Positions 1-64,000 of a DNA stretch of 64,000 bases are shown here, one piece after another. The notes under the pieces were generated by a model. The model had not been told where the DNA came from and did not search any database. It saw only the letters and a list, made by a program, of their open reading frames with translations. The DNA is taken from positions 1-64,000 of the forward strand of contig NZ_FNCF01000010.1 of the NCBI RefSeq assembly GCF_900100695.1, in the 5' to 3' direction. The number at the start of each line of letters is the position of its first letter. Position 1 is the stretch's first letter. Position numbers and translations under genes: made by a program. This DNA is from Klenkia brasiliensis. Its GTDB lineage: Bacteria; Actinomycetota; Actinomycetes; Mycobacteriales; Geodermatophilaceae.

Positions 1-1
1 C

Positions 2-1612
2 TCAGGCATGGAGGCGCTCCAGTTGGGTGCGGACGAGCTGTTCGAGTCGGTTGGATTCGTCGAAGGCGGCCAGGAGCTCGCCGCGGAGCCGGTCGATCTT
101 TGCGTCCAGGGGTTCGCCGTCGTCCTCGACCGCGGCCGCCCCCACGTAGCGGCCGGGGGTCAGCGCGTAGTCGGCTTCCTTGATCTCGGCCAGTGGCACC
201 GAGCGGCAGAAGCCGGGCACGTCCTCGTACGACAGCCCCTTCGCGACGGCCGATTGCGAGCCGCGCCAGGCGTGGAAGGTGTCGCCGATCCGGACGACCT
301 CTTCGTCGGTGAGCGCCCGCTCGGCCCGGTCGACCATCACACCCAGCTCCCGGGCGTCGATGAACAGCACCTCACCGGCGCGGGCACCCTTATCGCGCGC
401 GAAGAACCACAGGCACACCGGGATCCCGGTCGAGCGGAACAGCTGCGTGGGCAGCGCCACCATGCACGACACCAGGTCGGCCTCGACGATCGCCGCCCGG
501 ATGTCGCCCTCACCGTTGCTCTGCGAGGACATCGATCCGTTGGCCATCACCACGCCGGCCTGTCCGCGGGGCGCGAGCTTGGACAAGATGTGCTGAATCC
601 ACGCGTAGTTGGCGTTGTTCGCCGGCGGCACCCCGTACACCCAGCGCGGGTCGTCCGTGCTGCGCGTCCAGTCCTTCACGTTGAAGGGCGGGTTGGCGAG
701 CACGTAGTTCATCTGCACATCGCCGTGTTGGTCGCGCGCGAAGGTGTCACCCCACCGCGCACCAAGGCCCTTGTTCTCGATGCCGTGGATGGCCAAGTTC
801 ATCTTCGCCATCCGCCAGGTCTCCTCGATCGACTCCTGACCGAAGATCGCCACCTCGCTCGGGTCGCCGTCGTGCTCGCGCAGAAACTTCGTCGTCTGCA
901 CGAACATGCCCCCCGAGCCGCAGCACGGGTCATAGACCCGGCCCTTGGTCGGCTCCAACACCTCGACCAGCACCCGCACCACCGACGGCGGGGTGAAGAA
1001 CTCCCCACCGCGCTTACCCTCCGCCCGCGCGAAGTTGCCCAGGAAGTACTCGTAGACCTCGCCCATCAGGTCCCGGGCCCGGTGCTCGCCCTGCCGGCTG
1101 AACCGGGCGCTGTTGAACAGGTCGATCAGCTCGCCCAGACGGCGCTGGTCGATGTTGTCGTTGTTGTAGAGCCGGGGCAGCGTGCCGCGCAGGTTCTCGT
1201 TGGCCACCATGAGCGCGTCCATCGCCGCCACGATCAGCTCACCGATCGTGCGATCGGGTTCGTGGCCCTCGGCCGGCTTGCCCTTGGCGTACTGCGCCAG
1301 ATAGGCCCACCGAGCCACCGGCGGGACGACGAACACCCCGTACCCCTGGTACTCGTCCCGGTCGTCGATCAGCCCGGCGATCTGGTCCTCGGTCCACCCG
1401 TCTGCCTCGGCATCGGCACGGATCTGCTCGCGCCGCTCGTCAAAGGCGTCGGACACGTACTTCAAGAACACCAGCCCCAGGATCACGTCCTTGTACTGGT
1501 GCGCCGACAACGAACCGCGCAGCTTGTCGGCGGCCTTCCACAGAGTGTCCTTCAGCTCCTTCATCGTCGAAGGAGCCGTGGACTGCTTGGCACGTGGAGG
1601 CACGAGGCTCAC
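2..1612 (-). CDS. hsdM: Type I restriction-modification DNA methyltransferase subunit (HsdM)
   Basis: This is the modification subunit of a type I restriction-modification system. It moves a methyl group from S-adenosylmethionine to adenine N6 at sites selected by a specificity subunit. The 536-residue product has the HsdM helical N-terminal domain (about 17-165), GEFFTPPSVV (203-212), SAM motif I DPCCGSGG (228-235) and catalytic motif IV NPPF (307-310). Length is normal for the family. The GTG start overlaps the upstream stop codon as GTGA, implying translational coupling; an internal ATG 48 bases later has no visible ribosome site. The stop lies at bases 2-4, so the gene is complete. Any further hsdS or hsdR gene would lie beyond the left edge and cannot be seen. 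Confidence 0.95.
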   Translation of the reverse strand: MSLVPPRAKQSTAPSTMKELKDTLWKAADKLRGSLSAHQYKDVILGLVFLKYVSDAFDERREQIRADAEADGWTEDQIAGLIDDRDEYQGYGVFVVPPVARWAYLAQYAKGKPAEGHEPDRTIGELIVAAMDALMVANENLRGTLPRLYNNDNIDQRRLGELIDLFNSARFSRQGEHRARDLMGEVYEYFLGNFARAEGKRGGEFFTPPSVVRVLVEVLEPTKGRVYDPCCGSGGMFVQTTKFLREHDGDPSEVAIFGQESIEETWRMAKMNLAIHGIENKGLGARWGDTFARDQHGDVQMNYVLANPPFNVKDWTRSTDDPRWVYGVPPANNANYAWIQHILSKLAPRGQAGVVMANGSMSSQSNGEGDIRAAIVEADLVSCMVALPTQLFRSTGIPVCLWFFARDKGARAGEVLFIDARELGVMVDRAERALTDEEVVRIGDTFHAWRGSQSAVAKGLSYEDVPGFCRSVPLAEIKEADYALTPGRYVGAAAVEDDGEPLDAKIDRLRGELLAAFDESNRLEQLVRTQLERLHA

Positions 1613-3468
1613 CTGTTCTCGAGAGTTGTAGTGGTATCCGGGACAGCCAGCGAACCCGCCGCAACCCCTCGGACGAGCGCGTCAGCCCAGGCGGTTAGCG
1701 CCTGTTCCTTCCGACGGAGTTCGGTGCGGTAACGGGTGACCTCAGCGAGCCGGGTGCTAAGTGCCTGCGCCTCGGCGCGTGGGAGCGCAGGCACCTCCCA
1801 GGTCTGCCACTCGGTGCCCGGCCGAGCCTGGTTGATCCGCGCGGCCAGTATGTGGGCACTGACCGGCGCGTTTTCGGCCAGGCGCAGGATGCGACTTGGT
1901 GTAGCCACCAGGTTGCCGCCGCGGGTGTCGACCATGGCCCGGGGCTGTGGCCTCTCCAGGAAGACGACGTCCCCGGGCTCGGTCCAGCCGCCGCTGCGGG
2001 CGCGGGCGTCGAAGGGGTCAAGCCGGACGGCATCCAAAGCCCCGTCGGCGGTGAGTACGTGCACCGTGCCGGTGAGGTCGGCGTCCGTGGGCGCGATGCG
2101 CCGGCCCTGACGCAACGTCAGCCGCTTGGCGGCGACGAGCTGACCCAGCGACACCAAGCTCACGACCATCCGCCCGTGCCCCGCCGTGACTGCTGTCGTG
2201 ACCTCAGGCAGTGGCTCGGAGAGCACCGCCGCCGCCGCGTGGGCACGGTCCAGTAGTCCGTCCTCGACGAGTAGATGCTGGGCCCGGGCGCCGCGCGGCA
2301 CGAGCGGACCGCCGGCCAGCACCCCCTCGCGTTCCCCAGAGCGCAGATAACGGTAGGCGCGCGCTTCGGTCCTCCCGCTGCCCATCGGCGCCAGCGCCTG
2401 GGCGATGTCGGCAGACAGGTCGGTCAGATCGAGGGCGGCTCCGTCGTCCAGGTCTGCGAGACGCACGTCTCTGCGACCGGCGCCACCAGTCAGAACCCAG
2501 ATCGCTGCGCTCTGCCGATGGGCGGTACGCCACATCCCCCGGGGGAGACGGAGCACGGCGGCCAACGGCCCGGGGCGCACCGTCATGGCGCGCAGCTTCT
2601 CGGCTTGGCCGGTAAGCGCGTCGGTCATCGTCGCCGCAGGTCCGAGCGCTACTGCGACATCCCCCGGTCCGAGACCCACCGCCAACTTGTCCAGAGCATC
2701 CAGGACGTCGTCCCGAGGCCGACCGAGCAGCGACCGCACCCGGACGACGGGGCTGGTGGTCTCACCGGTCGTCACGGCCCAGCCCAGGATGGCGGCCTGA
2801 CGACGAAGCCTGCGGTCGTCGGACAGCACAGCGGCGAAGTGCGGCGCCAACGCTCGGTCCAGCCGCTTGTCACCGGTCGGGTCAAGGACGGCGTCCTTGC
2901 GCCCGGCGGTGGCGACGCTGGTGACCAGGTCGACCAGCTCCGGGGTGCAGCCGCGGTCGCCCACCTGACGGGCGAGGCGGCTGCCGTCCAGGCGGTTCAG
3001 CGCATCCTCGGGGCCGAGGGAGGCGGCGACCAGCTCGTCGATGTGACCGGCGAGGTCAGCGGGCCAACCTCCATCGCGCACCTCGCCGAGCAGGAAGGCG
3101 TCGTCCGGATCTACCTCGGTGGCCAGCGCGACGAGATCAGCGCGGGCCAGGTCCTCGCCGGTGACCAAGGCCAGCGTCAGCAGCATCTCGGCAGAGGTGT
3201 GACCGGCATCAACCGGTGATGCCATCGTCGGGGCGTCCAGCGCGTACTCCGGGTTACGACCGCGTCCGGTGGCGGCCAGGTAGGCGACGACGTCGTCCAT
3301 GGCGAAGTACTCGACACTGTTGATGACATCGACAGCGACCGGAAACGGGATCGTCTCGCCGCGGACGGAGGTCCGGGTACGCCACATCGACGGCACCGGG
3401 CGTTGCACGCCGGCCAGGGCCGCGATGTCAGGCAGGGTGAGCAGGCGGGCTGGAGTGGACGTCGACAT
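1609..3468 (-). CDS. HTH + degenerate HsdM-like + HsdS-like fusion protein
   Basis: I do not know a named family for this 619-residue protein. Residues 9-70 read as an HTH domain (LTLPDIAALAGVQRPVPSMW). Residues about 175-330 follow the layout of the neighbouring HsdM, including a loop-helix like the HsdM WRMAKMNLAIHG segment and a C-terminal LRLPRGMWRTAHRQSAAIWV strand pair. However, motif I is reduced to DPTGDKRL (196-203) without GxG, and there is no NPPF. Residues about 430-600 resemble half an HsdS: a target-recognition-like beta domain, then WQTWEVPAL and a long charged helix. It is probably catalytically dead and may act as specificity or regulatory subunit for HsdM, to which it is coupled by a GTGA overlap. 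ATG 3468 is chosen because AGGAGGTG sits 4-11 bases upstream. Confidence 0.7.
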   Translation of the reverse strand: MSTSTPARLLTLPDIAALAGVQRPVPSMWRTRTSVRGETIPFPVAVDVINSVEYFAMDDVVAYLAATGRGRNPEYALDAPTMASPVDAGHTSAEMLLTLALVTGEDLARADLVALATEVDPDDAFLLGEVRDGGWPADLAGHIDELVAASLGPEDALNRLDGSRLARQVGDRGCTPELVDLVTSVATAGRKDAVLDPTGDKRLDRALAPHFAAVLSDDRRLRRQAAILGWAVTTGETTSPVVRVRSLLGRPRDDVLDALDKLAVGLGPGDVAVALGPAATMTDALTGQAEKLRAMTVRPGPLAAVLRLPRGMWRTAHRQSAAIWVLTGGAGRRDVRLADLDDGAALDLTDLSADIAQALAPMGSGRTEARAYRYLRSGEREGVLAGGPLVPRGARAQHLLVEDGLLDRAHAAAAVLSEPLPEVTTAVTAGHGRMVVSLVSLGQLVAAKRLTLRQGRRIAPTDADLTGTVHVLTADGALDAVRLDPFDARARSGGWTEPGDVVFLERPQPRAMVDTRGGNLVATPSRILRLAENAPVSAHILAARINQARPGTEWQTWEVPALPRAEAQALSTRLAEVTRYRTELRRKEQALTAWADALVRGVAAGSLAVPDTTTTLENR

Positions 3469-3534
3469 CGGGCACCTCCTCGTATCGATTGGCATGACCG
3501 TAGCCCACGACGAGTCACCTGCCGGCTGCGAATC

Positions 3535-3560
3535 GTGATAAGCCCCCTTATCAGTGATAA
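3535..3560. promoter_or_regulatory. Three TGATAA half sites in divergent promoter
   Basis: The perfect inverted repeat TGATAAGCCCCCTTATCA (3536-3553) is followed at once by another GTGATAA (3554-3560), giving two direct copies 19 bases apart plus one inverted copy. This is the only AT-rich stretch between the divergent starts at 3468 and 3640, and GATAAT (3556-3561) could be a -10 box for the rightward gene. It is a likely operator; the HTH of the 619-residue protein is an obvious candidate ligand, but that is inference. Confidence 0.5.
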
Positions 3561-3639
3561 TTTTTGGCAGGTGGACCAAACGTAGAGACGGTGGACGCAG
3601 GTCATCCGCCGCGTGGCCCCACTTCCGAGGAGCTGCGCC

Positions 3640-5064
3640 ATGACCCAGCACGAGCCCCACGAGCCCGCCGTCCACCTCGACCTACGCGAGCCCGCGCTCG
3701 TCGTCCGCACCCTCCGCCTGACGGATGAGGCCGTGGTCCGGGAGGCGCGGCACTGGACGACGGGCCGGCGTGGGCCGGCGGTCGAAGGCGTCAACACGGA
3801 CGCCGATCTGTCGGTGTTCCTGACCGAGGCCGTGGTGCTCGGGGCGCGGGCCCTGGCAGCGATGGGACAGTCCGGTGAGGCCCGTGCCGTGGAGGCAATG
3901 CTCCGGGAGGTCAGGGAGAAGACGGCCTCTGCCACGCATGAGGCCGCGCAGCTGACCCGGCGCACCGTGTCGGCTGCTGCCGAGACGATGGACAAGGCGA
4001 CCACATCGGCCAAGCGGTCGATCACCGAGGCCGAGGAGCGCAGCCGTAAGGAGCTGACGGCGGCGGTGGACGCAGCGCAGAAGGCCATCGTCGCGGAGAT
4101 GCAGCGCACTCTCGGCGGGGAGAACCCCGCCCTGGTGGAACGGTTGAGGCCCCTGCTCGACGCCTTCGGTACCAGCGTCGGTGAGTCTGCGCGATCTGCC
4201 ACGGATGAGCTGCTCCGTCAGGCGGTCAAGCAGTTCGACCCGGCCGACCCGACCTCTCCGGTGGCCAAGCTGGCTTCCGCACTCGCCCAGCAACAGGAAG
4301 TCGTCACCGCCAAGCTGGACAAGAACCACGCCGAGCTGGCGGTCGCTGTCGCTGAGCTGGCCACTGTGGTCAAGGTCGAGCGGGGCAAGTCGAACGTCGT
4401 CCACCTGACCACGCTGAAGGGCCGCCCGTTCGAGGACTCCGTCGGCGGGCTGCTGCGAGAGCTCGCCGCCGGCCTTGGGGACGAGTACGCGGTGACAGGC
4501 ACCAGCGCTGGTCGGCTGCCGAACAGCAAGAAGGGTGACGCCGTCCTGCACGTGGGCGGTGCAGACGTCCGAGTAGTGGTCGAGGTGACGGACTCGACCG
4601 CCCGCCGGCAGTGGATCCCGTACTTCGACGAGGCAGAGCGGAACCGGGATGCGCTCGCCGCGCTGGGCGTCGTCCGGACCATCGAGCAGAACGGGGGTCA
4701 GCACGTCCGGATCCTCGGTCCGCGGCGGGTGGTCGTCGCCTTCGACCCGGAGCATGACGAGCCGGAGCTGTTGCGCACCGTCCTGCAGCTCCTGCGGGCC
4801 GCCGCCTTGGCAGCAAGTGCACGAAGTGGGGCTGCGGAGGTAATAACTGCCACTGAGCACATCGCCGCCGCAGTCGCTCAGCTCAGCGTCGTCGACAGCA
4901 TCAAGAAGGCAGCCGCCGGCATCCAGAAGAGCGGGTTCGCCATCGAAGGGGACTGCGCGAAGGTCACCACTGCGATCCGTCGTTCGCTGGACCTGGCGCT
5001 GGCCGCTCTGGGCGGCATCACATCGTCTGAGCTCTCGTCCGCTGAGAAGTTCGGCGCCGCCTGA
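3640..5064 (+). CDS. Coiled-coil protein with PD-(D/E)XK-like domain
   Basis: Function unknown. The 474-residue product has an alpha-helical, coiled-coil-like region (about 85-245) followed by a compact domain (255-370). That domain is spaced like a PD-(D/E)XK nuclease fold: GRPFEDSVGGLL (E265), KKGDAVLHV (D300) and VVVEVTDS (E315). The Lys usual after the last acid is replaced by Thr317, so activity is uncertain. The layout recalls DUF2130/RmuC-like proteins. A further helical tail follows (380-474). ATG 3640 is preferred over an in-frame GTG 27 bases earlier because GAGGAG lies 7 bases upstream. It is divergent from the hsdM unit and shares its control region, which suggests a role in or beside the restriction system; that link is inferred. 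Confidence 0.65.
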   Translation: MTQHEPHEPAVHLDLREPALVVRTLRLTDEAVVREARHWTTGRRGPAVEGVNTDADLSVFLTEAVVLGARALAAMGQSGEARAVEAMLREVREKTASATHEAAQLTRRTVSAAAETMDKATTSAKRSITEAEERSRKELTAAVDAAQKAIVAEMQRTLGGENPALVERLRPLLDAFGTSVGESARSATDELLRQAVKQFDPADPTSPVAKLASALAQQQEVVTAKLDKNHAELAVAVAELATVVKVERGKSNVVHLTTLKGRPFEDSVGGLLRELAAGLGDEYAVTGTSAGRLPNSKKGDAVLHVGGADVRVVVEVTDSTARRQWIPYFDEAERNRDALAALGVVRTIEQNGGQHVRILGPRRVVVAFDPEHDEPELLRTVLQLLRAAALAASARSGAAEVITATEHIAAAVAQLSVVDSIKKAAAGIQKSGFAIEGDCAKVTTAIRRSLDLALAALGGITSSELSSAEKFGAA

Positions 5065-5071
5065 GCGCACG

Positions 5072-5107
5072 GACCAGCTCAGGGTGCCGCGGCACCTTGA
5101 GCTGGTC
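5072..5107. terminator. Bidirectional hairpin terminator
   Basis: A hairpin with 17-base arms (GACCAGCTCAGGGTGCC against GGCACCTTGAGCTGGTC, one G-U-type mismatch) and a two-base centre lies between two convergent stop codons (5064 and 5123). There is no T-tract, as is common in high-GC actinobacteria. Confidence 0.7.
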
Positions 5108-5122
5108 AGATGACCCTTCCGA

Positions 5123-6160
5123 TCACCTCCGACGCAGGGCCGCATCCGTGATCGCGGGCGGGGCGTAGCCGGCGTCGTCCGCGCGGATGTTCGTCCCCGG
5201 CGGCACGATCGCGTCGATGGCGTCCAGGACGTCGTCCGACAGCTCGACGTCCACCGCCGGCAACTGACTCGTCAGCTGCTCCATCGTCCGCGGGCCGATG
5301 ATCGACGACGTCACTCCCGGGTGCCGGATCGTGAACGCGATCGCCAGCTGCGGCAGGCTCACCCCCGCCTGCTCGGCCACCCCGGCCAACGCGTCGGCGG
5401 CGTCCAGCTTGCGCTGGTTGACCGGGTCCGAGAGGTCGTAACGCGACGCCATCCGGCCACCCATCAGCGACGCACGTGCCGTCTGCGGCGCATCGGCACC
5501 CTTGCGCCACTTGCCCGACAGCCACCCACCGGCCAGCGGGCTCCACACCAACGTCCCCATGCCGTACTCCTGCGTCACCGGCAGCAGCTCGCGCTCGATC
5601 CCGCGCACGAGCATCGAGTACGGCGGCTGCTCGGCCACGAACCGCCCGCTGTGCCGCACCGACGCAGCCCACTGCGCCTGCACCACCTGCGACGGCAGGA
5701 ACGTCGAGCTGCCGAAGTAGCGGATCTTGCCCGCCCGCACCAGGTCGGTCAGCGCGTCGAGGGTCTCCTCGATCTCCGTCTCGGGCGACGGACGGTGGAT
5801 CTGGTATAGGTCGATGTGGTCGGTCTGCAGCCGCCGCAGGCTGTTCTCCACCTCGGTCACCAGCCACCGCCGGCTGTTGCCCTGCTGGTTGGGGTCCTCC
5901 CCCATCGCGCCGTGCGCCTTGGTCGCCAGCACCACGTTCTCCCGCCGTCCACCGGCGAGCGCCTTGCCGACGATCTCCTCGCTCTCCCCCGCCGAGTACA
6001 CGTCCGCGGTGTCCACGAAGTTGATCCCGGCGTCGAGCGCGGCGTGGATGATCCGCACCGACTCGTCGTGGTCGGGGTTGCCCCACGCCCCGAACATCAT
6101 CGCCCCCAGGCAGAGCGGGCTGACCTTCACACCGGTGCGTCCGAGCGTGCGCATCTCCAT
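5123..6160 (-). CDS. Aldo/keto reductase
   Basis: This is an NADPH-dependent aldo/keto reductase that reduces aldehydes or ketones as a cytosolic TIM barrel; the substrate is unknown. The 345-residue length is normal. The catalytic tetrad is visible as Asp50 and Tyr55 in FVDTADVYS, Lys81 in LATKAHG and His122 in YQIHRP. The start ATG at 6160 is preceded by GGAAGGGG. It is transcribed away from a MerR-type regulator, and a perfect palindrome lies between the two genes, so it is probably a target of that regulator. Confidence 0.9.
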   Translation of the reverse strand: MEMRTLGRTGVKVSPLCLGAMMFGAWGNPDHDESVRIIHAALDAGINFVDTADVYSAGESEEIVGKALAGGRRENVVLATKAHGAMGEDPNQQGNSRRWLVTEVENSLRRLQTDHIDLYQIHRPSPETEIEETLDALTDLVRAGKIRYFGSSTFLPSQVVQAQWAASVRHSGRFVAEQPPYSMLVRGIERELLPVTQEYGMGTLVWSPLAGGWLSGKWRKGADAPQTARASLMGGRMASRYDLSDPVNQRKLDAADALAGVAEQAGVSLPQLAIAFTIRHPGVTSSIIGPRTMEQLTSQLPAVDVELSDDVLDAIDAIVPPGTNIRADDAGYAPPAITDAALRRR

Positions 6161-6194
6161 GTCCCCTTCCTACGCCTCGCGGCTGCGCCGGGTT

Positions 6195-6224
6195 GACAGC
6201 ATCACTATCGATAGTGATGCTGTC
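6195..6224. promoter_or_regulatory. Perfect 30-bp palindromic operator
   Basis: Bases 6195-6224 form an uninterrupted perfect palindrome centred between 6209 and 6210 (core CACTATCGATAGTG). A TTGACA hexamer (6193-6198) overlaps its left end. The regulator's GTG start begins four bases after it (6228) and the reductase start is 35 bases to its left. This is the expected place for a MerR-family operator serving both directions; a leaderless transcript for the regulator is possible. Confidence 0.75.
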
Positions 6225-6227
6225 GAC

Positions 6228-6860
6228 GTGCGCATCGCCGAGCTGGCCGAACGGAGCGGGGTCAGCGCCGCCTCGATCAAGTGGTACGTCAGCGAGGGGC
6301 TGCTGCCCGCCGGCGAGCGCACCGGCTACAACCAGACCTCCTACGACGACGACCACCTGGCCCGGCTCCGGCTCATCCGCTCGCTGATCGAGGTCGGCGG
6401 GCTGTCGGTTGCCGCGGCCAAGGACGTCCTCGCCGCCGCCGACGACCCCGACCACCCGTTCGGCAACACCCTCGGCGTCGCGCAGGCCTCGCTCCCCCGC
6501 GTCGCCGCCCCGCCGTCCGCGGAGTCGCTCCGCCGCGTCGCCGACGTCGCCCGCCGTCAGGGCTGGACCGTCCACGACGGCAACCCCGGCCTGGTCGCGG
6601 CCGCCGCCGTCCTCGACCGGTACCTCGCCCTGGGACGCGACGATCTCGCCGCCGTCCTGCCCGCCTACGCCCGCGCCGTCGAGCTCGTCGCCGAGGCCGA
6701 CATCGACACCATCAGCAAGACCCTGGACGCCGGCCCCGCGACCGCCGCCCAGACCGTCGTCGTCGGCACCGTGCTCGGCGACGCCCTCCTCGCCGGACTG
6801 CGCCGCATGGCGCAGGAGAGCGAGTCCGTCCGCCGCTTCGGAACCGGGAGCCCGTCATGA
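6228..6860 (+). CDS. MerR-family transcriptional regulator
   Basis: A 210-residue DNA-binding regulator. The N-terminus (1-70) is a MerR winged helix: RIAELAERSGVSAASIKWYV, then EGLLPAGERTGYNQTSYDDD and LRLIRSLIEVGGLSVAAAKDVL. The C-terminal 140 residues are a helical sensor region with no recognised ligand motif. GTG 6228 is chosen because the family's conserved start falls exactly there; the reading frame continues upstream but would encode the operator palindrome. The stop overlaps the next ATG (ATGA), so it is coupled to the membrane protein gene. It likely controls itself and the divergent aldo/keto reductase. Confidence 0.88.
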   Translation: MRIAELAERSGVSAASIKWYVSEGLLPAGERTGYNQTSYDDDHLARLRLIRSLIEVGGLSVAAAKDVLAAADDPDHPFGNTLGVAQASLPRVAAPPSAESLRRVADVARRQGWTVHDGNPGLVAAAAVLDRYLALGRDDLAAVLPAYARAVELVAEADIDTISKTLDAGPATAAQTVVVGTVLGDALLAGLRRMAQESESVRRFGTGSPS

Positions 6861-7714
6861 CCGCCGTCCTCGACCGCCCCACCACCACCCCGCCCCGGCT
6901 GAACCGCGTGCTGCTCGCCGTCGCCGGGGTCATGGTTGCGACCGCCGTCGTCACCGCCGTCCTGGCCGTGGTCGACCCCGTGCAGATCATCGGCCGCAAC
7001 GGGTGGCTCAAGCCGCTGAAGTTCTCGATCTCGATCGCCGTCTACGCGCTCACCATCGCCTGGCTGCTCACCCTGCTGCCCGCCCGCCGCCAGCGGCTGG
7101 GCCGGGGCATCGCCTGGGTCATCGCGATCGCCATGGCCGTCGAGATGACCGCCATCGTCGGCGCGGTCGCACTCGGTACGACCAGCCACTTCAACGTCTC
7201 CACCCCGCTGCACAGCGCGGTGTGGGCGTCGATGGGCACCGCGATCGCCGCCGTCTGGCTGGTCACCGTGGCGCTCGCCGTCCTGCTGTGGCGGGCCGTC
7301 GACGACCCCGCCCGGCGGCTGGCGATCCGGGCCGGGCTGGTCATCGGCCTGGCCGGGATGGCCGTCGCGTTCCTCATGACCTCGCCCACCGCCGACCAGC
7401 TGAACGACTACTCCGGGATCGTCGGCGCGCACGCGGTCGGGGTGCCGGATGACGGCCCGGGCCTGCCGCTGCTGGGCTGGTCCACCACCGGCGGCGACCT
7501 GCGGGTGCCGCACTTCGTCGGCATGCACGCCCTGCAGGCGCTGCCGTTGCTCGCCTTCGGCCTCGAGGCACTGCGCCGGCGCGTTCCTGCCCTCGACAGC
7601 CCGCGCAGCCGGTTCCGGGTCGTCGCCGCCGCGTCGGTGGGCTATGCCGCGCTGGTCGGGTTCTTGACCTGGCAGGCGCTGGCCGGCATCCCGGTCACCG
7701 GCTTCCTGGGCTGA
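6857..7714 (+). CDS. Seven-helix membrane protein of unknown function
   Basis: A 285-residue integral membrane protein with about seven hydrophobic segments, for example RVLLAVAGVMVATAVVTAVL near the N-terminus and VVAAASVGYAALVGFL near the C-terminus. No catalytic or transport motif was recognised. Its start overlaps the MerR stop (ATGA), so it is co-expressed with the regulator and may be the main effector of the unit. A dispersed palindromic repeat begins 10 bases after its stop and may end the transcript. Confidence 0.75.
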   Translation: MTAVLDRPTTTPPRLNRVLLAVAGVMVATAVVTAVLAVVDPVQIIGRNGWLKPLKFSISIAVYALTIAWLLTLLPARRQRLGRGIAWVIAIAMAVEMTAIVGAVALGTTSHFNVSTPLHSAVWASMGTAIAAVWLVTVALAVLLWRAVDDPARRLAIRAGLVIGLAGMAVAFLMTSPTADQLNDYSGIVGAHAVGVPDDGPGLPLLGWSTTGGDLRVPHFVGMHALQALPLLAFGLEALRRRVPALDSPRSRFRVVAAASVGYAALVGFLTWQALAGIPVTGFLG

Positions 7715-7724
7715 CGCGCAGGAA

Positions 7725-7787
7725 GTTGATCATCGCCAGGTGGCTGGTCGACACCCCGTCGGCGGCAGCCACCTGACGATGATCAAC
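7725..7787. repeat. Dispersed palindromic repeat, copy 1
   Basis: An imperfect palindrome with about 22-base arms (one mismatch) begins GTTGATCATCG and ends CGATGATCAAC, with GTCGAC at the centre side of the left arm. It lies between two convergent stop codons. A second copy at 21981-22039 matches at 51 of 59 aligned positions, so this is a repeat family and not only a terminator, although it could serve as one here. Confidence 0.8.
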
Positions 7788-7802
7788 TGCGCGGTGGAGG
7801 CA

Positions 7803-8351
7803 TCAGCGGCCGGCGGCCCGGGCCTCCTCCCGCCACCGCTTGCGGGCGGCCGCAACGACGGCGTGCATCGGGTGCGAGCGGTTCTCGGCCTGGTTCAGCG
7901 GCGGCTCCAGCTCGACGATGACGTCGGCCTCCACCGACCACGGCTCCTGGTGCTCGGCCCAGCTGACGTGCAGGGTCGCCGCCATCCACTCCGACAACGC
8001 CAGCTCGTCGCGGTTCAGCAGCACCGGCCGTGTCGTCCACCGGCTGCGCCACCCCTGCTGCTCCACCAGCAGCGCCGCCAGCGACCGGCGCAGGGTGGAG
8101 GACCCCGTCGTCCCGCGGATGTGATCGCCCACGACGCGCGACCGCAGGGTCGCCGCCGACGTCGGCCCGTTCGGCGCGATGCCGACGTACAGCAGCTGCA
8201 CCGGCGCGGTCGGGTGCCTCGGGCCCGAGACCCCGGGCAGCGCACCGAAGCGGCCCCACCAGGCGTAGAGACCGGCTGCCTTCGGGATCGCGTCGGGCAC
8301 CTCGGGCACCGGCAGGGGCACCGAGCGGAGGGCGTCGAGCACGGGTTTCAC
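7803..8351 (-). CDS. GIY-YIG nuclease-like protein
   Basis: A 182-residue protein with the two signature strands of the GIY-YIG fold: GLYAWW and, about 24 residues later, LLYVGIAPNG. A conserved-looking Arg follows in TLRSRVVGDH, and a Glu-containing helix SEWMAATLHVSW comes later. Small proteins of this type act as DNA endonucleases or repair factors; the true substrate is unknown. GTG 8351 is the latest start that keeps the whole domain; no strong ribosome site is visible. It is divergent from a lipoprotein gene 37 bases away and convergent with the membrane protein gene to its left. Confidence 0.7.
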   Translation of the reverse strand: MKPVLDALRSVPLPVPEVPDAIPKAAGLYAWWGRFGALPGVSGPRHPTAPVQLLYVGIAPNGPTSAATLRSRVVGDHIRGTTGSSTLRRSLAALLVEQQGWRSRWTTRPVLLNRDELALSEWMAATLHVSWAEHQEPWSVEADVIVELEPPLNQAENRSHPMHAVVAAARKRWREEARAAGR

Positions 8352-8388
8352 GGCTCCAGTCAACCGCCGGCCCTGCGAGCATGTCCCG

Positions 8389-9573
8389 ATGCGTCCCCGC
8401 CTCGTCGTCCTCGGCGCCGCGCTCGCGCTGACCGCCTGCACCTCCTCCGCACCGGACGACGCCCCGCAGGCCGACCTGCCCAGCGGCGTCCTGCTCGACC
8501 AGGTGCAGGACGTCGACACCGGCCTCGCGCTGACCGGCGGCACCGGCCGGCTGCTGCAGGCCGCCCTCGACAGCACCGACACGCCCGTGCTGCTCAGCAC
8601 CACCGACCCGGCCGGGCAGGCCGGGATCACCCGCGGCACCGACCTGTCCGCCCGCGTGACGATCGCCGCGCTCGGCCAGTTCGGCGGCGTGGCCGAGATG
8701 GGCATCGCAGCCGACGACACGGCCGTCCTGGTCGGGGACGCCACCGACGGGCCCGCGGTCATCCGCGTGGCCCCCGACGGTGGCGAGCAGGTGCTGCCGG
8801 TCGCCCTGCCCGAGGCGCTCGGCATCAATTCGCTGTCCTCGGTCTCCCCGCGCACCGTTGACTTCACGCCCGACGCCTCGCGCGTCGTCGTCACCAGCAC
8901 CCCGACCGACTACTCCCAGGGCACCCCCGTCGCGACCGGCACGCTGCAGGTCGCCGTCGTCGACACCACCACCGGGACGACGACGCAGGCCACCCAGGTG
9001 CAGCTCGCCCAGCCCGCCGCCGTCATCCCCGGGACCGACCCACCGGTCGCCGTCGAGGACACCCTGATCACCGCCGACGGCAGCGTCCTGGTCGCCGTCG
9101 GCCTGGCCGGCCAGGAGTCGCAGCTGCTGCGGTTCGACCCGTCGCTGACCCCGGGCGCCACGGCGCTCTACGACCGGCCGGACGTCGACGGCACCACCTT
9201 CCTGGCCGCGGACGACGACGGCTCCGCCTACCTGACCCAGACCGGCGTCGGCGTCCAGCTGCTCCGCGTCCCGGTGGGCGGCACCGCGCCGGAGGAGGTC
9301 GCCGTGCTCGAGGACGGCCCGGCGACCGTCGGCGGGCTGGTCGTCGCCAGCGGCCACGCCTACTTGTCCGGCATCACCGACACCGAACTCGGCCAGACCG
9401 TGCGGGCCGTCGACCTGGCCACCGGCGACACCACCCCGGCGGTCGGGTTCTGCCGCGAGGGGTCGAACTCCGTGCCGGCGCTCGGCAGCTCCGGCGACAC
9501 GCTGCTGGTGTCCGCGCTGTGCAGCGACGAGTCGACCAACGAGCAGCACCTCTACCTGTTCCGGGCGCCCTGA
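8389..9573 (+). CDS. Secreted lipoprotein, beta-propeller-like
   Basis: A 394-residue exported lipoprotein. The signal peptide ends in the lipobox LTAC with lipidated Cys17. The mature part is rich in short Asp/Gly/Thr beta-strand repeats (for example VLVGDATDGPAVIRVAPDGG and YLTQTGVGVQLLRVPVGGT), which suggests a beta-propeller. No enzymatic motif was recognised, and the role at the cell surface is unknown. The ATG start has no clear ribosome site and may be translated from a short or leaderless transcript. Confidence 0.75.
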   Translation: MRPRLVVLGAALALTACTSSAPDDAPQADLPSGVLLDQVQDVDTGLALTGGTGRLLQAALDSTDTPVLLSTTDPAGQAGITRGTDLSARVTIAALGQFGGVAEMGIAADDTAVLVGDATDGPAVIRVAPDGGEQVLPVALPEALGINSLSSVSPRTVDFTPDASRVVVTSTPTDYSQGTPVATGTLQVAVVDTTTGTTTQATQVQLAQPAAVIPGTDPPVAVEDTLITADGSVLVAVGLAGQESQLLRFDPSLTPGATALYDRPDVDGTTFLAADDDGSAYLTQTGVGVQLLRVPVGGTAPEEVAVLEDGPATVGGLVVASGHAYLSGITDTELGQTVRAVDLATGDTTPAVGFCREGSNSVPALGSSGDTLLVSALCSDESTNEQHLYLFRAP

Positions 9574-9720
9574 CCGGGGCCTGGCAACCTCCCGGACACG
9601 CTCCGCACCGACCCGTCCCGCCGTCCGTGCGGAAAGGTTGACCGCAACTCTTCCTCCGCGGAACCCGGCCGATCCCGGGCGGCGGTGAGCTGGGCTCCTC
9701 CCACCGAGAGGACCATTGCC

Positions 9721-10917
9721 GTGCCCGACCTCTTCTCCCCGTTCACGCTCAAGGGCGTCACCCTGCGCAACCGCATCGCGATGTCGCCGATGACGATGTA
9801 CGGCTCCACCGACGGCCAGATGGACGACTACCACGTCATGTACCTCGGGGCCCGGGCCGCCGGAGGGTTCGGGCTGGTCTTCCCGGAGCAGATCGCCATC
9901 ACCCCCGAGGGCCGGACGACGACCTCGTGCGCCGGCATCTGGTCCGACGACCAGGTCGAGGGCCACCGCCGGGTGACGAGCATGATCAAGCGCTTCGGCG
10001 GCGTCGCGGGCATCCAGCTCGGCCACACCGGCCGCAAGGGCAGCGAGCTCCCGCCGCACAAGGGCGTCAACGAGATGGGCACCTGGAAGGCGCTGGCCCC
10101 CGACCACCCGGACGGCTGGCTGACGTCGGGCCCCTCGGCCATCCCCGCCGGCGGCGACCACTCCTACCCCGTGCACGCGCTGACCGTCGAGGAGATCAAG
10201 GGCCTGCACCGCAGCTACGCCGACGCCGCCCGCCGCGCCGCCGACGCCGGCTACGAGTGGCTGGAGATGCACTTCGCGCACGGCTACCTCGCGGCCAGCT
10301 TCTTCTCCCCGCTGGCCAACCAGCGCACCGACGAGTACGGCGGGTCGGTCCGCAACCGCGCCCGGTTCCTGCTCGAGGCGCTGGACGCCGTCCGTGAGGT
10401 CTGGCCCGAGCACCTGCCGCTGACCATGCGGCTGGGGTCGGACGACTTCCACCCCGACGGCACCCAGTTCGAGGACTCCATCGAGGCCATCGGCTGGATG
10501 AAGGAGCACGGCCTGGACCTCGCCGACCTCTCGATGGGCGGCAACACCGACGACATGCGCGACCCGCACTTCTTCAACGAGCCGGCCGGCTTCGTCCCCC
10601 GCGCCACCCGGGTCCGCCGCGAGGTGGGCATCCCGGTGGCCACCAGCTGGAACCTCGGCGTCCCGCAGACCGCCGACGCGGTGATCCGCGAGGAGCTCAT
10701 CGACGTCGCGATGATCGGCCGACCGGCGCTGTCCAACCCGCACTGGCCGGTCTGGGCCGCCCGCGAGCTCGGCCACCCGGCTCCGTTCGACCTGGTGCCG
10801 GCCGACTGGCGCTGGTGGCTGTCGAACTTCCGCGGCCACGCCCCGAGCATCGGCCTGCCGCCCACGCCCGAGGAGGCCTTGGCCGCCGCCCAGGCGGGCG
10901 CCACGGTCGCTGCCTGA
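9721..10917 (+). CDS. Old Yellow Enzyme family NADH:flavin oxidoreductase
   Basis: An FMN-dependent oxidoreductase of the OYE/2,4-dienoyl-CoA reductase family that reduces activated C=C bonds. The 398-residue barrel shows FSPFTLKGVTLRNRIAMSPM at the N-terminus, the substrate and FMN segment IQLGHTGRKGS, and the hallmark FFSPLANQRTDEYGGSVRNR. There is no C-terminal FeS or NAD domain, so it is the short OYE type. GTG 9721 is the start matching the family N-terminus, with GAGAGG about 8 bases upstream; the frame stays open 12 codons further. It stands alone, with a strong terminator behind it. Confidence 0.9.
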   Translation: MPDLFSPFTLKGVTLRNRIAMSPMTMYGSTDGQMDDYHVMYLGARAAGGFGLVFPEQIAITPEGRTTTSCAGIWSDDQVEGHRRVTSMIKRFGGVAGIQLGHTGRKGSELPPHKGVNEMGTWKALAPDHPDGWLTSGPSAIPAGGDHSYPVHALTVEEIKGLHRSYADAARRAADAGYEWLEMHFAHGYLAASFFSPLANQRTDEYGGSVRNRARFLLEALDAVREVWPEHLPLTMRLGSDDFHPDGTQFEDSIEAIGWMKEHGLDLADLSMGGNTDDMRDPHFFNEPAGFVPRATRVRREVGIPVATSWNLGVPQTADAVIREELIDVAMIGRPALSNPHWPVWAARELGHPAPFDLVPADWRWWLSNFRGHAPSIGLPPTPEEALAAAQAGATVAA

Positions 10918-10927
10918 CCGGTGCACC

Positions 10928-10964
10928 CCGGTGGCCCGGAACCCCAGCGGTTCCGGGCCACCGG
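10928..10964 (+). terminator. Perfect hairpin terminator
   Basis: A perfect hairpin with 16-base arms (CCGGTGGCCCGGAACC and its complement) and the loop CCAGC starts 10 bases after the OYE gene stop. No T-tract follows. Confidence 0.8.
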
Positions 10965-11047
10965 CGTACGGAGGTCCCGCCGGACCCGCGCTCGCCGAGC
11001 GGGCGGTGCACACCCGATGCCTCAAGTCAACCGATGACTAGCCGAAT

Positions 11048-11066
11048 ACTTATCCAGAGGATAAGT
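11048..11066. promoter_or_regulatory. Inverted-repeat operator of the AbiE locus
   Basis: ACTTATCCAGAGGATAAGT is a perfect 8-base inverted repeat with a 3-base centre, 26 bases before the antitoxin start. AbiEi antitoxins are known to repress their own operon by binding inverted repeats in the promoter, so this is the likely autoregulatory site. Confidence 0.65.
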
Positions 11067-11092
11067 TCGTGCAGATCATCCGGGAGGTGGAT

Positions 11093-11722
11093 GTGGCCGC
11101 TGCACCAGATGCGATGACCCGAGCACCGTTGCGGACTGTCCGCCCGCAGGACCTGGCGAACGTCTACACCCAACCCAACGTGCAGCTTGCCCGACTGGTC
11201 CGCCAGGGAGTGGTTCGCAGAGCCGCGCCCGGTCTCTACTACGCCCTCCCCGACGACCGGGAGCGGGACTGGGTGCCGACCCTGGAGGGACTGGCTGCCG
11301 GTGCCGCGACGGCGCTGTACGGCGATCGCGTGCCGGTTCTCATGCACCTGACCGCGGCCCGGGTGCACGGCGCGCTCCCGCGAGCCATCGGCGTCGCCGT
11401 CGTCGCAGTACCGGGACAGCACCGACCTCTGCAGGTCGCCGATCGAGCCGAGGGGACCATCACCTTCGTCACCCGGGACGTCGACGCACTCGACGCCGTG
11501 CTCCTGCGCACCGACCTCGGTCCGGCGCTCGTCACCACGCCCGAGCAGACCGTGCTCGACCTGACCAAGCGGCCCCATCTCGGGGGCCTACCGGCCGAGA
11601 GCGAGGACGCCGTCCGCACGCTCCTGCCACGATGCGCGCCGGAGCGGCTCGAACGGCTCGCCGAGGAGCAGCGGATGGGCGCGACGCTCAAGCGGCTGCG
11701 CGCAGCGCACGCACCCGCATGA
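11093..11722 (+). CDS. AbiEi-family antitoxin (type IV toxin-antitoxin)
   Basis: A 209-residue antitoxin-type regulator of the AbiEi family. It has an N-terminal winged HTH (LRTVRPQDLANVYTQPN, then RLVRQGVVRRAAPGLYYAL) and a C-terminal domain with the LTAARVHG and TTPEQTVLDLT segments seen in this family. In AbiE systems this protein represses the operon and offsets the toxin without stable binding. GTG 11093 is chosen because GGGAGG lies five bases upstream; an earlier GTG (11069) and a later ATG (11114) are alternatives. It overlaps the toxin gene (ATGA) and follows an inverted-repeat operator. Confidence 0.82.
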   Translation: MAAAPDAMTRAPLRTVRPQDLANVYTQPNVQLARLVRQGVVRRAAPGLYYALPDDRERDWVPTLEGLAAGAATALYGDRVPVLMHLTAARVHGALPRAIGVAVVAVPGQHRPLQVADRAEGTITFVTRDVDALDAVLLRTDLGPALVTTPEQTVLDLTKRPHLGGLPAESEDAVRTLLPRCAPERLERLAEEQRMGATLKRLRAAHAPA

Positions 11723-12504
11723 CGCGCGGGTCCCGCGGCCCCGACCCGGCACAGCTCGCGACCGTCCGCGACGGCTTCGGCGTCGCGGACGAGCAGGTGC
11801 TCCGCGACCACGCCATCAGCCATGTCCTGGCGGCCATCGCCGACAGCGACGTGCAGGACCAGCTGGTGTTCATCGGCGGGACCGCGCTGTCCCGCACGTT
11901 CCTGCCGGACCTCAGGCTGAGCGAGGACATCGACCTCCTCGCGACCGGTCCCCGTGCCGCCGTCGCTGCTGCGATCGAGGATGCGGTCCGGAGGGGCCTG
12001 CAGCGGACGCACGGGCCGACGACGTGGCAACCGCCGATCGCCAGCACCCGAGGGGCGCAGTCGAGCGTGCTGCTCGTCGGGGACGACATCAGGATCCGGG
12101 TCCAGCTGCTCGCCGCGGCCGGCTACCCCGCGTGGCCAGGAGAACGCCGACAGATCGAGCAGCGGTATTCGGACGCGCCACCCGCGACCCTGACGACACC
12201 CACCGCCCCCGCCTTCGCCGCCTGGAAGACCGTCACCTGGATGGACCGCCACGCACCCCGCGACCTCTACGACCTCTGGGGTCTCGGTCGCGCCGGCCAC
12301 ATCGACGCCGAGGCCGCCTTGCTCTTCCGCAAGCACGGCCCGACGGCCGGCCCCGTGCAGCCGTGGATGTTCGACCGCGCGCCCGGTCGGACGGACTGGA
12401 CCACCGCCCTCAGCCACCAGGGACGCATCGAGGTGGGGCCGGAGGAGGCGCGCGACCAGGTGCGCGCCTGGTGGAACGACGCGGTGGCTGCGGCGAGCAC
12501 CTGA
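11719..12504 (+). CDS. AbiEii-family nucleotidyltransferase toxin
   Basis: A 261-residue nucleotidyltransferase toxin (AbiEii, DUF1814). The family motifs are GGTALSR (53-59), SEDIDL with the paired acidic residues (68-73) and RDLYDLWGL further on. AbiEii proteins use nucleotides to stop growth; relatives of the MenT type modify tRNA. Here the target is unknown. It is translationally coupled to the antitoxin by ATGA, giving the usual antitoxin-toxin order. The pair may act in phage defence by abortive infection or simply maintain itself; the sequence cannot tell. Confidence 0.85.
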   Translation: MTRGSRGPDPAQLATVRDGFGVADEQVLRDHAISHVLAAIADSDVQDQLVFIGGTALSRTFLPDLRLSEDIDLLATGPRAAVAAAIEDAVRRGLQRTHGPTTWQPPIASTRGAQSSVLLVGDDIRIRVQLLAAAGYPAWPGERRQIEQRYSDAPPATLTTPTAPAFAAWKTVTWMDRHAPRDLYDLWGLGRAGHIDAEAALLFRKHGPTAGPVQPWMFDRAPGRTDWTTALSHQGRIEVGPEEARDQVRAWWNDAVAAAST

Positions 12505-12523
12505 TCGAACGCGATGGAAACCG

Positions 12524-12991
12524 TCAGCAGTCGTCCTGCTTCCACTGCCCCTCCTCGCGGGCCCAGGGCTCCGAGGTCTGGTTGATCGCGGAGACGTCGT
12601 AGGTGTAGGTCACGCGGGCCAAATTGCCCGACACCTCGGCCGAGTAGCTCGTGATGGGCAACGCCGAGCCGTACAGCTGGGAGGCCGCCGCGACTATGCC
12701 CGTGAACTGAGCCAGCGAGGTCCGGTCCTTGCAGCGAACCGTGAAGAGGTCGTAGGCGGCGACCGCGTCGCCGGTCAGGAAGGCGTTCGAGTAGCTCTGC
12801 ACCGCGTCGCGGAGACCGTCCTGTGCAGGCTCGCTGCTGGTGGCGGCGCTCGACGTACTGGTGCTCTCGGATGACGTGCTCGTCCCTGCGGGGATCGACG
12901 AGGTCGCAGCCGCGGACTCCTCCGGGGTGGACCCGCAGCCTGCGAGGCCCAGCAGACCAGCCGCGACGCCCAGGACAACGCTCTTGTTCAT
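12524..12991 (-). CDS. Small lipoprotein with SnoaL/NTF2-like fold
   Basis: A 155-residue lipoprotein with a short signal peptide and lipobox LAGC (Cys19). A Ser/Thr/Ala-rich linker follows, then a domain of about 95 residues (LRDAVQSYSNAFLTGDAVAAYDLF...YDVSAINQTSEPWAREEGQW). That domain has the helix-then-sheet pattern of NTF2-like or DUF4878-like extracytoplasmic domains. Function unknown. ATG 12991 is chosen over a GTG two codons earlier because the Lys that opens the signal peptide follows directly. It ends 20 bases from the convergent AbiE toxin gene. Confidence 0.7.
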   Translation of the reverse strand: MNKSVVLGVAAGLLGLAGCGSTPEESAAATSSIPAGTSTSSESTSTSSAATSSEPAQDGLRDAVQSYSNAFLTGDAVAAYDLFTVRCKDRTSLAQFTGIVAAASQLYGSALPITSYSAEVSGNLARVTYTYDVSAINQTSEPWAREEGQWKQDDC

Positions 12992-13014
12992 GTGCACCGC
13001 TTCCGCTCCGGGGA

Positions 13015-13035
13015 GTCCTTACCTGGGGTAAGGAC
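13015..13035. promoter_or_regulatory. 9-base inverted repeat upstream of lipoprotein
   Basis: GTCCTTACC and GGTAAGGAC form a perfect inverted repeat around TGG, 24 bases before the lipoprotein start and 77 bases after the sigma-factor stop. It could be an operator or a weak terminator. Confidence 0.35.
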
Positions 13036-13111
13036 AGAGAGGCGGAACCTACCGATTTGGATCCTGTCGCTCCCCCGACCGCCGATGCGGGATCGCTCAC
13101 ACCTCCACGGG

Positions 13112-14239
13112 TCAGCGCTGCAGCCGCGCGGCCTGGCGCTGGAGGTGGTCGCGCTCGGCGGTGTTGGTCGCCGCCCGCGCGGCCTCGGCGTACAGCTGGG
13201 CGGCGCGCGCCAGGTCGCCGTCCTCCTCGTGCAGGTGCGCCGCCACGGCCGCCCACCGCGGCAGCCCGGGGTCGACGAGAGCGAGCGCGGCGAGGCCGGC
13301 GCGCGGGCCGTCGGCCTCCCCGACCGCCACGGCCCGGTTGAGCCGCGCCACCGGTGACCCGGTCAGCGCGACCAGCTCGTCGTACCACTCCACGACCTGC
13401 ACCCAGTCGGTCTCCGCGGCCGAGGCGGCGTCGCAGTGCAGTGCCGCGATCGCCGCCTGCGCCTGGTACTCCCCCAGCCGGTCCTGCGCGAGTGCGGTCT
13501 GCAGCAACGAGACGCCCTCGGCGACCAGCCGGGTGTCCCAGAGCGACCGGTCCTGCACCGCGAGCGGCACCAGCGCGCCGTCCGCCGAGAACCGGGCCGG
13601 ACGGCGGGCCGCGTGCAGCAGCATCAGCGCCAGCAGGCCGGCGACCTCCGGGTGGTCGAACCCGCGGTGCAGCTGCCGGGTGAGCCGGACCGCCTCGGCG
13701 ACCAGGTCGACGTCCCCGCTGTAGCCCTCGTTGAACACCAGGTACAGCGTCCGCAGCACGGTGCCGACGTCCCCCGGCGCGTCCAGCCGGACGCCGGAGA
13801 CCATCCGCTTCGCCCGGCTGATCCGCTGCGCCATCGTCGCCTCGGGCACCAGGTAGGCCTCGGCGATCTGCCGGGTGGTCAGCCCGCCGACCGCGCGCAG
13901 CGTCAGCGCGACCGCCGACGACGGGGTCAGCGACGGGTGCGCGCAGAGGAAGTACAGCTGCAGCGAGTCGTCCCGCCCGGAGACCTCGACGGGCTCCTCG
14001 GGCGGGGCCTCCTCCCGGCGCTGCCGGGCGACGTCCGACCGGACGGCGTCCAGGTACCGCCGCCACGCGACGGTGACCAGCCAGGCGCGGACGTCGCGCG
14101 GCGGGTCCGCCGCCCAGGTGCGCAGGCCCTCGACCAGCGCGTCCTGGACGGCGTCCTCGGCGGCGGCGAACTCGGCGCCCCGGCGGACCAGGGCGCCGAG
14201 CACCTGCGGGACGGCGGCCCGCAGGTCGGCGTCGGTCAC
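13112..14239 (-). CDS. ECF42-type RNA polymerase sigma factor with TPR-like tail
   Basis: A 375-residue ECF sigma factor. Region 2 includes FAAAEDAVQDALVEGLRTW, region 4 includes LTTRQIAEAYLVPEATMAQRISRAKRM, and a helical C-terminal extension of about 200 residues resembles TPR/DUF6596. That extension and the neighbouring DGPF gene define the ECF42 group, which has no classical anti-sigma factor; the tail is thought to control activity. GTG 14239 overlaps the DGPF stop (GTGA), so the two are coupled. A candidate ECF42-type promoter precedes the pair, which suggests autoregulation. Confidence 0.9.
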   Translation of the reverse strand: MTDADLRAAVPQVLGALVRRGAEFAAAEDAVQDALVEGLRTWAADPPRDVRAWLVTVAWRRYLDAVRSDVARQRREEAPPEEPVEVSGRDDSLQLYFLCAHPSLTPSSAVALTLRAVGGLTTRQIAEAYLVPEATMAQRISRAKRMVSGVRLDAPGDVGTVLRTLYLVFNEGYSGDVDLVAEAVRLTRQLHRGFDHPEVAGLLALMLLHAARRPARFSADGALVPLAVQDRSLWDTRLVAEGVSLLQTALAQDRLGEYQAQAAIAALHCDAASAAETDWVQVVEWYDELVALTGSPVARLNRAVAVGEADGPRAGLAALALVDPGLPRWAAVAAHLHEEDGDLARAAQLYAEAARAATNTAERDHLQRQAARLQR

Positions 14240-14643
14240 TCCGTGATGACCGGCGGCTCGCTCATCACCGGGCGCAGCTCCAGCCACTCGCCCAGCGGCT
14301 TCCCGCCCGCGGCCGGGGCCGACGACAGCTCCCCGGCCAGCTCCAGCGCCCGGTCGTAGTCGGCGACGTCGATGATCATCCAGCCGGCGATGAGGTCCTT
14401 GGTCTCGGCGAACGGGCCGTCGGTGACCGGCGGCTTGCCCTCGCCGTCGAAGCGGACCCAGGTGCCCTCGGGCGCGAGCGCGTCGGCGGACACGAACTCG
14501 CCGGTGTCCTGCAGCCGCTCGGCGAAGTCGCGCATGAACTGGATGTGGTCGCGCCACTCCTGCGGCGTCCAGTCGTCGCCCGACACGTTGTTGGTCGGGG
14601 CGGGCGCGCCGCGGTAGTGCTTGAGCATCAGGTACTTCGGCAT
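14236..14643 (-). CDS. DGPF/YCII-domain protein paired with ECF42 sigma factor
   Basis: A 135-residue small protein of the YCII/DGPF family. The namesake motif is DGPFAETK (75-82), followed by the hydrophobic strand LIAGWMIIDV. Members form dimeric ferredoxin-like folds of unknown reaction and are usually encoded next to ECF42 sigma factors. ATG 14643 is preceded by GAGGAG, which settles the start. It is the first gene of a two-gene unit with the sigma factor, coupled by GTGA. Confidence 0.9.
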   Translation of the reverse strand: MPKYLMLKHYRGAPAPTNNVSGDDWTPQEWRDHIQFMRDFAERLQDTGEFVSADALAPEGTWVRFDGEGKPPVTDGPFAETKDLIAGWMIIDVADYDRALELAGELSSAPAAGGKPLGEWLELRPVMSEPPVITE

Positions 14644-14693
14644 GGTCGTCTCCTCGCGTCCGTGCGGCCCATCCTGACCGCCTCCACCCAGGG

Positions 14694-14720
14694 GACGGAA
14701 CCGGCTCCGCGTTCTCGACA
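14694..14720 (-). promoter_or_regulatory. Candidate ECF42-type promoter
   Basis: On the minus strand, TGTCGA (14720-14715) is followed after 17 bases by CGTC (14697-14694), about 50 bases before the DGPF start. As I recall, the motif reported for ECF42 in Streptomyces venezuelae is a TGTCGA -35 box with a CGTC/CGAC-like -10 box. The match therefore suggests that the sigma factor transcribes its own operon. Confidence 0.6.
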
Positions 14721-14830
14721 TGCACCGTCCTTCGCCGCACAAAAGGAACTCATCGGTACCGCGTGGTGCAGTCCGTGCCGATGGTGAGGGAGGCCTACGA
14801 ACGAACACCTGTACCTACGGGGGAACCACA

Positions 14831-15283
14831 GTGATCACCACCCGCACCGCCCGACTGACCACCTGGGGCATGGCCCTGGCCGTCGTCGCCTCGACCACTC
14901 TCACCGGCTGTGGCAGCGACGAACCCACCGCCACCCCTGCGGCCACGTCGGACACCACCTCGGCACCGACCACCGAGGCTCTCCCCACCACCGCCGCCCC
15001 GCTGCCGACGACTCAGGCACCGACGAGCTCGGTCGCCGCCCCCGTCGTCGACTTCGTCATGCCCGACCTCGTCGGCATCGATCTGCAGACGGCGCAGAAC
15101 ACCATCCAGACCCTTGGGGTCTTCTACACGGTCTCGCACGACCTGTTCGGCTCCCGCAACCAGGTGCTCGACTCGAACTGGATCGTCTGCGACCAGAACG
15201 TCGCAGCCGGCCAGCAGGTCACCGGTGCGGCCGAAGGATCGATCGACTTCGGCGTGGTGAAGCGGGAGGAGACCTGCCCCTGA
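14831..15283 (+). CDS. PASTA-domain lipoprotein
   Basis: A 150-residue exported lipoprotein with lipobox LTGC (Cys27). A Thr/Ala/Pro-rich linker (about 30-72) is followed by one PASTA-like domain (MPDLVGIDLQTAQNTIQTLG, then DSNWIVCDQNVAAGQQVTG). PASTA domains often bind peptidoglycan, so it may be a wall-associated protein; its role is unknown. Two Cys in the domain (WIVCDQ and the final ETCP) could pair. GTG 14831 follows a GGGGGAACC ribosome site. A perfect hairpin ends the gene. Confidence 0.75.
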   Translation: MITTRTARLTTWGMALAVVASTTLTGCGSDEPTATPAATSDTTSAPTTEALPTTAAPLPTTQAPTSSVAAPVVDFVMPDLVGIDLQTAQNTIQTLGVFYTVSHDLFGSRNQVLDSNWIVCDQNVAAGQQVTGAAEGSIDFGVVKREETCP

Positions 15284-15290
15284 TGTGCCA

Positions 15291-15321
15291 CGGTCGGGGT
15301 CGCCCACGGCGACCCCGACCG
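15291..15321. terminator. Perfect bidirectional hairpin terminator
   Basis: Perfect 14-base arms (CGGTCGGGGTCGCC and its complement) around a CAC loop lie between the convergent stops at 15283 and 15324. Confidence 0.85.
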
Positions 15322-15323
15322 CC

Positions 15324-16718
15324 TCAGGTGGCGGGCGGGGCCGACGGACGCCCAGCGCCGGCCATCTCCTCCTCCAACGCGGTGAGCAGAGCCTGGTCGG
15401 TCCCCGGGGCCGGTCCCGACGCCGTGAACCGGCTGCGCTGGTCGTCCTTCCACCGCCGCACGCTGTCCCGCGTGACGGCCAGCTGGGCGTCGAGCACCAT
15501 CCCCGTCGCCTTCGACTCGGCCTCGAGGGTCCGGGCGGCCCGCGCCTCCGCCGCCGCGATGCCCGCACGGGCCATCGTCTCGGCCTCCTCGTACTCGGTC
15601 TGCTGCCGCAACCGGGCACGGGCCTCGACCCGCTCCTCGTCCAGGGTCATCAGCCGCTCGTAGAGGGACGGCGGCGCCAGCGCCAGCATGGTCTTGAAGA
15701 AGATCGGCAGGCACTCGAGCGCGGTGAGGAAGAGGAACAGCAGCAGGTGCGCCGTGCCGAGGACGGGATCACGGTCCTGGATGCGCTCGAGAGCGGAGAG
15801 GCGGGCCAGGATCCCGCCGCTGTTCTCCTGCTCGGCGTCGTGCGACGCAATCGCCGCGGATCGCTGCGTCTCCGCGGCGTCCACCTCGCCCTGCAGACGG
15901 TCGACCGTGGCCTGCTGGTCCGCGGTCCGGGTGGCCTCCTCCGCCTCGAGCTGGGTCCGGACCTCGGGGACGAGCGCCGTCAGCTGACCGTCCAGGGCCT
16001 GCCACTCCCCCTGCAGCCGGTCCCGCTCGGCCATCTTCGCCAGCGACACGTCGCCCACACCGCGGTCCCCGGTGCCACAGGTGCCGTCGTTCTCGCACTG
16101 CACCGCGGCCGCGGCATCGTCGTAACGCAGTCGCGCCTGGTCGACCCGGGCCTGCAGGTCGACCACGGCGGGATCGGCCCGGACGTCGGCGTCGGTCACA
16201 CCATCGGCGATGTCGGCCTGCAGGCCGGCGATCTGCTGGCGCTTGTCCCCGATGTCGGCGAACCGGCTGTCCGAATCCAGCTGCTGGGCGAAGGCGTTCT
16301 CGCTCTCCGCGCTCATCCGCTCGAGCTCCACGTTGATCTCACTGCTGAAGACGGCGAGCGTCAGGGGTGTGGACACCACGGCACCGATCAGGACGGCGAG
16401 CAGCACGCGCGGCAGGGCCATGCCCAGGGTGCCGATCTTGCTGCGCAACCGCGGGCTGGACACGACCAGCCAGCGGTCCATGTTGAGGATGATCAAGCCC
16501 CACACTGCGCCGCCGACGAGCGCCCACGGCAGCGACGAGTGCAGCGCGATGACCAGCGCGTAGCTGGCAGCCGCGACGGCCAGGCTCGCCACCGAGACGA
16601 GGACCGCGCCCATGGCCACCTGCTTGGTCCGCTCCTTCGGCGCCTCGGCGAGCACCTGCCGGTTCGCGCCGGCGACGGTCAGCAGGACCTCGGACACCCT
16701 CGACTTCGCCGACATCAC
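15324..16718 (-). CDS. DUF4407 membrane protein
   Basis: A 464-residue membrane protein of the DUF4407 family, function unknown. It has hydrophobic segments near the N-terminus (AMGAVLVSVASLAVAAASYA, then WALVGGAVWGLIILNMDRWL and LPRVLLAVLIGAVVSTPLTL) and one near residue 325 (AHLLLFLFLTALECLPIFF). Between them lies a long, probably coiled-coil outside loop (about 130-310) with a CENDGTC pair. The charged C-terminus is probably cytoplasmic. The start overlaps the upstream stop (GTGATG), so GTG 16718 and ATG 16715 are both possible. It forms a two-gene unit with the membrane protein upstream. Confidence 0.8.
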   Translation of the reverse strand: MMSAKSRVSEVLLTVAGANRQVLAEAPKERTKQVAMGAVLVSVASLAVAAASYALVIALHSSLPWALVGGAVWGLIILNMDRWLVVSSPRLRSKIGTLGMALPRVLLAVLIGAVVSTPLTLAVFSSEINVELERMSAESENAFAQQLDSDSRFADIGDKRQQIAGLQADIADGVTDADVRADPAVVDLQARVDQARLRYDDAAAAVQCENDGTCGTGDRGVGDVSLAKMAERDRLQGEWQALDGQLTALVPEVRTQLEAEEATRTADQQATVDRLQGEVDAAETQRSAAIASHDAEQENSGGILARLSALERIQDRDPVLGTAHLLLFLFLTALECLPIFFKTMLALAPPSLYERLMTLDEERVEARARLRQQTEYEEAETMARAGIAAAEARAARTLEAESKATGMVLDAQLAVTRDSVRRWKDDQRSRFTASGPAPGTDQALLTALEEEMAGAGRPSAPPAT

Positions 16719-17557
16719 CGGTCACCCCCGCGGCGGGACCAGGCCTGCAGCACGACCCGTGGAACACCGACGACCGCAGCCGGGCGGCCCACCGGGCCGC
16801 GGATCTCCTGCTGGGCACCGAAGAAGGCGTCCAGCGTCGCGGTGACAGGACGCGCGGCACCGAGGGAGACACCGACGTCAGCGTGCAGGGCGACCGGCGG
16901 AGGTGCAGCCGCTGACCCGAGATCGACCTCGGGCACCTGGACGGCGACGACGGTGGGCGTCGCGACGTCGGTCCGCCCACGACGGCCGAACGCGGTCAGC
17001 TCGACACGGCGCGTGACGTCGACGAATACGGTCGTCTCGCCGCACGCCGGGTGGCCAGGCACGCCGTCGACCACGACGTCGCCCGCACCCTGGAAGCACC
17101 ACGTGACGCTGACCCGGGAGCCGGGCCGCACGATCGTGTGGCTGACCGAGAGCGCCCGGACGACGGGCGGACGCTGGTCGCTGCTCTCCCCCAGGTGGCC
17201 ACCGTGCCGGCAGTGGCCGATGGCCGGACGGGCGGCGTCGGCCGCCGCGACGGCATCCTGCCGACCTTCGCGCAACCAGTTGTCGGTCCAGGGCAGCGCG
17301 GTGAAGGGCGCGTGCGGGCGCGGCTTCCCGCCGGGCACACGGTGCTGCAGCCAGAGCCGGAACCATGCGGCCAGCCACAGGAGCATCCCGGACACCAGGA
17401 CAGCGAGCAGCGTGTCGGCGACGAACCCGCCGACGCGGTCGGCCTCGACGTGTCCGCTCCAGGTCGTGTTGCTGTCGAGGGCGACGACGGCGCCGATCGC
17501 GACCAGGAAGGCCCAGCCCACGAACAACGGATCGCGGCGCAGCGGATGACGGAGCAC
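16715..17557 (-). CDS. Membrane protein with extracellular Ig-like domain
   Basis: A 280-residue protein of unknown function. Two N-terminal hydrophobic segments (LFVGWAFLVAIGAVVAL and ADTLLAVLVSGMLLWLAAWF) are followed by a beta-rich region (VRALSVSHTIVRPGSRVSVTWCFQGAGD...RRVELTAFGRRG) that reads like an Ig-type fold with two Cys. GTG 17557 is chosen because GGGGGG lies upstream, while the longer open frame begins with a basic, low-quality extension. Its stop overlaps the DUF4407 start, so the two proteins probably act together in the envelope. Confidence 0.65.
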   Translation of the reverse strand: MLRHPLRRDPLFVGWAFLVAIGAVVALDSNTTWSGHVEADRVGGFVADTLLAVLVSGMLLWLAAWFRLWLQHRVPGGKPRPHAPFTALPWTDNWLREGRQDAVAAADAARPAIGHCRHGGHLGESSDQRPPVVRALSVSHTIVRPGSRVSVTWCFQGAGDVVVDGVPGHPACGETTVFVDVTRRVELTAFGRRGRTDVATPTVVAVQVPEVDLGSAAAPPPVALHADVGVSLGAARPVTATLDAFFGAQQEIRGPVGRPAAVVGVPRVVLQAWSRRGGDR

Positions 17558-17669
17558 GTTCCCCCCAGCTGAGGGACGCGTGGCGATCCCGGATGAGCGT
17601 CGTCGCACGGCCGGCGGCCAGGACGTCGGCTGCAGCATCACGCTCGGTGATCGTCACCGACAGCGACCG

Positions 17670-18164
17670 TCACCCGGTCGGGCGCACCGGTCTCGTAACT
17701 TCACCTGAACCGGTGGACGGGGAGTCACCACTCCGGAGGGCATGCAGCGATGCCACCTCGCGCAGGTAGCGGACCACCACGGCCCGCTCGTCGGGCGTCA
17801 TGGCGCGGGCGACGGCGTCCATCGCCCGGATGACCGGCTCCCAGTGCGCCCAGCTCTCCGCCGCCCCGGCCGGGGTCACGTCGACCAGCACGCTGCGCCG
17901 GTCGTCGGGGTGCGGGCGCCGCACGACCCGACCGGCGGCCACCAGCCGGTCCACCAGCACGGTCGCCGACGCCGTCCGGACGTCGAGCCGCCGCGCCAGC
18001 GTCCCCACCGTCATCGGGCCGAGCTGCAGCAGCAGGCCGACCGCGGTCACGTCGGTGACCGGCATGCCGAGGTCGCGGGCGATGCGGGAGGCCAGCTCGC
18101 GCGAGGCGTGCATGGCCGCCTGCATGCCCGTGGTCACCTCGGTCAGGTCCGGCAGGCTCTCCAT
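17670..18164 (-). CDS. MarR-family transcriptional regulator
   Basis: A 164-residue MarR-type repressor. The winged HTH is visible as GPMTVGTLARRLDVRTASATVLVDRLVAAGRVVRRPHPDDRR with the wing VLVDVTPAG; helices on either side provide the dimer interface. MarR proteins usually repress a divergent gene and release DNA on binding small phenolic or oxidised ligands. The ATG start is one base from a perfect inverted repeat shared with the divergent monooxygenase, which is the expected target. Confidence 0.9.
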   Translation of the reverse strand: MESLPDLTEVTTGMQAAMHASRELASRIARDLGMPVTDVTAVGLLLQLGPMTVGTLARRLDVRTASATVLVDRLVAAGRVVRRPHPDDRRSVLVDVTPAGAAESWAHWEPVIRAMDAVARAMTPDERAVVVRYLREVASLHALRSGDSPSTGSGEVTRPVRPTG

Positions 18165-18183
18165 TTGCTAGGCAATCTAGCAA
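18165..18183. promoter_or_regulatory. MarR operator between divergent genes
   Basis: TTGCTAGGCAATCTAGCAA is a perfect 7-base inverted repeat with a 5-base centre. It abuts the MarR start codon and lies 18 bases before the monooxygenase start, so a bound dimer could block both genes. Confidence 0.8.
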
Positions 18184-18200
18184 CCTGCAGGGTGGTCGGC

Positions 18201-19382
18201 ATGACCTCCGTGCTCGTCTCCGGCGCCAGCGTCGCCGGCCCCACCACCGCCTCCTGGCTCGCCCGCGCCGGCCACGACGTCACCGTCGTCGAACGCGCCG
18301 ACTCGCTGCGCGACGAGGGCCAGAACATCGACGTCCGCGGCGCCGCCCGCGAGGTGCTGCGCCGGATGGGCCTGGAGGAGACCGCGCTGGCCCACGGCAC
18401 CGGCGAGCAGGGCACCGTCTTCCTCGGCGAGGGCGGCCGCGAGCTGGCCCGCTTCCCCGCCAGCTCCGACGACACCACCGGCCCGACCGCGGAGCTGGAG
18501 ATCCTGCGCGGCCGGCTCGGCCAGCTGCTGTTCGACCACACCGAGGACGACGTCGCCTACCGGTTCGGCGACCAGATCACCGCCCTCGACCAGGACCCGG
18601 ACGGCGTCGACGTCACCTTCGCCTCCGGCACGCAGGAGCGCTACGACCTCGTCGTCCTCGCCGACGGCGTCAACTCCCGCAGCCGCGAGCTGGTGCTGCC
18701 CGACGCCCCGCGCCGGTACCTCGGCATGGTCATCGCCTACCTGACCATCCCGCGCGCCGACGACGACACCGACTGGTGGCGTTGGTACGTCGCCGGCCGC
18801 GGCCGCGGGGTCAACCTGCGCCCGGACGACACCGGCACCCAGCGCGCGATGCTCAACCTGATGACCGACGTCCGCGGCATCGACGCCCTCGACCGCGACG
18901 CCCAGGTCACCCTGCTGCGGCGGGCCTTCGCCGGCGCCGGCTGGCAGACCGACCGCATCCTCGCCGAACTGGACGACGCCCCGATGTACCTCGAGGACCT
19001 CGCCCAGATCCACCTCGACCGCTGGTCGGTCGGCCGGGTCGTGCTCACCGGCGACGCCGCCTGGTGCGCCACCCCGGTCAGCGGCATCGGCACCACGCTC
19101 GCGCTGACCGGCGCCTACACCCTGGCCGCCTGCCTGGCCGCGCACGACGACCACCGCGCCGCCTTCGCCGACTACGACGCCCGGATGCGCCCCTTCGTCG
19201 AGAAGGGCCAGTCGCTGCCGCCGGGCACCCCCGGCCTGGCCAACCCGCAGACCGACCTGGGGCGCAAGCTCCTGGGGACGGCGCTCAAGCTGGCCGCCAG
19301 CCCGGTGGCCACGAAGCTCGGCGGCATCGCCGGCCGCTTCGGCAACCCGCCCGCCGACGAGTACGAGCTGCCGGCCGCATGA
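18201..19382 (+). CDS. FAD-dependent monooxygenase
   Basis: A 393-residue flavoprotein of the aromatic-hydroxylase/TetX type, which uses NAD(P)H and oxygen to hydroxylate a small organic substrate. It has an N-terminal Rossmann strand-helix SVLVSGASVAGPTTASWLARAG ending in the ribose-binding acid VVERA. The conserved VVLADGVNSRSR is present, and the FAD ribityl motif VVLTGDAAWCATPVSGIGT comes near residue 285. The start ATG 18201 has GGGTGG upstream. It is divergent from a MarR regulator and coupled to an SDR gene by ATGA, so it is probably an inducible detoxification or catabolic unit. Confidence 0.88.
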   Translation: MTSVLVSGASVAGPTTASWLARAGHDVTVVERADSLRDEGQNIDVRGAAREVLRRMGLEETALAHGTGEQGTVFLGEGGRELARFPASSDDTTGPTAELEILRGRLGQLLFDHTEDDVAYRFGDQITALDQDPDGVDVTFASGTQERYDLVVLADGVNSRSRELVLPDAPRRYLGMVIAYLTIPRADDDTDWWRWYVAGRGRGVNLRPDDTGTQRAMLNLMTDVRGIDALDRDAQVTLLRRAFAGAGWQTDRILAELDDAPMYLEDLAQIHLDRWSVGRVVLTGDAAWCATPVSGIGTTLALTGAYTLAACLAAHDDHRAAFADYDARMRPFVEKGQSLPPGTPGLANPQTDLGRKLLGTALKLAASPVATKLGGIAGRFGNPPADEYELPAA

Positions 19383-20077
19383 GCACCGTCCTGGTCACCG
19401 GCGCCACCCGCGGCATCGGACGGGAGACCGCCCGGCAGTTCGCCGCGCTGGGCCACACCGTGTTCCTGGGCGCACGGGACCTCGAGCGCGGGCGCGCCGT
19501 CGCAGCCGAGGTCGGCGCGCTGCCGGTGCTGCTCGACGTCACCGACACCTCGTCGGTGGCCGGCGCACTGGCCGCGGTCGGTGCACGGTCGGGCCGGCTG
19601 GACGTGCTGGTCAACAACGCCGGCGTCCCGGACAACACGGTCGAGGTGGCGGACGTCGACGGCGACACCGCCCTGCGGGTGCTCGACACCAACGTGGCCG
19701 GCGTCGTCCGGGTGACCCAGGCCGCGCTGCCGCTGCTGCGGGCAGCCGAGGACCCGGTGGTGGTCAACGTGGGCAGCGGCCTGGGCTCGTTCGCCGCCAC
19801 CACCGACCCCGACCGGCCGGAGTCGCAGACCCCGCTCATCGTCTACGCGGCCAGCAAGGCGGCCCTGGCCATGCTGACGCTGAAGTACGCGCGGGCGCTG
19901 CCCGGCGTCCGGGTGGTCGCGGCCTGCCCCGGCCTCACCGACACCGACTTCGCGGCCGGCTTCCCGGGCGCCCGGCCGGTCGGCGAGGCCGCCGCGGTCG
20001 TGGTGTCGGCCGCGCTGGCCGGGCCGGACGGGCCCACCGGCGTCGTCCTCGAGGAGGACGGGCCGCTGGCGTGGTGA
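19379..20077 (+). CDS. Short-chain dehydrogenase/reductase
   Basis: A 232-residue NAD(P)-dependent SDR. Cofactor motif TGATRGIG (8-15), NNAG in the central strand and the catalytic YAASKAA are present, and a Ser in NVGSGLG precedes the Tyr. The substrate is unknown. The start overlaps the monooxygenase stop (ATGA), so the oxygenase product is a plausible substrate. The stop overlaps the following lipoprotein gene (GTGGTGA). Confidence 0.9.
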   Translation: MSTVLVTGATRGIGRETARQFAALGHTVFLGARDLERGRAVAAEVGALPVLLDVTDTSSVAGALAAVGARSGRLDVLVNNAGVPDNTVEVADVDGDTALRVLDTNVAGVVRVTQAALPLLRAAEDPVVVNVGSGLGSFAATTDPDRPESQTPLIVYAASKAALAMLTLKYARALPGVRVVAACPGLTDTDFAAGFPGARPVGEAAAVVVSAALAGPDGPTGVVLEEDGPLAW

Positions 20078-20652
20078 GCCGGGGCGCCTCCCTGGTGGTC
20101 CTGGTGCTGGCGCTCGCCGGGTGCACCGGCGGCGACCCGGACCTGCCGGACGCGACCGCGACCAGCACGAGCTACCAGCCCTTCGGCGAGCCGTGCGCGA
20201 CGGTGCCGGCGGGCTACGCCGCGACCAGCGAGCAGCCGGTCTCGGCCGCCATCGCCGGCGAACCGCTGTTGTCCAACCTCGACGTCGTGCTGCAGCAGTC
20301 CGGGCTGGGACCCGAGCTGGACGCCGCGCCCGCGTTGACCGTGCTGGCCCCCGTGGACGCCGCCGTCGAGGTGCTGCCCCGCGACACCTACGCGCTCGAC
20401 CTCACCGGACCGCGCCTGGCGCCGCTGCTGGCCCACCACGTGCTCGACGTCCGGCTCCCCGCCGAGCAGCTCGCCCCCGGGCAGGACACCCGCAACGGCG
20501 ACCGGGTCACCGTCGAGCAGGCGGACGGCGTCGTCCGGGTACCGGCCGACGGCACGCTGCTCGGCCAGGTCCCGGCCACGGTCTGCGGCACGCTGGAGAC
20601 GGCGAACGCGACGGTGCTGCTGGTCGACCAGGTGCTCCGCCCGCGCCCCTGA
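20074..20652 (+). CDS. Fasciclin-like lipoprotein
   Basis: A 192-residue exported lipoprotein with lipobox LAGC (Cys17). The mature part follows the fasciclin (FAS1) pattern: LSNLDVVLQQSGLGPEL, then ALTVLAPVDAAVEVLP, LAPLLAHHVLD and a final ATVLLVDQVL. FAS1 domains mediate adhesion or ligand binding at the cell surface. Start GTG 20074 overlaps the SDR stop as GTGA; GTG 20071 directly before is an alternative. Confidence 0.72.
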   Translation: MSRGASLVVLVLALAGCTGGDPDLPDATATSTSYQPFGEPCATVPAGYAATSEQPVSAAIAGEPLLSNLDVVLQQSGLGPELDAAPALTVLAPVDAAVEVLPRDTYALDLTGPRLAPLLAHHVLDVRLPAEQLAPGQDTRNGDRVTVEQADGVVRVPADGTLLGQVPATVCGTLETANATVLLVDQVLRPRP

Positions 20653-20789
20653 CACGCCCGGGGGCGGACGCGCCGCGCCCGGACCACGCGCCCTGCCAGC
20701 CGGCACCCGACGGCGTATCAGAACCACACCGTTCCGCCACGCCCGTGCCACAGCTGAATCTCAGGTCACACCACGACCCGGAGGCCACC

Positions 20790-21164
20790 ATGCGCCTGCG
20801 CACCGCCCTCACCGTCCTCGCCGCCACCGGCCTGACCCTCTGCACCACGGGCACGGCGTCCGCCGCCGACCTCGACTGCGCCGACTTCCCCAACCAGGCC
20901 GCCGCGCAGGCGAACCTGGACGCCAACCCCAGCGACCCGAACGGCCTGGACGCGAACGACAACGGGCGGGCCTGCGAGGACTACGCCTACGCCGCCAGCA
21001 GTGGCGCGCAGGTGTCCACCCGGCCCCAGGGCGCGGTGGCGGCCGGCGACGGCAGCGCGTCGGAGGGCCCGGGCGTGCTGCCGTACGCCGTCGGCGGTCT
21101 CGCCCTCCTCGGCGCCGCCGGTGCCGGGGTGGCCGCCCGCCGCAGCGCCCGCGCCACCGCCTGA
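20790..21164 (+). CDS. Excalibur calcium-binding surface protein
   Basis: A 124-residue exported protein with a signal peptide (to about Ala25) and an excalibur domain: CADFPNQAAAQANLDAN, then the acidic loop DANDNGRACE with its paired Cys. After a short linker comes a C-terminal hydrophobic stretch and a basic tail (LPYAVGGLALLGAAGAGVAA, then RRSARATA). This has the layout of a wall-sorting signal, although LPYAV is not a canonical LPxTG. The next gene encodes a sortase. ATG 20790 has a CCGGAGG ribosome site. Confidence 0.8.
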   Translation: MRLRTALTVLAATGLTLCTTGTASAADLDCADFPNQAAAQANLDANPSDPNGLDANDNGRACEDYAYAASSGAQVSTRPQGAVAAGDGSASEGPGVLPYAVGGLALLGAAGAGVAARRSARATA

Positions 21165-21227
21165 CCGCACCACCGGCCGACCACGCCACCGGCGGACCAC
21201 CCCGTGCGGCACCGCGCACCCGAACCC

Positions 21228-21257
21228 GACCTCCCTGGGCCGCCGCCCAGGGAGGTC
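21228..21257 (+). promoter_or_regulatory. Hairpin that masks the sortase ribosome site
   Basis: Perfect 13-base arms (GACCTCCCTGGGC and GCCCAGGGAGGTC) enclose the loop CGCC. The right arm contains GGGAGG, the ribosome site of the sortase GTG at 21261. The hairpin lies 64 bases after the excalibur stop and could act as terminator, attenuator or translation block. Confidence 0.65.
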
Positions 21258-21260
21258 GTG

Positions 21261-21983
21261 GTGCGCATCGGCGGCCCGTACCCGCCGCCGCTGGTGCACG
21301 TCACCCGGTACGAGCGGCCCCGGTCCCGGTACGCCACCCAGGGCTGGACGGCGCTGTCCGCGTCCCTGGCCGCCGTCGGTGTCGGCGTCCTGCTGCTGGC
21401 ACCCGGCAGCCCGGCCCCGCTCCGGCAGGAGGTCGCGGCGTCGGTCCCGGTGAGTGCCCCGGTTGCGGCCCCGCTGGCCGTGCCCGACGCGGTCCGCGCC
21501 GAGCCTGACCTCCCGGGCCCGTTGCTGCTCGCGCCCAGCGAGCCCCTCGCCGTCCGCATTCCGGTGCTCCGCACCACCGCGGACGTCGTCGACCTGGGTC
21601 TGGACGACGACGGCGCCCTGGAGACACCCGACGGCGCCGAGCCCGTCGGCTGGTACACCGGCTCCCCCACCCCGGGCGCCCTCGGCCCGGCGGTGCTCGC
21701 CGGGCACGTCGACTGGGCCGGCGAGCCGGGCACCTTCCTCGGCCTGCGCGAGCTGCTGCCCGGCGACCAGGTCGAGGTGCAGCGCGCCGACGGCAGCACC
21801 GCGGTGTTCGCCGTCGACCGGGTGACCGAGCACGGCAAGGACGACTTCCCCACCGAGGAGGTCTACGGGGACACCACCACCGCCCAGCTGCGGCTGATCA
21901 CCTGCGGCGGGGCCTTCGACGAGGACACCGGCCAGTACCTGGACAACGTCGTCGTGTTCGCGAGCCTCGTCGGCGTCCGGTGA
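21261..21983 (+). CDS. Class F-type sortase
   Basis: A 240-residue membrane-anchored transpeptidase-like protein. The hydrophobic anchor WTALSASLAAVGVGVLLLA (29-47) is followed by an Ala/Pro linker and the sortase domain from about residue 95. Catalytic His149 lies in LAGHVDW and Cys215 in LRLITCGG. No Arg follows the Cys except the last residue, so the usual third catalytic residue is not obvious. GTG 21261 is chosen because GGGAGG lies five bases upstream; an in-frame GTG at 21204 would add 19 residues and translate the hairpin. It probably processes the excalibur protein encoded before it. The stop codon is part of a palindromic repeat. Confidence 0.82.
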   Translation: MRIGGPYPPPLVHVTRYERPRSRYATQGWTALSASLAAVGVGVLLLAPGSPAPLRQEVAASVPVSAPVAAPLAVPDAVRAEPDLPGPLLLAPSEPLAVRIPVLRTTADVVDLGLDDDGALETPDGAEPVGWYTGSPTPGALGPAVLAGHVDWAGEPGTFLGLRELLPGDQVEVQRADGSTAVFAVDRVTEHGKDDFPTEEVYGDTTTAQLRLITCGGAFDEDTGQYLDNVVVFASLVGVR

Positions 21984-22039
21984 CCATCGGCAGGTGGCCG
22001 GTCGACGCGCCGGCGGCGGCAGCCACCCGCCGATGATCA
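21981..22039. repeat. Dispersed palindromic repeat, copy 2
   Basis: This imperfect palindrome (20-base arms, three mismatches) aligns with copy 1 at 51 of 59 positions. Its first three bases are the TGA stop of the sortase gene, so the element sits exactly at the gene end. Confidence 0.8.
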
Positions 22040-22081
22040 CGACGGGAGAGCGCGCGGGAGAGCGGGTGGGACCCTGGGGGG

Positions 22082-22903
22082 ATGCGCACTCGACTGGTGG
22101 TCCTGACCAGCCTGCTCGCGCTGGCGGCGTGCGGGCAACAGGGCACCGGCGGCCCGGCCCCGCAGCTGCCCGACGACGGCGACGCCCTCGTGCTGCGGGT
22201 GGTCGAGACCGGCGGCTCCGGACCCGGGTTCGACCCGGCCCCGCTGCCCTTCGTCACCGTGCACCGCGACGGCCGCGTGCTCAGCCTGGGCCCGGTCGCG
22301 GCGATCTACCCGCCGTTCGCCTGGCCCAACGTGCAGCTGCACCGCGTCGACGACGCCGTGCTGGCCGAGCTGGTGCAGGCCGCGCAGGACGCCGGGGTCA
22401 CCGGCACCGCCGACCTCGGCGACCCGCAGATCGCCGACGCGCGCACCACGTCGATCACCCTCGTAAACGACCAGGGCACCACCACCCGCGACGTCCCCGC
22501 CCTGCGCGAGGGGATCGGCGCCCCCTCGCTGACCGCCGAGCAGACGGCCGCCCGGCGGGCGCTGGTCGCCCTGGTCGACCGGCTCCGCGACCTGGCGACC
22601 ACCGGGCGCCCGGAGTCCTACCGCCCGACCGCGGTGGCCGCGGTCGCCCGGCCCTGGACCCCGGTCGACGGCCCGCTCCCGGAGCAGCCGGCGGTGTCCT
22701 GGCCCGGCCCGGCACTGCCCGGTGAGCCGATCGCCCCCGGTGTCGGCTGCGCCCTGGCCACCGGGGAGCAGGCCGCCGCCCTGGTCCGGGCCGCCACCTC
22801 CGCCTCCACGCTCACCCCCTGGACCGACGGCGGCCGCACCTGGGCGGTGACGTTCCGGCCGCTGCTGCCCCACGAGTCCGGGTGCGCCGACCTCGTCCCG
22901 TGA
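22082..22903 (+). CDS. Lipoprotein of unknown function
   Basis: A 273-residue exported lipoprotein with lipobox LAAC (Cys17). The mature region resembles actinobacterial surface proteins with a VVETGGSGPGF...PFVTVHRDGRVL opening, a segment LHRVDDAVLAELVQAAQDAG and a second domain ending in FRPLLPHESGCADL. No catalytic motif was recognised. A G-rich ribosome site directly precedes ATG 22082. Its stop overlaps the first GGDEF-EAL gene as GTGA, so the two may be co-transcribed. Confidence 0.72.
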   Translation: MRTRLVVLTSLLALAACGQQGTGGPAPQLPDDGDALVLRVVETGGSGPGFDPAPLPFVTVHRDGRVLSLGPVAAIYPPFAWPNVQLHRVDDAVLAELVQAAQDAGVTGTADLGDPQIADARTTSITLVNDQGTTTRDVPALREGIGAPSLTAEQTAARRALVALVDRLRDLATTGRPESYRPTAVAAVARPWTPVDGPLPEQPAVSWPGPALPGEPIAPGVGCALATGEQAAALVRAATSASTLTPWTDGGRTWAVTFRPLLPHESGCADLVP

Positions 22904-25134
22904 CCCGCAGGGGTGAGCCCCCGGTCAAGGACCGCCAGAACCGCTCCGACCCGTATCCCATGAGCCCGGCCACCCGTCTGCGCGCCCTCGTGCTGGCGGC
23001 GGCCGTCCTCGCCCTCGGTGCCTGGCCCACCACCCGGGTCGCCACCGTCCTGACCATCACCGCGCTGGCCGCGCTCGCACCGCTGGTCGCCGTCCGCCGG
23101 TACCGGCCGGACCGGCCCGAGCCGTGGCTGGCGATCAGCGCGATGCTCGCCTGCTGGTGGTCCGCCATCGCGTTCGGTCACAGCGCCCCGACGGTCGCGG
23201 TGACCACCCAGGCGCTGGGCATCGCCGTCGCCACCGGGCTGTTCGCCGTCCTGTTCGCCCGGCAGCGGCGGGCCGCGCCCCGCGACCGACGGCGCAGCCG
23301 CCGCGAGGTCTGGGGCCGCCGCAGCGACCAGGCCATGGTCGCCGTCGTCATCGCACTGGCGCTCGCGCAGGCCGTCGCCGGCGCGCTGGTCCCCGGCGCA
23401 CCGTGGTCGGTCGCCTTCGCCCCCTTCGACCTGGTGCTCATCTGCCTGCTGCTGCGCTTCACCGCCTCCCGCGCCGACCTCGGGCCGAGCATGCGGCTGC
23501 TCGTGGTGGGCGGCATCGGCGCCGCGGTCTACGACTGCCTGGCCGCCGACTCCGGCGTCCGCATCCCCGGCCCGCAGGCGACCCAGAACGTGGTCTGGGT
23601 CGCCGCGATGCTGTTCTTCCTGGCCGGCACCTTGCACCCCGGGATGGCCACCGCCTTCTCCCCCGCCCGGCTGACCCGGCTGCGCTCGGAGTCCGCCCGG
23701 CTGCTGGGCACCGCGCCGCTGGTGCTGGTGCCCGTCGCCCTCGCGCTGCTCGACAGCGCCGCCGCGCTCCCGCTCACCGTGCACCTGGCCGCCGCGGCCG
23801 CGGTCGCCGCGCTGGCCATCGCGCGCGGCGCGCAGACCATCCGGGCCAGCGAGGGCCTCGCCCGCCGCGACCCGCTCACCGGTCTGGCCAACCGCCGCGG
23901 CCTGCGCGCCGCCTTCGAGGACCTCGTCCCGCCCACCACCGACCCCGCGCACCGCGTGGGCCGGCTCGCCGTCCTGGACCTGGACGACTTCAAGCACGTC
24001 AACGACACCTACGGGCACGAGACCGGCGACGCGCTGCTGGTCGCCGTCGCCGGCCGGCTGACCGACGCGGTCGGCGCGTCGGGCACCGTCACCCGCTCCG
24101 GCGGCGACGAGTTCGTGCTGCTGCTGCGCCCGGGCGCCCGCGACGTCGGCGCAGTGCTCGCCACCGCCTTCGCCGCACCGGTGCCGCTGGCCGGCCTGTC
24201 GTTCGGGGTCCGCTGCAGCGCCGGCTGGGTGGACCTCACCGGCGCCAGCGAGCTGCCGCTGGCCCTGGCCGACGCCGACGTCGCCCTCTACGCCAGCAAG
24301 GACGGCGCCCGCGGCCGCGCCACCGGCTTCTCCCCCGAGCAGCGCGAGCAGGTGCTGGGCTCCCTCGCCCTGGGTGCGGACCTGCGACGGCTGGTCGCCG
24401 GCGACCCCGCGGCCGGCGAGCTCATGCTGCACTACCAGCCGCTGGTCGCGCTGCCCTCCCGCACGGTGCGCGGCTGCGAGGCGCTGGTGCGCTGGCGGCA
24501 CCCCGAGCGCGGGTTGCTCTCCCCCGACACCTTCCTGCCCGTCGCCGAGGCGCAGGGCACCGCCGCCGCGATCGACACCTGGGTGCTGCGCGAGGCCTGC
24601 CGCTCGGCGACGACCTGGCCCGACCCCGACTGGACGGTGAGCGTCAACCTCGGCCGCTCGTCGATGGTCTGCCCCGACCTCGCCGCCACCGTGCGGGCCA
24701 CCCTGGCCGAGACCGGCCTGCCGGCGGCCCGGCTGCACCTGGAGATCACCGAGCACGACCAGCTGCCCGCCGACGCCGGCGTGCTGGCCCTGCACGAGCT
24801 GGCCGCCGACGGCGTGGGCCTGGCCCTGGACGACTTCGGCACCGGCTACACCTCGGTCGCCTACCTGCAGCGCTACCCGATCACCGTGCTCAAGCTCGAC
24901 CGCAGCGTCACCGGCTGCGACGCCTCGCCCGCCCTGCTCAGCGGCCTCGTCGGGCTGGCCGACGCCCTGGGCACCACGGTGCTCGCCGAGGGCATCGAGA
25001 CCGACGAGCAGTGCACGCGGCTGGCCCGGCTCGGGGTGGACGCCGGCCAGGGCTGGCTGTTCGGCCGCCCGGTGCCCGCCGACCGGCTGGGCGACCTGCG
25101 CCCGCTGCCGGCCGGAGCAGCCCCGGAGGGATGA
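22900..25134 (+). CDS. Membrane-bound GGDEF-EAL cyclic-di-GMP protein (1)
   Basis: A 744-residue membrane protein that may make and/or degrade cyclic di-GMP. About eight hydrophobic segments occupy residues 25-310. The diguanylate cyclase domain follows, with DPLTGLANRRGL (324-335) and an intact GGDEF (401-405). The phosphodiesterase domain follows with EAL (527-529) and DDFGTGYTS. No RxxD product-inhibition site precedes GGDEF. Both signature motifs are intact, so either activity is possible. GTG 22900 overlaps the previous stop; ATG 22960 is an alternative, but the longer start aligns with the N-terminus (PVK...) of the next, paralogous protein. Confidence 0.9.
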   Translation: MTRRGEPPVKDRQNRSDPYPMSPATRLRALVLAAAVLALGAWPTTRVATVLTITALAALAPLVAVRRYRPDRPEPWLAISAMLACWWSAIAFGHSAPTVAVTTQALGIAVATGLFAVLFARQRRAAPRDRRRSRREVWGRRSDQAMVAVVIALALAQAVAGALVPGAPWSVAFAPFDLVLICLLLRFTASRADLGPSMRLLVVGGIGAAVYDCLAADSGVRIPGPQATQNVVWVAAMLFFLAGTLHPGMATAFSPARLTRLRSESARLLGTAPLVLVPVALALLDSAAALPLTVHLAAAAAVAALAIARGAQTIRASEGLARRDPLTGLANRRGLRAAFEDLVPPTTDPAHRVGRLAVLDLDDFKHVNDTYGHETGDALLVAVAGRLTDAVGASGTVTRSGGDEFVLLLRPGARDVGAVLATAFAAPVPLAGLSFGVRCSAGWVDLTGASELPLALADADVALYASKDGARGRATGFSPEQREQVLGSLALGADLRRLVAGDPAAGELMLHYQPLVALPSRTVRGCEALVRWRHPERGLLSPDTFLPVAEAQGTAAAIDTWVLREACRSATTWPDPDWTVSVNLGRSSMVCPDLAATVRATLAETGLPAARLHLEITEHDQLPADAGVLALHELAADGVGLALDDFGTGYTSVAYLQRYPITVLKLDRSVTGCDASPALLSGLVGLADALGTTVLAEGIETDEQCTRLARLGVDAGQGWLFGRPVPADRLGDLRPLPAGAAPEG

Positions 25135-25135
25135 G

Positions 25136-27352
25136 TTGCGGACCCGACCGGTCAAGACCGACCCGTCCGGGGCCGACAACACGGGGGTGACCGTCCCCGC
25201 CCGCCTGCTCGCCGCCGCCACCGCCGTGGCGCTGGCGCTGTGCCTGCTGCCGGGCACCCGGGCGGACGCCGTCGTCGGCATCAGCGTGCTGGCCGCGCTG
25301 GCCCCGCTCATCACCTTGCTCCGGCACCCGGCCGCCTGGCTGATGTGGTCGCTGGTGGCCGGCATGCTCGGCACCTGGGCGGTCTCCATGGCCGTCACCG
25401 ACATCTCCCCCGCCCTCGCCGGGGCGACCCAGCTGCTGGGCCTGGTGCTCGCCGTCTCCCTCGTCGTCACCCTGTACGCCCAGCACCTGCGGGCCCGCCC
25501 GGCCGACCGTCGCCGGCACGAGCGCGGCAGCTGGGCGCGCCGCGCCGACCAGGCCGCCCTCGCCGTCGTCACCGGGCTCGCGACCGCCCAGATCGCCACC
25601 ACCGCGCTGTCCCCGACCGCCCCCGTCGGCGCGGCGTGGGCGCCGGTCGACGCGCTCGTGGTCGCGGTGCTGCTGCGCTTCGCCTGCTCCCGGGCCGGGC
25701 TCACCCGCAGCCTGCAGCTGGTGCTGGCCGCCGGCGCGGTCAACTGCCTCTACGACATGGTCGCCTCGTCCTCGGGCGTGCGGCTGCAGCCGCTGGACCG
25801 GCCGGTGCAACTGCTCTGGGCGCTGTCGATGGCCCTGTTCGTCGCCGGCGCCCTGCACCCCAGCGCCGGCACCGCGTTCTCCTCGTCCTCCCTGCGCCAC
25901 CTGCGCCCGGAGTCCGGCCGGGTGCTCGGGCTGGTCGCGCTCGCGCCCGTGCCGCTGGTGCTGGCCCTGCTGAACCCGGGCGGGCGGCTGCCCTGGCTGG
26001 TCTACGTTGCCGCCGGCACCGCGCTGGCCGCGCTCACCACGGCCCGCGGCGCCCAGGCGCTGGCGGCCAGCGAGGCCTACGCCCGGCTCGACCCGCTCAC
26101 CGGCCTGGCCAACCGCCGCGGCCTGCAGAGCGCCTACGAGGCGCTGCTGCTGGCCGCCTCCTCCACCGGCGGCCCGGTCGGCCGGCTCGTGCTGCTCGAC
26201 CTGGACGACTTCAAGGTGGTCAACGACACCCACGGCCACGAGTCCGGTGACCAGCTGCTGTGCGTGGTCGCCGACCGGCTGCGGACGGCGGTCGGCGGCG
26301 CCGGCACCGTCGCCCGGTCCGGCGGCGACGAGTTCGTCCTCGTCCTGCACCCCGGCGCCCCGCCGGTGGACGCGCTGCTGCGCGCCGCCCTGGACGGGCC
26401 GGTCACCCTCGCCGGGGCACCGGGCACCCGCTTCGACGTCCGGGCCAGTGCGGGCTGGGTCGACCTGGAGGAGGACAGCCGCCTGCCGCACGCCCTCGCA
26501 GACGCCGACATCGCGCTCTACACCAGCAAGGCCACCCACCGCGGGGCCGCGACCGCGTTCGTGCCCGCCCAGCGCCAGGAGGTCCTCGGCCAGCTCGGCC
26601 TGGGCGAGGACCTGCGCCGGCTGGTGGCCGGCGGGTCGGGCGCCGGTCAGCTGTTCCTGCTGCACCAGCCCCTGGTCGACCTGGTCGACGGCCGGGTGCT
26701 CGGGTACGAGGCGCTCGTCCGCTGGCAGCACCCCACCCGCGGCCTGCTCGCCCCCGACTCGTTCCTGCCCGTCGCCGAGAGCCAGGGCCAGGGCGCCGCG
26801 CTGGACGGGTGGGTGCTCGCGCAGGCCTGCGCCACCGCCGCGGGCTGGCCGGCCGACCTCACCGTGAGCGTCAACCTGGGCCGCTCCTCGATGGTGGACC
26901 CGCTGCTGGCCGACCGGGTGCGCGCGGCGCTGCGCGACAGCGGCCTGGACCCCCGTCGGCTGCACCTGGAGATCACCGAGCACGAGGCGCTGCCCGCCGA
27001 CGCCGGCGTCGCGGCGCTGCACGAGCTGGCCGACCTCGGCGTGGGCGTCAGCCTCGACGACTTCGGCACCGGCTACACCTCGCTGGTCTACCTGCACCGC
27101 TACCCGGTCGGCGTGCTCAAGCTCGACCGGTCCATCACCGGCGCCGACACCAGCGACGAGCTCATCGCCGGGCTGACCAGCCTGGCCTCGGCCCTGGGCA
27201 TCCGGGTGCTCGCCGAGGGCGTGGAGACCGAGGAGCAGCACCGCCGGCTGGCCGGGTTCGGCATCGACGCCGGCCAGGGGTGGCTCTTCGGCCGCCCCGT
27301 CCCGGCCGCCGACCTCGTGCACCGGGCCGAGCCCGTCAGCAACCCCATGTAG
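25136..27352 (+). CDS. Membrane-bound GGDEF-EAL cyclic-di-GMP protein (2)
   Basis: A 738-residue tandem paralogue of the preceding protein. It has the same multi-helix N-terminus, DPLTGLANRRGL (319-330), intact GGDEF (396-400), EAL (525-527) and DDFGTGYTS. The start is TTG 25136, set by GGAGGG exactly five bases upstream and lying one base after the stop of the first gene. Duplication followed by divergence is clear; the two may answer different signals through their membrane domains or may form one complex. No RxxD site is seen before GGDEF. Confidence 0.9.
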   Translation: MRTRPVKTDPSGADNTGVTVPARLLAAATAVALALCLLPGTRADAVVGISVLAALAPLITLLRHPAAWLMWSLVAGMLGTWAVSMAVTDISPALAGATQLLGLVLAVSLVVTLYAQHLRARPADRRRHERGSWARRADQAALAVVTGLATAQIATTALSPTAPVGAAWAPVDALVVAVLLRFACSRAGLTRSLQLVLAAGAVNCLYDMVASSSGVRLQPLDRPVQLLWALSMALFVAGALHPSAGTAFSSSSLRHLRPESGRVLGLVALAPVPLVLALLNPGGRLPWLVYVAAGTALAALTTARGAQALAASEAYARLDPLTGLANRRGLQSAYEALLLAASSTGGPVGRLVLLDLDDFKVVNDTHGHESGDQLLCVVADRLRTAVGGAGTVARSGGDEFVLVLHPGAPPVDALLRAALDGPVTLAGAPGTRFDVRASAGWVDLEEDSRLPHALADADIALYTSKATHRGAATAFVPAQRQEVLGQLGLGEDLRRLVAGGSGAGQLFLLHQPLVDLVDGRVLGYEALVRWQHPTRGLLAPDSFLPVAESQGQGAALDGWVLAQACATAAGWPADLTVSVNLGRSSMVDPLLADRVRAALRDSGLDPRRLHLEITEHEALPADAGVAALHELADLGVGVSLDDFGTGYTSLVYLHRYPVGVLKLDRSITGADTSDELIAGLTSLASALGIRVLAEGVETEEQHRRLAGFGIDAGQGWLFGRPVPAADLVHRAEPVSNPM

Positions 27353-27444
27353 CTCAGTAGTCACACCCCGGAGTGCCCCGCCGGGTCGAGCCCGACCACC
27401 GCCCTACCCTCGCGCCGATCACGATCACGGCCGGGAGGGGTGAC

Positions 27445-28878
27445 ATGCAGGTCGACGACGTCCAGTCGCTGCAGCAGCACGCGGCCTGGCGGCTGCTCCG
27501 CGCCGACGACGCGCCCCTCGTCGTCGCGTTCCTCGCCCGCGTCTTCACCGAGGGCGGCGCGCACGGCCTGCCCGCCGGCGAGCTCGCCGACCGCCTCGCC
27601 GACCTGCTCGCCGAGCTCGACGGCACCCCCCGCGTCCCGGTCGACGCCCGCGGCTACCTCGACGGCTGGGCCGGCCCGGACGGCGGCTGGCTGCGCGCCT
27701 GGTACCCGCCCGGCTCCGACGAGCCGCTCATGGACGCCACCCCCGCCGCCGAGCTCGCCGTCGCCTTCGTCCGTGGCCTGCAGCCCCGGCCCTTCGTCGA
27801 CACCGCCGCCCGGCTGGGCGCCGTGGTCGACCTGCTGCGCGCGCTGGCCACCGAGGACGTCGAGCCGGCCCTGCAGCGCGACCGCTACCTGCACCTCACC
27901 GCCACCGCGACCGGCCTGCTGGCCGACCTGCGCGCGGTCGAGGCCGCCTTCCGCGCGCGCGACCGCGAGCTGCGCGACGCCATCGCCGCCGGGGACGGCG
28001 CGCTGGCCCTCGACGTCGCCGCCGGCCGCCGGGGCATCGCCGAGACCGACCAGGGCCGCAGCTTCCACGCCTGCTACGACCGGCTGCTCTCCCCCCGCCT
28101 GCAGGACGAGCTGATCGAGCTGCTGGACCGGGTGCACGCCCTGCCCGCGGTGCGCACCTGCACCGACCCCCGGATGCGGCGCATCCGGCACGACCTGGTC
28201 GCCGCCGCCCAGCACACCCGCCAGGTGCTGCGCGGGCTGGTCGACGTGCTGCGCACCGGCCTGGACGACCGGGTGTGGCAGGAGAACCGCCGCGTGCTGG
28301 ACCTGGTGGCCGGCATCGAGACCCGCGCCCGCACGCTGTCGGCGGGCCTGGCCGACCTGGACGGGTTCGCCGTCGAGCTCGACGACCTGCACCCCACCGT
28401 CGTGCTGCCGATGGAGCGCCACCTCTACGCCCCGCCCCGCCGCGCCGCCGTCGACAGCGCCCGGCCCGAGGCCGGCGACGAGGACTTCGCCGCCGCGGCC
28501 CTCTTCGACCAGGTGCAGGTCGACCCGGTGCCGCTCACCGCGCACGTGCGCCGCGCCCTGCTGCAGCGCCCCCGCGTGGAGCTGGCGACCGTGCTGGAGC
28601 AGCACCCGCTGCAGCACGGCCTCGCCGAGCTGGTCGCCTACCTGTCGCTGCGCGACGAGGCCTTCGACGTCGTCCTGCCCGCGCCCTCGGACGAGGACCA
28701 GCCCGGGGACGACGACACCGTCGCCTGGACCGACCCCGACGGCCGGGCCCGCACCGCCACCCTGCCCCGCGTGGTCTACGCCCGCCGCGACACCGACCCG
28801 CGCGCCGGCTCCCGGCACCCGGCCGGCCGCCGCGCCCACCCCGCCGTCCCGACCGTGCTCGCGGAGGACCCCCGATGA
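27445..28878 (+). CDS. jetA: JetA / MksF-like condensin kleisin subunit (DUF3375)
   Basis: A 477-residue DUF3375 protein, the kleisin-like subunit of the Wadjet/MksBEF condensin family. It links the two ATPase heads of the SMC-like subunit in loop-extruding complexes that recognise circular plasmid DNA. The sequence is mostly helical, with a conserved-type N-terminus (VQSLQQHAAWRLLRADDAPLVVAFL). It is first of three overlapping genes in jetA-jetB-jetC order. ATG 27445 is preceded by GGGAGGGG. It lies 92 bases after the second GGDEF-EAL gene. Confidence 0.85.
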   Translation: MQVDDVQSLQQHAAWRLLRADDAPLVVAFLARVFTEGGAHGLPAGELADRLADLLAELDGTPRVPVDARGYLDGWAGPDGGWLRAWYPPGSDEPLMDATPAAELAVAFVRGLQPRPFVDTAARLGAVVDLLRALATEDVEPALQRDRYLHLTATATGLLADLRAVEAAFRARDRELRDAIAAGDGALALDVAAGRRGIAETDQGRSFHACYDRLLSPRLQDELIELLDRVHALPAVRTCTDPRMRRIRHDLVAAAQHTRQVLRGLVDVLRTGLDDRVWQENRRVLDLVAGIETRARTLSAGLADLDGFAVELDDLHPTVVLPMERHLYAPPRRAAVDSARPEAGDEDFAAAALFDQVQVDPVPLTAHVRRALLQRPRVELATVLEQHPLQHGLAELVAYLSLRDEAFDVVLPAPSDEDQPGDDDTVAWTDPDGRARTATLPRVVYARRDTDPRAGSRHPAGRRAHPAVPTVLAEDPR

Positions 28879-29507
28879 CCACCCTGCTGCCCCCCGCACC
28901 GCCCCGGGCCGAGCTGAGCCTGCCGCTGGTGGTGACCTCGTTGATGCGCGGCGTCGTCCAACGTGAGTCTCAACCGGAAGTGTGGCGGCACCTGCTCGCC
29001 CTGCAGCCGGACCTGCGCGACCACGTCGCCGTCCTCGGGCTGGTGCCGGTGGTCGACGAGACCGAGGGCTACGCCTTCCTGCGCCAGCGCCCCGACGAGG
29101 AGCCCGACGGCGGCGTCCCCGTGCCCCGGCTGGTGGCCCGCCGGTCGCTGTCGTTCCCGGTCAGCCTGCTGCTGGCGCTGCTGCGCCGCCGGCTGGCCGC
29201 CACCGACGCCGGTGAGGCCGGCAGCCGGCTGGTGCTCACCCGGCTGGAGATCGTCGACCTGCTCGCCGACGTGCTCCCCGACCCCGGCCGCCGCAACCGG
29301 CTGGTCGAGCAGGTCGACGGGCACATCGCCAAGGCCGTCGAGCTCGGCTTCCTGCGCCGGATGCCCGGCCCGGACGGCGGCTTCGAGGTCCGCCGGGTGC
29401 TCAAGGCCTTCGTCGACGCGCAGTGGCTGGCCGACTTCGACGCCAAGCTCGCCGAGTACGCCGCCGCCACCCAGCAGCTGCAGCCCGCCGTGGAGGACCT
29501 GCCGTGA
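28875..29507 (+). CDS. jetB: JetB / MksE-like condensin subunit (DUF4194)
   Basis: A 210-residue DUF4194 protein, the winged-helix KITE-type subunit that binds the kleisin JetA. Typical segments are LPLVVTSLMRGVV near the start, VSLLLALLRRRLAATDA in the middle, and a winged-helix part ending in ELGFLRRMPGPDGGFEVRRV. The start overlaps the jetA stop (ATGA), and its own stop overlaps the jetC start (GTGA), so the three subunits are made together. Confidence 0.85.
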   Translation: MTTLLPPAPPRAELSLPLVVTSLMRGVVQRESQPEVWRHLLALQPDLRDHVAVLGLVPVVDETEGYAFLRQRPDEEPDGGVPVPRLVARRSLSFPVSLLLALLRRRLAATDAGEAGSRLVLTRLEIVDLLADVLPDPGRRNRLVEQVDGHIAKAVELGFLRRMPGPDGGFEVRRVLKAFVDAQWLADFDAKLAEYAAATQQLQPAVEDLP

Positions 29508-32500
29508 CCACCCTCCCGCCCGTGCCGCACCTGCTGCTGACCACCGAGGACGACGGCCCCGACGGCCCCGCCCCCCGCGCCGGGTTCCGGCTCGACCGCC
29601 TCGAGCTGCTCAACTGGGGCACGTTCGACCGCAAGGTCTGGACGCTGCGCGCCGACGGGCAGAACACGCTGCTCACCGGCGACATCGGGTCGGGCAAGTC
29701 GACCATCGTCGACGCGCTGACCACCCTGCTGCTTCCCGCGGCAAGGGTCTCCTACAACGAGGCCGCCGGCGCCCCCACCCGCGAGCGGGACCTGCGCTCC
29801 TACGTGCAGGGCCACTGGCGGGCCGAGCGCGGCTCCACCGGCGGCACCCGCACCGTCGGCCTGCGCCCGGGCAGCACCTGGACCGCGCTGCTGGCGGTGT
29901 TCCGCAACGAGGGCCTGGACGAGGTCGTCACCCTCGGCCAGGTGTTCTGGCTGCGCTCGGGCGAGGTCGGCCAGCCCGACCGGTTCCACCTCGTCGCCGA
30001 CCGCGACCTCTCGATCGCCGGCGACCTCGCCGACTTCGGCAGCGACCCCGCGGCACTGCGCCGCCGGCTGGCCGCCCGGCCCGACGTCGAGGTCTTCGGC
30101 ACCTTCACCGAGTACGGCCGCGCCTTCCGCAACCGGCTGGGCATCGCCTCGGAGCAGGCGATGGACCTGTTCCACCAGACCGTGTCGATGAAGACCGTCG
30201 GCGACCTCAACGGCTTCGTCCGCAGCCACCTGCTCGAGCCCGGGGACTCCGCCGGCTGGGTGGACCGGCTGCTCGGCCACGTCGACCACCTCACCCGCGC
30301 CCACGACGCCGTCGTCACCGGCCGCGCGCAGCTGGCCCAGCTGCGGCCGGTGCTCGCCGACGCCGACCGGCACGCCGTGCTCACCGAGCAGATCGCCACC
30401 GTCGACGCCGACCTGGCCGCGCTCCCCCGCTGGGCGGACACCCTGCGCGAGAAGCTGCTCGCCGCCCGCGCCACCACCCAGCGCGCCGAGGTCGCCACCG
30501 TCGACCGCGCGCTGACCCAGGGCATCACCAACCTGGACCTGGCCCGCGCCCGCGAGCTGTCGCTGACCATGCAGCGCACCGGCAACGGCGGCGAGCGGCT
30601 GCGCTACATCGACGACCAGCTGCTCGAGCTCGAGGAGGCCCGCCGCGAGCGGCGCACCCGGGCCGGGGTGTTCGCCGGCCTGCTGGAGGCCACCGGACTG
30701 GACCCGGTCGTGGACGGCGAGGACTTCGTCGTCCGGCGCACCGAGGTCGCCGAGGCCCTCGCCCGCGCCGTGGAGAGCGAGGCCGAGGCCGAGGACCGCC
30801 TCGCCGAGGTCGAGGTGGCGCTGGCCGCGCTGCGCTCGCGCGCCGCCGGCATCGGCCACGAGCTGACCGGGCTGCGCGGGCGCACCGGCGCCGTCCCCCG
30901 CGAGCAGGTGCTCCTGCGCGACCGGCTGGCCGCCGCCCTCGGGGTCGACGCCGCCGCCCTGCCCTTCGCCGGCGAGCTGGTCCGCGTCTCCCCCGTGCAC
31001 GCCGAGTGGCTGCCCGCCGCCGAGCGGGTGCTGCGCGACTTCGCGCTCACCCTGCTGGTCCCCGCGCAGCACTACGCCGACGTCTGCGCCTGGGTGGAGG
31101 CCGCCGACCTCGGTGCGCAGCTGGCCTACCTGCCGGTGCCCGCCGAGCTGCCCACCGCCGCACCCATGCCCGCGCCGCAGTCGCTGGCCGCCGTCCTGGA
31201 GGTCCGGTCCTCCCCGCTGGCGGCCTGGGTGGAGGGCCAGCTGGCCCGCCGCGCCCCGCACCTGCGGGTCGACGACGTCGAGGAGTTCGCCCGCACGCCC
31301 GTCGCGGTCACCCGGACCGGCCAGGTCAAGGACCGCACCGGCCGGCACGCCCTGGACGACCGGCACCCCACCGGCGACCCGGTGCACCGCGTGCTGGGCT
31401 GGGACAACGCCGGCAAGATCCGCGCGCTGACCGCCGCGGAGAACGCCCTGCTGCCCCAGCTCGCCGAGCTCACCGCCGCCCGCGACGCCGTCCGCGCCGA
31501 GCGCTCCCGCGCCGTGGCCCGCGGCCGCGACCTCGCCCAGCTGTCGGCCTACGACAGCTGGCGGGCGCTGGACTGGCAGGGCGCCATCCGGCAGATCGCG
31601 GAGCTCGGCCGGGAGCGGGACCTGCTGGTCGCGGCCTCGGGCGTGCTGTTCGGCCTGGACGGCGCGATGGACGACGTCCGCCGCGACATCGTGGCCCTGG
31701 CCACCGCGCAGGCCACCCTGCAGCAGCGCCGCGGCGCCGCCGCGCACGCCCTGGGCGAGACGTTCTCGGTGCTGGAGGGCGTGCGCCGCCGGCTGGGCGC
31801 CGCCGGTGCCGCCGACGAGACCCCCGACGTGCGGCCCGCGCAGCTCGCGGTGGACGACGGCTCCGCGGTCGCCCGGGCGCTGCGCATCGACCGCTCGCTG
31901 ACCGCCCCCGAGCGGCTGGACCGCCGCGCCCTGGTGGCCTCGGTCCCGGTGACCGACCTGGCCGACGTCGACGAGCGCGAGCGGAACATGCGCGCGCTGC
32001 TGGAGCGCGAGCGCACCACCCAGGTGTCGGTGCGCGCCGAGGTCGAGGAGCGGATGGTGCGCGCGATGGCCGCCTTCCGCGCCCAGCACCCCGACGTCGC
32101 CGCCTCCCTGGACGCCTCGCGCGGTGCCGTGGAGTCCTTCCGGGCGCTGCACGAGCGGCTGCGCACCGACCAGCTGCCCCGCGCCGAGGCCGCGTTCACC
32201 GCGCTGCTGGAGCAGGACACCGTCCGCGACGTCGCCGGGTTCCTCGCCGAGCTGGAGCACCGCGCCGACCAGGTCACCGAGCGGGTGGCGGCCATCAACG
32301 GCTCGCTGCACGACATCGACTACCACCCGGGCCGCTACCTGGCCCTGGAGGCCCGGCGCTCGGGCGCCCCGGAGATCGAGGACTTCCGCGCGGACCTGCG
32401 GGCCTGCGCCGAGGCCGACGGCACCGACCCGGAGGAGCGCTTCGCCCGGGTCGCCCGCGTGGTGCACCGGCTGCGCGGCCGCGCCGGGCACGCCGCCGAG

Positions 32501-32986
32501 GACCGCCGCTGGGCGCGGCTGGTCACCGACGTGCGCACCTGGTTCGAGTTCACCGCGACCGAGCGGTGGCGGCACGACGGCGCCGAGCACGAGACGCACA
32601 CCGACGCCGGCGGCAAGTCCGGCGGCCAGAAGGAGAAGCTGGCCTACACGGTGCTCGCCGCCTCGCTGGCCTACCAGTTCGGCATCGACCCGACGCGGAC
32701 GATGGCCCGCGACTTCCGGTTCGTGGTCATCGACGAGGCGTTCGGGCGCGGGTCGGACGACTCCACCCGGTTCGCCCTGGACCTGTTCGCCCGGCTGGGC
32801 CTGCAGCTGCTCGTCGTCACCCCGCTGCAGAAGATCCACACCATCGAGCCCTACGTGGCGTCGCTGGCCTACGTGGACAACCAGCAGGGCGACGAGTCGC
32901 GGCTGCAGTGCCTCACCGTCGCGGACTACCGCGCCCGCCGGGCCCTGTCGCGCACGGTGCGGGACGGCGTCACCGCCCTCGGCTGA
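29504..32986 (+). CDS. jetC: JetC / MksB-like SMC ATPase
   Basis: A 1160-residue SMC-like ATPase. It carries Walker A GDIGSGKST (59-67), long helical arms rich in Glu, Arg and Ala (about 370-480 and 700-980) around a central region, the ABC signature SGGQKEK (1039-1045) and Walker B FVVIDEAF (1073-1080). ATP-driven head closure would power DNA loop extrusion. The GTG start overlaps the jetB stop. No jetD (DUF3322/Toprim nuclease) follows: the next gene is a convergent hydrolase whose 3' end overlaps jetC by 17 bases. Confidence 0.9.
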   Translation: MTTLPPVPHLLLTTEDDGPDGPAPRAGFRLDRLELLNWGTFDRKVWTLRADGQNTLLTGDIGSGKSTIVDALTTLLLPAARVSYNEAAGAPTRERDLRSYVQGHWRAERGSTGGTRTVGLRPGSTWTALLAVFRNEGLDEVVTLGQVFWLRSGEVGQPDRFHLVADRDLSIAGDLADFGSDPAALRRRLAARPDVEVFGTFTEYGRAFRNRLGIASEQAMDLFHQTVSMKTVGDLNGFVRSHLLEPGDSAGWVDRLLGHVDHLTRAHDAVVTGRAQLAQLRPVLADADRHAVLTEQIATVDADLAALPRWADTLREKLLAARATTQRAEVATVDRALTQGITNLDLARARELSLTMQRTGNGGERLRYIDDQLLELEEARRERRTRAGVFAGLLEATGLDPVVDGEDFVVRRTEVAEALARAVESEAEAEDRLAEVEVALAALRSRAAGIGHELTGLRGRTGAVPREQVLLRDRLAAALGVDAAALPFAGELVRVSPVHAEWLPAAERVLRDFALTLLVPAQHYADVCAWVEAADLGAQLAYLPVPAELPTAAPMPAPQSLAAVLEVRSSPLAAWVEGQLARRAPHLRVDDVEEFARTPVAVTRTGQVKDRTGRHALDDRHPTGDPVHRVLGWDNAGKIRALTAAENALLPQLAELTAARDAVRAERSRAVARGRDLAQLSAYDSWRALDWQGAIRQIAELGRERDLLVAASGVLFGLDGAMDDVRRDIVALATAQATLQQRRGAAAHALGETFSVLEGVRRRLGAAGAADETPDVRPAQLAVDDGSAVARALRIDRSLTAPERLDRRALVASVPVTDLADVDERERNMRALLERERTTQVSVRAEVEERMVRAMAAFRAQHPDVAASLDASRGAVESFRALHERLRTDQLPRAEAAFTALLEQDTVRDVAGFLAELEHRADQVTERVAAINGSLHDIDYHPGRYLALEARRSGAPEIEDFRADLRACAEADGTDPEERFARVARVVHRLRGRAGHAAEDRRWARLVTDVRTWFEFTATERWRHDGAEHETHTDAGGKSGGQKEKLAYTVLAASLAYQFGIDPTRTMARDFRFVVIDEAFGRGSDDSTRFALDLFARLGLQLLVVTPLQKIHTIEPYVASLAYVDNQQGDESRLQCLTVADYRARRALSRTVRDGVTALG

Positions 32987-33755
32987 GGGCCTCCTCCAGG
33001 GCGGCGGCGAACGCGACCGGGTCGCCGCCCTGGCCGGGGTGGAACCCGCCGTGCCCGCCGGGGAAGGTCAGCAGCGGCAGGCCGTGCTCGGCGGCCACCG
33101 CGGCCGCCGTCCGCCCGGTCGTCGCCTGCCCCGACCACGCACCGACCCCGACGGCCACCCGTCCCTCGGGCAGGTCCCCGACCCGGTGCGAGGTGATCGA
33201 CCGCAGGCCCAGCACCATCCGGGTCATCGCCCGCTGGTCGGCCTCGCCGGGCAGCTCCGGCGGCGGCGGGAAGCCGTTCTGCCGGGCGAACTCGCCCATC
33301 GCGGCCAGCAGGCCCTGCTCCCGGTGCAGGCGCTGCACCTCGTCGCCGTTCGCGCGGTGCAGGTCGGCGTCCGCCAGGTACTCGACCAGCGGCGGCTCGT
33401 GCGCGACCACGGTGCGCATCTGCTCGGGGTGGGTGGCGGCCAGCTCCAGCGCGGTGATGGCGCCGCCGCTGGACCCGAACACGTCGGCCGGCTCGGAGGT
33501 GACCGCGGCCAGCACCCGGGACAGGTCGTCGGCCAGGGTGGCGACGTCCGGCGGCTGCGCGGAGTCGGTCATCGTGCTGGCGCCGGTGCCGCGCGGGTCG
33601 TGCAGCACGACGGTGTGCGCCCCGGTCAGCCGCTCGGCCAGCGGCCGGAACCCGTCGGCGGGCATGGGGTGGCCGATGAGCGCCAGCACCGGGCCGCTGC
33701 CGAGCACCTCGTAGGACAGGACGGCGCCCGGGGCGTCGAGGGTGTGGGTCGTCAC
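32970..33755 (-). CDS. Alpha/beta hydrolase
   Basis: A 261-residue alpha/beta-hydrolase-fold enzyme, probably an esterase or similar. It has the oxyanion strand ALIGHPMPADGF, the HDPRGTGAS loop, the nucleophile elbow FGSSGGAI and a C-terminal His in TFPGGHGGFH. The substrate is unknown. GTG 33755 matches the family N-terminus. Its 3' end overlaps that of jetC in convergent orientation; it is unrelated to the condensin genes in function. Confidence 0.85.
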   Translation of the reverse strand: MTTHTLDAPGAVLSYEVLGSGPVLALIGHPMPADGFRPLAERLTGAHTVVLHDPRGTGASTMTDSAQPPDVATLADDLSRVLAAVTSEPADVFGSSGGAITALELAATHPEQMRTVVAHEPPLVEYLADADLHRANGDEVQRLHREQGLLAAMGEFARQNGFPPPPELPGEADQRAMTRMVLGLRSITSHRVGDLPEGRVAVGVGAWSGQATTGRTAAAVAAEHGLPLLTFPGGHGGFHPGQGGDPVAFAAALEEALSRGR

Positions 33756-33772
33756 GCGGGCAGTCTGCCGCG

Positions 33773-34687
33773 CTAGAGCTCCGGGATGCACACCCCGGCG
33801 CCGAGGCGCGCGAGGCCCGCCAGGTCGCCGTCGGCGAAGTCGAGCACCTCGCCGCTGGTGGTCGACGCCATCAGCTGGTCTGCGTCCCAGACGTGCGCCA
33901 GGCCGACGACGTGGCCGAGCTCGTGCAGCAGGATCGCCCGGCCCACGGCGGCGTCCCCGCCCGCGGCCAGCTCGGCGTACTCCGGGCCGTCCAGGGTCAC
34001 GCTGCCGGTCACCCAGGCCAGCGGACCGCCCTCGGGCCCGGCCGACGCGCTGCCGCCCAGACCCGCGACGTCGCCGGCCAGGCCCGGCTCCTGGTCGGGG
34101 GTGCGCCAGCCGACCAGCACCGGCGCCCACCGGTCGCCGTACCGGTCGGGCTGGTAGGCCGCGCGGTCGCCCCCGGGCAGCTCGTCGGTGGTGCCCTCGT
34201 AGCGGAACTGCAGCCCGGTCACCTCGGTCATCCGGGCCAGCGCGTCGACCAGCAGCGGCTCGGCGTCCGCGGGGGCGCCGTCGGGGCTGAGCACGACCGC
34301 GACCGGCCGGCACGGGTCCCAGGCGACCGGGGTGATGCCGTCGTCCTGCTCCGCGACGAAGGCGAAGACGTCACTGGCCGGGGCCGGCGGCGGGGCGCCC
34401 AGGGGCTCGTCGGACTCCTCGTACCCGGGGGTGGGCACGGTGCGCGGCGCGGTCTCGGCCGCCACCGTTGGGTCGGCCCGCGGCACGGGCGGGGCCTCGC
34501 CGGTGCGCAGCCACCAGCCGGCGGCGACCAGGCCTACGACGGCGACGGCCACCACGAAGGCGCGCAGCACCCGCGACCCACGACGGGGCGGCGGTGCCGG
34601 CGGCAGCGCTGCCTGGGCCGGCGGGGGCTGGGTCGGCGGGGGCCAGGGCGGCAGCGGGTAGCGCTGCGTGGCCGGGTCCTCGGTCAT
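33773..34687 (-). CDS. Membrane-anchored matrixin-like zinc metalloprotease (1)
   Basis: A 304-residue protein with a Pro-rich cytoplasmic N-terminus, one membrane segment (RAFVVAVAVVGLVAAGWWL) and an extracellular domain. The domain opens with WDPCRPVAVVL and carries the metzincin zinc site HELGHVVGLAH (255-265), where three His bind zinc and Glu is the base. Met in QLMAS could be the Met-turn. It is probably a surface peptidase. A paralogue lies at 35288-35971. ATG 34687 fits the start; there is no clear signal cleavage site, so it is likely anchored. Confidence 0.82.
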   Translation of the reverse strand: MTEDPATQRYPLPPWPPPTQPPPAQAALPPAPPPRRGSRVLRAFVVAVAVVGLVAAGWWLRTGEAPPVPRADPTVAAETAPRTVPTPGYEESDEPLGAPPPAPASDVFAFVAEQDDGITPVAWDPCRPVAVVLSPDGAPADAEPLLVDALARMTEVTGLQFRYEGTTDELPGGDRAAYQPDRYGDRWAPVLVGWRTPDQEPGLAGDVAGLGGSASAGPEGGPLAWVTGSVTLDGPEYAELAAGGDAAVGRAILLHELGHVVGLAHVWDADQLMASTTSGEVLDFADGDLAGLARLGAGVCIPEL

Positions 34688-34724
34688 CGCCCCCAGTGTG
34701 CGGGACCGGCCGCCCGGACCGGCG

Positions 34725-35258
34725 TCACACGCCGAGGTGCGCCAGCGCCTGGACCAGCAGGTGGCTCTGCCCGTTGGCCAGCTCGGCGAGCACGCCGGGG
34801 TCGCGGGCCTCGTCCGGGGTGAACCAGGTCAGCTCCAGGGCGTCCTGCTGGGGCTCGCAGTCGCCCTCGACCGGCACCACGTAGGCCAGCGAGACCGCGT
34901 GCTGGCGGGGGTCGTGGAAGGGGGTGACGCCGGGGGTCGGGAAGTACTCGGCGATGGTGAACGGCTGCGGCGAGGCCGGCACCCGGGGCAGCGCGAGGGG
35001 GCCGAGGTCCTTCTCCAGGTGGCGGAGCAGGGCCGCCCGCACCCGCTCGTGGTAGAGCACCCGGCCCGAGACCAGCGCCCGCTTGATCTGGCCGTCCTCG
35101 CCCGCGCGCAGCAGCAGGCCGATCTTGGTGACGGCGCCGTGGTCGTCCACCCGGACCGGGACGGCGTCGACGTAGAGGATCGGCAACCGCTCGCGCGCGC
35201 TGTCCATCTCCTCCCGGGAGAGCCAGCCGGCGTCGGTCAGGGTGGTCGCCTCGGTCAT
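34725..35258 (-). CDS. NUDIX-like DUF4916 protein
   Basis: A 177-residue cytosolic protein resembling the DUF4916 branch of the NUDIX superfamily: WLSREEMDSARERLPILYVDAV, KIGLLLRAGEDG and FTPDEARDPGVLAELANGQ. The classical NUDIX box with its REVxEE motif is not seen, so hydrolase activity is unproven. ATG 35258 is preferred to a GTG two codons earlier. It lies between two metalloprotease genes on the same strand. Confidence 0.7.
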   Translation of the reverse strand: MTEATTLTDAGWLSREEMDSARERLPILYVDAVPVRVDDHGAVTKIGLLLRAGEDGQIKRALVSGRVLYHERVRAALLRHLEKDLGPLALPRVPASPQPFTIAEYFPTPGVTPFHDPRQHAVSLAYVVPVEGDCEPQQDALELTWFTPDEARDPGVLAELANGQSHLLVQALAHLGV

Positions 35259-35287
35259 GTGCACTGTCTAGTCCACGACACGCCCGA

Positions 35288-35971
35288 TCAGGCGCAGCGG
35301 GGTCCGCTCCGCGGGCCGAGCTCGGCCAGGCCCTCGAGGTCGCCCTGCTGGTAGACCCGGCCCCGCGACCCGCCGCCGTCCATCAGCTGGCCGGGGTCGT
35401 CGACGTGGCCCAGTCCGACGAGGTGGCCCAGCTCGTGCAGCAGCGTGCCGCGTGCCTGCTCGTGCGACGCCTCGGCGAAGTAGTCAGCGTCCAGGGAGAC
35501 CTGGCCCCGGGTCCAGACCCCGCCGGTCGCCGTCGGCCGCGCCCAGGCCAGGGCCTCGCCGTCGCGGTACAGCTGCTCGTCGGCGCCCGGCACCCAGGAG
35601 ATGAGCACCTCGGCGCCGGCCGGCAGGACGTCGACGGCGCTGGCCGACGTCGGCGACACCCGCGTCGAGCCCAGTGCCTGGAAGGTCAGCCCGGTGGCGT
35701 CCTCGACGGTGTTCACCGCCTCGCCCAGCAGCGCCAGCGCGCCGTCGGGGGCGTGGTCCCAGTTCACGGCGTAGCCGATCGGGCTGCACGGGTCCCAGGT
35801 GACCGGGGTGCCGTCGGGGTGCTCCTGCAGGAACGCGTGCGCGCCGGGCTCCAGGGCCCGGGCGGGCGAGACGGTGTTGGCCACGAACAGCGCAGCGGCC
35901 AGCGGTACCTCGAGGGCGAGGACGACGAGGGCGGCGGCCCGGATGCGGGAGCGGCGGCGCGGGGAGGTCAC
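35288..35971 (-). CDS. Exported matrixin-like zinc metalloprotease (2)
   Basis: A paralogue of the protease at 33773-34687, about 227 residues. An Arg-rich N-terminus and hydrophobic segment (AAALVVLALEVPLAAALFVA) lead to a domain with WDPCSPIGYAVNW and the zinc site HELGHLVGLGH, followed by QLM. The start is uncertain: GTG at 35971, 35977 or 36007 are in frame and no ribosome site is well placed; 35971 is the shortest that keeps the basic signal region. It is probably a secreted or anchored peptidase. Confidence 0.75.
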   Translation of the reverse strand: MTSPRRRSRIRAAALVVLALEVPLAAALFVANTVSPARALEPGAHAFLQEHPDGTPVTWDPCSPIGYAVNWDHAPDGALALLGEAVNTVEDATGLTFQALGSTRVSPTSASAVDVLPAGAEVLISWVPGADEQLYRDGEALAWARPTATGGVWTRGQVSLDADYFAEASHEQARGTLLHELGHLVGLGHVDDPGQLMDGGGSRGRVYQQGDLEGLAELGPRSGPRCA

Positions 35972-36049
35972 CGGCACATCGTGGTGCCGGAACCTCCCTG
36001 TTCTCACGCTGTGTCACCGAATCGGTGGCCGACACCACCCGGTCGGGCG

Positions 36050-36958
36050 TCACCCGGCGGTCGGCAGCGGCTCCTGCGGGCACGTACCGAGCACGGTGGC
36101 CATCGCGTCGTGCTCGGCCTGGGTGGTCCACAGGCCGTAGGCGGCCTTGACCGCGACCTGGCGGGCGACGTAGGCGCAGCGGTAGCCGCGGTCGGGCGGC
36201 AGCCAGGTCGCGGCGTCGCCGTCGCGCTTCTGGGAGTTCAGCCCGCCGTCGACGGCGAGGAGGTTGAGCGGGTCGTTGGCGAAGGCGACCCGGGTGGCGG
36301 CGTCCCAGCCCTGCGCACCGGTCTGCCAGCTGTTCGACAACGCCACCACGTGGTCGATCTGCACGGCCTCGCTGGTGCCCTGACCGCGCTGGAACAGGAT
36401 CGTGGCGCCCGAGTACGGGTCGACCAGGACGCCGCTGGTGACCACGCAGTCGCGGGTGCCGGGGCGGAACTGCTCGGCGGTGAGGTCGCGGGCGAGCACG
36501 TCGTTGCGGGTGTCGCAGCCGTTGCGGTCGGTGTCGACCCAGCCCTCGCCGTACTGGTCGCGCTCGTAGCCGGTCTGCGGCGCCCGGCCGCGCACGGGCA
36601 GCTGGGCCAGCGCGGCCAGCGCCGTGCCCGGGGCCGCGGCCACCGGGGACTGGGTGGCCACCGGAGGCTGGGTGGCCACCGGAGGCTGGGTGGCCACCGG
36701 AGGCTGGGTGGCCTCCGGGGTCGTTCCGGCCGACGACGGCACGGACGACGACGGTGCCGGCGATGCCGGCAGCTGGGTGCTCGCGGTGGGGACCGGCGCC
36801 GGGGCCGCGTCCTCCCCGCCCAGCACGCCGAACCCGACGCCGAGCAGCACGGCCAGCGCGCACACCGCCGACAGCAGGGCGCGGCGGCTGCGCCGGGACG
36901 GGCCGGTGCGGGCGGGGCCGGCCCGCTCGGACCGGACGCGCACGGGTCGGGAGCTCAC
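36050..36958 (-). CDS. Exported HNH nuclease (DUF1524 family)
   Basis: A 302-residue exported nuclease of the DUF1524/HNH type. A basic stretch and membrane segment (ALLSAVCALAVLLGVGFGVL) precede a Pro/Ala/Thr linker with a tandem repeat. The catalytic domain then shows TGYERDQYGEGWVDTDRNGC, VQIDHVVALSNSW with the key Asp-His, ANDPLNLLAVDGGLNSQKRD and YRCAYVARQV. It probably degrades extracellular DNA. GTG 36958 is chosen as the first start giving a plausible signal region; it is 68 bases from a divergent thioesterase gene. Confidence 0.85.
   Translation of the reverse strand: MSSRPVRVRSERAGPARTGPSRRSRRALLSAVCALAVLLGVGFGVLGGEDAAPAPVPTASTQLPASPAPSSSVPSSAGTTPEATQPPVATQPPVATQPPVATQSPVAAAPGTALAALAQLPVRGRAPQTGYERDQYGEGWVDTDRNGCDTRNDVLARDLTAEQFRPGTRDCVVTSGVLVDPYSGATILFQRGQGTSEAVQIDHVVALSNSWQTGAQGWDAATRVAFANDPLNLLAVDGGLNSQKRDGDAATWLPPDRGYRCAYVARQVAVKAAYGLWTTQAEHDAMATVLGTCPQEPLPTAG
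36650..36720. repeat. 18-bp tandem repeat, four copies
   Basis: The unit CTGGGTGGCCACCGGAGG is repeated about four times (the last copy is imperfect) within the nuclease gene. It encodes the repeated PPVATQ linker between the membrane anchor and the nuclease domain; copy number could vary by slippage without changing the frame. Confidence 0.85.
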
Positions 36959-37026
36959 CGCTCGAGGGTGCCGACCGCGTCCGCGCGGGTGCCCCAGCGA
37001 CACGCGTTCTGGTTGGATCGGCCGCC

Positions 37027-37518
37027 GTGACCGGTGACGACGAGCTGCACCGCCTGTCCATGACCGTGCTCATGACGCCGGACATGAGCAACTTCTCCGG
37101 GGACGTGCACGGCGGGCAGCTGCTCAAGCTGCTGGACCAGGTCGCCTACACCTGCGCCTCGCGGTACAGCCGGACCTACGCGGTCACCCTCAGCGTGGAC
37201 CAGGTGGTGTTCCGCGAGGCCATCCACGTGGGTGAGCTGGTCACCTTCCAGGCCAGCGTCAACCACACCGGCCGGACGTCGATGGAGATCGGCATCCGGG
37301 TGACCACGGAGGACCTGCGCGCCGGGGAGGTCCGGCACACCAACAGCTGCTACTTCACGATGGTGGCGCTGGACGGCGACCGCCGTCCGGTGCCCGTGCC
37401 GCCGCTGAAGCTGGCGACCGAGGAGCAGCGCCGGCGGCACGCCGCGGCGGTGGCCCGGCGGGAGCTGCGCCGGGAGATCCAGGCCCGGTCCGAGGCGATC
37501 CGCGCCACGGTGCCCTGA
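37027..37518 (+). CDS. Acyl-CoA thioesterase (hotdog fold)
   Basis: A 163-residue single-hotdog acyl-CoA thioesterase that frees CoA from acyl-CoA in the cytosol. It shows MTPDMSNFSGDVHGGQLLKLLDQVA with the active-site Asn/Asp region, then VTLSVDQVVFREAIHVGELV and NHTGRTSMEIGIRV, the pattern of the YciA/BFIT group. GTG 37027 is the only start that suits the family. It is divergent from the secreted nuclease and convergent with the ligase gene, 6 bases away. Confidence 0.88.
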   Translation: MTGDDELHRLSMTVLMTPDMSNFSGDVHGGQLLKLLDQVAYTCASRYSRTYAVTLSVDQVVFREAIHVGELVTFQASVNHTGRTSMEIGIRVTTEDLRAGEVRHTNSCYFTMVALDGDRRPVPVPPLKLATEEQRRRHAAAVARRELRREIQARSEAIRATVP

Positions 37519-37524
37519 CGGCGC

Positions 37525-39024
37525 TCAGCCCAGGCGGCGGCGCAGCTCGTCCTTGCGGACCTTGAGGCTGGCCGTCCGCGGCAGGGTGTCCACGAACTCC
37601 ACCCGGGCCGGCAGCTTGTAGGACGCCAGCCGGCCGCGGCCGAACTCCCGGACGCCGGCCGGGTCCAGGCCCGCGCCCGGCCGCGGCACCACCACGGCGG
37701 TGACCGCCTCGCCCCAGCGGGCGTCGGGCAGGCCGAGCACGCTCACCTCGGCGATGCCCGGGTGCTGGGCGAGCACCCGCTCCACCTCGGCGGGGTACAC
37801 GTTCATCCCGCCGCTGACCACCATGTCCTTGGCGCGGTCGGTGATGTAGACGTAGCCCGCGGCGTCCACCCGGCCGACGTCGCCGGTGCGCAGCCAGCCG
37901 TCGCGCAGCACCTCGGCGGTGAGGTCGGGGCGGTCCAGGTAGCCGGCGGTCATCGTCTCCGACGCCACCTCCAGCTCGCCGGTGCCCCCCGCCGGCAGCG
38001 GGCCGCCGTCCGGGCCGACCGCGCGCACCGACGCGATCGTCGCCGGCCGGCCGGCGGAGGACAGCACGTCCTCGGCGGCGCAGCCGGGCAACCAGTCGCC
38101 GGGCACGGTGGCGGTGACCGGGGCGCCGGTCTCGGTCATGCCGTAGGTCTCGACGAACCGGCCGCCGATGACGTCGACCAGCGCGGCGGCGTGCTCGCGC
38201 GGCAGCACCGACGCCGAGTGCAGCACGGTGCCCAGCGTGCCCAGCACCTCCGGGCGGGCGCGCAGCGCCTCGACCAGGTCGGGCACCAGCGGGCTGGGCG
38301 CGTAGGTGAACGTGGACCCCTCGGCGGCCATCCGGTCCACCCACGCGTCAGCGGGCAGCCCGGCCATGAACGACACCACCGACCCCAGCGCCAGGTGCGG
38401 CAGCACGACGCCCCAGATGCCGGCGGCGAAGGCCAGCGTGCCGGTGAACGCGCACGAGCCGTAGGGCCGCAGCCCGTCGTGGGCCGGCATGTGCGCCAGG
38501 ATCCGGTGCACGCCCTCCTGCGTGTGCACCACACCCTTCGGCGTGCCGGTGGTGCCGCTGGTGGAGCCGACCAGGGCGGCCGCGGCGGGGTCGACGAGCG
38601 GGCCGGGCAGGGTGTCGGCCGCCGCGTCCCCGGCGTCCAGGTCGACCACCGGCAGGCCGGGCCGGGCGCCGAGCGCCGCGTCGACGAGGTCGGCCCGGCC
38701 AGCGGTGTGCAGCACGACGTCCGCCCGGGACGCGTCGAGGACGGCGGCGACCTCGGGGGCGGCCCACCGGTCGTTGACGTGCAGCGCGGTCGCCCCGCAC
38801 AGGCCCGCGGCCAGGTAGCCCTCGATGCCGGCGGCGCTGTCCTGCACCACCAGCGCGACCCGGGACCCGGGCCCGACGCCCCGCGCGGCCAGCTGGTGCG
38901 CCAGGCCCGCGGCCCGGCGGGCGACCTGCCGGTGCGTGCGCTGGCCACCGGCCCAGCGGACGGCGGGGTGGTCACCGGCCCGCAGCATCCGGGTGACCAC
39001 CGGGTGCGCCCAGGTCGGGGTCAC
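37525..39024 (-). CDS. AMP-dependent acyl-CoA ligase (1)
   Basis: A 499-residue ATP-dependent CoA ligase that activates a carboxylic acid through an acyl-AMP. Motifs are STSGTTGTPKGVV, YGMTETG, GWLRTGDVG and the C-terminal PRTASLKVRKDEL. There the catalytic Lys is kept but the usual Gly before it is Leu. The substrate is unknown. The GTG start overlaps the stop of the upstream oxidoreductase gene (GTGA). It is the last gene of the long leftward operon that begins with livG. Confidence 0.9.
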   Translation of the reverse strand: MTPTWAHPVVTRMLRAGDHPAVRWAGGQRTHRQVARRAAGLAHQLAARGVGPGSRVALVVQDSAAGIEGYLAAGLCGATALHVNDRWAAPEVAAVLDASRADVVLHTAGRADLVDAALGARPGLPVVDLDAGDAAADTLPGPLVDPAAAALVGSTSGTTGTPKGVVHTQEGVHRILAHMPAHDGLRPYGSCAFTGTLAFAAGIWGVVLPHLALGSVVSFMAGLPADAWVDRMAAEGSTFTYAPSPLVPDLVEALRARPEVLGTLGTVLHSASVLPREHAAALVDVIGGRFVETYGMTETGAPVTATVPGDWLPGCAAEDVLSSAGRPATIASVRAVGPDGGPLPAGGTGELEVASETMTAGYLDRPDLTAEVLRDGWLRTGDVGRVDAAGYVYITDRAKDMVVSGGMNVYPAEVERVLAQHPGIAEVSVLGLPDARWGEAVTAVVVPRPGAGLDPAGVREFGRGRLASYKLPARVEFVDTLPRTASLKVRKDELRRRLG

Positions 39025-39998
39025 GCGAGCCCGCGCACCGTCTGCAGGGTGCCCACGCCGGCCGGGTCGGCGTCGGTGCACGCGGGCACCAGGACGACGG
39101 TGCCCACCCCGGCGTCGGCGTAGGCGGCCAGCGCGGCGCGGGCGTCGTCCGGCGTCCCGACCACGCCGACCGAGGCGACCATGGCGTCGGGCACCTCGGC
39201 CAGCAGCTCGGCGGGCGGCGCGCCGGCGCGGGCGCGGGCGACGACGTCGCCGAAGCCGGCCCGCTCGAACGCCTCGGCGTAGCCCGGCGCCGCGAGGTAG
39301 GGCACCAGGCCGCGGCGCAGCTGGTCGACCGCGCCCGCGGGCGGGCCGTCCGGGCCCACCGCGGCCGGGCTCCACACCGCGACCTCGGGCAGCGGCCGGC
39401 CGAGCCCACCGGCGATCTCCCGGCAGCGGGCGACCAGCCGGGCGGCGAGGTCCGGGCCGACGAGGTTGAGCACCAGCTGGTCGGCGTGCAGCACGGCTGC
39501 CCGCAGCGCCCGGTCGCCGAACGCGGCGACCACCAGCCGGCCACCGGGCGGGGCCAGCCGCAGCCGGTAGCCGCTGGTGGACACCACCTCCCCGGCCAGC
39601 TCGCCGCGGCCGCCGGCCAGCAGCGTGCGCAGCACCTGCGCGGACTCCGCGAGCGCGGTGGCCGAGCCGCGGCGGGACCGGCCGTGCCAGCGCTCGACGA
39701 CGACGGTGCTGGAGGTGCCAAGCGCCACCGACACCCGCCGGCCGGTCAGGTCGGCCACCGACGCCGCGCCGACCGCGACCATCGCCGGGTCGCGGACGGT
39801 GACCGCCAGCGGCCCGACCACCAGCTCGGCGGGGCCGGGACCCAGCGCGGTGGCGAGCGCGAACGCGTCGTAGGTGGCCATCTCCCCCACCCAGACGCAG
39901 GGGTAGCCGGCCCGCTCGGCGGCGGCCGCGGTGGCCCGCACCTCGGCGGCCGGCCGGTCCTGCCACAGCCCGAGGGAGACCTCCAGCCGCACGCTCAC
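39021..39998 (-). CDS. LLM-class F420-dependent oxidoreductase
   Basis: A 325-residue luciferase-like (TIM-barrel) oxidoreductase, probably using coenzyme F420 as in other actinobacteria. It shows EVSLGLWQDRPAAEV, a variable but family-like core (VVGPLAVTVRDPAMVAVGAASVADLTGRRVSVALGTSS) and the C-terminal VGTPDDARAALAAYADAGVGTVVLVP. The reaction is unknown. GTG 39998 overlaps the upstream stop (GTGA). Within the operon it could reduce or oxidise a CoA-bound or free intermediate. Confidence 0.85.
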   Translation of the reverse strand: MSVRLEVSLGLWQDRPAAEVRATAAAAERAGYPCVWVGEMATYDAFALATALGPGPAELVVGPLAVTVRDPAMVAVGAASVADLTGRRVSVALGTSSTVVVERWHGRSRRGSATALAESAQVLRTLLAGGRGELAGEVVSTSGYRLRLAPPGGRLVVAAFGDRALRAAVLHADQLVLNLVGPDLAARLVARCREIAGGLGRPLPEVAVWSPAAVGPDGPPAGAVDQLRRGLVPYLAAPGYAEAFERAGFGDVVARARAGAPPAELLAEVPDAMVASVGVVGTPDDARAALAAYADAGVGTVVLVPACTDADPAGVGTLQTVRGLA

Positions 39999-40390
39999 TC
40001 CGCGAAGTCCTGGGTCATCCCCATGCCGGCGAGCAGGGTGGCCCGGTCGTAGTACTCCAGCCACTCGGTGACGCCCTCGGGCCCGACGGCCAGCACGCCG
40101 ACCACGGGCACCTCGCCGTGCACGCCGGCCCGGTCGAAGACGTCCCGCCGCTCGACGAAGACCCGCCCGTCGACCACACCCATGGCGCGGACCCGCAGCT
40201 CCAGGGAGGTCAGGCCCTCGGCCAGCACGGCCAGCCGCTCCGCAATCGCGGCGCGGCCGACCAGCGGGGTGCTCATCACGCTGTGCAGCACGCCCTCGGG
40301 GGCGAACAGGTCGACGACGGCGGCCCAGTCCTGCCGGTCCCAGGCGGCGACCATGGCCCGGACGACGTCCATCTTCTCGTCGTCGGTCAC
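39995..40390 (-). CDS. SnoaL-like (NTF2-fold) protein
   Basis: A 131-residue NTF2-fold protein of the SnoaL or limonene-epoxide-hydrolase type (VVRAMVAAWDRQDWAAVVDLFAPEGVLHSVM, then VRAMGVVDGRVFVERRDVFDRAG). Such small enzymes act as isomerases, hydrolases or cyclases on ring or epoxide substrates; the reaction here is unknown. Both ends overlap neighbours by GTGA, so it is tightly built into the operon between an acyl-CoA ligase and the F420-type oxidoreductase. Confidence 0.8.
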   Translation of the reverse strand: MTDDEKMDVVRAMVAAWDRQDWAAVVDLFAPEGVLHSVMSTPLVGRAAIAERLAVLAEGLTSLELRVRAMGVVDGRVFVERRDVFDRAGVHGEVPVVGVLAVGPEGVTEWLEYYDRATLLAGMGMTQDFAE

Positions 40391-42111
40391 GACGCCGCCT
40401 GCTGCGCGCGCAGCTCGCGCTTGAGCACCTTGCCGACCGGGTTGCGGGGCAGCTCGGTGCGCAGCTCCAGCCTCTCGGGCAGCTTGTACGAGGCGATCCG
40501 CTGCTGTCGCAGGAAGTCCACCAGCTCCTCCAGGGTCAGGGTCGCGCCGGCCCGGGGGACGACGACGGCGGCCACCCGCTCCCCCAGCACGTCGTCCGGG
40601 TAGCCGACCACCGCAACGTCGGCGACCGCCGGGTGGGCCCCGATCAGGCCCTCCAGCTCGGCGGGCGCGATGTTCATGCCTCCGCGGATGACCAGGTCCT
40701 TGGCCCGGTCGACGTAGCGCAGGAACTCGCGCCGGTCGCCGGCGACCTCGAAGACGTCGCCGGTGCGCAGCGCGCCGGTCTCGTCGAAGGGCGAGGGCCG
40801 GCCGTCGCCGTCCAGGTATCCGGCGAACACCGTCGGCCCGGACAGCCGCAGCTCCCCCGGCGTCCCCGGCTCGGTGACCTCCGCACCGGTGACCGGGTCG
40901 ACCAGCCGGACGCCGACCCAGTCGGCGACCCGGGTGGTCCAGGTGACGCCGGGGGCGCCGAAGCGGGGGAAGTAGCGGGCGCGCTGCTCGGGGTCGGGGA
41001 CGTCCTGCGGGTCCGACAGCAGGGCGACGCCCTCGTTGGACCCGAAGAAGTTGATGATCGCGATCCCGCGGTCGGCCCAGCCGCGGACCATCGTCGGCGA
41101 CAGCGGCGTGGAGCCCGAGCCGATCCGGGTCAGCGTCGACAGGTCCACCCGCGACAGCAGCGCCTCGTCCTGCAGCAGCACGGTGAGCAGCGCCGGCGGG
41201 GCGACGGTGTAGGTGACGCCCTCGGCGGCGATCTGGCCGAGGAAGACCGGGACGTCGAAGGGATGGTGCTGCACCAGGACGGCGCCGGTGCGCAGCCAGG
41301 GCAGGAACATGCCGTTGATGCCGGCCATGTTGATCATCGGGAACGGGTTGAGCAGCACGTCGTCGGCGGTCATCCGCGGCGCGTCGACGGTGGCCCAGCA
41401 GATGGCCAGCCAGTCGTGGGCGCAGCGGGGCACGCCCTTGGGGCGGCTCTCGGTGCCCGAGGTCCAGCAGACGGTGAGGCAGGCGTTGGGGTCGGCCGGG
41501 TGCTCGGCGACGTGCGCGGCGACGGCGGCCCGGTCGGCGTCCGAGGCCGGGCCGGTGGGCACCACCTCGACCCGGTCGGGCAGCGCGGCCGGTGCCGCGG
41601 CGGGATCGCCGAGCGCGACCAGGTGCACCAGCCCCGGCAGCGCGTCGGCGTAGCCGGCGAGCTCGGCGGCCGGGGACCGGTCGCCGAGCCGGGCGCAGCT
41701 GACGAACACCCGGAACCGCGCCTGCTCGGCCAGGTCGCGCACCTCGTGCTCGCGGTACTGCACCGGCAGCGGGCTGACCACTACCCCGATCCGCCAGGCG
41801 GCGAGGTAGACCTCGACCAGCTCGACGGAGTTGGGCAGCTGCACACCGAGCAGGTCACCCGGGCCCAGGCCCAGGTCCAGGAACCGGGCGGCGAGCGCGG
41901 TGACCTCGTCGTCCAGCTCGCCCCAGGTCAGCCGCCGCGGCGGGCCGCCGGTGAGGTCGGCCTTGTTCGCGGGGTCCACCAGCGCCAGGCGGTCGGCACG
42001 GGCGGCGACCTGGGCGTCCAGCAGACCCTGCACCGTCTCGTCGGTCCACCAGCCGCGGGCCCGGAAGTCGGCCACCCGGTCGGCGGGGTGCAGGGCCAGC
42101 AGGTTCGTCAT
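40387..42111 (-). CDS. AMP-dependent acyl-CoA ligase (2)
   Basis: A 574-residue acyl-CoA synthetase. It has WTSGTESRPKGVP in place of the usual SSGTTGxPKG loop, FFGSNEGVALLSDP at the acyl-AMP motif, GALRTGDVF and NPVGKVLKREL with the catalytic Lys. The altered loop suggests a branch such as cyclohexanecarboxylate or long-chain ligases. ATG 42111 has GGAGGG upstream. It follows the transporter genes directly, which fits activation of the imported compound. Confidence 0.9.
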   Translation of the reverse strand: MTNLLALHPADRVADFRARGWWTDETVQGLLDAQVAARADRLALVDPANKADLTGGPPRRLTWGELDDEVTALAARFLDLGLGPGDLLGVQLPNSVELVEVYLAAWRIGVVVSPLPVQYREHEVRDLAEQARFRVFVSCARLGDRSPAAELAGYADALPGLVHLVALGDPAAAPAALPDRVEVVPTGPASDADRAAVAAHVAEHPADPNACLTVCWTSGTESRPKGVPRCAHDWLAICWATVDAPRMTADDVLLNPFPMINMAGINGMFLPWLRTGAVLVQHHPFDVPVFLGQIAAEGVTYTVAPPALLTVLLQDEALLSRVDLSTLTRIGSGSTPLSPTMVRGWADRGIAIINFFGSNEGVALLSDPQDVPDPEQRARYFPRFGAPGVTWTTRVADWVGVRLVDPVTGAEVTEPGTPGELRLSGPTVFAGYLDGDGRPSPFDETGALRTGDVFEVAGDRREFLRYVDRAKDLVIRGGMNIAPAELEGLIGAHPAVADVAVVGYPDDVLGERVAAVVVPRAGATLTLEELVDFLRQQRIASYKLPERLELRTELPRNPVGKVLKRELRAQQAAS

Positions 42112-42175
42112 CGGGTCCCTCCGGGGAGGTCGGTGCGCCGGGTGGCCGGGACGCGCCCGGCCACCCGGCGGTGGG

Positions 42176-43471
42176 TCACTGATAGCGGGAGGAGATGTCG
42201 ACGACGTCGCCGGCGGACTCGAACTCGGCGGCCGCGGCGTTCCAGGTGTAGGGCTCGAACGCGAGGATCCCGAAGGACTGCGTCGGGCTCATCTGGTAGC
42301 TGATGCCGTCGATGAACATCGGCGGGGCGTAGTCCTGGGTGCGGGCCGCCTGCATGATCGACAGCCGGCTCAGCCCGTCCTCGGAGTCGGCGGCCTGGGT
42401 GAACACGTCGACCATCAGGTCGGCGATGACCCAGCCGTTGACCGTGTAGCTGTTGGTCGGGTCGTCGGCGCCGTTGGCCTGCGCCTGCTCCAGGTACTGC
42501 TGCACGTCCGGGTCGTCGGCGAAGGCCGGGTTGGCCGGGTCCTTGAGCCAGCGCAGGATCTGCTGGCCGTCGGCCGCCTCGCCCGCGGGGGCGTAGAGGG
42601 TCGCGCCGTCGGCGCAGTTGGAGGGCTGGATGACCGTCTCCGGCGCCCAGCCCGCCCGGCCGATCGCGTTGGTCAGCGCCAGGCAGTCGGTGGTGACCCC
42701 GGCGTCGACCAGGATCTGCGCGCCGGTGGCCTTCAGCGTGCTGGCCGCGGTGTTCGGGTCGGTCAGCGGGGCCTCGCCGACCAGCTCGAAGTCGGTGCCC
42801 TCGAAGGCATCGCGGTAGGCGTCGGCGATGCCCTGGCCGGACTCGCTCTGGTTGACCGCCATGGCCACGGTGGCGCCGTCGGGGTACTGCGCGGTGAGGC
42901 TCTCCACGACCACCTGGGCCTCCACCTCGGCCGAGGGCAGGTACTCCGTGGTCCACGGGTACTGCTCGACGTCGCGGTAGGCCGGGACGCTGGCCTGGGC
43001 GAACAGCAGCGGCACGCAGGCGTCGGTCTGGTCGTCGGCCATCGCCGAGAGCTGCCCGGAGCCGAAGGTGTCCAGCACGTCGACGCCCTCGCTCTGGATG
43101 AGCTCGCCGACGTTGGCCTTGGCCCGCTCGGGGTTGAAGGCGTCGTCGCGGGTGACGACCTCCAGCTGCACGCCGTCGATGCCGCCCTCGTCGTTGGCGA
43201 CGGCGAAGCGGGCCTCCATGCCGGCGATGACGTTGCCGACGGCGTCGGCCAGCGGGCCGGACAGCGGGGCGGACCAGCCCACCTTGAGCGTGTCGGTGAT
43301 CTCGGCGGTGGCGGCGTCGGGGTCGGCGCAGTCGTCCGCGGTGACCACCGAGGCGGCGTCGGCGGTGTCCCCGCCGTCCGTCCCGTCGTCGGAGGCGCCG
43401 GTGTTGGTGCCGCAGGCACCCAGCAGCAGCGCGGCGAGGGCGGCGGTGGCGACCCTGGTCGTCCTTCTCAT
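42176..43471 (-). CDS. LIV-type ABC transporter substrate-binding lipoprotein
   Basis: A 431-residue extracytoplasmic binding protein with lipobox LGAC (Cys20) and a type 1 periplasmic-binding fold (LKVGWSAPLSGPLADAVGNV, then VDVLDTFGSGQLSAMADDQTDACVPLLFA). Family members bind amino acids, but many in catabolic operons bind aromatic or fatty acids. The start overlaps the permease stop (ATGA). It presents the substrate of the operon to the LivHM permease. Confidence 0.9.
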   Translation of the reverse strand: MRRTTRVATAALAALLLGACGTNTGASDDGTDGGDTADAASVVTADDCADPDAATAEITDTLKVGWSAPLSGPLADAVGNVIAGMEARFAVANDEGGIDGVQLEVVTRDDAFNPERAKANVGELIQSEGVDVLDTFGSGQLSAMADDQTDACVPLLFAQASVPAYRDVEQYPWTTEYLPSAEVEAQVVVESLTAQYPDGATVAMAVNQSESGQGIADAYRDAFEGTDFELVGEAPLTDPNTAASTLKATGAQILVDAGVTTDCLALTNAIGRAGWAPETVIQPSNCADGATLYAPAGEAADGQQILRWLKDPANPAFADDPDVQQYLEQAQANGADDPTNSYTVNGWVIADLMVDVFTQAADSEDGLSRLSIMQAARTQDYAPPMFIDGISYQMSPTQSFGILAFEPYTWNAAAAEFESAGDVVDISSRYQ

Positions 43472-44634
43472 CGTGGCTGGTCCTCATCGGTCGAGGGGGG
43501 CGGTCCGGGCTGCTGCCCGTCCGGTTCGGGGGGCCCGCCGGGGTCGCGGGCGGTGCGGGCCAGCGCTGGGTGGTCGGCGTCGACCACGGTCACCACGCGG
43601 CGCAGCGCGATCTGGGCGCGGCCCACGACGCCCTCGGGCATCAGGAAGACCAGCGCGATGAGCAGCACGCCGAACGCGATGCCCGACACCGGGCCGGGCG
43701 CGACCAGCGAGGTCAGGTAGGGCAGGAAGACCACCGCGACGGCGCCGACGACCGGGCCCAGCAGGGTGGCCGCACCGCCCAGCACCAGGCCGGTGACCAG
43801 CTCGATCGACTTGAGCAGGGTGAAGGACCCGTCGGGGGCCAGCGCCCCCACGTACATGGCGAACAACGCCCCGGCCAGACCGGTGATCGCCGCGGACAGG
43901 CCGAAGGTGAGGATCTTGACCCGCGCGACGTGCACGCCCTGCGCGGCGGCGGCCAGCTCGTGGTCGCGCACCGCCCGCATGGCCAGGCCGGCCCGGCTGC
44001 GGGTCAGGTTGCGCACCAGCAGCAGGACCAGCACCAGCGCGATCGCCGAGACCCAGAACAGCCAGATGCCGCGCTGGGCCCGGCTGATCCCGGTCCACTC
44101 CGGCGGGGTGAGCAGCCGGGCCCGGATGACCAGGCCCGCGGCACCGCCGGTCAGGTCGTCGAAGCGGCGGACGAGCTCGGGGAAGGCGACGCCGACGGCC
44201 AGCGTGACCAGGGCCAGGTACAGCCCGTGGATGCGCAGCGACGGCAGCCCGACCAGCAGGCCGGCGACGAAGCAGAACCCGATGGCCACCGGCACGGTGA
44301 GCATCGCGTCGAAGCCGTACTGCACCACCAGCACACCGGTCGTGTAGGCGCCCAGGCCGAAGAAGGCGGAGTGCCCGATCGACAGCAGGCCGGTGTAGCC
44401 GGTGACCAGGTTCAGCCCGGCGATGGCGATGGCCAGCACGAACACGTTGGTCAGCTGGCCCATCCGGAACAGCGGCCAGGTGGAGGCCCACACCAGCAGG
44501 GCGACCACGAGCAGCAGGCCGGCCACCTGCAGGCCGCGGTGGGCCGCCGAGCCGCGCACCAGGACCCGGCCCGGTGCGACCGGCCGCCCGCGCGGGGCCG
44601 GGGTGGTGGTGGGACGGTCGGCCACGGCGGTCAC
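43468..44634 (-). CDS. livM: LIV-type ABC transporter permease (LivM)
   Basis: A 388-residue inner-membrane permease of the branched-chain amino-acid ABC family. It has about ten hydrophobic segments, the TGLLSIGHSAFFGLGAYTTG signature and the cytoplasmic coupling segment SRAGLAMRAVRDHELAAAAQG. The C-terminus has an extra Pro-rich tail. GTG 44634 overlaps the livH stop (GTGA). It pairs with LivH to form the channel. Confidence 0.92.
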   Translation of the reverse strand: MTAVADRPTTTPAPRGRPVAPGRVLVRGSAAHRGLQVAGLLLVVALLVWASTWPLFRMGQLTNVFVLAIAIAGLNLVTGYTGLLSIGHSAFFGLGAYTTGVLVVQYGFDAMLTVPVAIGFCFVAGLLVGLPSLRIHGLYLALVTLAVGVAFPELVRRFDDLTGGAAGLVIRARLLTPPEWTGISRAQRGIWLFWVSAIALVLVLLLVRNLTRSRAGLAMRAVRDHELAAAAQGVHVARVKILTFGLSAAITGLAGALFAMYVGALAPDGSFTLLKSIELVTGLVLGGAATLLGPVVGAVAVVFLPYLTSLVAPGPVSGIAFGVLLIALVFLMPEGVVGRAQIALRRVVTVVDADHPALARTARDPGGPPEPDGQQPGPPPSTDEDQPR

Positions 44635-45527
44635 ACGCGCTCCAGACGTCGGCTGCCGAACAGCCCGGTGGGCCGGACGAGCAGGATGAGGACGATGACC
44701 ACGAGCACCGTGGTCTGCTGCATGGCCCCGCCCAGCGCCGGCACGTAGCCGGTGACCAGGGCCTCGAGGACGCCGATGACCAGCCCGCCGACGATCGCGC
44801 CGCCGAGGCTGTCCAGGCCGCCGAACAGCGCGGCGGCAGAGGCGGCGATGAAGACGGTGAACATCGTGGTCAGCGACAGCTGCTGCGGCGCCAGCGGCGT
44901 GACCAGCACGCCGGCCAGCCCGCCGATCGCCCCCGACAGGCCCCAGCCCAGCGCCAGTACCCGGCTGGTGGGCACCCCGGCCAGCGCCGCGGACTCCGGG
45001 TTGTCGGCCACGGCCCGCATGTGCAGGCCCACCCGGGTGCGCCGGAACAGCAGCGACACCAGGCCGACCAGCACGACCAGCACCACCCAGACGCCGAGCG
45101 CGTCGCCGTAGAGCCGGGCCCCGCCCAGGGACACGTAGTCGTCCAGGCCGTTGGGGAAGGGGCTGGGCATCACCTTGGTCTCGGTGCCGAACAGCAGCGC
45201 GTCCAGCGCGTTCAGCCCGGTGAACAGCCCCAGGGCCACGATGAGGACGGCGGTGTCGTTCTTGCGCTGCACCGGCCGGACCAGCAGCCGCTCGATGCCG
45301 GCGCCCAGCACGAAGCCCAGCGCGATCGAGGCCAGCACGGCCAGCCACACCGGGGAGCCCAGGGTGGTCAGCCACCAGGCCACGAAGGTGGTGAACAGGG
45401 CCAGCTCGCCCTGCGCGAAGTTGATCGTGCCGCTGCCCCGGAACACCACCACCAGGGCCAGGGCCAGCAGCGCGTACACCGAGCCGTTGGTCAGCCCGGA
45501 GACCAGTCTCTCCAGCAGGAGGTCCAT
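44631..45527 (-). CDS. livH: LIV-type ABC transporter permease (LivH)
   Basis: A 298-residue permease with the LivH signature (LVSGLTNGSVYALLALALVV, then GTINFAQGELALFTTFVAWW) and the coupling segment TRVGLHMRAVADNPESAALAG. ATG 45527 matches the family N-terminus, with AGGGGAT upstream. It forms the membrane channel with LivM; the two ATPases are encoded just upstream. Confidence 0.92.
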   Translation of the reverse strand: MDLLLERLVSGLTNGSVYALLALALVVVFRGSGTINFAQGELALFTTFVAWWLTTLGSPVWLAVLASIALGFVLGAGIERLLVRPVQRKNDTAVLIVALGLFTGLNALDALLFGTETKVMPSPFPNGLDDYVSLGGARLYGDALGVWVVLVVLVGLVSLLFRRTRVGLHMRAVADNPESAALAGVPTSRVLALGWGLSGAIGGLAGVLVTPLAPQQLSLTTMFTVFIAASAAALFGGLDSLGGAIVGGLVIGVLEALVTGYVPALGGAMQQTTVLVVIVLILLVRPTGLFGSRRLERV

Positions 45528-45540
45528 GTCGGCGATCCCC

Positions 45541-46248
45541 TCAGAAGCCCAGGTAGGCGCGCCGGACGGCGTCGTCGCGGCGGAAGTCCTCGGCGGTGCC
45601 GGTGGCGGCGACCTCACCGACCTCGAGCAGGTGCACCCGGTGCGCCAGGTCCAGCGCCAGCTCGGCGTTCTGCTCCACGACCAGCAGCGCGGTGCCCTGC
45701 TCGGCGTTGATCGCGCCCAGGGTGGCGAACAGGCCCTGCACCACGATCGGCGCCAGGCCCAAGCTGGGCTCGTCGCACAGCAGCAGCTGCGGCCTGCTCA
45801 TCAGCGCGCGGGCGACGGCGAGCATCTGCTGCTCGCCGCCCGAGAGCAGCCCGGCGGACTGCCCGGACCGCTCGCGCAGCACCGGGAAGGTGTCGAACCA
45901 GCGCTCGACGTCCTCGGCGATGCCCTTCCGGTCCTTCCGGGTGGCCGCCCCGACGTGCAGGTTGTCCAGCACCGAGAGGGTGGCCAGGGTGCCGCGGCCC
46001 TGCGGCACCAGGCTCATCCCAGCGGCGACCACGCGGTCGGGCCGGGTGCCGAGCTCGGCGCCGCCCAGCCGGACCTCACCGCGCCGGGGCAGCATCCCGG
46101 CCAGCGCCTTCATGGTGGTGGTCTTGCCGGCGCCGTTGGCGCCCAGCACGACGGCGACCTCGCCCTCGTCGACGGTCAGGTCGATGCCGTGCAGCACGTC
46201 GGCGGCGCCGTAGCCGGCCCGCAGCCCGCGGACCTCGAGCAGGCTCAT
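45541..46248 (-). CDS. livF: LIV-type ABC transporter ATPase (LivF)
   Basis: A 235-residue ABC ATPase. Walker A is GANGAGKTTT (36-45), the signature LLSGGEQQMLAVARAL and Walker B LLLCDEPSLGLAP. The ATG start overlaps the livG stop (ATGA). It powers import together with LivG. Confidence 0.93.
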   Translation of the reverse strand: MSLLEVRGLRAGYGAADVLHGIDLTVDEGEVAVVLGANGAGKTTTMKALAGMLPRRGEVRLGGAELGTRPDRVVAAGMSLVPQGRGTLATLSVLDNLHVGAATRKDRKGIAEDVERWFDTFPVLRERSGQSAGLLSGGEQQMLAVARALMSRPQLLLCDEPSLGLAPIVVQGLFATLGAINAEQGTALLVVEQNAELALDLAHRVHLLEVGEVAATGTAEDFRRDDAVRRAYLGF

Positions 46249-47030
46249 GCCGCGCGCCCCAGGTAGGCCGCGACCACGGCGGGGTCGCGGCGGACCTCGT
46301 CGGGGCTGCCGGCGGCGATCCGGCGGCCGAAGTCCATCGCCACGACCCGGTCGGAGATGCCCATGACCAGGCCCATGTGGTGCTCGACCAGCAGCGCGGC
46401 GAAGCCGAACCGGTCGCGCAGCGCGACCAGCAGCCCGCCGAGCTCGTCGACCTCGGCGTGGGTGAGCCCGCCGGCCGGCTCGTCGAGCAGCAGCAGGCTC
46501 GGCTCGGCCATCAGCGCGCGGGCCAGCTCCACCCGCTTGCGGGTGCCGAAGGGCAACCCGGCCGCGGGCAGCAGGGCCACGTCGAGCAGCTCGAGCTGCT
46601 CGACCAGCTCCCACGCCCGGGCGCGCAGGGCGGCGGTGCGCCGGGTGGCGCCGGGCCAGGCCAGCAGGCCCGGGACGATGCCGGTGCCCGGCTGCGCGGC
46701 CGCGCCGGTGAGCACGTTGTCCAGCACGGTCATCGACCCGAACAGGGCCAGGTTCTGGAAGGTGCGCGCGATGCCGAGGCCGGCGATCCGGTGCGCGGGG
46801 ACGGCGAGCAGGTCCCGGCCGGCGAACCGGATCGACCCCTCGGCGGGCTCGTAGATGCGGGTGATGCAGTTGAACAGCGTCGTCTTGCCCGCGCCGTTGG
46901 GGCCGATCAGCCCGCAGATCTCGCCGGGGCGGACGTCGAAGGACAGGTCGCGCAGCGCCGTGACGCCGCCGAAGCGCACCGCCACGCCGCGCACCTCCAG
47001 CAGCGGGTCGTGCGCATCCGCTCCGGGCAC
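46245..47030 (-). CDS. livG: LIV-type ABC transporter ATPase (LivG)
   Basis: A 261-residue ABC ATPase with Walker A GPNGAGKTTL and Walker B LLLLDEPAGGL. The signature region reads PFGTRKRVELARAL, in place of the usual LSYGxxRxLEIARAL. GTG 47030 has GAGGAGGGG upstream. It is the first gene of a leftward unit that runs without a real gap through livF, livH, livM, the binding protein, a CoA ligase, SnoaL, the F420-type oxidoreductase and a second ligase. Confidence 0.93.
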   Translation of the reverse strand: MPGADAHDPLLEVRGVAVRFGGVTALRDLSFDVRPGEICGLIGPNGAGKTTLFNCITRIYEPAEGSIRFAGRDLLAVPAHRIAGLGIARTFQNLALFGSMTVLDNVLTGAAAQPGTGIVPGLLAWPGATRRTAALRARAWELVEQLELLDVALLPAAGLPFGTRKRVELARALMAEPSLLLLDEPAGGLTHAEVDELGGLLVALRDRFGFAALLVEHHMGLVMGISDRVVAMDFGRRIAAGSPDEVRRDPAVVAAYLGRAA

Positions 47031-47087
47031 GGCCCCTCCTCGCTCGTCCGGCCGAACCGCCCCTGTGCGGTTCCGGTGTGATGGCGA

Positions 47088-47116
47088 TTACTACAGCAGA
47101 CAGAGCGACTGGTCAA
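47088..47116 (-). promoter_or_regulatory. Sigma70-type promoter of the liv operon
   Basis: On the minus strand TTGACC (47116-47111) is separated by exactly 17 bases from TAGTAA (47093-47088), about 60 bases before the livG start. The spacer and -10 box contain the 15-bp shared motif. Confidence 0.65.
47091..47105 (+). promoter_or_regulatory. Shared catabolic operator motif, site A
   Basis: CTACAGCAGACAGAG overlaps the liv promoter. It matches site B (reverse orientation) at 14 of 15 positions and site C at 12 of 15. Confidence 0.6.
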
Positions 47117-47198
47117 CGAAGTCGTCGGTTGCGTGGCGCAAGGACTGTCGTGGGCGCCGTCCCGTGCGTTTCTTGACCCCAGCGTGTGGAGTGGTTCA

Positions 47199-47213
47199 CT
47201 CTGTCAGCTGTAG
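47199..47213 (-). promoter_or_regulatory. Shared catabolic operator motif, site B
   Basis: The minus-strand sequence CTACAGCTGACAGAG lies 33 bases before the TTG start of the rightward operon, as a mirror image of site A in the same intergenic region. Confidence 0.6.
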
Positions 47214-47245
47214 TGCTGTGCGTTCGTCGACCCCAGGGAGAAGCC

Positions 47246-47821
47246 TTGACCGACCGCCCCGACCCGACCGCCGCGACCCTGGCCCGGCTGGTCGCCAAGC
47301 AGGAGGTCGCGGACCTGCTGGCCCGGTACCTGCGGGCCATCGACCGGGGCGACGTCGAGGGCCTGCGCGCCTGCTACCTGCCCGGGGCGACCGAGGACCA
47401 CGGCGGGGTGTTCACCGGCGACGCGCAGGCCTACGTCGACTCCGTCGCCGCCACCCTCGTCCACCCGCGCGCGGTGGGCACGCACGCGCTGACCAACGTG
47501 CTGGTCGAGGTCGACGAGGACGCCACCACCGCGGTCGCGGAGTCCTACGTGCTGGCCTTCGCCCGGGTGCGCACCCCCGACGGCCCGGTCGCGGACTCCC
47601 TCACCGCCGCGCGGATGGTCGACCGGCTGCGCTGCGTCGAGGGCCGCTGGGGCATCGAGCACCGCACCCTGCGCTTCGACTGGAACCACGACATGCCGCG
47701 CACGGAGGGCTGGCTCTACGGCCTGCTCGCCGGCGACCCCGCCGAGCTGCGCCGCAGCGGCCGGTTCCCCGACGACCCGATCTACACCGCCGCCCCCGCC
47801 CCCGCAGGGAGCGCCGCGTGA
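47246..47821 (+). CDS. SnoaL-like (NTF2-fold) protein
   Basis: A 191-residue SnoaL/NTF2-fold protein (VAKQEVADLLARYLRAIDRGDVEGLRACYLPGATEDH, then RMVDRLRCVEGRWGIEHRTLRFDW), typical of polyketide-cyclase or dehydratase-like enzymes in steroid and aromatic catabolic clusters; the reaction is unknown. The start is TTG 47246 with AGGGAG six bases upstream; an earlier ATG at 47186 would be out of the family pattern and would overlap the operator. It is the first gene of a rightward operon and is coupled to an SDR. Confidence 0.8.
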   Translation: MTDRPDPTAATLARLVAKQEVADLLARYLRAIDRGDVEGLRACYLPGATEDHGGVFTGDAQAYVDSVAATLVHPRAVGTHALTNVLVEVDEDATTAVAESYVLAFARVRTPDGPVADSLTAARMVDRLRCVEGRWGIEHRTLRFDWNHDMPRTEGWLYGLLAGDPAELRRSGRFPDDPIYTAAPAPAGSAA

Positions 47822-48588
47822 GCGGGACGTCGATCGAGGGCGCCACCGTTCTGGTCACCGGCGCCAACCGCGGCATCGGCCTGGCCTTCGTGCAGGAGGC
47901 GCTGGCCGGCGGCGCGGCGCGGGTGCACGCCGGCGTCCGCGCACCCGAGGGCGTCGTCCCCGACAGCCCCGTGCCCGGCGACGACCGGGTGGTGCCCGTG
48001 CGCCTGGACGTCACCGACCCCGCCCAGGTCGCCGCCGCCGCCGCGGCCTGCGCCGACACCACCGTGGTGGTCAACAACGCCGGCCTGCACACCGGCACCC
48101 GGCTGGTGCGCTGCGCCGACCCGGCCGACGCCCGTGCCGAGATGGAGGTCAACTACTTCGGCGTGCTCGCCATGACCCGGGCCTTCGCCGACGTCATCGC
48201 CGGCAACGGCGGCGGCGCGTTCGTCAACGTGCTCTCGGTGGCCGGCATGGTGCCCGCGCCGTTCATGGGCGGCTACTCCCCCGCCAAGGCCGCGGCGCTG
48301 TGGCTGTCCACCATCGCCCGGGCCGAGCTCGCCGGCGACGGCATCGGCGTCACCGCGCTGATCGTCGGGTCGGTGGACACCCGGATGGCCGCGCATGTCG
48401 ACGGCCGCAAGGAGGACCCCCGCGACATCGCCCGGGCCGGGTACAAGGCGCTGCGCCGCGGCGAGCCCGTCGCCGACACCGACTGGATGGCCGTGGACGC
48501 CCGCGCCCGGATGGCCCGCGACCCCGCCGGCTACGAGCGCGCGCTGGCCAGGCTGCTCGACGTCGCCGAGCTGCGGACCAGCCGGTGA
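47818..48588 (+). CDS. Short-chain dehydrogenase/reductase
   Basis: A 256-residue NAD(P)-dependent SDR with TGANRGIG near the N-terminus, VNNAG, and the catalytic Ser in VLSVAG with YSPAK. The substrate is unknown. It overlaps both neighbours by GTGA, so it belongs to the rightward catabolic operon between the SnoaL-like protein and the DapB-like dehydrogenase. Confidence 0.9.
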   Translation: MSGTSIEGATVLVTGANRGIGLAFVQEALAGGAARVHAGVRAPEGVVPDSPVPGDDRVVPVRLDVTDPAQVAAAAAACADTTVVVNNAGLHTGTRLVRCADPADARAEMEVNYFGVLAMTRAFADVIAGNGGGAFVNVLSVAGMVPAPFMGGYSPAKAAALWLSTIARAELAGDGIGVTALIVGSVDTRMAAHVDGRKEDPRDIARAGYKALRRGEPVADTDWMAVDARARMARDPAGYERALARLLDVAELRTSR

Positions 48589-49651
48589 GGCCCATCCGGG
48601 TCGCGCAGTGGGCGACCGGCGCGATCGGCAAGACCTGCCTGCGCGGGGTCATCGACCGACCCGACCTGGAGCTGGTCGGGCTCTACGTCTACTCCGACCG
48701 CAAGGCCGGCCGGGACGCCGGGGACATCGCCCGCCGCGGGCACACCGGCGTCACCGCCACCCGCAGCGTCGACGAGCTGCTGGCCACCGGCCCCGACGTC
48801 GTGCTGCACACCCCGCGGCTGCAGGTGCCCTACGAGACCCACGACGCCGACATCTGCCGCCTGCTGCGCGCCGGCGTCGACGTGGTCACCACCGCCGGCC
48901 ACCACTTCCCCCGCGCGCACGGCCCCGCGCGGGAGGCGATGTTCCTCGACGCCTGCCACGCCGGCAGCGCCACCCTCTACGGCGTGGGCATCAGCCCCGG
49001 CGTGGTCGGCGAGCGGCTGGCCCTGGCGCTGACCGGCGTCTCGGTGGACCTGGACGCCGTCGAGATCGACGAGGTGCTCGACGCTCGCCGGATGCCCGAC
49101 CCGGAGTTCGTCTTCCGGGTGATGGGCATGGGCGGGCCGGTCGAGGCGCTCGACACCGGCGGGGAGCTGCCGGTGCTCTACGGGAAGCTCTACCGCGAGA
49201 CGCTGCTGTTCATGGCCGAGCGGATGGGCCTCGTGGTCGAGGACGTCGTGCCCGACCACCGCGTCGTCCCGGCCAGCCGGGACCTGCAGGTCGCCGCCGG
49301 CACCATCCGGGCCGGCACCGTCGGGTCCACCGAGTGGCGCTGGCACGCCGTCGTCGGCGGCCGCCGGGTGCTGAGCCTGTCGATCATCTGGACGATGGAA
49401 CCCGACCTGCCCGACTACGCCGGGCGGGACGAGTGGACCGTGCGGGTGCACGGCCGCCCCGGCGTCGTCATGACGCTGAACCTGGTCGAGCCCGACGACC
49501 CCACCAGCCGCACCACCGCCGCGCAGTTCGTCACCGCCGGCCCCGTGCTGCGCGCCGTCGTCCCCGTGCACGAGGCGCCCCCCGGGATCCTCGAGCCCCC
49601 CGTCTTCGGCCCGTACCAGCCCGTTGCCCGCCCCGTCCTGCAGGAGACGCC

Positions 49652-49655
<4 letters not shown>
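48585..49655 (+). CDS. DapB-like NAD(P)-binding dehydrogenase
   Basis: A 356-residue protein with a Rossmann N-terminus (IRVAQWATGAIGKTCLRGVID) and the general layout of dihydrodipicolinate-reductase-like or 2,4-diaminopentanoate-dehydrogenase-like proteins (GVDVVTTAGHHFP, then GSATLYGVGISPGVVGERLAL). It is not the lysine-pathway enzyme; the family is common in actinobacterial lipid and terpenoid gene clusters with unknown reactions. GTG 48585 overlaps the SDR stop, and its own stop overlaps the next ligase (ATGA). Confidence 0.82.
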
Positions 49656-51295
<1,640 letters not shown>

Positions 51296-51302
51296 CCCCC
51301 GC

Positions 51303-51342
51303 GCCCACGGGCCCGGCTCCCCCGGGGGCCGGGCTCGTGGGC
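51303..51342. terminator. Bidirectional hairpin terminator
   Basis: 15-base arms (GCCCACGGGCCCGGC and GCCGGGCTCGTGGGC, one mismatch) around a short GC-rich loop lie between the convergent stops at 51295 and 51345. Confidence 0.85.
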
Positions 51343-51344
51343 GT

Positions 51345-52097
51345 TCAGCGGAAGCGGACCGGCATGCCGCCGAAGGTCAGCGGCTCGTCGGGTGCGGTGC
51401 ACCCCGGGCGCAGCGAGAGCTCCACACCGCACAGCCCGCTGCCCTCGGCGGTGAACCGCACGGTGCGGCCGGGCCGGCCGGGGGCGGCGAGCACCAGCTG
51501 CGGGCACCCGTCCGCGCCGGTGGTGACCGGGACGCCGAGGATCGAGCCCAGGACGGCGGCTCGCGCCTGCGGGTCGGGGCCGCCGACGTCCACGCCGAGC
51601 ACGTCGTCGACCAGCGCACCCGAGGACCGCTGCATCGGCACGTCGTCCCAGAACCAGACGTCGGGGTCGGCGATGCCGTCCAGCTCCACCAGCAGCCCGA
51701 GGTCGCCGGGGCGCAGCTGCACGATGCGGTGGCCGTAGACCTCTTGGTCGGCCACCACCCGCACCCCGGCCGCGGCGGCGGCGGCCACCCCGGCGGCGAC
51801 GTCGTCCACCTGGATCGACAGCCCGTACCCGCCGCGGCCGCCGACCTTGGTCAGCCACCGGACCAGCGGGACGTCCTGGCGCAGCGGCCCGACCAGCTCC
51901 AGGAACGCCCCGCCGCCGGCCGGGCCCTCGTGCGCGGCGCCGATCGGCAGCGATTCGTCGGCCATGCCCACGGTCTCCAGCACCGGGTCGGGGAAGCCCG
52001 GCGCCAGACCGAGCGCGGCCCGGGCGGCGGCCGAGTCGCCCGGGAGGTCGCGGGTGGCGCTGATGACCTGGCGCAGCTGGGCCCAGCGGGCGCTCAC
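51345..52097 (-). CDS. VOC-family (glyoxalase-like) protein
   Basis: A 250-residue protein of the vicinal-oxygen-chelate type, probably two repeated modules (one around LRQVISATRDLPGDSAAARAALGLAPGF, one around ALVDDVLGVDVGGPDPQARAAVLGSILG). VOC enzymes include metal-dependent epimerases, dioxygenases and lyases; metal ligands could not be assigned with confidence. GTG 52097 overlaps the ligase stop (GTGA). It ends the leftward operon that starts with a thiolase. Confidence 0.72.
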   Translation of the reverse strand: MSARWAQLRQVISATRDLPGDSAAARAALGLAPGFPDPVLETVGMADESLPIGAAHEGPAGGGAFLELVGPLRQDVPLVRWLTKVGGRGGYGLSIQVDDVAAGVAAAAAAGVRVVADQEVYGHRIVQLRPGDLGLLVELDGIADPDVWFWDDVPMQRSSGALVDDVLGVDVGGPDPQARAAVLGSILGVPVTTGADGCPQLVLAAPGRPGRTVRFTAEGSGLCGVELSLRPGCTAPDEPLTFGGMPVRFR

Positions 52098-53659
52098 GCG
52101 ATGCCCCGGTCGTGCCCGGCCCACAGCGGGGCGCGCAGCTCGCGGCGCAGCACCTTGCCCGAGGGGTTGCGCGGCAGGGCGCCCACCACCTGCACCCGGC
52201 GCGGGCACTTGTAGTGCGCCAGCCGCTCGCGGCAGCCGGCCAGCAGGTCGTCCGGGTCCAGCCGGGCGCCGGGGACGGCGACCACGAAGGCCACCGGGGA
52301 CTCGCCCCACCGGTCCGAGGGCTCCCCCACCACGGCGACCTCGGCGACGCCGGGGTGCGCGGCCAGGGCGTTCTCCACCTCGGCGGGGTAGACGTTCTCC
52401 CCACCGCTGACGATGACGTCCTTGATCCGGTCCCGCAGGTAGAGGTAGCCGTCGGCATCGAGCTCGCCGACGTCGCCGGTGCGCAGCCACCCGCCGGGCA
52501 GGAACACCTCGGCGGTCGCGGTCGGGTTGCGCCAGTAGCCGGTGGTGACCACGGGCCCGCGGACGACGACCTCGCCCACCTCGCCGGCCGGCAGCGGCGT
52601 CCCGTCGACGTCGACCACGCCCACCTCGACCCCGGGCACCGCGCGGCCCGCCGAGCGCAGCCGGTGCACGGTCGCCGGGTCGGGCACGTGGTCCGCGGGC
52701 GGCAGCAGCGTGGTGACGCCGAGGGTCTCGGTCAGCCCGTAGCTCTGCGACAGCTGCGCCCCGAAGAGCGCCTGCGCCCGCCGCATGAGGGTCTCCGAGA
52801 TCGGGGAAGCGCCGTAGACCACGTGCCGGAGCGAGGAGAGGTCGGCGCGGGCGGCGGCCGGGTCGGCGCAGAGGATGCCGATGATCACCGGGACCATCGC
52901 CGCGTGGGTGGCCCGGTGCGCCACGATTGCCTCGAGCATCGCGGCCGGCGTGGGCTCCCGGAACTGCACCAGCGTGCCGCCGGCAGCGAGCGTGATCAGC
53001 GACCAGCCGCCCGCCGCGATGTGGTAGTAGGGCGTGGGCACCAGGCTGACCGAGTCGGCGTCCACGTCGAACAGCGCGCCGAAGGCCTCGACCGCGGCGA
53101 GCAGCCCGGCGACGGTGATCTGCACGCCCTTGGGACGACCGGTGGTGCCCGAGGAGTACATGAGCGCGGCCAGGGCGTCGCCGTCCCGGTCCCGGTGCGG
53201 GTCGGTGGCGGGCTGGGCGGCCAGCCACGCCTCGTACGCCGTCCGGTCCCCCGCCGGGCCGTCGAAGACCAGGGCGGGGACGGCCAGGTCGGCCGGCAGC
53301 AGCGACGCGAGCTCGGCCTCCACCAGCACCGCGGAGACCTCGGCGTCGGCCAGGATCCAGGCGACCTCGTCGGCGGCCAGCCGGAAGTTCAGGGGGACGA
53401 CGACCAGCCCGGCCTTCTGCGTGCCGGCGAACAGCTCCCAGTACTCGGTGGCGTTGTGGCCCAGGTAGGCCACCCGCTCCCCGGCCCGCAGGCCCAGCGC
53501 CACCAGGCCGGCGGCCAGCCGGTCGGAGCGCTCGGCGAGCTCGCCGTGGGTGCACGCGCGGCCGGCACCGACGACGGCGGGGTGCTGCGGCGAGCGGGCG
53601 GCCGGGGCACGCAGCAGCGCGGCCAGCGTGGTGGCCCGGCTGTCGATCAAGGTCGTCAC
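52094..53659 (-). CDS. AMP-dependent acyl-CoA ligase (4)
   Basis: A 521-residue acyl-CoA ligase with MYSSGTTGRPKGVQI, SYGLTETLGV, GWLRTGDVG and NPSGKVLRREL including the catalytic Lys. It is similar in layout to ligase 3. GTG 53659 overlaps the stop of the HxlR-like regulator gene (GTGA), so the enzyme and regulator are coupled. Confidence 0.92.
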   Translation of the reverse strand: MTTLIDSRATTLAALLRAPAARSPQHPAVVGAGRACTHGELAERSDRLAAGLVALGLRAGERVAYLGHNATEYWELFAGTQKAGLVVVPLNFRLAADEVAWILADAEVSAVLVEAELASLLPADLAVPALVFDGPAGDRTAYEAWLAAQPATDPHRDRDGDALAALMYSSGTTGRPKGVQITVAGLLAAVEAFGALFDVDADSVSLVPTPYYHIAAGGWSLITLAAGGTLVQFREPTPAAMLEAIVAHRATHAAMVPVIIGILCADPAAARADLSSLRHVVYGASPISETLMRRAQALFGAQLSQSYGLTETLGVTTLLPPADHVPDPATVHRLRSAGRAVPGVEVGVVDVDGTPLPAGEVGEVVVRGPVVTTGYWRNPTATAEVFLPGGWLRTGDVGELDADGYLYLRDRIKDVIVSGGENVYPAEVENALAAHPGVAEVAVVGEPSDRWGESPVAFVVAVPGARLDPDDLLAGCRERLAHYKCPRRVQVVGALPRNPSGKVLRRELRAPLWAGHDRGIA

Positions 53660-54669
53660 GGGGTCTCCTCGTCCAGGGAGGGCGCAGCGGCCCCCACGAT
53701 CTCGATGTCGGCACCGCGCAGCCGGGACCGGCAGACGTCGCAGGCCAGGCACGGCTCGAAGGTCTGCCCGCAGCCGCGGTGCACCTGCACCACGGCCGGC
53801 CCCTCGGGGGCGCGGAACCAGTCCTGGCCCCAGCGCAGCGTGGTCTCCACGACCGGGAAGAAGGCCCGGCCCTTGTCGGTCAGGTGGTACTGCGCCCAGT
53901 CGGCGCGCTCGGGGTCGGGCCGGGGAGCCAGCACGCCGAGGTCGGTGAAGGTGCGCAGCCGGTCGGACACCACCGTCGGCGGGGCACCCAGGAAGGTCTG
54001 GAACTCCCCGAACCGGGTGGCGCCGCGGAACGCCGCACCCAGCAGCGCCGAGGACCAGCGGTTGCCGATCAGCGCCATGGTCTCGGGGAACATGCCCGGC
54101 CCGTCGGTCACCCCGACCACCGGCGCGGCCGGGGCCGCCCGGCGGCGCGTGGTCGCCGCCGGCACCGACCGCTCCCAGGAGCCGCTGGGGCCCCAGCTGC
54201 CGGCGACGTCCCGGGGGTGCACCACGCCGCCGCAGGCCTCGCAGGTCAGCAGCGCGCGGAACGCCGACCCGCAGGACCGGTGCACCTTGTGCGGGAGCGC
54301 CGCGGCGTGCTCGGGCACCCAGCGGCGCTCCCACTCCCAGATGGAGAGCATGACCGGCCACAGCGCTCGGCCCCGGGCGGTGAGCAGGTACTCGTGCCGC
54401 TCGGGCCGCTCGGAGTACTGCTGCCGCCGGTGGACCCCGACCTCGGTGAGCCGGGTCAGCCGGTTGGTCAGCACCGAGTTCGAGATCGGCAGCCGTGCCT
54501 TCCACTCACCGAATCGGCGGGCACCCAGCAGCGACTGCTGCACCAGCAGCAGGTTCCACTCGTCACCGATCAGCGGCAGGGTGGCACCGATCTGGTTGAC
54601 CCCGCCGGCCGGCAGCGGGGTCGGCGACTCGCCGGGGTCGGCGTCGGCCGCGCCCAGCGGGAGGCTCAC
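53656..54669 (-). CDS. Double HxlR-type transcriptional regulator
   Basis: A 337-residue protein made of two HxlR-like winged HTH domains in tandem. Domain 1 spans about 25-125 (LIGDEWNLLLVQQSLLGARRFGEWKARLP) and domain 2 about 195-290 (LIGNRWSSALLGAAFRGATRFGEFQTFLG). Each is followed by a Cys cluster (C133, C143, C146; and C300, C307, C310, C313) that could hold zinc or sense redox state. HxlR proteins normally act as dimers, so the fusion is a built-in dimer. Both ends overlap neighbours by GTGA. It may control the catabolic genes around it. Confidence 0.85.
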   Translation of the reverse strand: MSLPLGAADADPGESPTPLPAGGVNQIGATLPLIGDEWNLLLVQQSLLGARRFGEWKARLPISNSVLTNRLTRLTEVGVHRRQQYSERPERHEYLLTARGRALWPVMLSIWEWERRWVPEHAAALPHKVHRSCGSAFRALLTCEACGGVVHPRDVAGSWGPSGSWERSVPAATTRRRAAPAAPVVGVTDGPGMFPETMALIGNRWSSALLGAAFRGATRFGEFQTFLGAPPTVVSDRLRTFTDLGVLAPRPDPERADWAQYHLTDKGRAFFPVVETTLRWGQDWFRAPEGPAVVQVHRGCGQTFEPCLACDVCRSRLRGADIEIVGAAAPSLDEETP

Positions 54670-56183
54670 AGGCCCACCGCGGTGGCCGGGTCGTCGCTGG
54701 TCGCCCAGCCGGGCAGCGAGTCGCCGGAGGCCCAGGTCGAGTGCGTGCCGCTCGAGATCCGCTCGGGCAGTTGCAGGGTGCACACCGGCCCGTCCGACAG
54801 CCGCGCCGCGTCGAACACCAGGCAGTAGGACGCGTCGGCACGCATGTCCGTGGTGAGGGTGACCAGGTAGCCGTCGTCCTCGGCGGTGGAGCCGACCCGC
54901 GGGGCCATCGCGGTCTCGCTGCCGTAGACGCCCTCGCCGAAGGAGATCCGCTCCTCCGTGCCGGTCTTCAGGTCGTGCCGCACCAGGCCGTCGAAGAGGA
55001 ACCAGGCGGGCTTGCCGGTGGCGGCGTAGGCGTAGCGGTAGTCCCGGCCGGCGTAGCCGCCGTTCATCATCCCGAACTCGGTCACGGTGTCCGAGAGCTG
55101 CTCCTCGCGGACCAGCCCGGTGCGCAGGTTCAGCCGCCACCGGTGCAGCCGGGACTGCATGCGGTCCAGCGCGAGGAACCGGAAGGCGCGCTCCCACTTG
55201 TTGCCCATGCCGTTGTCGGCCGGCTCGGGGTCGCCCTGGAAGAAGCCGTCCAGGACGATCTCTTCGCCGTCCTCGTAGGCGTTCACCCAGTGCAGCACGT
55301 AGGTCGACTCCGCCTCGAACCAGCGGATGGACTCCGGGCCGCCACGGCGCGGGATGACCCCGATCCGGGTGGGCAGCTCGGGGTGGAACCGCGCCGCGTA
55401 GTGGCCCTGGCCGATGAGCTCGGGGTCCCAGAACAGCGGGCAGTCGTTGAGGATCGCGTAGTTCTCGGTGTAGGCCATGTCGTGCGGCAGCCGCGGGCCG
55501 GGCAGCTCGACGTCGACGTAGTGCACCAGCTTGTCGTCGGCGTCGACCACGCCGTAGTGCATGTACGGGGCCTGCGTGCCGTAGTTGAAGAACAGCAGCT
55601 CGCCGGTGCGGTCGTCGGCCTTGGGGTGCGCCGACACGCCCCAGTCGAAGGGGAAGTCCCCGCCCCAGGTGGCCTTGCCGAGGGTCTCGGCGGTGCGCGG
55701 GTCCAGCCGGTAGAGGTCGCCGCACTGGTAGAAGGTGGTCAGCGCCGTCCCGTTGTGCACCACCACGTCGGTGCTGGAGGCGTCCTTCATCCGGCCGCGC
55801 GCGCCCCAGCCGTCGTCCCGCTTGGCGATGGCCGGGCGCTCGGCCAGCCCGGCCCACAGCGGGCCGCCGGCCTCGGCCTCGGCCAGCAGGCCGTCGGTGC
55901 GCACGAACCGGTTGCGGTAGAAGGCCTCCCCGCCGCGGAAGCCGACGACGTGCACCATGCCGTCGCCGTCGAAGGGGTGGTAGTTGCGCAGCGCGGGGTG
56001 CACCGGGTTCTCGGTGTTGCGCAGGTACACCCCGTCCAGGTCGGTGGGCACCTCGCCCTGCACGACGGTGAGGTCGTCGGCCCGGAACTCGGTGGTCTGC
56101 GGCCGCCAGGGCCCGGTGCGGTAGGGGTGGTCGTCGTCCGCCGGGAGGGTGGACAGGACACGACCGACGATCTCGACGTCCAC
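54666..56183 (-). CDS. Carotenoid oxygenase (RPE65/CCD) family protein
   Basis: A 505-residue non-haem iron dioxygenase that would split a C=C bond with oxygen to give aldehydes or ketones. All four Fe-binding His are visible: H186 (SAHPK), H234 (LPHDMAY), H298 (VLHWVNAYE) and H481 (GTHSTWA). Relatives cleave carotenoids, apocarotenoids or stilbene/lignin dimers. Setting it among CoA ligases and thiolases hints that its product enters beta-oxidation, but the substrate is unknown. GTG 56183 has AGAGGAA upstream. It lies second in the leftward operon, 29 bases after the thiolase. Confidence 0.92.
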   Translation of the reverse strand: MDVEIVGRVLSTLPADDDHPYRTGPWRPQTTEFRADDLTVVQGEVPTDLDGVYLRNTENPVHPALRNYHPFDGDGMVHVVGFRGGEAFYRNRFVRTDGLLAEAEAGGPLWAGLAERPAIAKRDDGWGARGRMKDASSTDVVVHNGTALTTFYQCGDLYRLDPRTAETLGKATWGGDFPFDWGVSAHPKADDRTGELLFFNYGTQAPYMHYGVVDADDKLVHYVDVELPGPRLPHDMAYTENYAILNDCPLFWDPELIGQGHYAARFHPELPTRIGVIPRRGGPESIRWFEAESTYVLHWVNAYEDGEEIVLDGFFQGDPEPADNGMGNKWERAFRFLALDRMQSRLHRWRLNLRTGLVREEQLSDTVTEFGMMNGGYAGRDYRYAYAATGKPAWFLFDGLVRHDLKTGTEERISFGEGVYGSETAMAPRVGSTAEDDGYLVTLTTDMRADASYCLVFDAARLSDGPVCTLQLPERISSGTHSTWASGDSLPGWATSDDPATAVGL

Positions 56184-56212
56184 GGGTGGTTCCTCTCTCG
56201 CAGGTCGGGTGG

Positions 56213-57448
56213 TCAGGCGGCGGGGGCAGACCCGACCACGAAGCTCACCGTGGTCGTGGTGCTGCCGCCGATGTTGAGGGTCATGAAGGTGTCGGCACCC
56301 TCGACCTGGTACTCGCCGGCCGTGCCGGTGACCTGCTTGGCGGCGTCGACGAGCATCCGGACGCCGGTGGCGCCGACCGGGTGGCCGCCGCCGATGAGCC
56401 CGCCGCTGGGGTTCACCGGTAGCCGGCCGCCGATCTCGAGGTCACCGTCCTCGACCGCCTGCCAGTTCTTGCCCGGCTCGGTGAGGCCGACGTGGTCGAT
56501 GGCCAGGTACTCCGAGGGCGTGAAGCAGTCGTGGGTCTCCAGGCCATCGACGCCGTCGAGGGTCACCCCGGCCCGACCGAAGGCGTCCTGCACGGCCTGC
56601 CGCACGTGCGGCAGCAGGTAGGGGTCCTCGGCGGAGCGGTCCAGCTTCTGCTGCAGGCCCAGGCCCACCGTGCGGTGGCCCCAGCCCAGCATCCGGGCCA
56701 GCGGACGGCGGGTGGCCTGCGGGTGCGCGGCCAGCCAGCGGTCGGAGACCAGCACGACGCCGGCCGCGCCGTCGGTGACCTGGCTGCAGTCGTAGCGCCG
56801 CATCCGGCCCTCGACCACCGGGTTGTCGGCCCGGTCGGTGGCGGTGCCGACCAGCTGGCCGACCTCCCACCCGCGGGTCTGCGCGTTCGGGTTCCGCTTG
56901 GCGTTGGCGAAGTTCAGCTGCGCGATCGCCTGCAGGTGGACGTCGTCCAGGCCGTACCGGTCGTCGTAGGCCTGGGCCACCCGGTCGAACATGTGGGGCC
57001 ACATGAACCGGGCACCCTGGCCCTCGTGGCCGATCCACGCCGCGGCGCCGAGGTGGCCCGCGGCCTGGTCCCCGGGCACGGTCTTCTCCAACTCGACGCC
57101 CAGGACCAGCGCGCAGTCGTAGTGACCGGCCTGCAGGTCGGCCATCGCGGCCAGGACGGCGATGCTGCCCGACGCGCACGCGGCCTCGTGCCGCGCGGCG
57201 GGCACGCCCCACAGCGCGGGCTCGACGGTGGCCGGCATCGCGCCGAGCTGACCCTGCCCGGTGAACAGCTGTCCGAAGGCGTTGCCGACGTGCACGACCT
57301 CGACCTGCTCGGGGCCCAGGCCCGCGGACTCCAGCGTGCCGCGCACGACCTCGGCGGTGAGGTCGGCGCTGTCCCCGCCCTCGCGCGTCAGGTTGCGGGC
57401 GAAGTCGGTCTGGTACCCGCCCGCCACCCAGATGCCGGTGCCGTCCAC
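56213..57448 (-). CDS. SCP-x-type thiolase
   Basis: A 411-residue thiolase of the SCP-x/acetyl-CoA-acetyltransferase-like branch, which cleaves 3-oxoacyl-CoA (often branched or steroid side chains) with CoA. It has nucleophile Cys91 in EAACASGSIA, LETHDCFTPSEYLA, and the His loop GGGHPVGATG. The second Cys is replaced by the Gly/Ser-rich NIGGSTTTT typical of this branch. GTG 57448 has GAGGAGG upstream. It opens the leftward operon from the second divergent promoter. Confidence 0.9.
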   Translation of the reverse strand: MDGTGIWVAGGYQTDFARNLTREGGDSADLTAEVVRGTLESAGLGPEQVEVVHVGNAFGQLFTGQGQLGAMPATVEPALWGVPAARHEAACASGSIAVLAAMADLQAGHYDCALVLGVELEKTVPGDQAAGHLGAAAWIGHEGQGARFMWPHMFDRVAQAYDDRYGLDDVHLQAIAQLNFANAKRNPNAQTRGWEVGQLVGTATDRADNPVVEGRMRRYDCSQVTDGAAGVVLVSDRWLAAHPQATRRPLARMLGWGHRTVGLGLQQKLDRSAEDPYLLPHVRQAVQDAFGRAGVTLDGVDGLETHDCFTPSEYLAIDHVGLTEPGKNWQAVEDGDLEIGGRLPVNPSGGLIGGGHPVGATGVRMLVDAAKQVTGTAGEYQVEGADTFMTLNIGGSTTTTVSFVVGSAPAA

Positions 57449-57474
57449 GGCGCCTCCTCGATCGGTGCTTGCCT

Positions 57475-57492
57475 GTATGACTCAGGTCATAC
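57475..57492. promoter_or_regulatory. Palindromic operator between divergent thiolase genes
   Basis: GTATGACTCAGGTCATAC has perfect 7-base arms around TCAG. It lies directly against site C of the shared motif, 26 bases before the leftward thiolase start, as expected for a TetR-like or similar repressor site. Confidence 0.6.
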
Positions 57493-57506
57493 TACAACTA
57501 ACAGAG
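57492..57506 (+). promoter_or_regulatory. Shared catabolic operator motif, site C
   Basis: CTACAACTAACAGAG matches site B at 13 of 15 positions and site A at 12 of 15. Read leftward it ends in TAGTAT, a good -10 box for the SCP-x thiolase operon. Confidence 0.58.
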
Positions 57507-57541
57507 CAAGTCGACCAGCACCTCCGGGACGGAGAACCGAG

Positions 57542-58750
57542 ATGACCGACGCCTACGTGCTCGACTTCGTGCGCTCACCGCGCGGGAAGGGGTCCCGCCG
57601 CGGCGCGCTGCACGGGCACGGCCCGGTCGAGCTGGTCACCGGGCTGCAGCACGCGCTCGTCGACCGCACCGGCCTCGACGCCGGCCGGGTCGAGGACGTG
57701 GTGCTCGGCTGCGCCTCCCAGGTCGACGAGCAGGGCGCCAACCTGGCGCGGACGGCGACCCTGCTGGCCGGCTGGGGCGACCGGGTGCCGGGCGTGACCC
57801 TCAACCGGTTCTGCGCCTCCGGGGTGGACGCCGTGGCGCAGACCGCGGGCCGGATCCGCGGCGGCGACCTCGACCTGGCCGTGGCCGGCGGCGTCGAGAG
57901 CGTGTCCCGGGTGCCGATGTTCACCGACCGCGGGCCGCTGTGGGCCGACCCCGCGACCATCTCCGCCGTCGGGTCGGTGCACATGGGCATCGCCGCCGAC
58001 CTCAACGCCACCCTCGACGGGTTCACCCGCGAGCAGCTGGACGCCTACGCCGTGGAGACCCACGCCAAGGCGGCCGCGGCCTGGGACGCCGGCCGCTACG
58101 CCGGGTCGGTGGTGCCCTTCACCGGGCCGGACGGCGAGCCGGTCACCCGCGACGAGCTGGTCCGCCCGGGCACCTCCGCGGAGTCCCTGGCCCAGCTGCC
58201 CCCCGCCTTCGCCGAGCTCGGCGCGCAGGGCCAGGACGCGCTCGTGGCCGCTGCACACCCCGGCGTCGGGCCGCTGCGGCACGAGCACACCGTGGGCACC
58301 TCCCCCGCCCTGGCCGACGGCGCCGCCCTGCTCCTGCTGGGCTCCCGCGCGGCCGCCGAGGCCGCTGGTCTGCGCGCCCGGGCCCGGGTGGTGGCCTCGG
58401 CGACCGCGGCCACCGACCCCGTGGTGATGCTCACCGCCGGCCAGCAGGCGGTGGAGGCAGTGCTCGCCCGGGCCGGGCTGACCGCCGCCGACGTGGACGT
58501 GTTCGAGTTCGCCGAGGCGTTCGCCGCGCTGTGCCTGCGATTCCGCCGGGACCTCGACGCCGGGCCCGACCGGCTCAACCCCGACGGCGGCACGATCGCC
58601 ATGGGCCACGCCTTCGGCGCCACCGGCGCGATCCTGGTCGGCCAGTGCGTCGCCGAACTCGAGGCGCGGGAGGGCCGCTACGGCGTCGCGGCGGTCAGCG
58701 GCGCCGCCGGGCTGGGCGTCGCCGTCCTGGTGGAACGGGAGCCCGCGTGA
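57542..58750 (+). CDS. Thiolase-family acetyl-CoA acyltransferase, second Cys lost
   Basis: A 402-residue FadA-like thiolase that would cleave 3-ketoacyl-CoA. It keeps nucleophile Cys91 (NRFCASG) and His356 (GTIAMGHAFGATG). The C-terminal catalytic Cys of the usual CxGGGxG motif is Ser386 in AAVSGAAGLGVAVLVE, so activity or direction may be changed. ATG 57542 has GGAG about 10 bases upstream. It opens a rightward operon with an SDR, DUF1295 and two thioesterases. Confidence 0.88.
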   Translation: MTDAYVLDFVRSPRGKGSRRGALHGHGPVELVTGLQHALVDRTGLDAGRVEDVVLGCASQVDEQGANLARTATLLAGWGDRVPGVTLNRFCASGVDAVAQTAGRIRGGDLDLAVAGGVESVSRVPMFTDRGPLWADPATISAVGSVHMGIAADLNATLDGFTREQLDAYAVETHAKAAAAWDAGRYAGSVVPFTGPDGEPVTRDELVRPGTSAESLAQLPPAFAELGAQGQDALVAAAHPGVGPLRHEHTVGTSPALADGAALLLLGSRAAAEAAGLRARARVVASATAATDPVVMLTAGQQAVEAVLARAGLTAADVDVFEFAEAFAALCLRFRRDLDAGPDRLNPDGGTIAMGHAFGATGAILVGQCVAELEAREGRYGVAAVSGAAGLGVAVLVEREPA

Positions 58751-59661
58751 TCCCCCGGCTGGCCGGCCGGGTCGTCGTCGTCACCGGCGGTGGCAAGGGC
58801 CTGGGCCGTGCCTTCGCCCTGCATCTGGCCGCGGCCGGCGCGCACGTCGTGGTGAATAACCGCGACCGGGTGCGCGACGTGCACGGCCGGCGCGCCGCCG
58901 ACGCCGTCGTCGCCGAGATCGAGGCCGCCGGGGGCAGAGCCGTCGCCGAGCACGGCGAGGTGGAGGACCCGGCCACCGCCGACCGGCTGGTCGCCCTCGC
59001 CCTGGACAGGTGGGGGCGGCTGGACGGCTGCCTGACCAGCGCCGGCATCAACCCCCTCGCCCTGGCCCACCGGGTGGAGCCCGAGGAGTTCGCCCGGGTG
59101 CTGGCGGTCAACGTGGCCGGCACCGCGCAGGTGGCCGGGGCGTGCCTGCGGGCGATGCGGGACCAGGGCTCCGGCCGGGTGCTGCTGGTCTCCAGCGGCG
59201 CCGGCCTGCACGGCGAGCTGGCCGCCGCGGCCTACGCCGCCAGCAAGGGCGCGGTCGTCGCCCTGGCCCGGACCATGGCGATCGAGGGTCCCCGCAAGGG
59301 TGTGGCGGCCAACGTGCTGCTGCCCTACGCGACCACGCAGATGACCGACCAGGGCATGGACCGCCGCTACGTCGACGCCATGGCACCCGAGCTGGTCGCC
59401 CCCGTCGCCACCGCGCTGCTCGACCCGGCCTGCCCGCTCAACGGCCAGGTCGTGGTCGCCGCGGCCGGCGCCGTGCGCACCGCCGACGCCGTCGAGTACG
59501 ACCCCGTGCGGCTGCCCGACGGACCGCTGACCGGCCCGGACCTCGCCGGCCTGCTGGCCACCAGCCGCGCCGGCGCACCCCGCACCTTCGCCTCCGCCCA
59601 GGAGGCGTTCCTCGACCTCGCGGCCGCCGTCGCACCCACCCCCACCGGAGGACCCGCGTGA
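58747..59661 (+). CDS. SDR-family 3-hydroxyacyl-CoA dehydrogenase-like protein
   Basis: A 304-residue SDR like the dehydrogenase part of peroxisomal multifunctional enzyme 2. It has TGGGKGLGRAFALHLAAAGA, VVVNNRDR with the VHGRRAADAVVAEIEAAGG insert typical of that group, the catalytic Ser in LLVSSGAG, YAASK and a C-terminal extension. It probably oxidises a 3-hydroxyacyl-CoA ahead of the thiolase. The start overlaps the thiolase stop (GTGA). Confidence 0.87.
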   Translation: MIPRLAGRVVVVTGGGKGLGRAFALHLAAAGAHVVVNNRDRVRDVHGRRAADAVVAEIEAAGGRAVAEHGEVEDPATADRLVALALDRWGRLDGCLTSAGINPLALAHRVEPEEFARVLAVNVAGTAQVAGACLRAMRDQGSGRVLLVSSGAGLHGELAAAAYAASKGAVVALARTMAIEGPRKGVAANVLLPYATTQMTDQGMDRRYVDAMAPELVAPVATALLDPACPLNGQVVVAAAGAVRTADAVEYDPVRLPDGPLTGPDLAGLLATSRAGAPRTFASAQEAFLDLAAAVAPTPTGGPA

Positions 59662-60479
59662 CCGACCTGCCCTGGACCGACCTGACCGTGAACCTGGCCG
59701 GCAGCCTGCTCGCCCTGGTGGTGCTGCTGGGCGCCGTCATGGCGCTGGCCACCGCGATTGGCAAGCAGTCGATCATCGACGTGGTCTGGGGGCCCGGGTT
59801 CGTCGTCGTCGCCGGGGTGAGCCTGGTGCTGTCGTCCGGGGACGGCGGGGACACCGGCCGCCGCTGGCTGGTGTTCGCGCTTACTGCGGTCTGGGGGCTG
59901 CGGCTGGGCGGCTACATCTTCGCCCGCAACCACGGCAGGCCCGAAGACCGCCGCTACGAGGCGTTGATGCGCAAGCGCACCGGCCCGCTGGTGCCCTTCC
60001 TCGTCCGGCGGATCTACGGCTACCAGGGCGTCGTCCTGTTCGTGGTGTCGCTGCCGGTGCAGGTGGCGATGTACGAGTCCGCGCCGCTGAGCTGGCTGGA
60101 CGCCGTCGCCGTGCTCCTGTGGCTGGTCGGGTTCGTCTTCGAGGCCATCGGGGACTGGCAGCTGGCCCGGTTCAAGGCCGACCCGGCGAACGCCGGGCAG
60201 ATCATGGACCGGGGCCTGTGGGCCTGGACCCGGCACCCCAACTACTTCGGCGACAGCTGCGTGTGGGTGGCGCTGTTCCTGCTGGCGCTGGGCTCCTGGT
60301 GGGGGCTGCTGACCGTGGTCTCGCCGTGGCTGATGGTCCGGATGCTGGTCACGGGCTCGGGCGCGGCGCTGCTGGAGCGCGGCATGATGCGCCGTCGCGG
60401 CGACGCCTACGCCGACTACGTGGCCCGCACCAGCGGCTTCCTGCCCCGCCCGCCGCGGCGCTCCCCGGCCCCGCGGTGA
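59658..60479 (+). CDS. DUF1295 membrane protein (steroid 5-alpha-reductase-like fold)
   Basis: A 273-residue membrane protein with about six hydrophobic segments and the C-terminal motif typical of DUF1295 and related isoprenylcysteine methyltransferase or steroid-reductase folds (DRGLWAWTRHPNYFGDSCVW, then RRRGDAYADYVARTSGFLP). The family uses NADPH or SAM; the reaction here is unknown. GTG 59658 overlaps the previous stop and has CGGAGGACC upstream. Its place in the operon suggests work on a hydrophobic pathway intermediate. Confidence 0.85.
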   Translation: MTDLPWTDLTVNLAGSLLALVVLLGAVMALATAIGKQSIIDVVWGPGFVVVAGVSLVLSSGDGGDTGRRWLVFALTAVWGLRLGGYIFARNHGRPEDRRYEALMRKRTGPLVPFLVRRIYGYQGVVLFVVSLPVQVAMYESAPLSWLDAVAVLLWLVGFVFEAIGDWQLARFKADPANAGQIMDRGLWAWTRHPNYFGDSCVWVALFLLALGSWWGLLTVVSPWLMVRMLVTGSGAALLERGMMRRRGDAYADYVARTSGFLPRPPRRSPAPR

Positions 60480-61375
60480 GCCACGACGTCGCCGACCTGC
60501 TGGGCGTGCTCGACCTCGCCCCGGCCGGGGAGGACCGGTTCTGCGGCGGCAGCGCCGCGCTGGCACTGCCTCAGCTGTTCGGCGGCCAGCTGCTCGCCCA
60601 GGCCGTCGTCGCGGCGGGCCGCACGGTGCGGCCGGACCGGTCGACGGTGTCGCTGCACGCCTCCTTCCTCCGGCCCGGGCGGTCCGGGGTGCCGCTGGAC
60701 CTGGCGGTCGAGCGGGTCCGCGACGGCCGGCTGCTGTCCACCCGCGAGGTACGCATCCGCCAGGGCGGCGCGGAGGTCTGCCGGGTGGTGACGACGGCGG
60801 CCGTGGACGGCGAGGGACCGGGCCACGCGCCGCCGCTGCCCGACGTCCGGCCGGCCGCCGAGCTGCCGGACCTGGCCGCGGCGTCCGCACCGCACGGCGG
60901 GCTGGGCCCGGTGTGGGCGGGGTTCGACGCGGTGGAGGTGCGGCTGCCGGCGCTGCCCCCCGGTGGCGTCCCGCCGGAACCGCCGGGACCGGGCGTGGTG
61001 GGGGTGGGCGGCGGCACCTCGACGGCCTGGATGCGGGCGGCGGGCCCGCTGCCCGACGACCCGCTGCTGCACCGCGCGGTGCTGGCCTACCTGTCGGACC
61101 TGCTGCTGATCTCCGCGGCCGTCCAGCCGCACGGCTACCACCTGGGGCACGAGCGGGCCTTCGACGAGCAGTGGTCGGCTGTGTCGCTGGACCACGCGAT
61201 GTGGTGGCACACCCGGCCCCGGGGCGACGAGTGGCTGCTGTTCGAGCTGGCCTCGCCCGCGTCGGTGGGCGGCCGGGCGCTGGTCACCGCGCAGGTGTGG
61301 GCCCAGGACGGCACCCCGGTGGCCGGGGTGGCCCAGCAGGCGCTGGTGCTGCCACGGATACCGTCGCCGGCGTGA
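60476..61375 (+). CDS. Acyl-CoA thioesterase II-like (TesB) protein
   Basis: A 299-residue double-hotdog acyl-CoA thioesterase of the TesB type. The first half shows FGGQLLAQAVVAAGRTV and LHASFLRPGR; the second half shows SLDHAMWWHTRPR with the catalytic-type Asp, and GRALVTAQVWAQDG near the end. It would release CoA from pathway intermediates or dead-end acyl-CoAs. The start and stop overlap neighbours by GTGA. Confidence 0.88.
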   Translation: MSHDVADLLGVLDLAPAGEDRFCGGSAALALPQLFGGQLLAQAVVAAGRTVRPDRSTVSLHASFLRPGRSGVPLDLAVERVRDGRLLSTREVRIRQGGAEVCRVVTTAAVDGEGPGHAPPLPDVRPAAELPDLAAASAPHGGLGPVWAGFDAVEVRLPALPPGGVPPEPPGPGVVGVGGGTSTAWMRAAGPLPDDPLLHRAVLAYLSDLLLISAAVQPHGYHLGHERAFDEQWSAVSLDHAMWWHTRPRGDEWLLFELASPASVGGRALVTAQVWAQDGTPVAGVAQQALVLPRIPSPA

Positions 61376-62145
61376 CCTCCCCCGAAGCGTTCTACCTGCC
61401 GCTCGGCGACGGGCGGTTCGAGCCCACGACGGCCACCGAGAGCCCGTGGGACGGCAGCGCGCAGCACGGCGGCCCGCCCACCGCGCTGCTGGCGCACCTG
61501 GCCGCGCAGCAGTCGGGCCAGCAGCCGGTGCGGGTGTCGGTGGACTTCCTGGGGGCGATCCCGCGGGCCGAGTGCACCGTGGAGGTCTCGCCGCTGCGGC
61601 CCGGGCGGCGGATCGACCTGACCGAGGCCGTGCTGTCGGTGCAGGGCCGGCCGGCCGTGGTGGCGCGGGTGTGGTCGCTGGCGCCGGGGCCGACGCCGCC
61701 GGTGGTGCACCCGCCCGTGCCGCCGTCCCCGGTGGAGGACGCGGTGCCCTCGCAGGTGCTGCCGCACCTCACCGACTGGGGCTACGGCCAGGCGCTGGAG
61801 TGGCGCTACGCCCGCGGGTCGGCCTACGAGCTGGGCGCGGCCGACGTCTGGACGCGGCTGCGCATCCCGCTGGTCGCCGGGGTTGAGCCGACCGGCACCG
61901 ACCGCGTGCTGGTGGCCGCCGACGCCGCCAACGGCATCTCCGCCGAGCTGCCGCTGGAGCACTGGCTCTCGATCCCGCCCGGGGTGACGGTGCACCTGAC
62001 CCGGGAGGCCGAGGGCGAGTGGGTGCACCTGGCCTGCCGGACCACGATCGGCGCCAACGGGCTCGGGTTGTGCACCGGCACGGTCTCCGACGCCGGCGGC
62101 GTGGTCGGCGAGGTGGCGCAGCCCCTGCTGGTGCGGGCAAGGTGA
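61372..62145 (+). CDS. Thioesterase-family protein (double hotdog)
   Basis: A 257-residue protein of the acyl-CoA thioesterase-like superfamily. It has a first hotdog with AQHGGPPTALLAHLAAQ and RVSVDFLGAIPRAECTVEV, and a second with ADAANGISAELPLEHWLSIPPG and the closing CTGTVSDAGGVVGEVAQPLLV. Its role is probably editing or CoA release, but the substrate is unknown. It overlaps the TesB-like gene (GTGA). Confidence 0.82.
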   Translation: MTSPEAFYLPLGDGRFEPTTATESPWDGSAQHGGPPTALLAHLAAQQSGQQPVRVSVDFLGAIPRAECTVEVSPLRPGRRIDLTEAVLSVQGRPAVVARVWSLAPGPTPPVVHPPVPPSPVEDAVPSQVLPHLTDWGYGQALEWRYARGSAYELGAADVWTRLRIPLVAGVEPTGTDRVLVAADAANGISAELPLEHWLSIPPGVTVHLTREAEGEWVHLACRTTIGANGLGLCTGTVSDAGGVVGEVAQPLLVRAR

Positions 62146-62149
62146 GCCG

Positions 62150-62539
62150 ATGACGATCTCGCGGACCGACCGGGTGCGGCTGGTGTCGGCCGGCCTGGGC
62201 GCCGGCGGGCTGGCGCTGCTGCTGTTGCCCCGCTGGTCGCTGCGCACCCTGGCGCCGGGCCGGCGGGCGCCCGCCGCCTGGCTGGTGCGGGTGCTGGGGG
62301 CGCGGACCGTGCTGCAGAGCGCATTGCTGCTGGCGTCGCCGACCCGGGAGGGCATGCAGGCCGGCGCCGCCGTCGACGCCCTGCACGCGGCGAGCATGGT
62401 GCCGGCGGCGCTGGTCTGGCCCCGGTTCCGGCAGGCCGCCGCGATCAGCGGCGGCTGGGCCGCCGCGGCCACCGCCGCCCAGCTCGCGGTCGCGCCGCTG
62501 GCCGACGACCCGGTGCACGTCCCCGGCGACGTTGACTGA
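62150..62539 (+). CDS. Small membrane protein
   Basis: A 129-residue protein with hydrophobic stretches near residues 10-26 (LVSAGLGAGGLALLLLP), 55-63 and 95-115 (AAAISGGWAAAATAAQLAV). No family was recognised. ATG 62150 lies 4 bases after the thioesterase stop, so it is the last gene of the rightward operon. Its role in the pathway is unknown. Confidence 0.6.
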   Translation: MTISRTDRVRLVSAGLGAGGLALLLLPRWSLRTLAPGRRAPAAWLVRVLGARTVLQSALLLASPTREGMQAGAAVDALHAASMVPAALVWPRFRQAAAISGGWAAAATAAQLAVAPLADDPVHVPGDVD

Positions 62540-62611
62540 CCCGCGCGGTCGAGGTCCCCGCCCCCGCGACGACGGTCGCCGCGGCACGGTTCTCCCCGGC
62601 GACGTTGGGCC

Positions 62612-62738
62612 CTGAGTCGCCTTGCGGTTCAGAGCTCGAGTGCGCTGAGTCGCCGGGCGCTTCAGAGCACGAGGGCGATGAGTCGCTGGGCGACCCAGGT
62701 GTGCTCGAGCTCTGACCCGCTGGGGGACTCAGCGCACG
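62612..62738. repeat. 33-bp direct repeats with an inverted copy
   Basis: Two adjacent 33-base units begin CTGAGTCGCC (62612-62644 and 62645-62677). A third partial unit (ATGAGTCGCTGGGCG) follows, and then an inverted copy (about 62699-62738, GTGCTCGAGCTCTGAC...GACTCAGCGCAC). The block sits in the 256-base gap between two convergent genes and can fold into a large hairpin, so it may act as a terminator as well as a repeat. Confidence 0.7.
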
Positions 62739-62795
62739 ACGTCGGCCGAGGACACCTCCCGAGGACGGACGCGACCTCTTCCCGGCGCCGGGCCG

Positions 62796-63182
62796 TCATC
62801 CAGCACGCGGGGCGGCGACCTCCCACAGGTGGCCGGCCGGGTCGGCGAAGGTCGCCGTCCGCACGCCCCACGGCCGGTCCTGCGGGCCGTTGCGCAGCGG
62901 CACCCTCAGCTCGGCGAGCTCGGCGCACACCGCGTCGACGTCGGCGACCTCGACGGTGAGCAGGCACCGCGCTGCCCCCGGGGATCCCACGGCACCGGGC
63001 TCCACCAGGTCGCCGGCCTGGTCGGCCTGCAGCAGGTTGACCACCACGTTGCCGATGGACAGCGCGGTCGAGACGTCGTCGGCGAACAGCTCGTGGCCCT
63101 CGAACACCGCGGCGTAGAACCGGCGGGCGGCGTCGAGGTCCTCGACGAACAGGGTGATGGTCTGCAGGTCGCGCAGCGGCAC
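62796..63182 (-). CDS. VOC-family (glyoxalase-like) protein
   Basis: A 128-residue single-module VOC protein (LQTITLFVEDLDAARRFYAAVFEG, then CLLTVEVADVDAVCAELAEL and GVRTATFADPAGHLWEVA). Such proteins bind metal or small ligands, including antibiotics; the His/Glu ligands at the end (HLWEVA) are present. GTG 63182 has GAGGAG upstream. It follows the partial ligase gene on the same strand, 55 bases away. Confidence 0.85.
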   Translation of the reverse strand: MPLRDLQTITLFVEDLDAARRFYAAVFEGHELFADDVSTALSIGNVVVNLLQADQAGDLVEPGAVGSPGAARCLLTVEVADVDAVCAELAELRVPLRNGPQDRPWGVRTATFADPAGHLWEVAAPRAG

Positions 63183-63237
63183 GGTCAGCTCCTCGGTCGG
63201 GGGTCGTCGGAGCTGGGACCGGCCGGGCGGGCCGGAC

Positions 63238-64000
63238 TCATCGCGGGACCGGCGTCCAGCCCTCCGCCGTCCGCAGCGGGCCCTTGAGCACCTTGCCGCC
63301 GGCGTTGCGCGGCAGCGGCCCGTCGAGCACCCGCACCCACTGCGGCACCTTGTAGTCGGCCAGCCGGTGCCGGGCGAACGCGGCGAACTCCGCGAGGTCC
63401 AGCGGCTCGCGCACCAGCAGGACCGCGCCCACCTTCTCCCCCATCACGTCGTCCGGGACGCCGACGACGGCGACCTCCAGGACGTCGGGGTGCTCGGCGA
63501 GGGCGTTCTCCACCTCGACGGAGTACACGTTCTCCCCGCCCCGGTTGATCATGTCCTTGGCCCGGTCGACGATCCGGACCAGGCCCTCGGCGTCGATCGT
63601 CGCGAGGTCGCCGGTGTGCAGCCAGCCGCCCCGGAAGGTCTCCGCCGTCCGGGCCGGGTCGCCCCAGTACCCGGTCGCGACGTTGGGCCCGCGGACGAGC
63701 AGCTCCCCGACGCCGGTGTCCGGGTCGGGCCGGTCGACCGCGACGTCGACCACGGGGGCCGGGAAGCCGACGGAGTCGGCGTGCGCGTCGGTCCAGGCGT
63801 CGGGCAGGAAGGTGGCCAGCGCGCTGGTCTCCGACAGGCCGAACCCGTTGCCCAGCCGGGTGCCCGGGAACGCCGCGCGCAGCCGGTGCACCAGCTCGGG
63901 GGCCATCGGCGCCCCGCCGTAGGACAGCGCCCGCACGCTGGACACGTCGGTGGTGGCGAGGTCGGGGTGCCGCATCACGAGCTCGTAGATGGTCGGCACG
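63238..64000 (-). CDS. AMP-dependent acyl-CoA ligase (5), 5' part beyond window
   Basis: This is the C-terminal 254 or so residues of a fifth acyl-CoA ligase; the N-terminal half lies past the right edge. Visible motifs are GFGLSETSAL, GYWGDPARTAETFRGGWLHTGDLA, DRAKDMINRGGENVYSVEVE and LPRNAGGKVLKGPL with the catalytic Lys. It resembles ligases of the benzoate or long-chain group. It is on the same strand as the VOC gene and continues the catabolic theme. Confidence 0.92.
   Translation of the reverse strand, partial: VPTIYELVMRHPDLATTDVSSVRALSYGGAPMAPELVHRLRAAFPGTRLGNGFGLSETSALATFLPDAWTDAHADSVGFPAPVVDVAVDRPDPDTGVGELLVRGPNVATGYWGDPARTAETFRGGWLHTGDLATIDAEGLVRIVDRAKDMINRGGENVYSVEVENALAEHPDVLEVAVVGVPDDVMGEKVGAVLLVREPLDLAEFAAFARHRLADYKVPQWVRVLDGPLPRNAGGKVLKGPLRTAEGWTPVPR

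Follow-up and report, generated by a model that had tools for sequence, protein, structure and literature searches.

Within the window, the whole 64,000-nucleotide stretch of DNA that was analyzed from the soil-dwelling Klenkia brasiliensis (Geodermatophilaceae), three intact open reading frames encode a kleisin, a KITE subunit, and an SMC/MukB-like ATPase (Table 1). JetA matches DUF3375 (Pfam, E 8e-93), JetB matches DUF4194 (E 1e-39), and JetC contains AAA_29 and SbcC_Walker_B domains. PADLOC assigns the three proteins to JetA1, JetB1, and JetC1 of type I Wadjet, with 1162 bits for JetC1. JetB reaches 41 bits with the MksE model (PF21980, cut-off 27) and 136 bits with DUF4194. Consecutive genes overlap by 4 nt (ATGA at jetA/jetB and GTGA at jetB/jetC), and the ATPase motifs of JetC are intact (Walker A GDIGSGKST, signature KSGGQKE, and Walker B FVVIDEAF). 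The end of a hydrolase gene on the opposite strand overlaps the end of jetC by 17 nt, leaving no space for a jetD 3' of jetC. The gene positions agree with the sequence-only reading of this DNA, which had described complete, coupled JetA, JetB, and JetC followed directly by a convergent hydrolase. A promoter and terminator scan found nothing.

Table 1. Features of the jetABC region, in window coordinates
Feature	Position	Strand	Basis or remark
GGDEF-EAL protein, 92 bp 5' of jetA, conserved Klenkia neighbor	25136..27352	+	
jetA, kleisin (DUF3375), 477 aa	27445..28878	+	Pfam, PADLOC, alignments, models
Approximate point of the 32-residue JetA deletion, ~codons 139-141	27859..27867	+	alignment
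jetB, KITE subunit (DUF4194), 210 aa	28875..29507	+	Pfam, PADLOC
jetC, SMC/MukB-like ATPase, 1160 aa	29504..32986	+	Pfam, PADLOC, ATPase motifs
Convergent alpha/beta hydrolase	32970..33740	-	occupies the jetD place of relatives
GmrSD_C (HNH-type nuclease) protein with secretion-like N terminus, near jetABC in Klenkia loci	36050-37003	-	only nuclease-fold neighbor found

In Wadjet, JetABC extrudes DNA loops and passes circular DNA on to JetD; plasmid restriction depends on each of the four proteins (PMC10586767, PMC12647877). The Klenkia locus shares with type I Wadjet (JetABCD; MksFEBG in Corynebacterium glutamicum) the gene order A-B-C, a DUF3375 JetA, a DUF4194 JetB, and a JetC1 with ATPase motifs, but JetD (DUF3322 plus Toprim) is present neither in the operon nor elsewhere in the genome. 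The sequence-only reading had noted the lack of jetD beside jetABC and proposed a genome search for DUF3322/DUF2220 proteins. JetD_C (PF09983) and DUF3322 (PF11795) both gave zero matches in the whole 4.45-Mb genome, a draft of 14 contigs that is 99.97% complete. The absence also extends across the genus: PF09983 has zero matches in any Klenkia genome, and our own profile of 14 JetD sequences had no hit at E<=1 across nine Klenkia genomes, eight of which are at least 99% complete (G081 is 73% complete). This profile works, since it recovers the JetD of a Cellulosimicrobium strain with an E of 7e-48. As the genome is a draft in 14 contigs, an assembly or annotation artefact could be thought to conceal jetD; however, the gene after jetC is contiguous with it and overlaps it, and the nine genomes agree. 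Such an artefact is extremely improbable overall, and for the position adjoining jetC it is already refuted. Because the defining part is missing, we do not class the Klenkia system as Wadjet.

Relatives of the Klenkia genes are mostly accompanied by jetD. A JetC relative was found in 23 of 112 genomes of the family, and every carrier outside Klenkia also has a JetD match just downstream of jetC. The closest outside relatives, with 53-56% JetC identity, belong to the same family and are all jetD-adjacent. The same holds in an even sample of 394 genomes of the class, where JetD lies alongside each of the other JetC with a full type I score (over 800 bits; 20/20). In a JetC tree of 91 rows, built by a quick method and with Pseudomonas aeruginosa MksB not among the rows, Klenkia JetC is joined to five jetD-bearing Geodermatophilaceae with 100% SH-aLRT. 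This sister position to type I JetC of the same family indicates that Klenkia JetC is Wadjet-derived, and the Klenkia system is, accordingly, the core of a type I Wadjet whose nuclease was lost or left behind. jetD may have been lost in place, or jetABC may have been gained without it; the direction rests on the placement among jetD-bearing systems. In three jetD-bearing relatives from the same family, jetA and jetB are separated by a PemK/MazF-like toxin gene (L033:13099-13764, L035:11979-12694, and L036:6417-7074), preceded in L033 by a ribbon-helix-helix protein.

Among the 80 nearest named JetC loci of a contig scan, most have jetD adjoining jetABC. The exceptions are Klenkia, four Oerskovia, three Cellulosimicrobium, one Sanguibacter, six Gordonia, and one Azonexus, whose locus is interrupted. 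A seventh Gordonia, G. hydrophobica, has a jetD-less jetABC with a second Wadjet directly upstream (L063:2691-7818), comprising a JetB-like protein, JetC in two ORFs, and JetD. When whole genomes were searched, no JetD was found in 12 of the 13 jetD-less genomes tested (Klenkia and G. hydrophobica excluded). On the JetC tree, the jetD-less label requires five changes, each of them imposed by well supported branches, compared with an average of 20 for shuffled labels. One change is the broken Azonexus locus and another is G. hydrophobica, labeled as jetD-bearing; discounting both leaves three real jetD-less lineages, namely Klenkia, a Micrococcales group, and Gordonia. Thus, the jetD-less state appears to have arisen independently in at least two further actinobacterial lineages (Gordonia and Oerskovia/Cellulosimicrobium/Sanguibacter). 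Like the Klenkia system, these are type I without jetD and are kept across the species of a genus.

Within Klenkia, complete jetABC is found in six genomes, the present one and G076, G077, G080, G082, and G083, with JetC identities of 86-96% (95-96% to the nearest named relative, K. taihuensis DSM 45962). The six loci share one syntenic setting of a lipoprotein gene, GGDEF-EAL genes, jetABC, mostly the hydrolase, an M10 peptidase, and a NUDIX gene. The hydrolase is missing in two of them (G077 and G083, given as K. soli and K. terrae) and therefore is not part of the system. Directly 5' of jetA and on the same strand lie two tandem GGDEF-EAL proteins (c-di-GMP enzymes; 22882-27352, +); the pair is retained in the jetABC-bearing Klenkia loci that were read, with one copy matched in G080. 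A remnant is found in G079 (L032:12023-15981), where jetA is truncated to the linker and C-terminal part, jetB is missing, and jetC lacks the Walker A lysine, the signature, and Walker B. This jetC is open over 1052 codons, with no frameshift or stop in the remnant, and has a pN of 0.375 and a pS of 0.345, compared with 0.056 and 0.386 for the NUDIX neighbor. Neither G078, in which the region is rearranged, nor the 73% complete G081 has jetABC. The remnant and the two genomes without jetABC show that the locus is dispensable.

The central part of Klenkia JetA is remodeled. In all Klenkia JetA but the G079 remnant, 32 residues are missing where the N-terminal winged-helix domain gives way to the next, long helix. 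This stretch is present in every other full-length type I JetA of the set, with or without jetD, and in the solved JetA of P. aeruginosa and Escherichia coli; one Gordonia JetA is short of four of the 32 residues. Structural models of medium confidence (pLDDT 74 and 72), used for secondary structure and fold class only, place a helix at residues 146-168 in the JetA of a jetD-bearing Geodermatophilus system (L048) and none in Klenkia JetA. A helix loss common to all jetD-less lineages was rejected, as the alignment confines it to Klenkia. Among columns conserved in at least 95% of JetA from jetD-bearing systems, Klenkia changed 32 of 78 between residues 119 and 300, compared with 4 in the Micrococcales lineage and 5 in Gordonia, both of which form independent JetC branches and retain the helix and the conserved central positions. 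Before residue 119, Klenkia changed 2 of 25 such columns, and in the C-terminal domain 0 of 13. JetC is altered next to the head (residues 881-985), where 10 of 33 conserved columns are changed in Klenkia and 0-2 in the other jetD-less lineages. We infer that the kleisin-neck joint was probably rebuilt, with both SMC-binding ends retained.

Loss of many conserved JetA sites would also be expected from a decaying defense island, in which jetD was lost first and the remainder is on its way out. The truncated jetA and ATPase-dead jetC of G079, with pN close to pS, and the lack of jetABC in G078 and G081 point in the same direction. However, six genomes retain all three ORFs, the ATPase motifs are intact in those genomes checked, and dN/dS is well under 1 even between close species. 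Across jetA, jetB, and jetC, dN/dS in Klenkia pairs is about 0.13-0.53, and nonsynonymous change lies far below synonymous change in the pairs tested (Fisher p 6e-3 to 2e-36); values are at most 0.22 in the other jetD-less lineages and 0.05-0.43 in jetD-bearing pairs. Klenkia jetABC is thus still under purifying selection, if somewhat more loosely, and we regard decay as unlikely.

The sequence-only reading had offered two interpretations, an MksBEF-like chromosome organizer or a Wadjet variant that uses another nuclease. For the second, in which JetABC would be partnered with a nuclease in trans and plasmids would still be cut, no good partner was found. The motor is intact, defense systems exchange effectors, and a GmrSD_C-type (HNH) protein is kept ~3 kb downstream in Klenkia loci. 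Yet no nuclease is adjacent or coupled to jetABC, and the N terminus of the GmrSD_C protein is hydrophobic and then Pro-rich, as is typical of secretion; its role as replacement nuclease is unsupported, the protein being likely secreted. The hydrolase was rejected as replacement effector because of its absence from two of the six loci. Moreover, JetA corresponds to C. glutamicum MksF, to which JetD/MksG binds (PMC10123090), and in Klenkia this protein is missing one helix and has changed at many conserved sites. We therefore consider a nuclease in trans quite improbable.

Plasmids might instead be controlled without cleavage, with JetABC extruding or sequestering small circles and lowering their copy number. 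Wadjet recognizes circles via the JetABC motor (PMC10586767), and MksB alters plasmid copy number in C. glutamicum (PMC7083940). In that organism, however, plasmid levels also rise when only mksG is deleted (PMC10123090), indicating that the nuclease is needed there, and we consider such non-cutting control very unlikely in Klenkia.

The organizer interpretation fits best. Klenkia JetABC very probably moves DNA in the manner of the Wadjet core, and its predicted role, which we hold to be somewhat the more probable outcome, is that of a nuclease-free, MksBEF-like DNA loop extruder or organizer beside Smc-ScpAB. As in MksBEF of P. aeruginosa, an accessory condensin, the locus is a three-gene kleisin-KITE-SMC operon without a nuclease gene, in a genome with Smc-ScpAB. 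In contrast to MksBEF, Klenkia JetC and JetB score as Wadjet type I, and the sampled relatives are jetD-bearing actinobacterial systems, MksB being outside the tree; the system would be MksBEF-like by architecture only. With MukBEF it shares the kleisin fold (Foldseek E 6e-7 to a MukBEF kleisin chain) and the general SMC design, whereas sequence family, host range, and the presence of the Klenkia complex beside Smc-ScpAB differ. Since ScpA is present in the genome, JetABC is not the only condensin and would be an accessory motor.

In such an organizer, a JetC dimer with JetB attached and with the kleisin JetA closing it would use ATP hydrolysis to extrude loops of DNA, in the manner of Wadjet and MukBEF. 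Without JetD, the finished loop would be left uncut, and JetABC would act as an accessory DNA-organizing motor beside Smc-ScpAB, like MksBEF of Pseudomonas. We infer the steps from motor to chromosomal role. The remodeling seen in the helical center of JetA and on the neck side of JetC suggests that, freed from the need to feed DNA to JetD, the complex changed its kleisin-neck joint or the geometry of its dimer. Three observations count against the organizer: dN/dS reaches 0.4-0.5 in Klenkia versus at most 0.22 in other jetD-less lineages, the locus is dispensable in the genus, and the nearest actinobacterial complex to have been studied, MksBEFG of C. glutamicum, does not fold the chromosome (PMC7083940), although MksBEFG has its nuclease.

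MksBEF, and perhaps MukBEF, have been proposed to derive from Wadjet by loss of the nuclease, in ancient events that are difficult to put to the test (PMC10586767). A bolder and more tentative possibility is that a plasmid-defense motor was re-domesticated in Klenkia as a new chromosomal SMC complex, with helix loss after that of JetD, a rebuilt kleisin-neck joint, and altered dimer geometry, and that Gordonia and Oerskovia/Cellulosimicrobium/Sanguibacter took the same step from defense to housekeeping independently. If so, these lineages would replicate in nature the way in which MksBEF and MukBEF have been proposed to arise. With at least three separate actinobacterial cases, of which Klenkia is the one with jetD-bearing relatives in the same family, the behavior of a Wadjet motor that is unable to cut can be tested directly, and the Klenkia kleisin indicates which regions may serve solely to pass DNA to JetD. 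For annotation, genes for DUF3375, DUF4194, and JetC alone do not signify an active Wadjet. No earlier report of a jetD-less type I JetABC was found in a literature search of incomplete coverage; what is new is the repeated, genus-wide absence of jetD among type I systems, together with the rebuilt kleisin of Klenkia.

Two JetC positions may track the absence of jetD. Position 1123 is Phe in 76 of 80 jetD-bearing rows and, in the three jetD-less lineages, mostly Tyr; position 982 is Gln in 71 of 80 and Arg or Leu in these lineages. Both are only a lead, because F1123Y also occurs in four jetD-bearing rows and 5 of 300 random jetD-bearing triples yield one such column. In a more distant set (L156-L160), no JetD is adjacent; the two loci tested are JetC1 by PADLOC, and L157-L160 have no JetD by profile. 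In L158-L160, which belong to one genus, the jetD-less JetABC has a cobyric-acid-synthase-like gene as its neighbor. A topA-like gene (DNA topoisomerase I, by N-terminal sequence) is located ~2.5-4 kb 3' of the jetD-less jetABC in two Oerskovia and two Cellulosimicrobium loci (L055, L060, L064, and L069).
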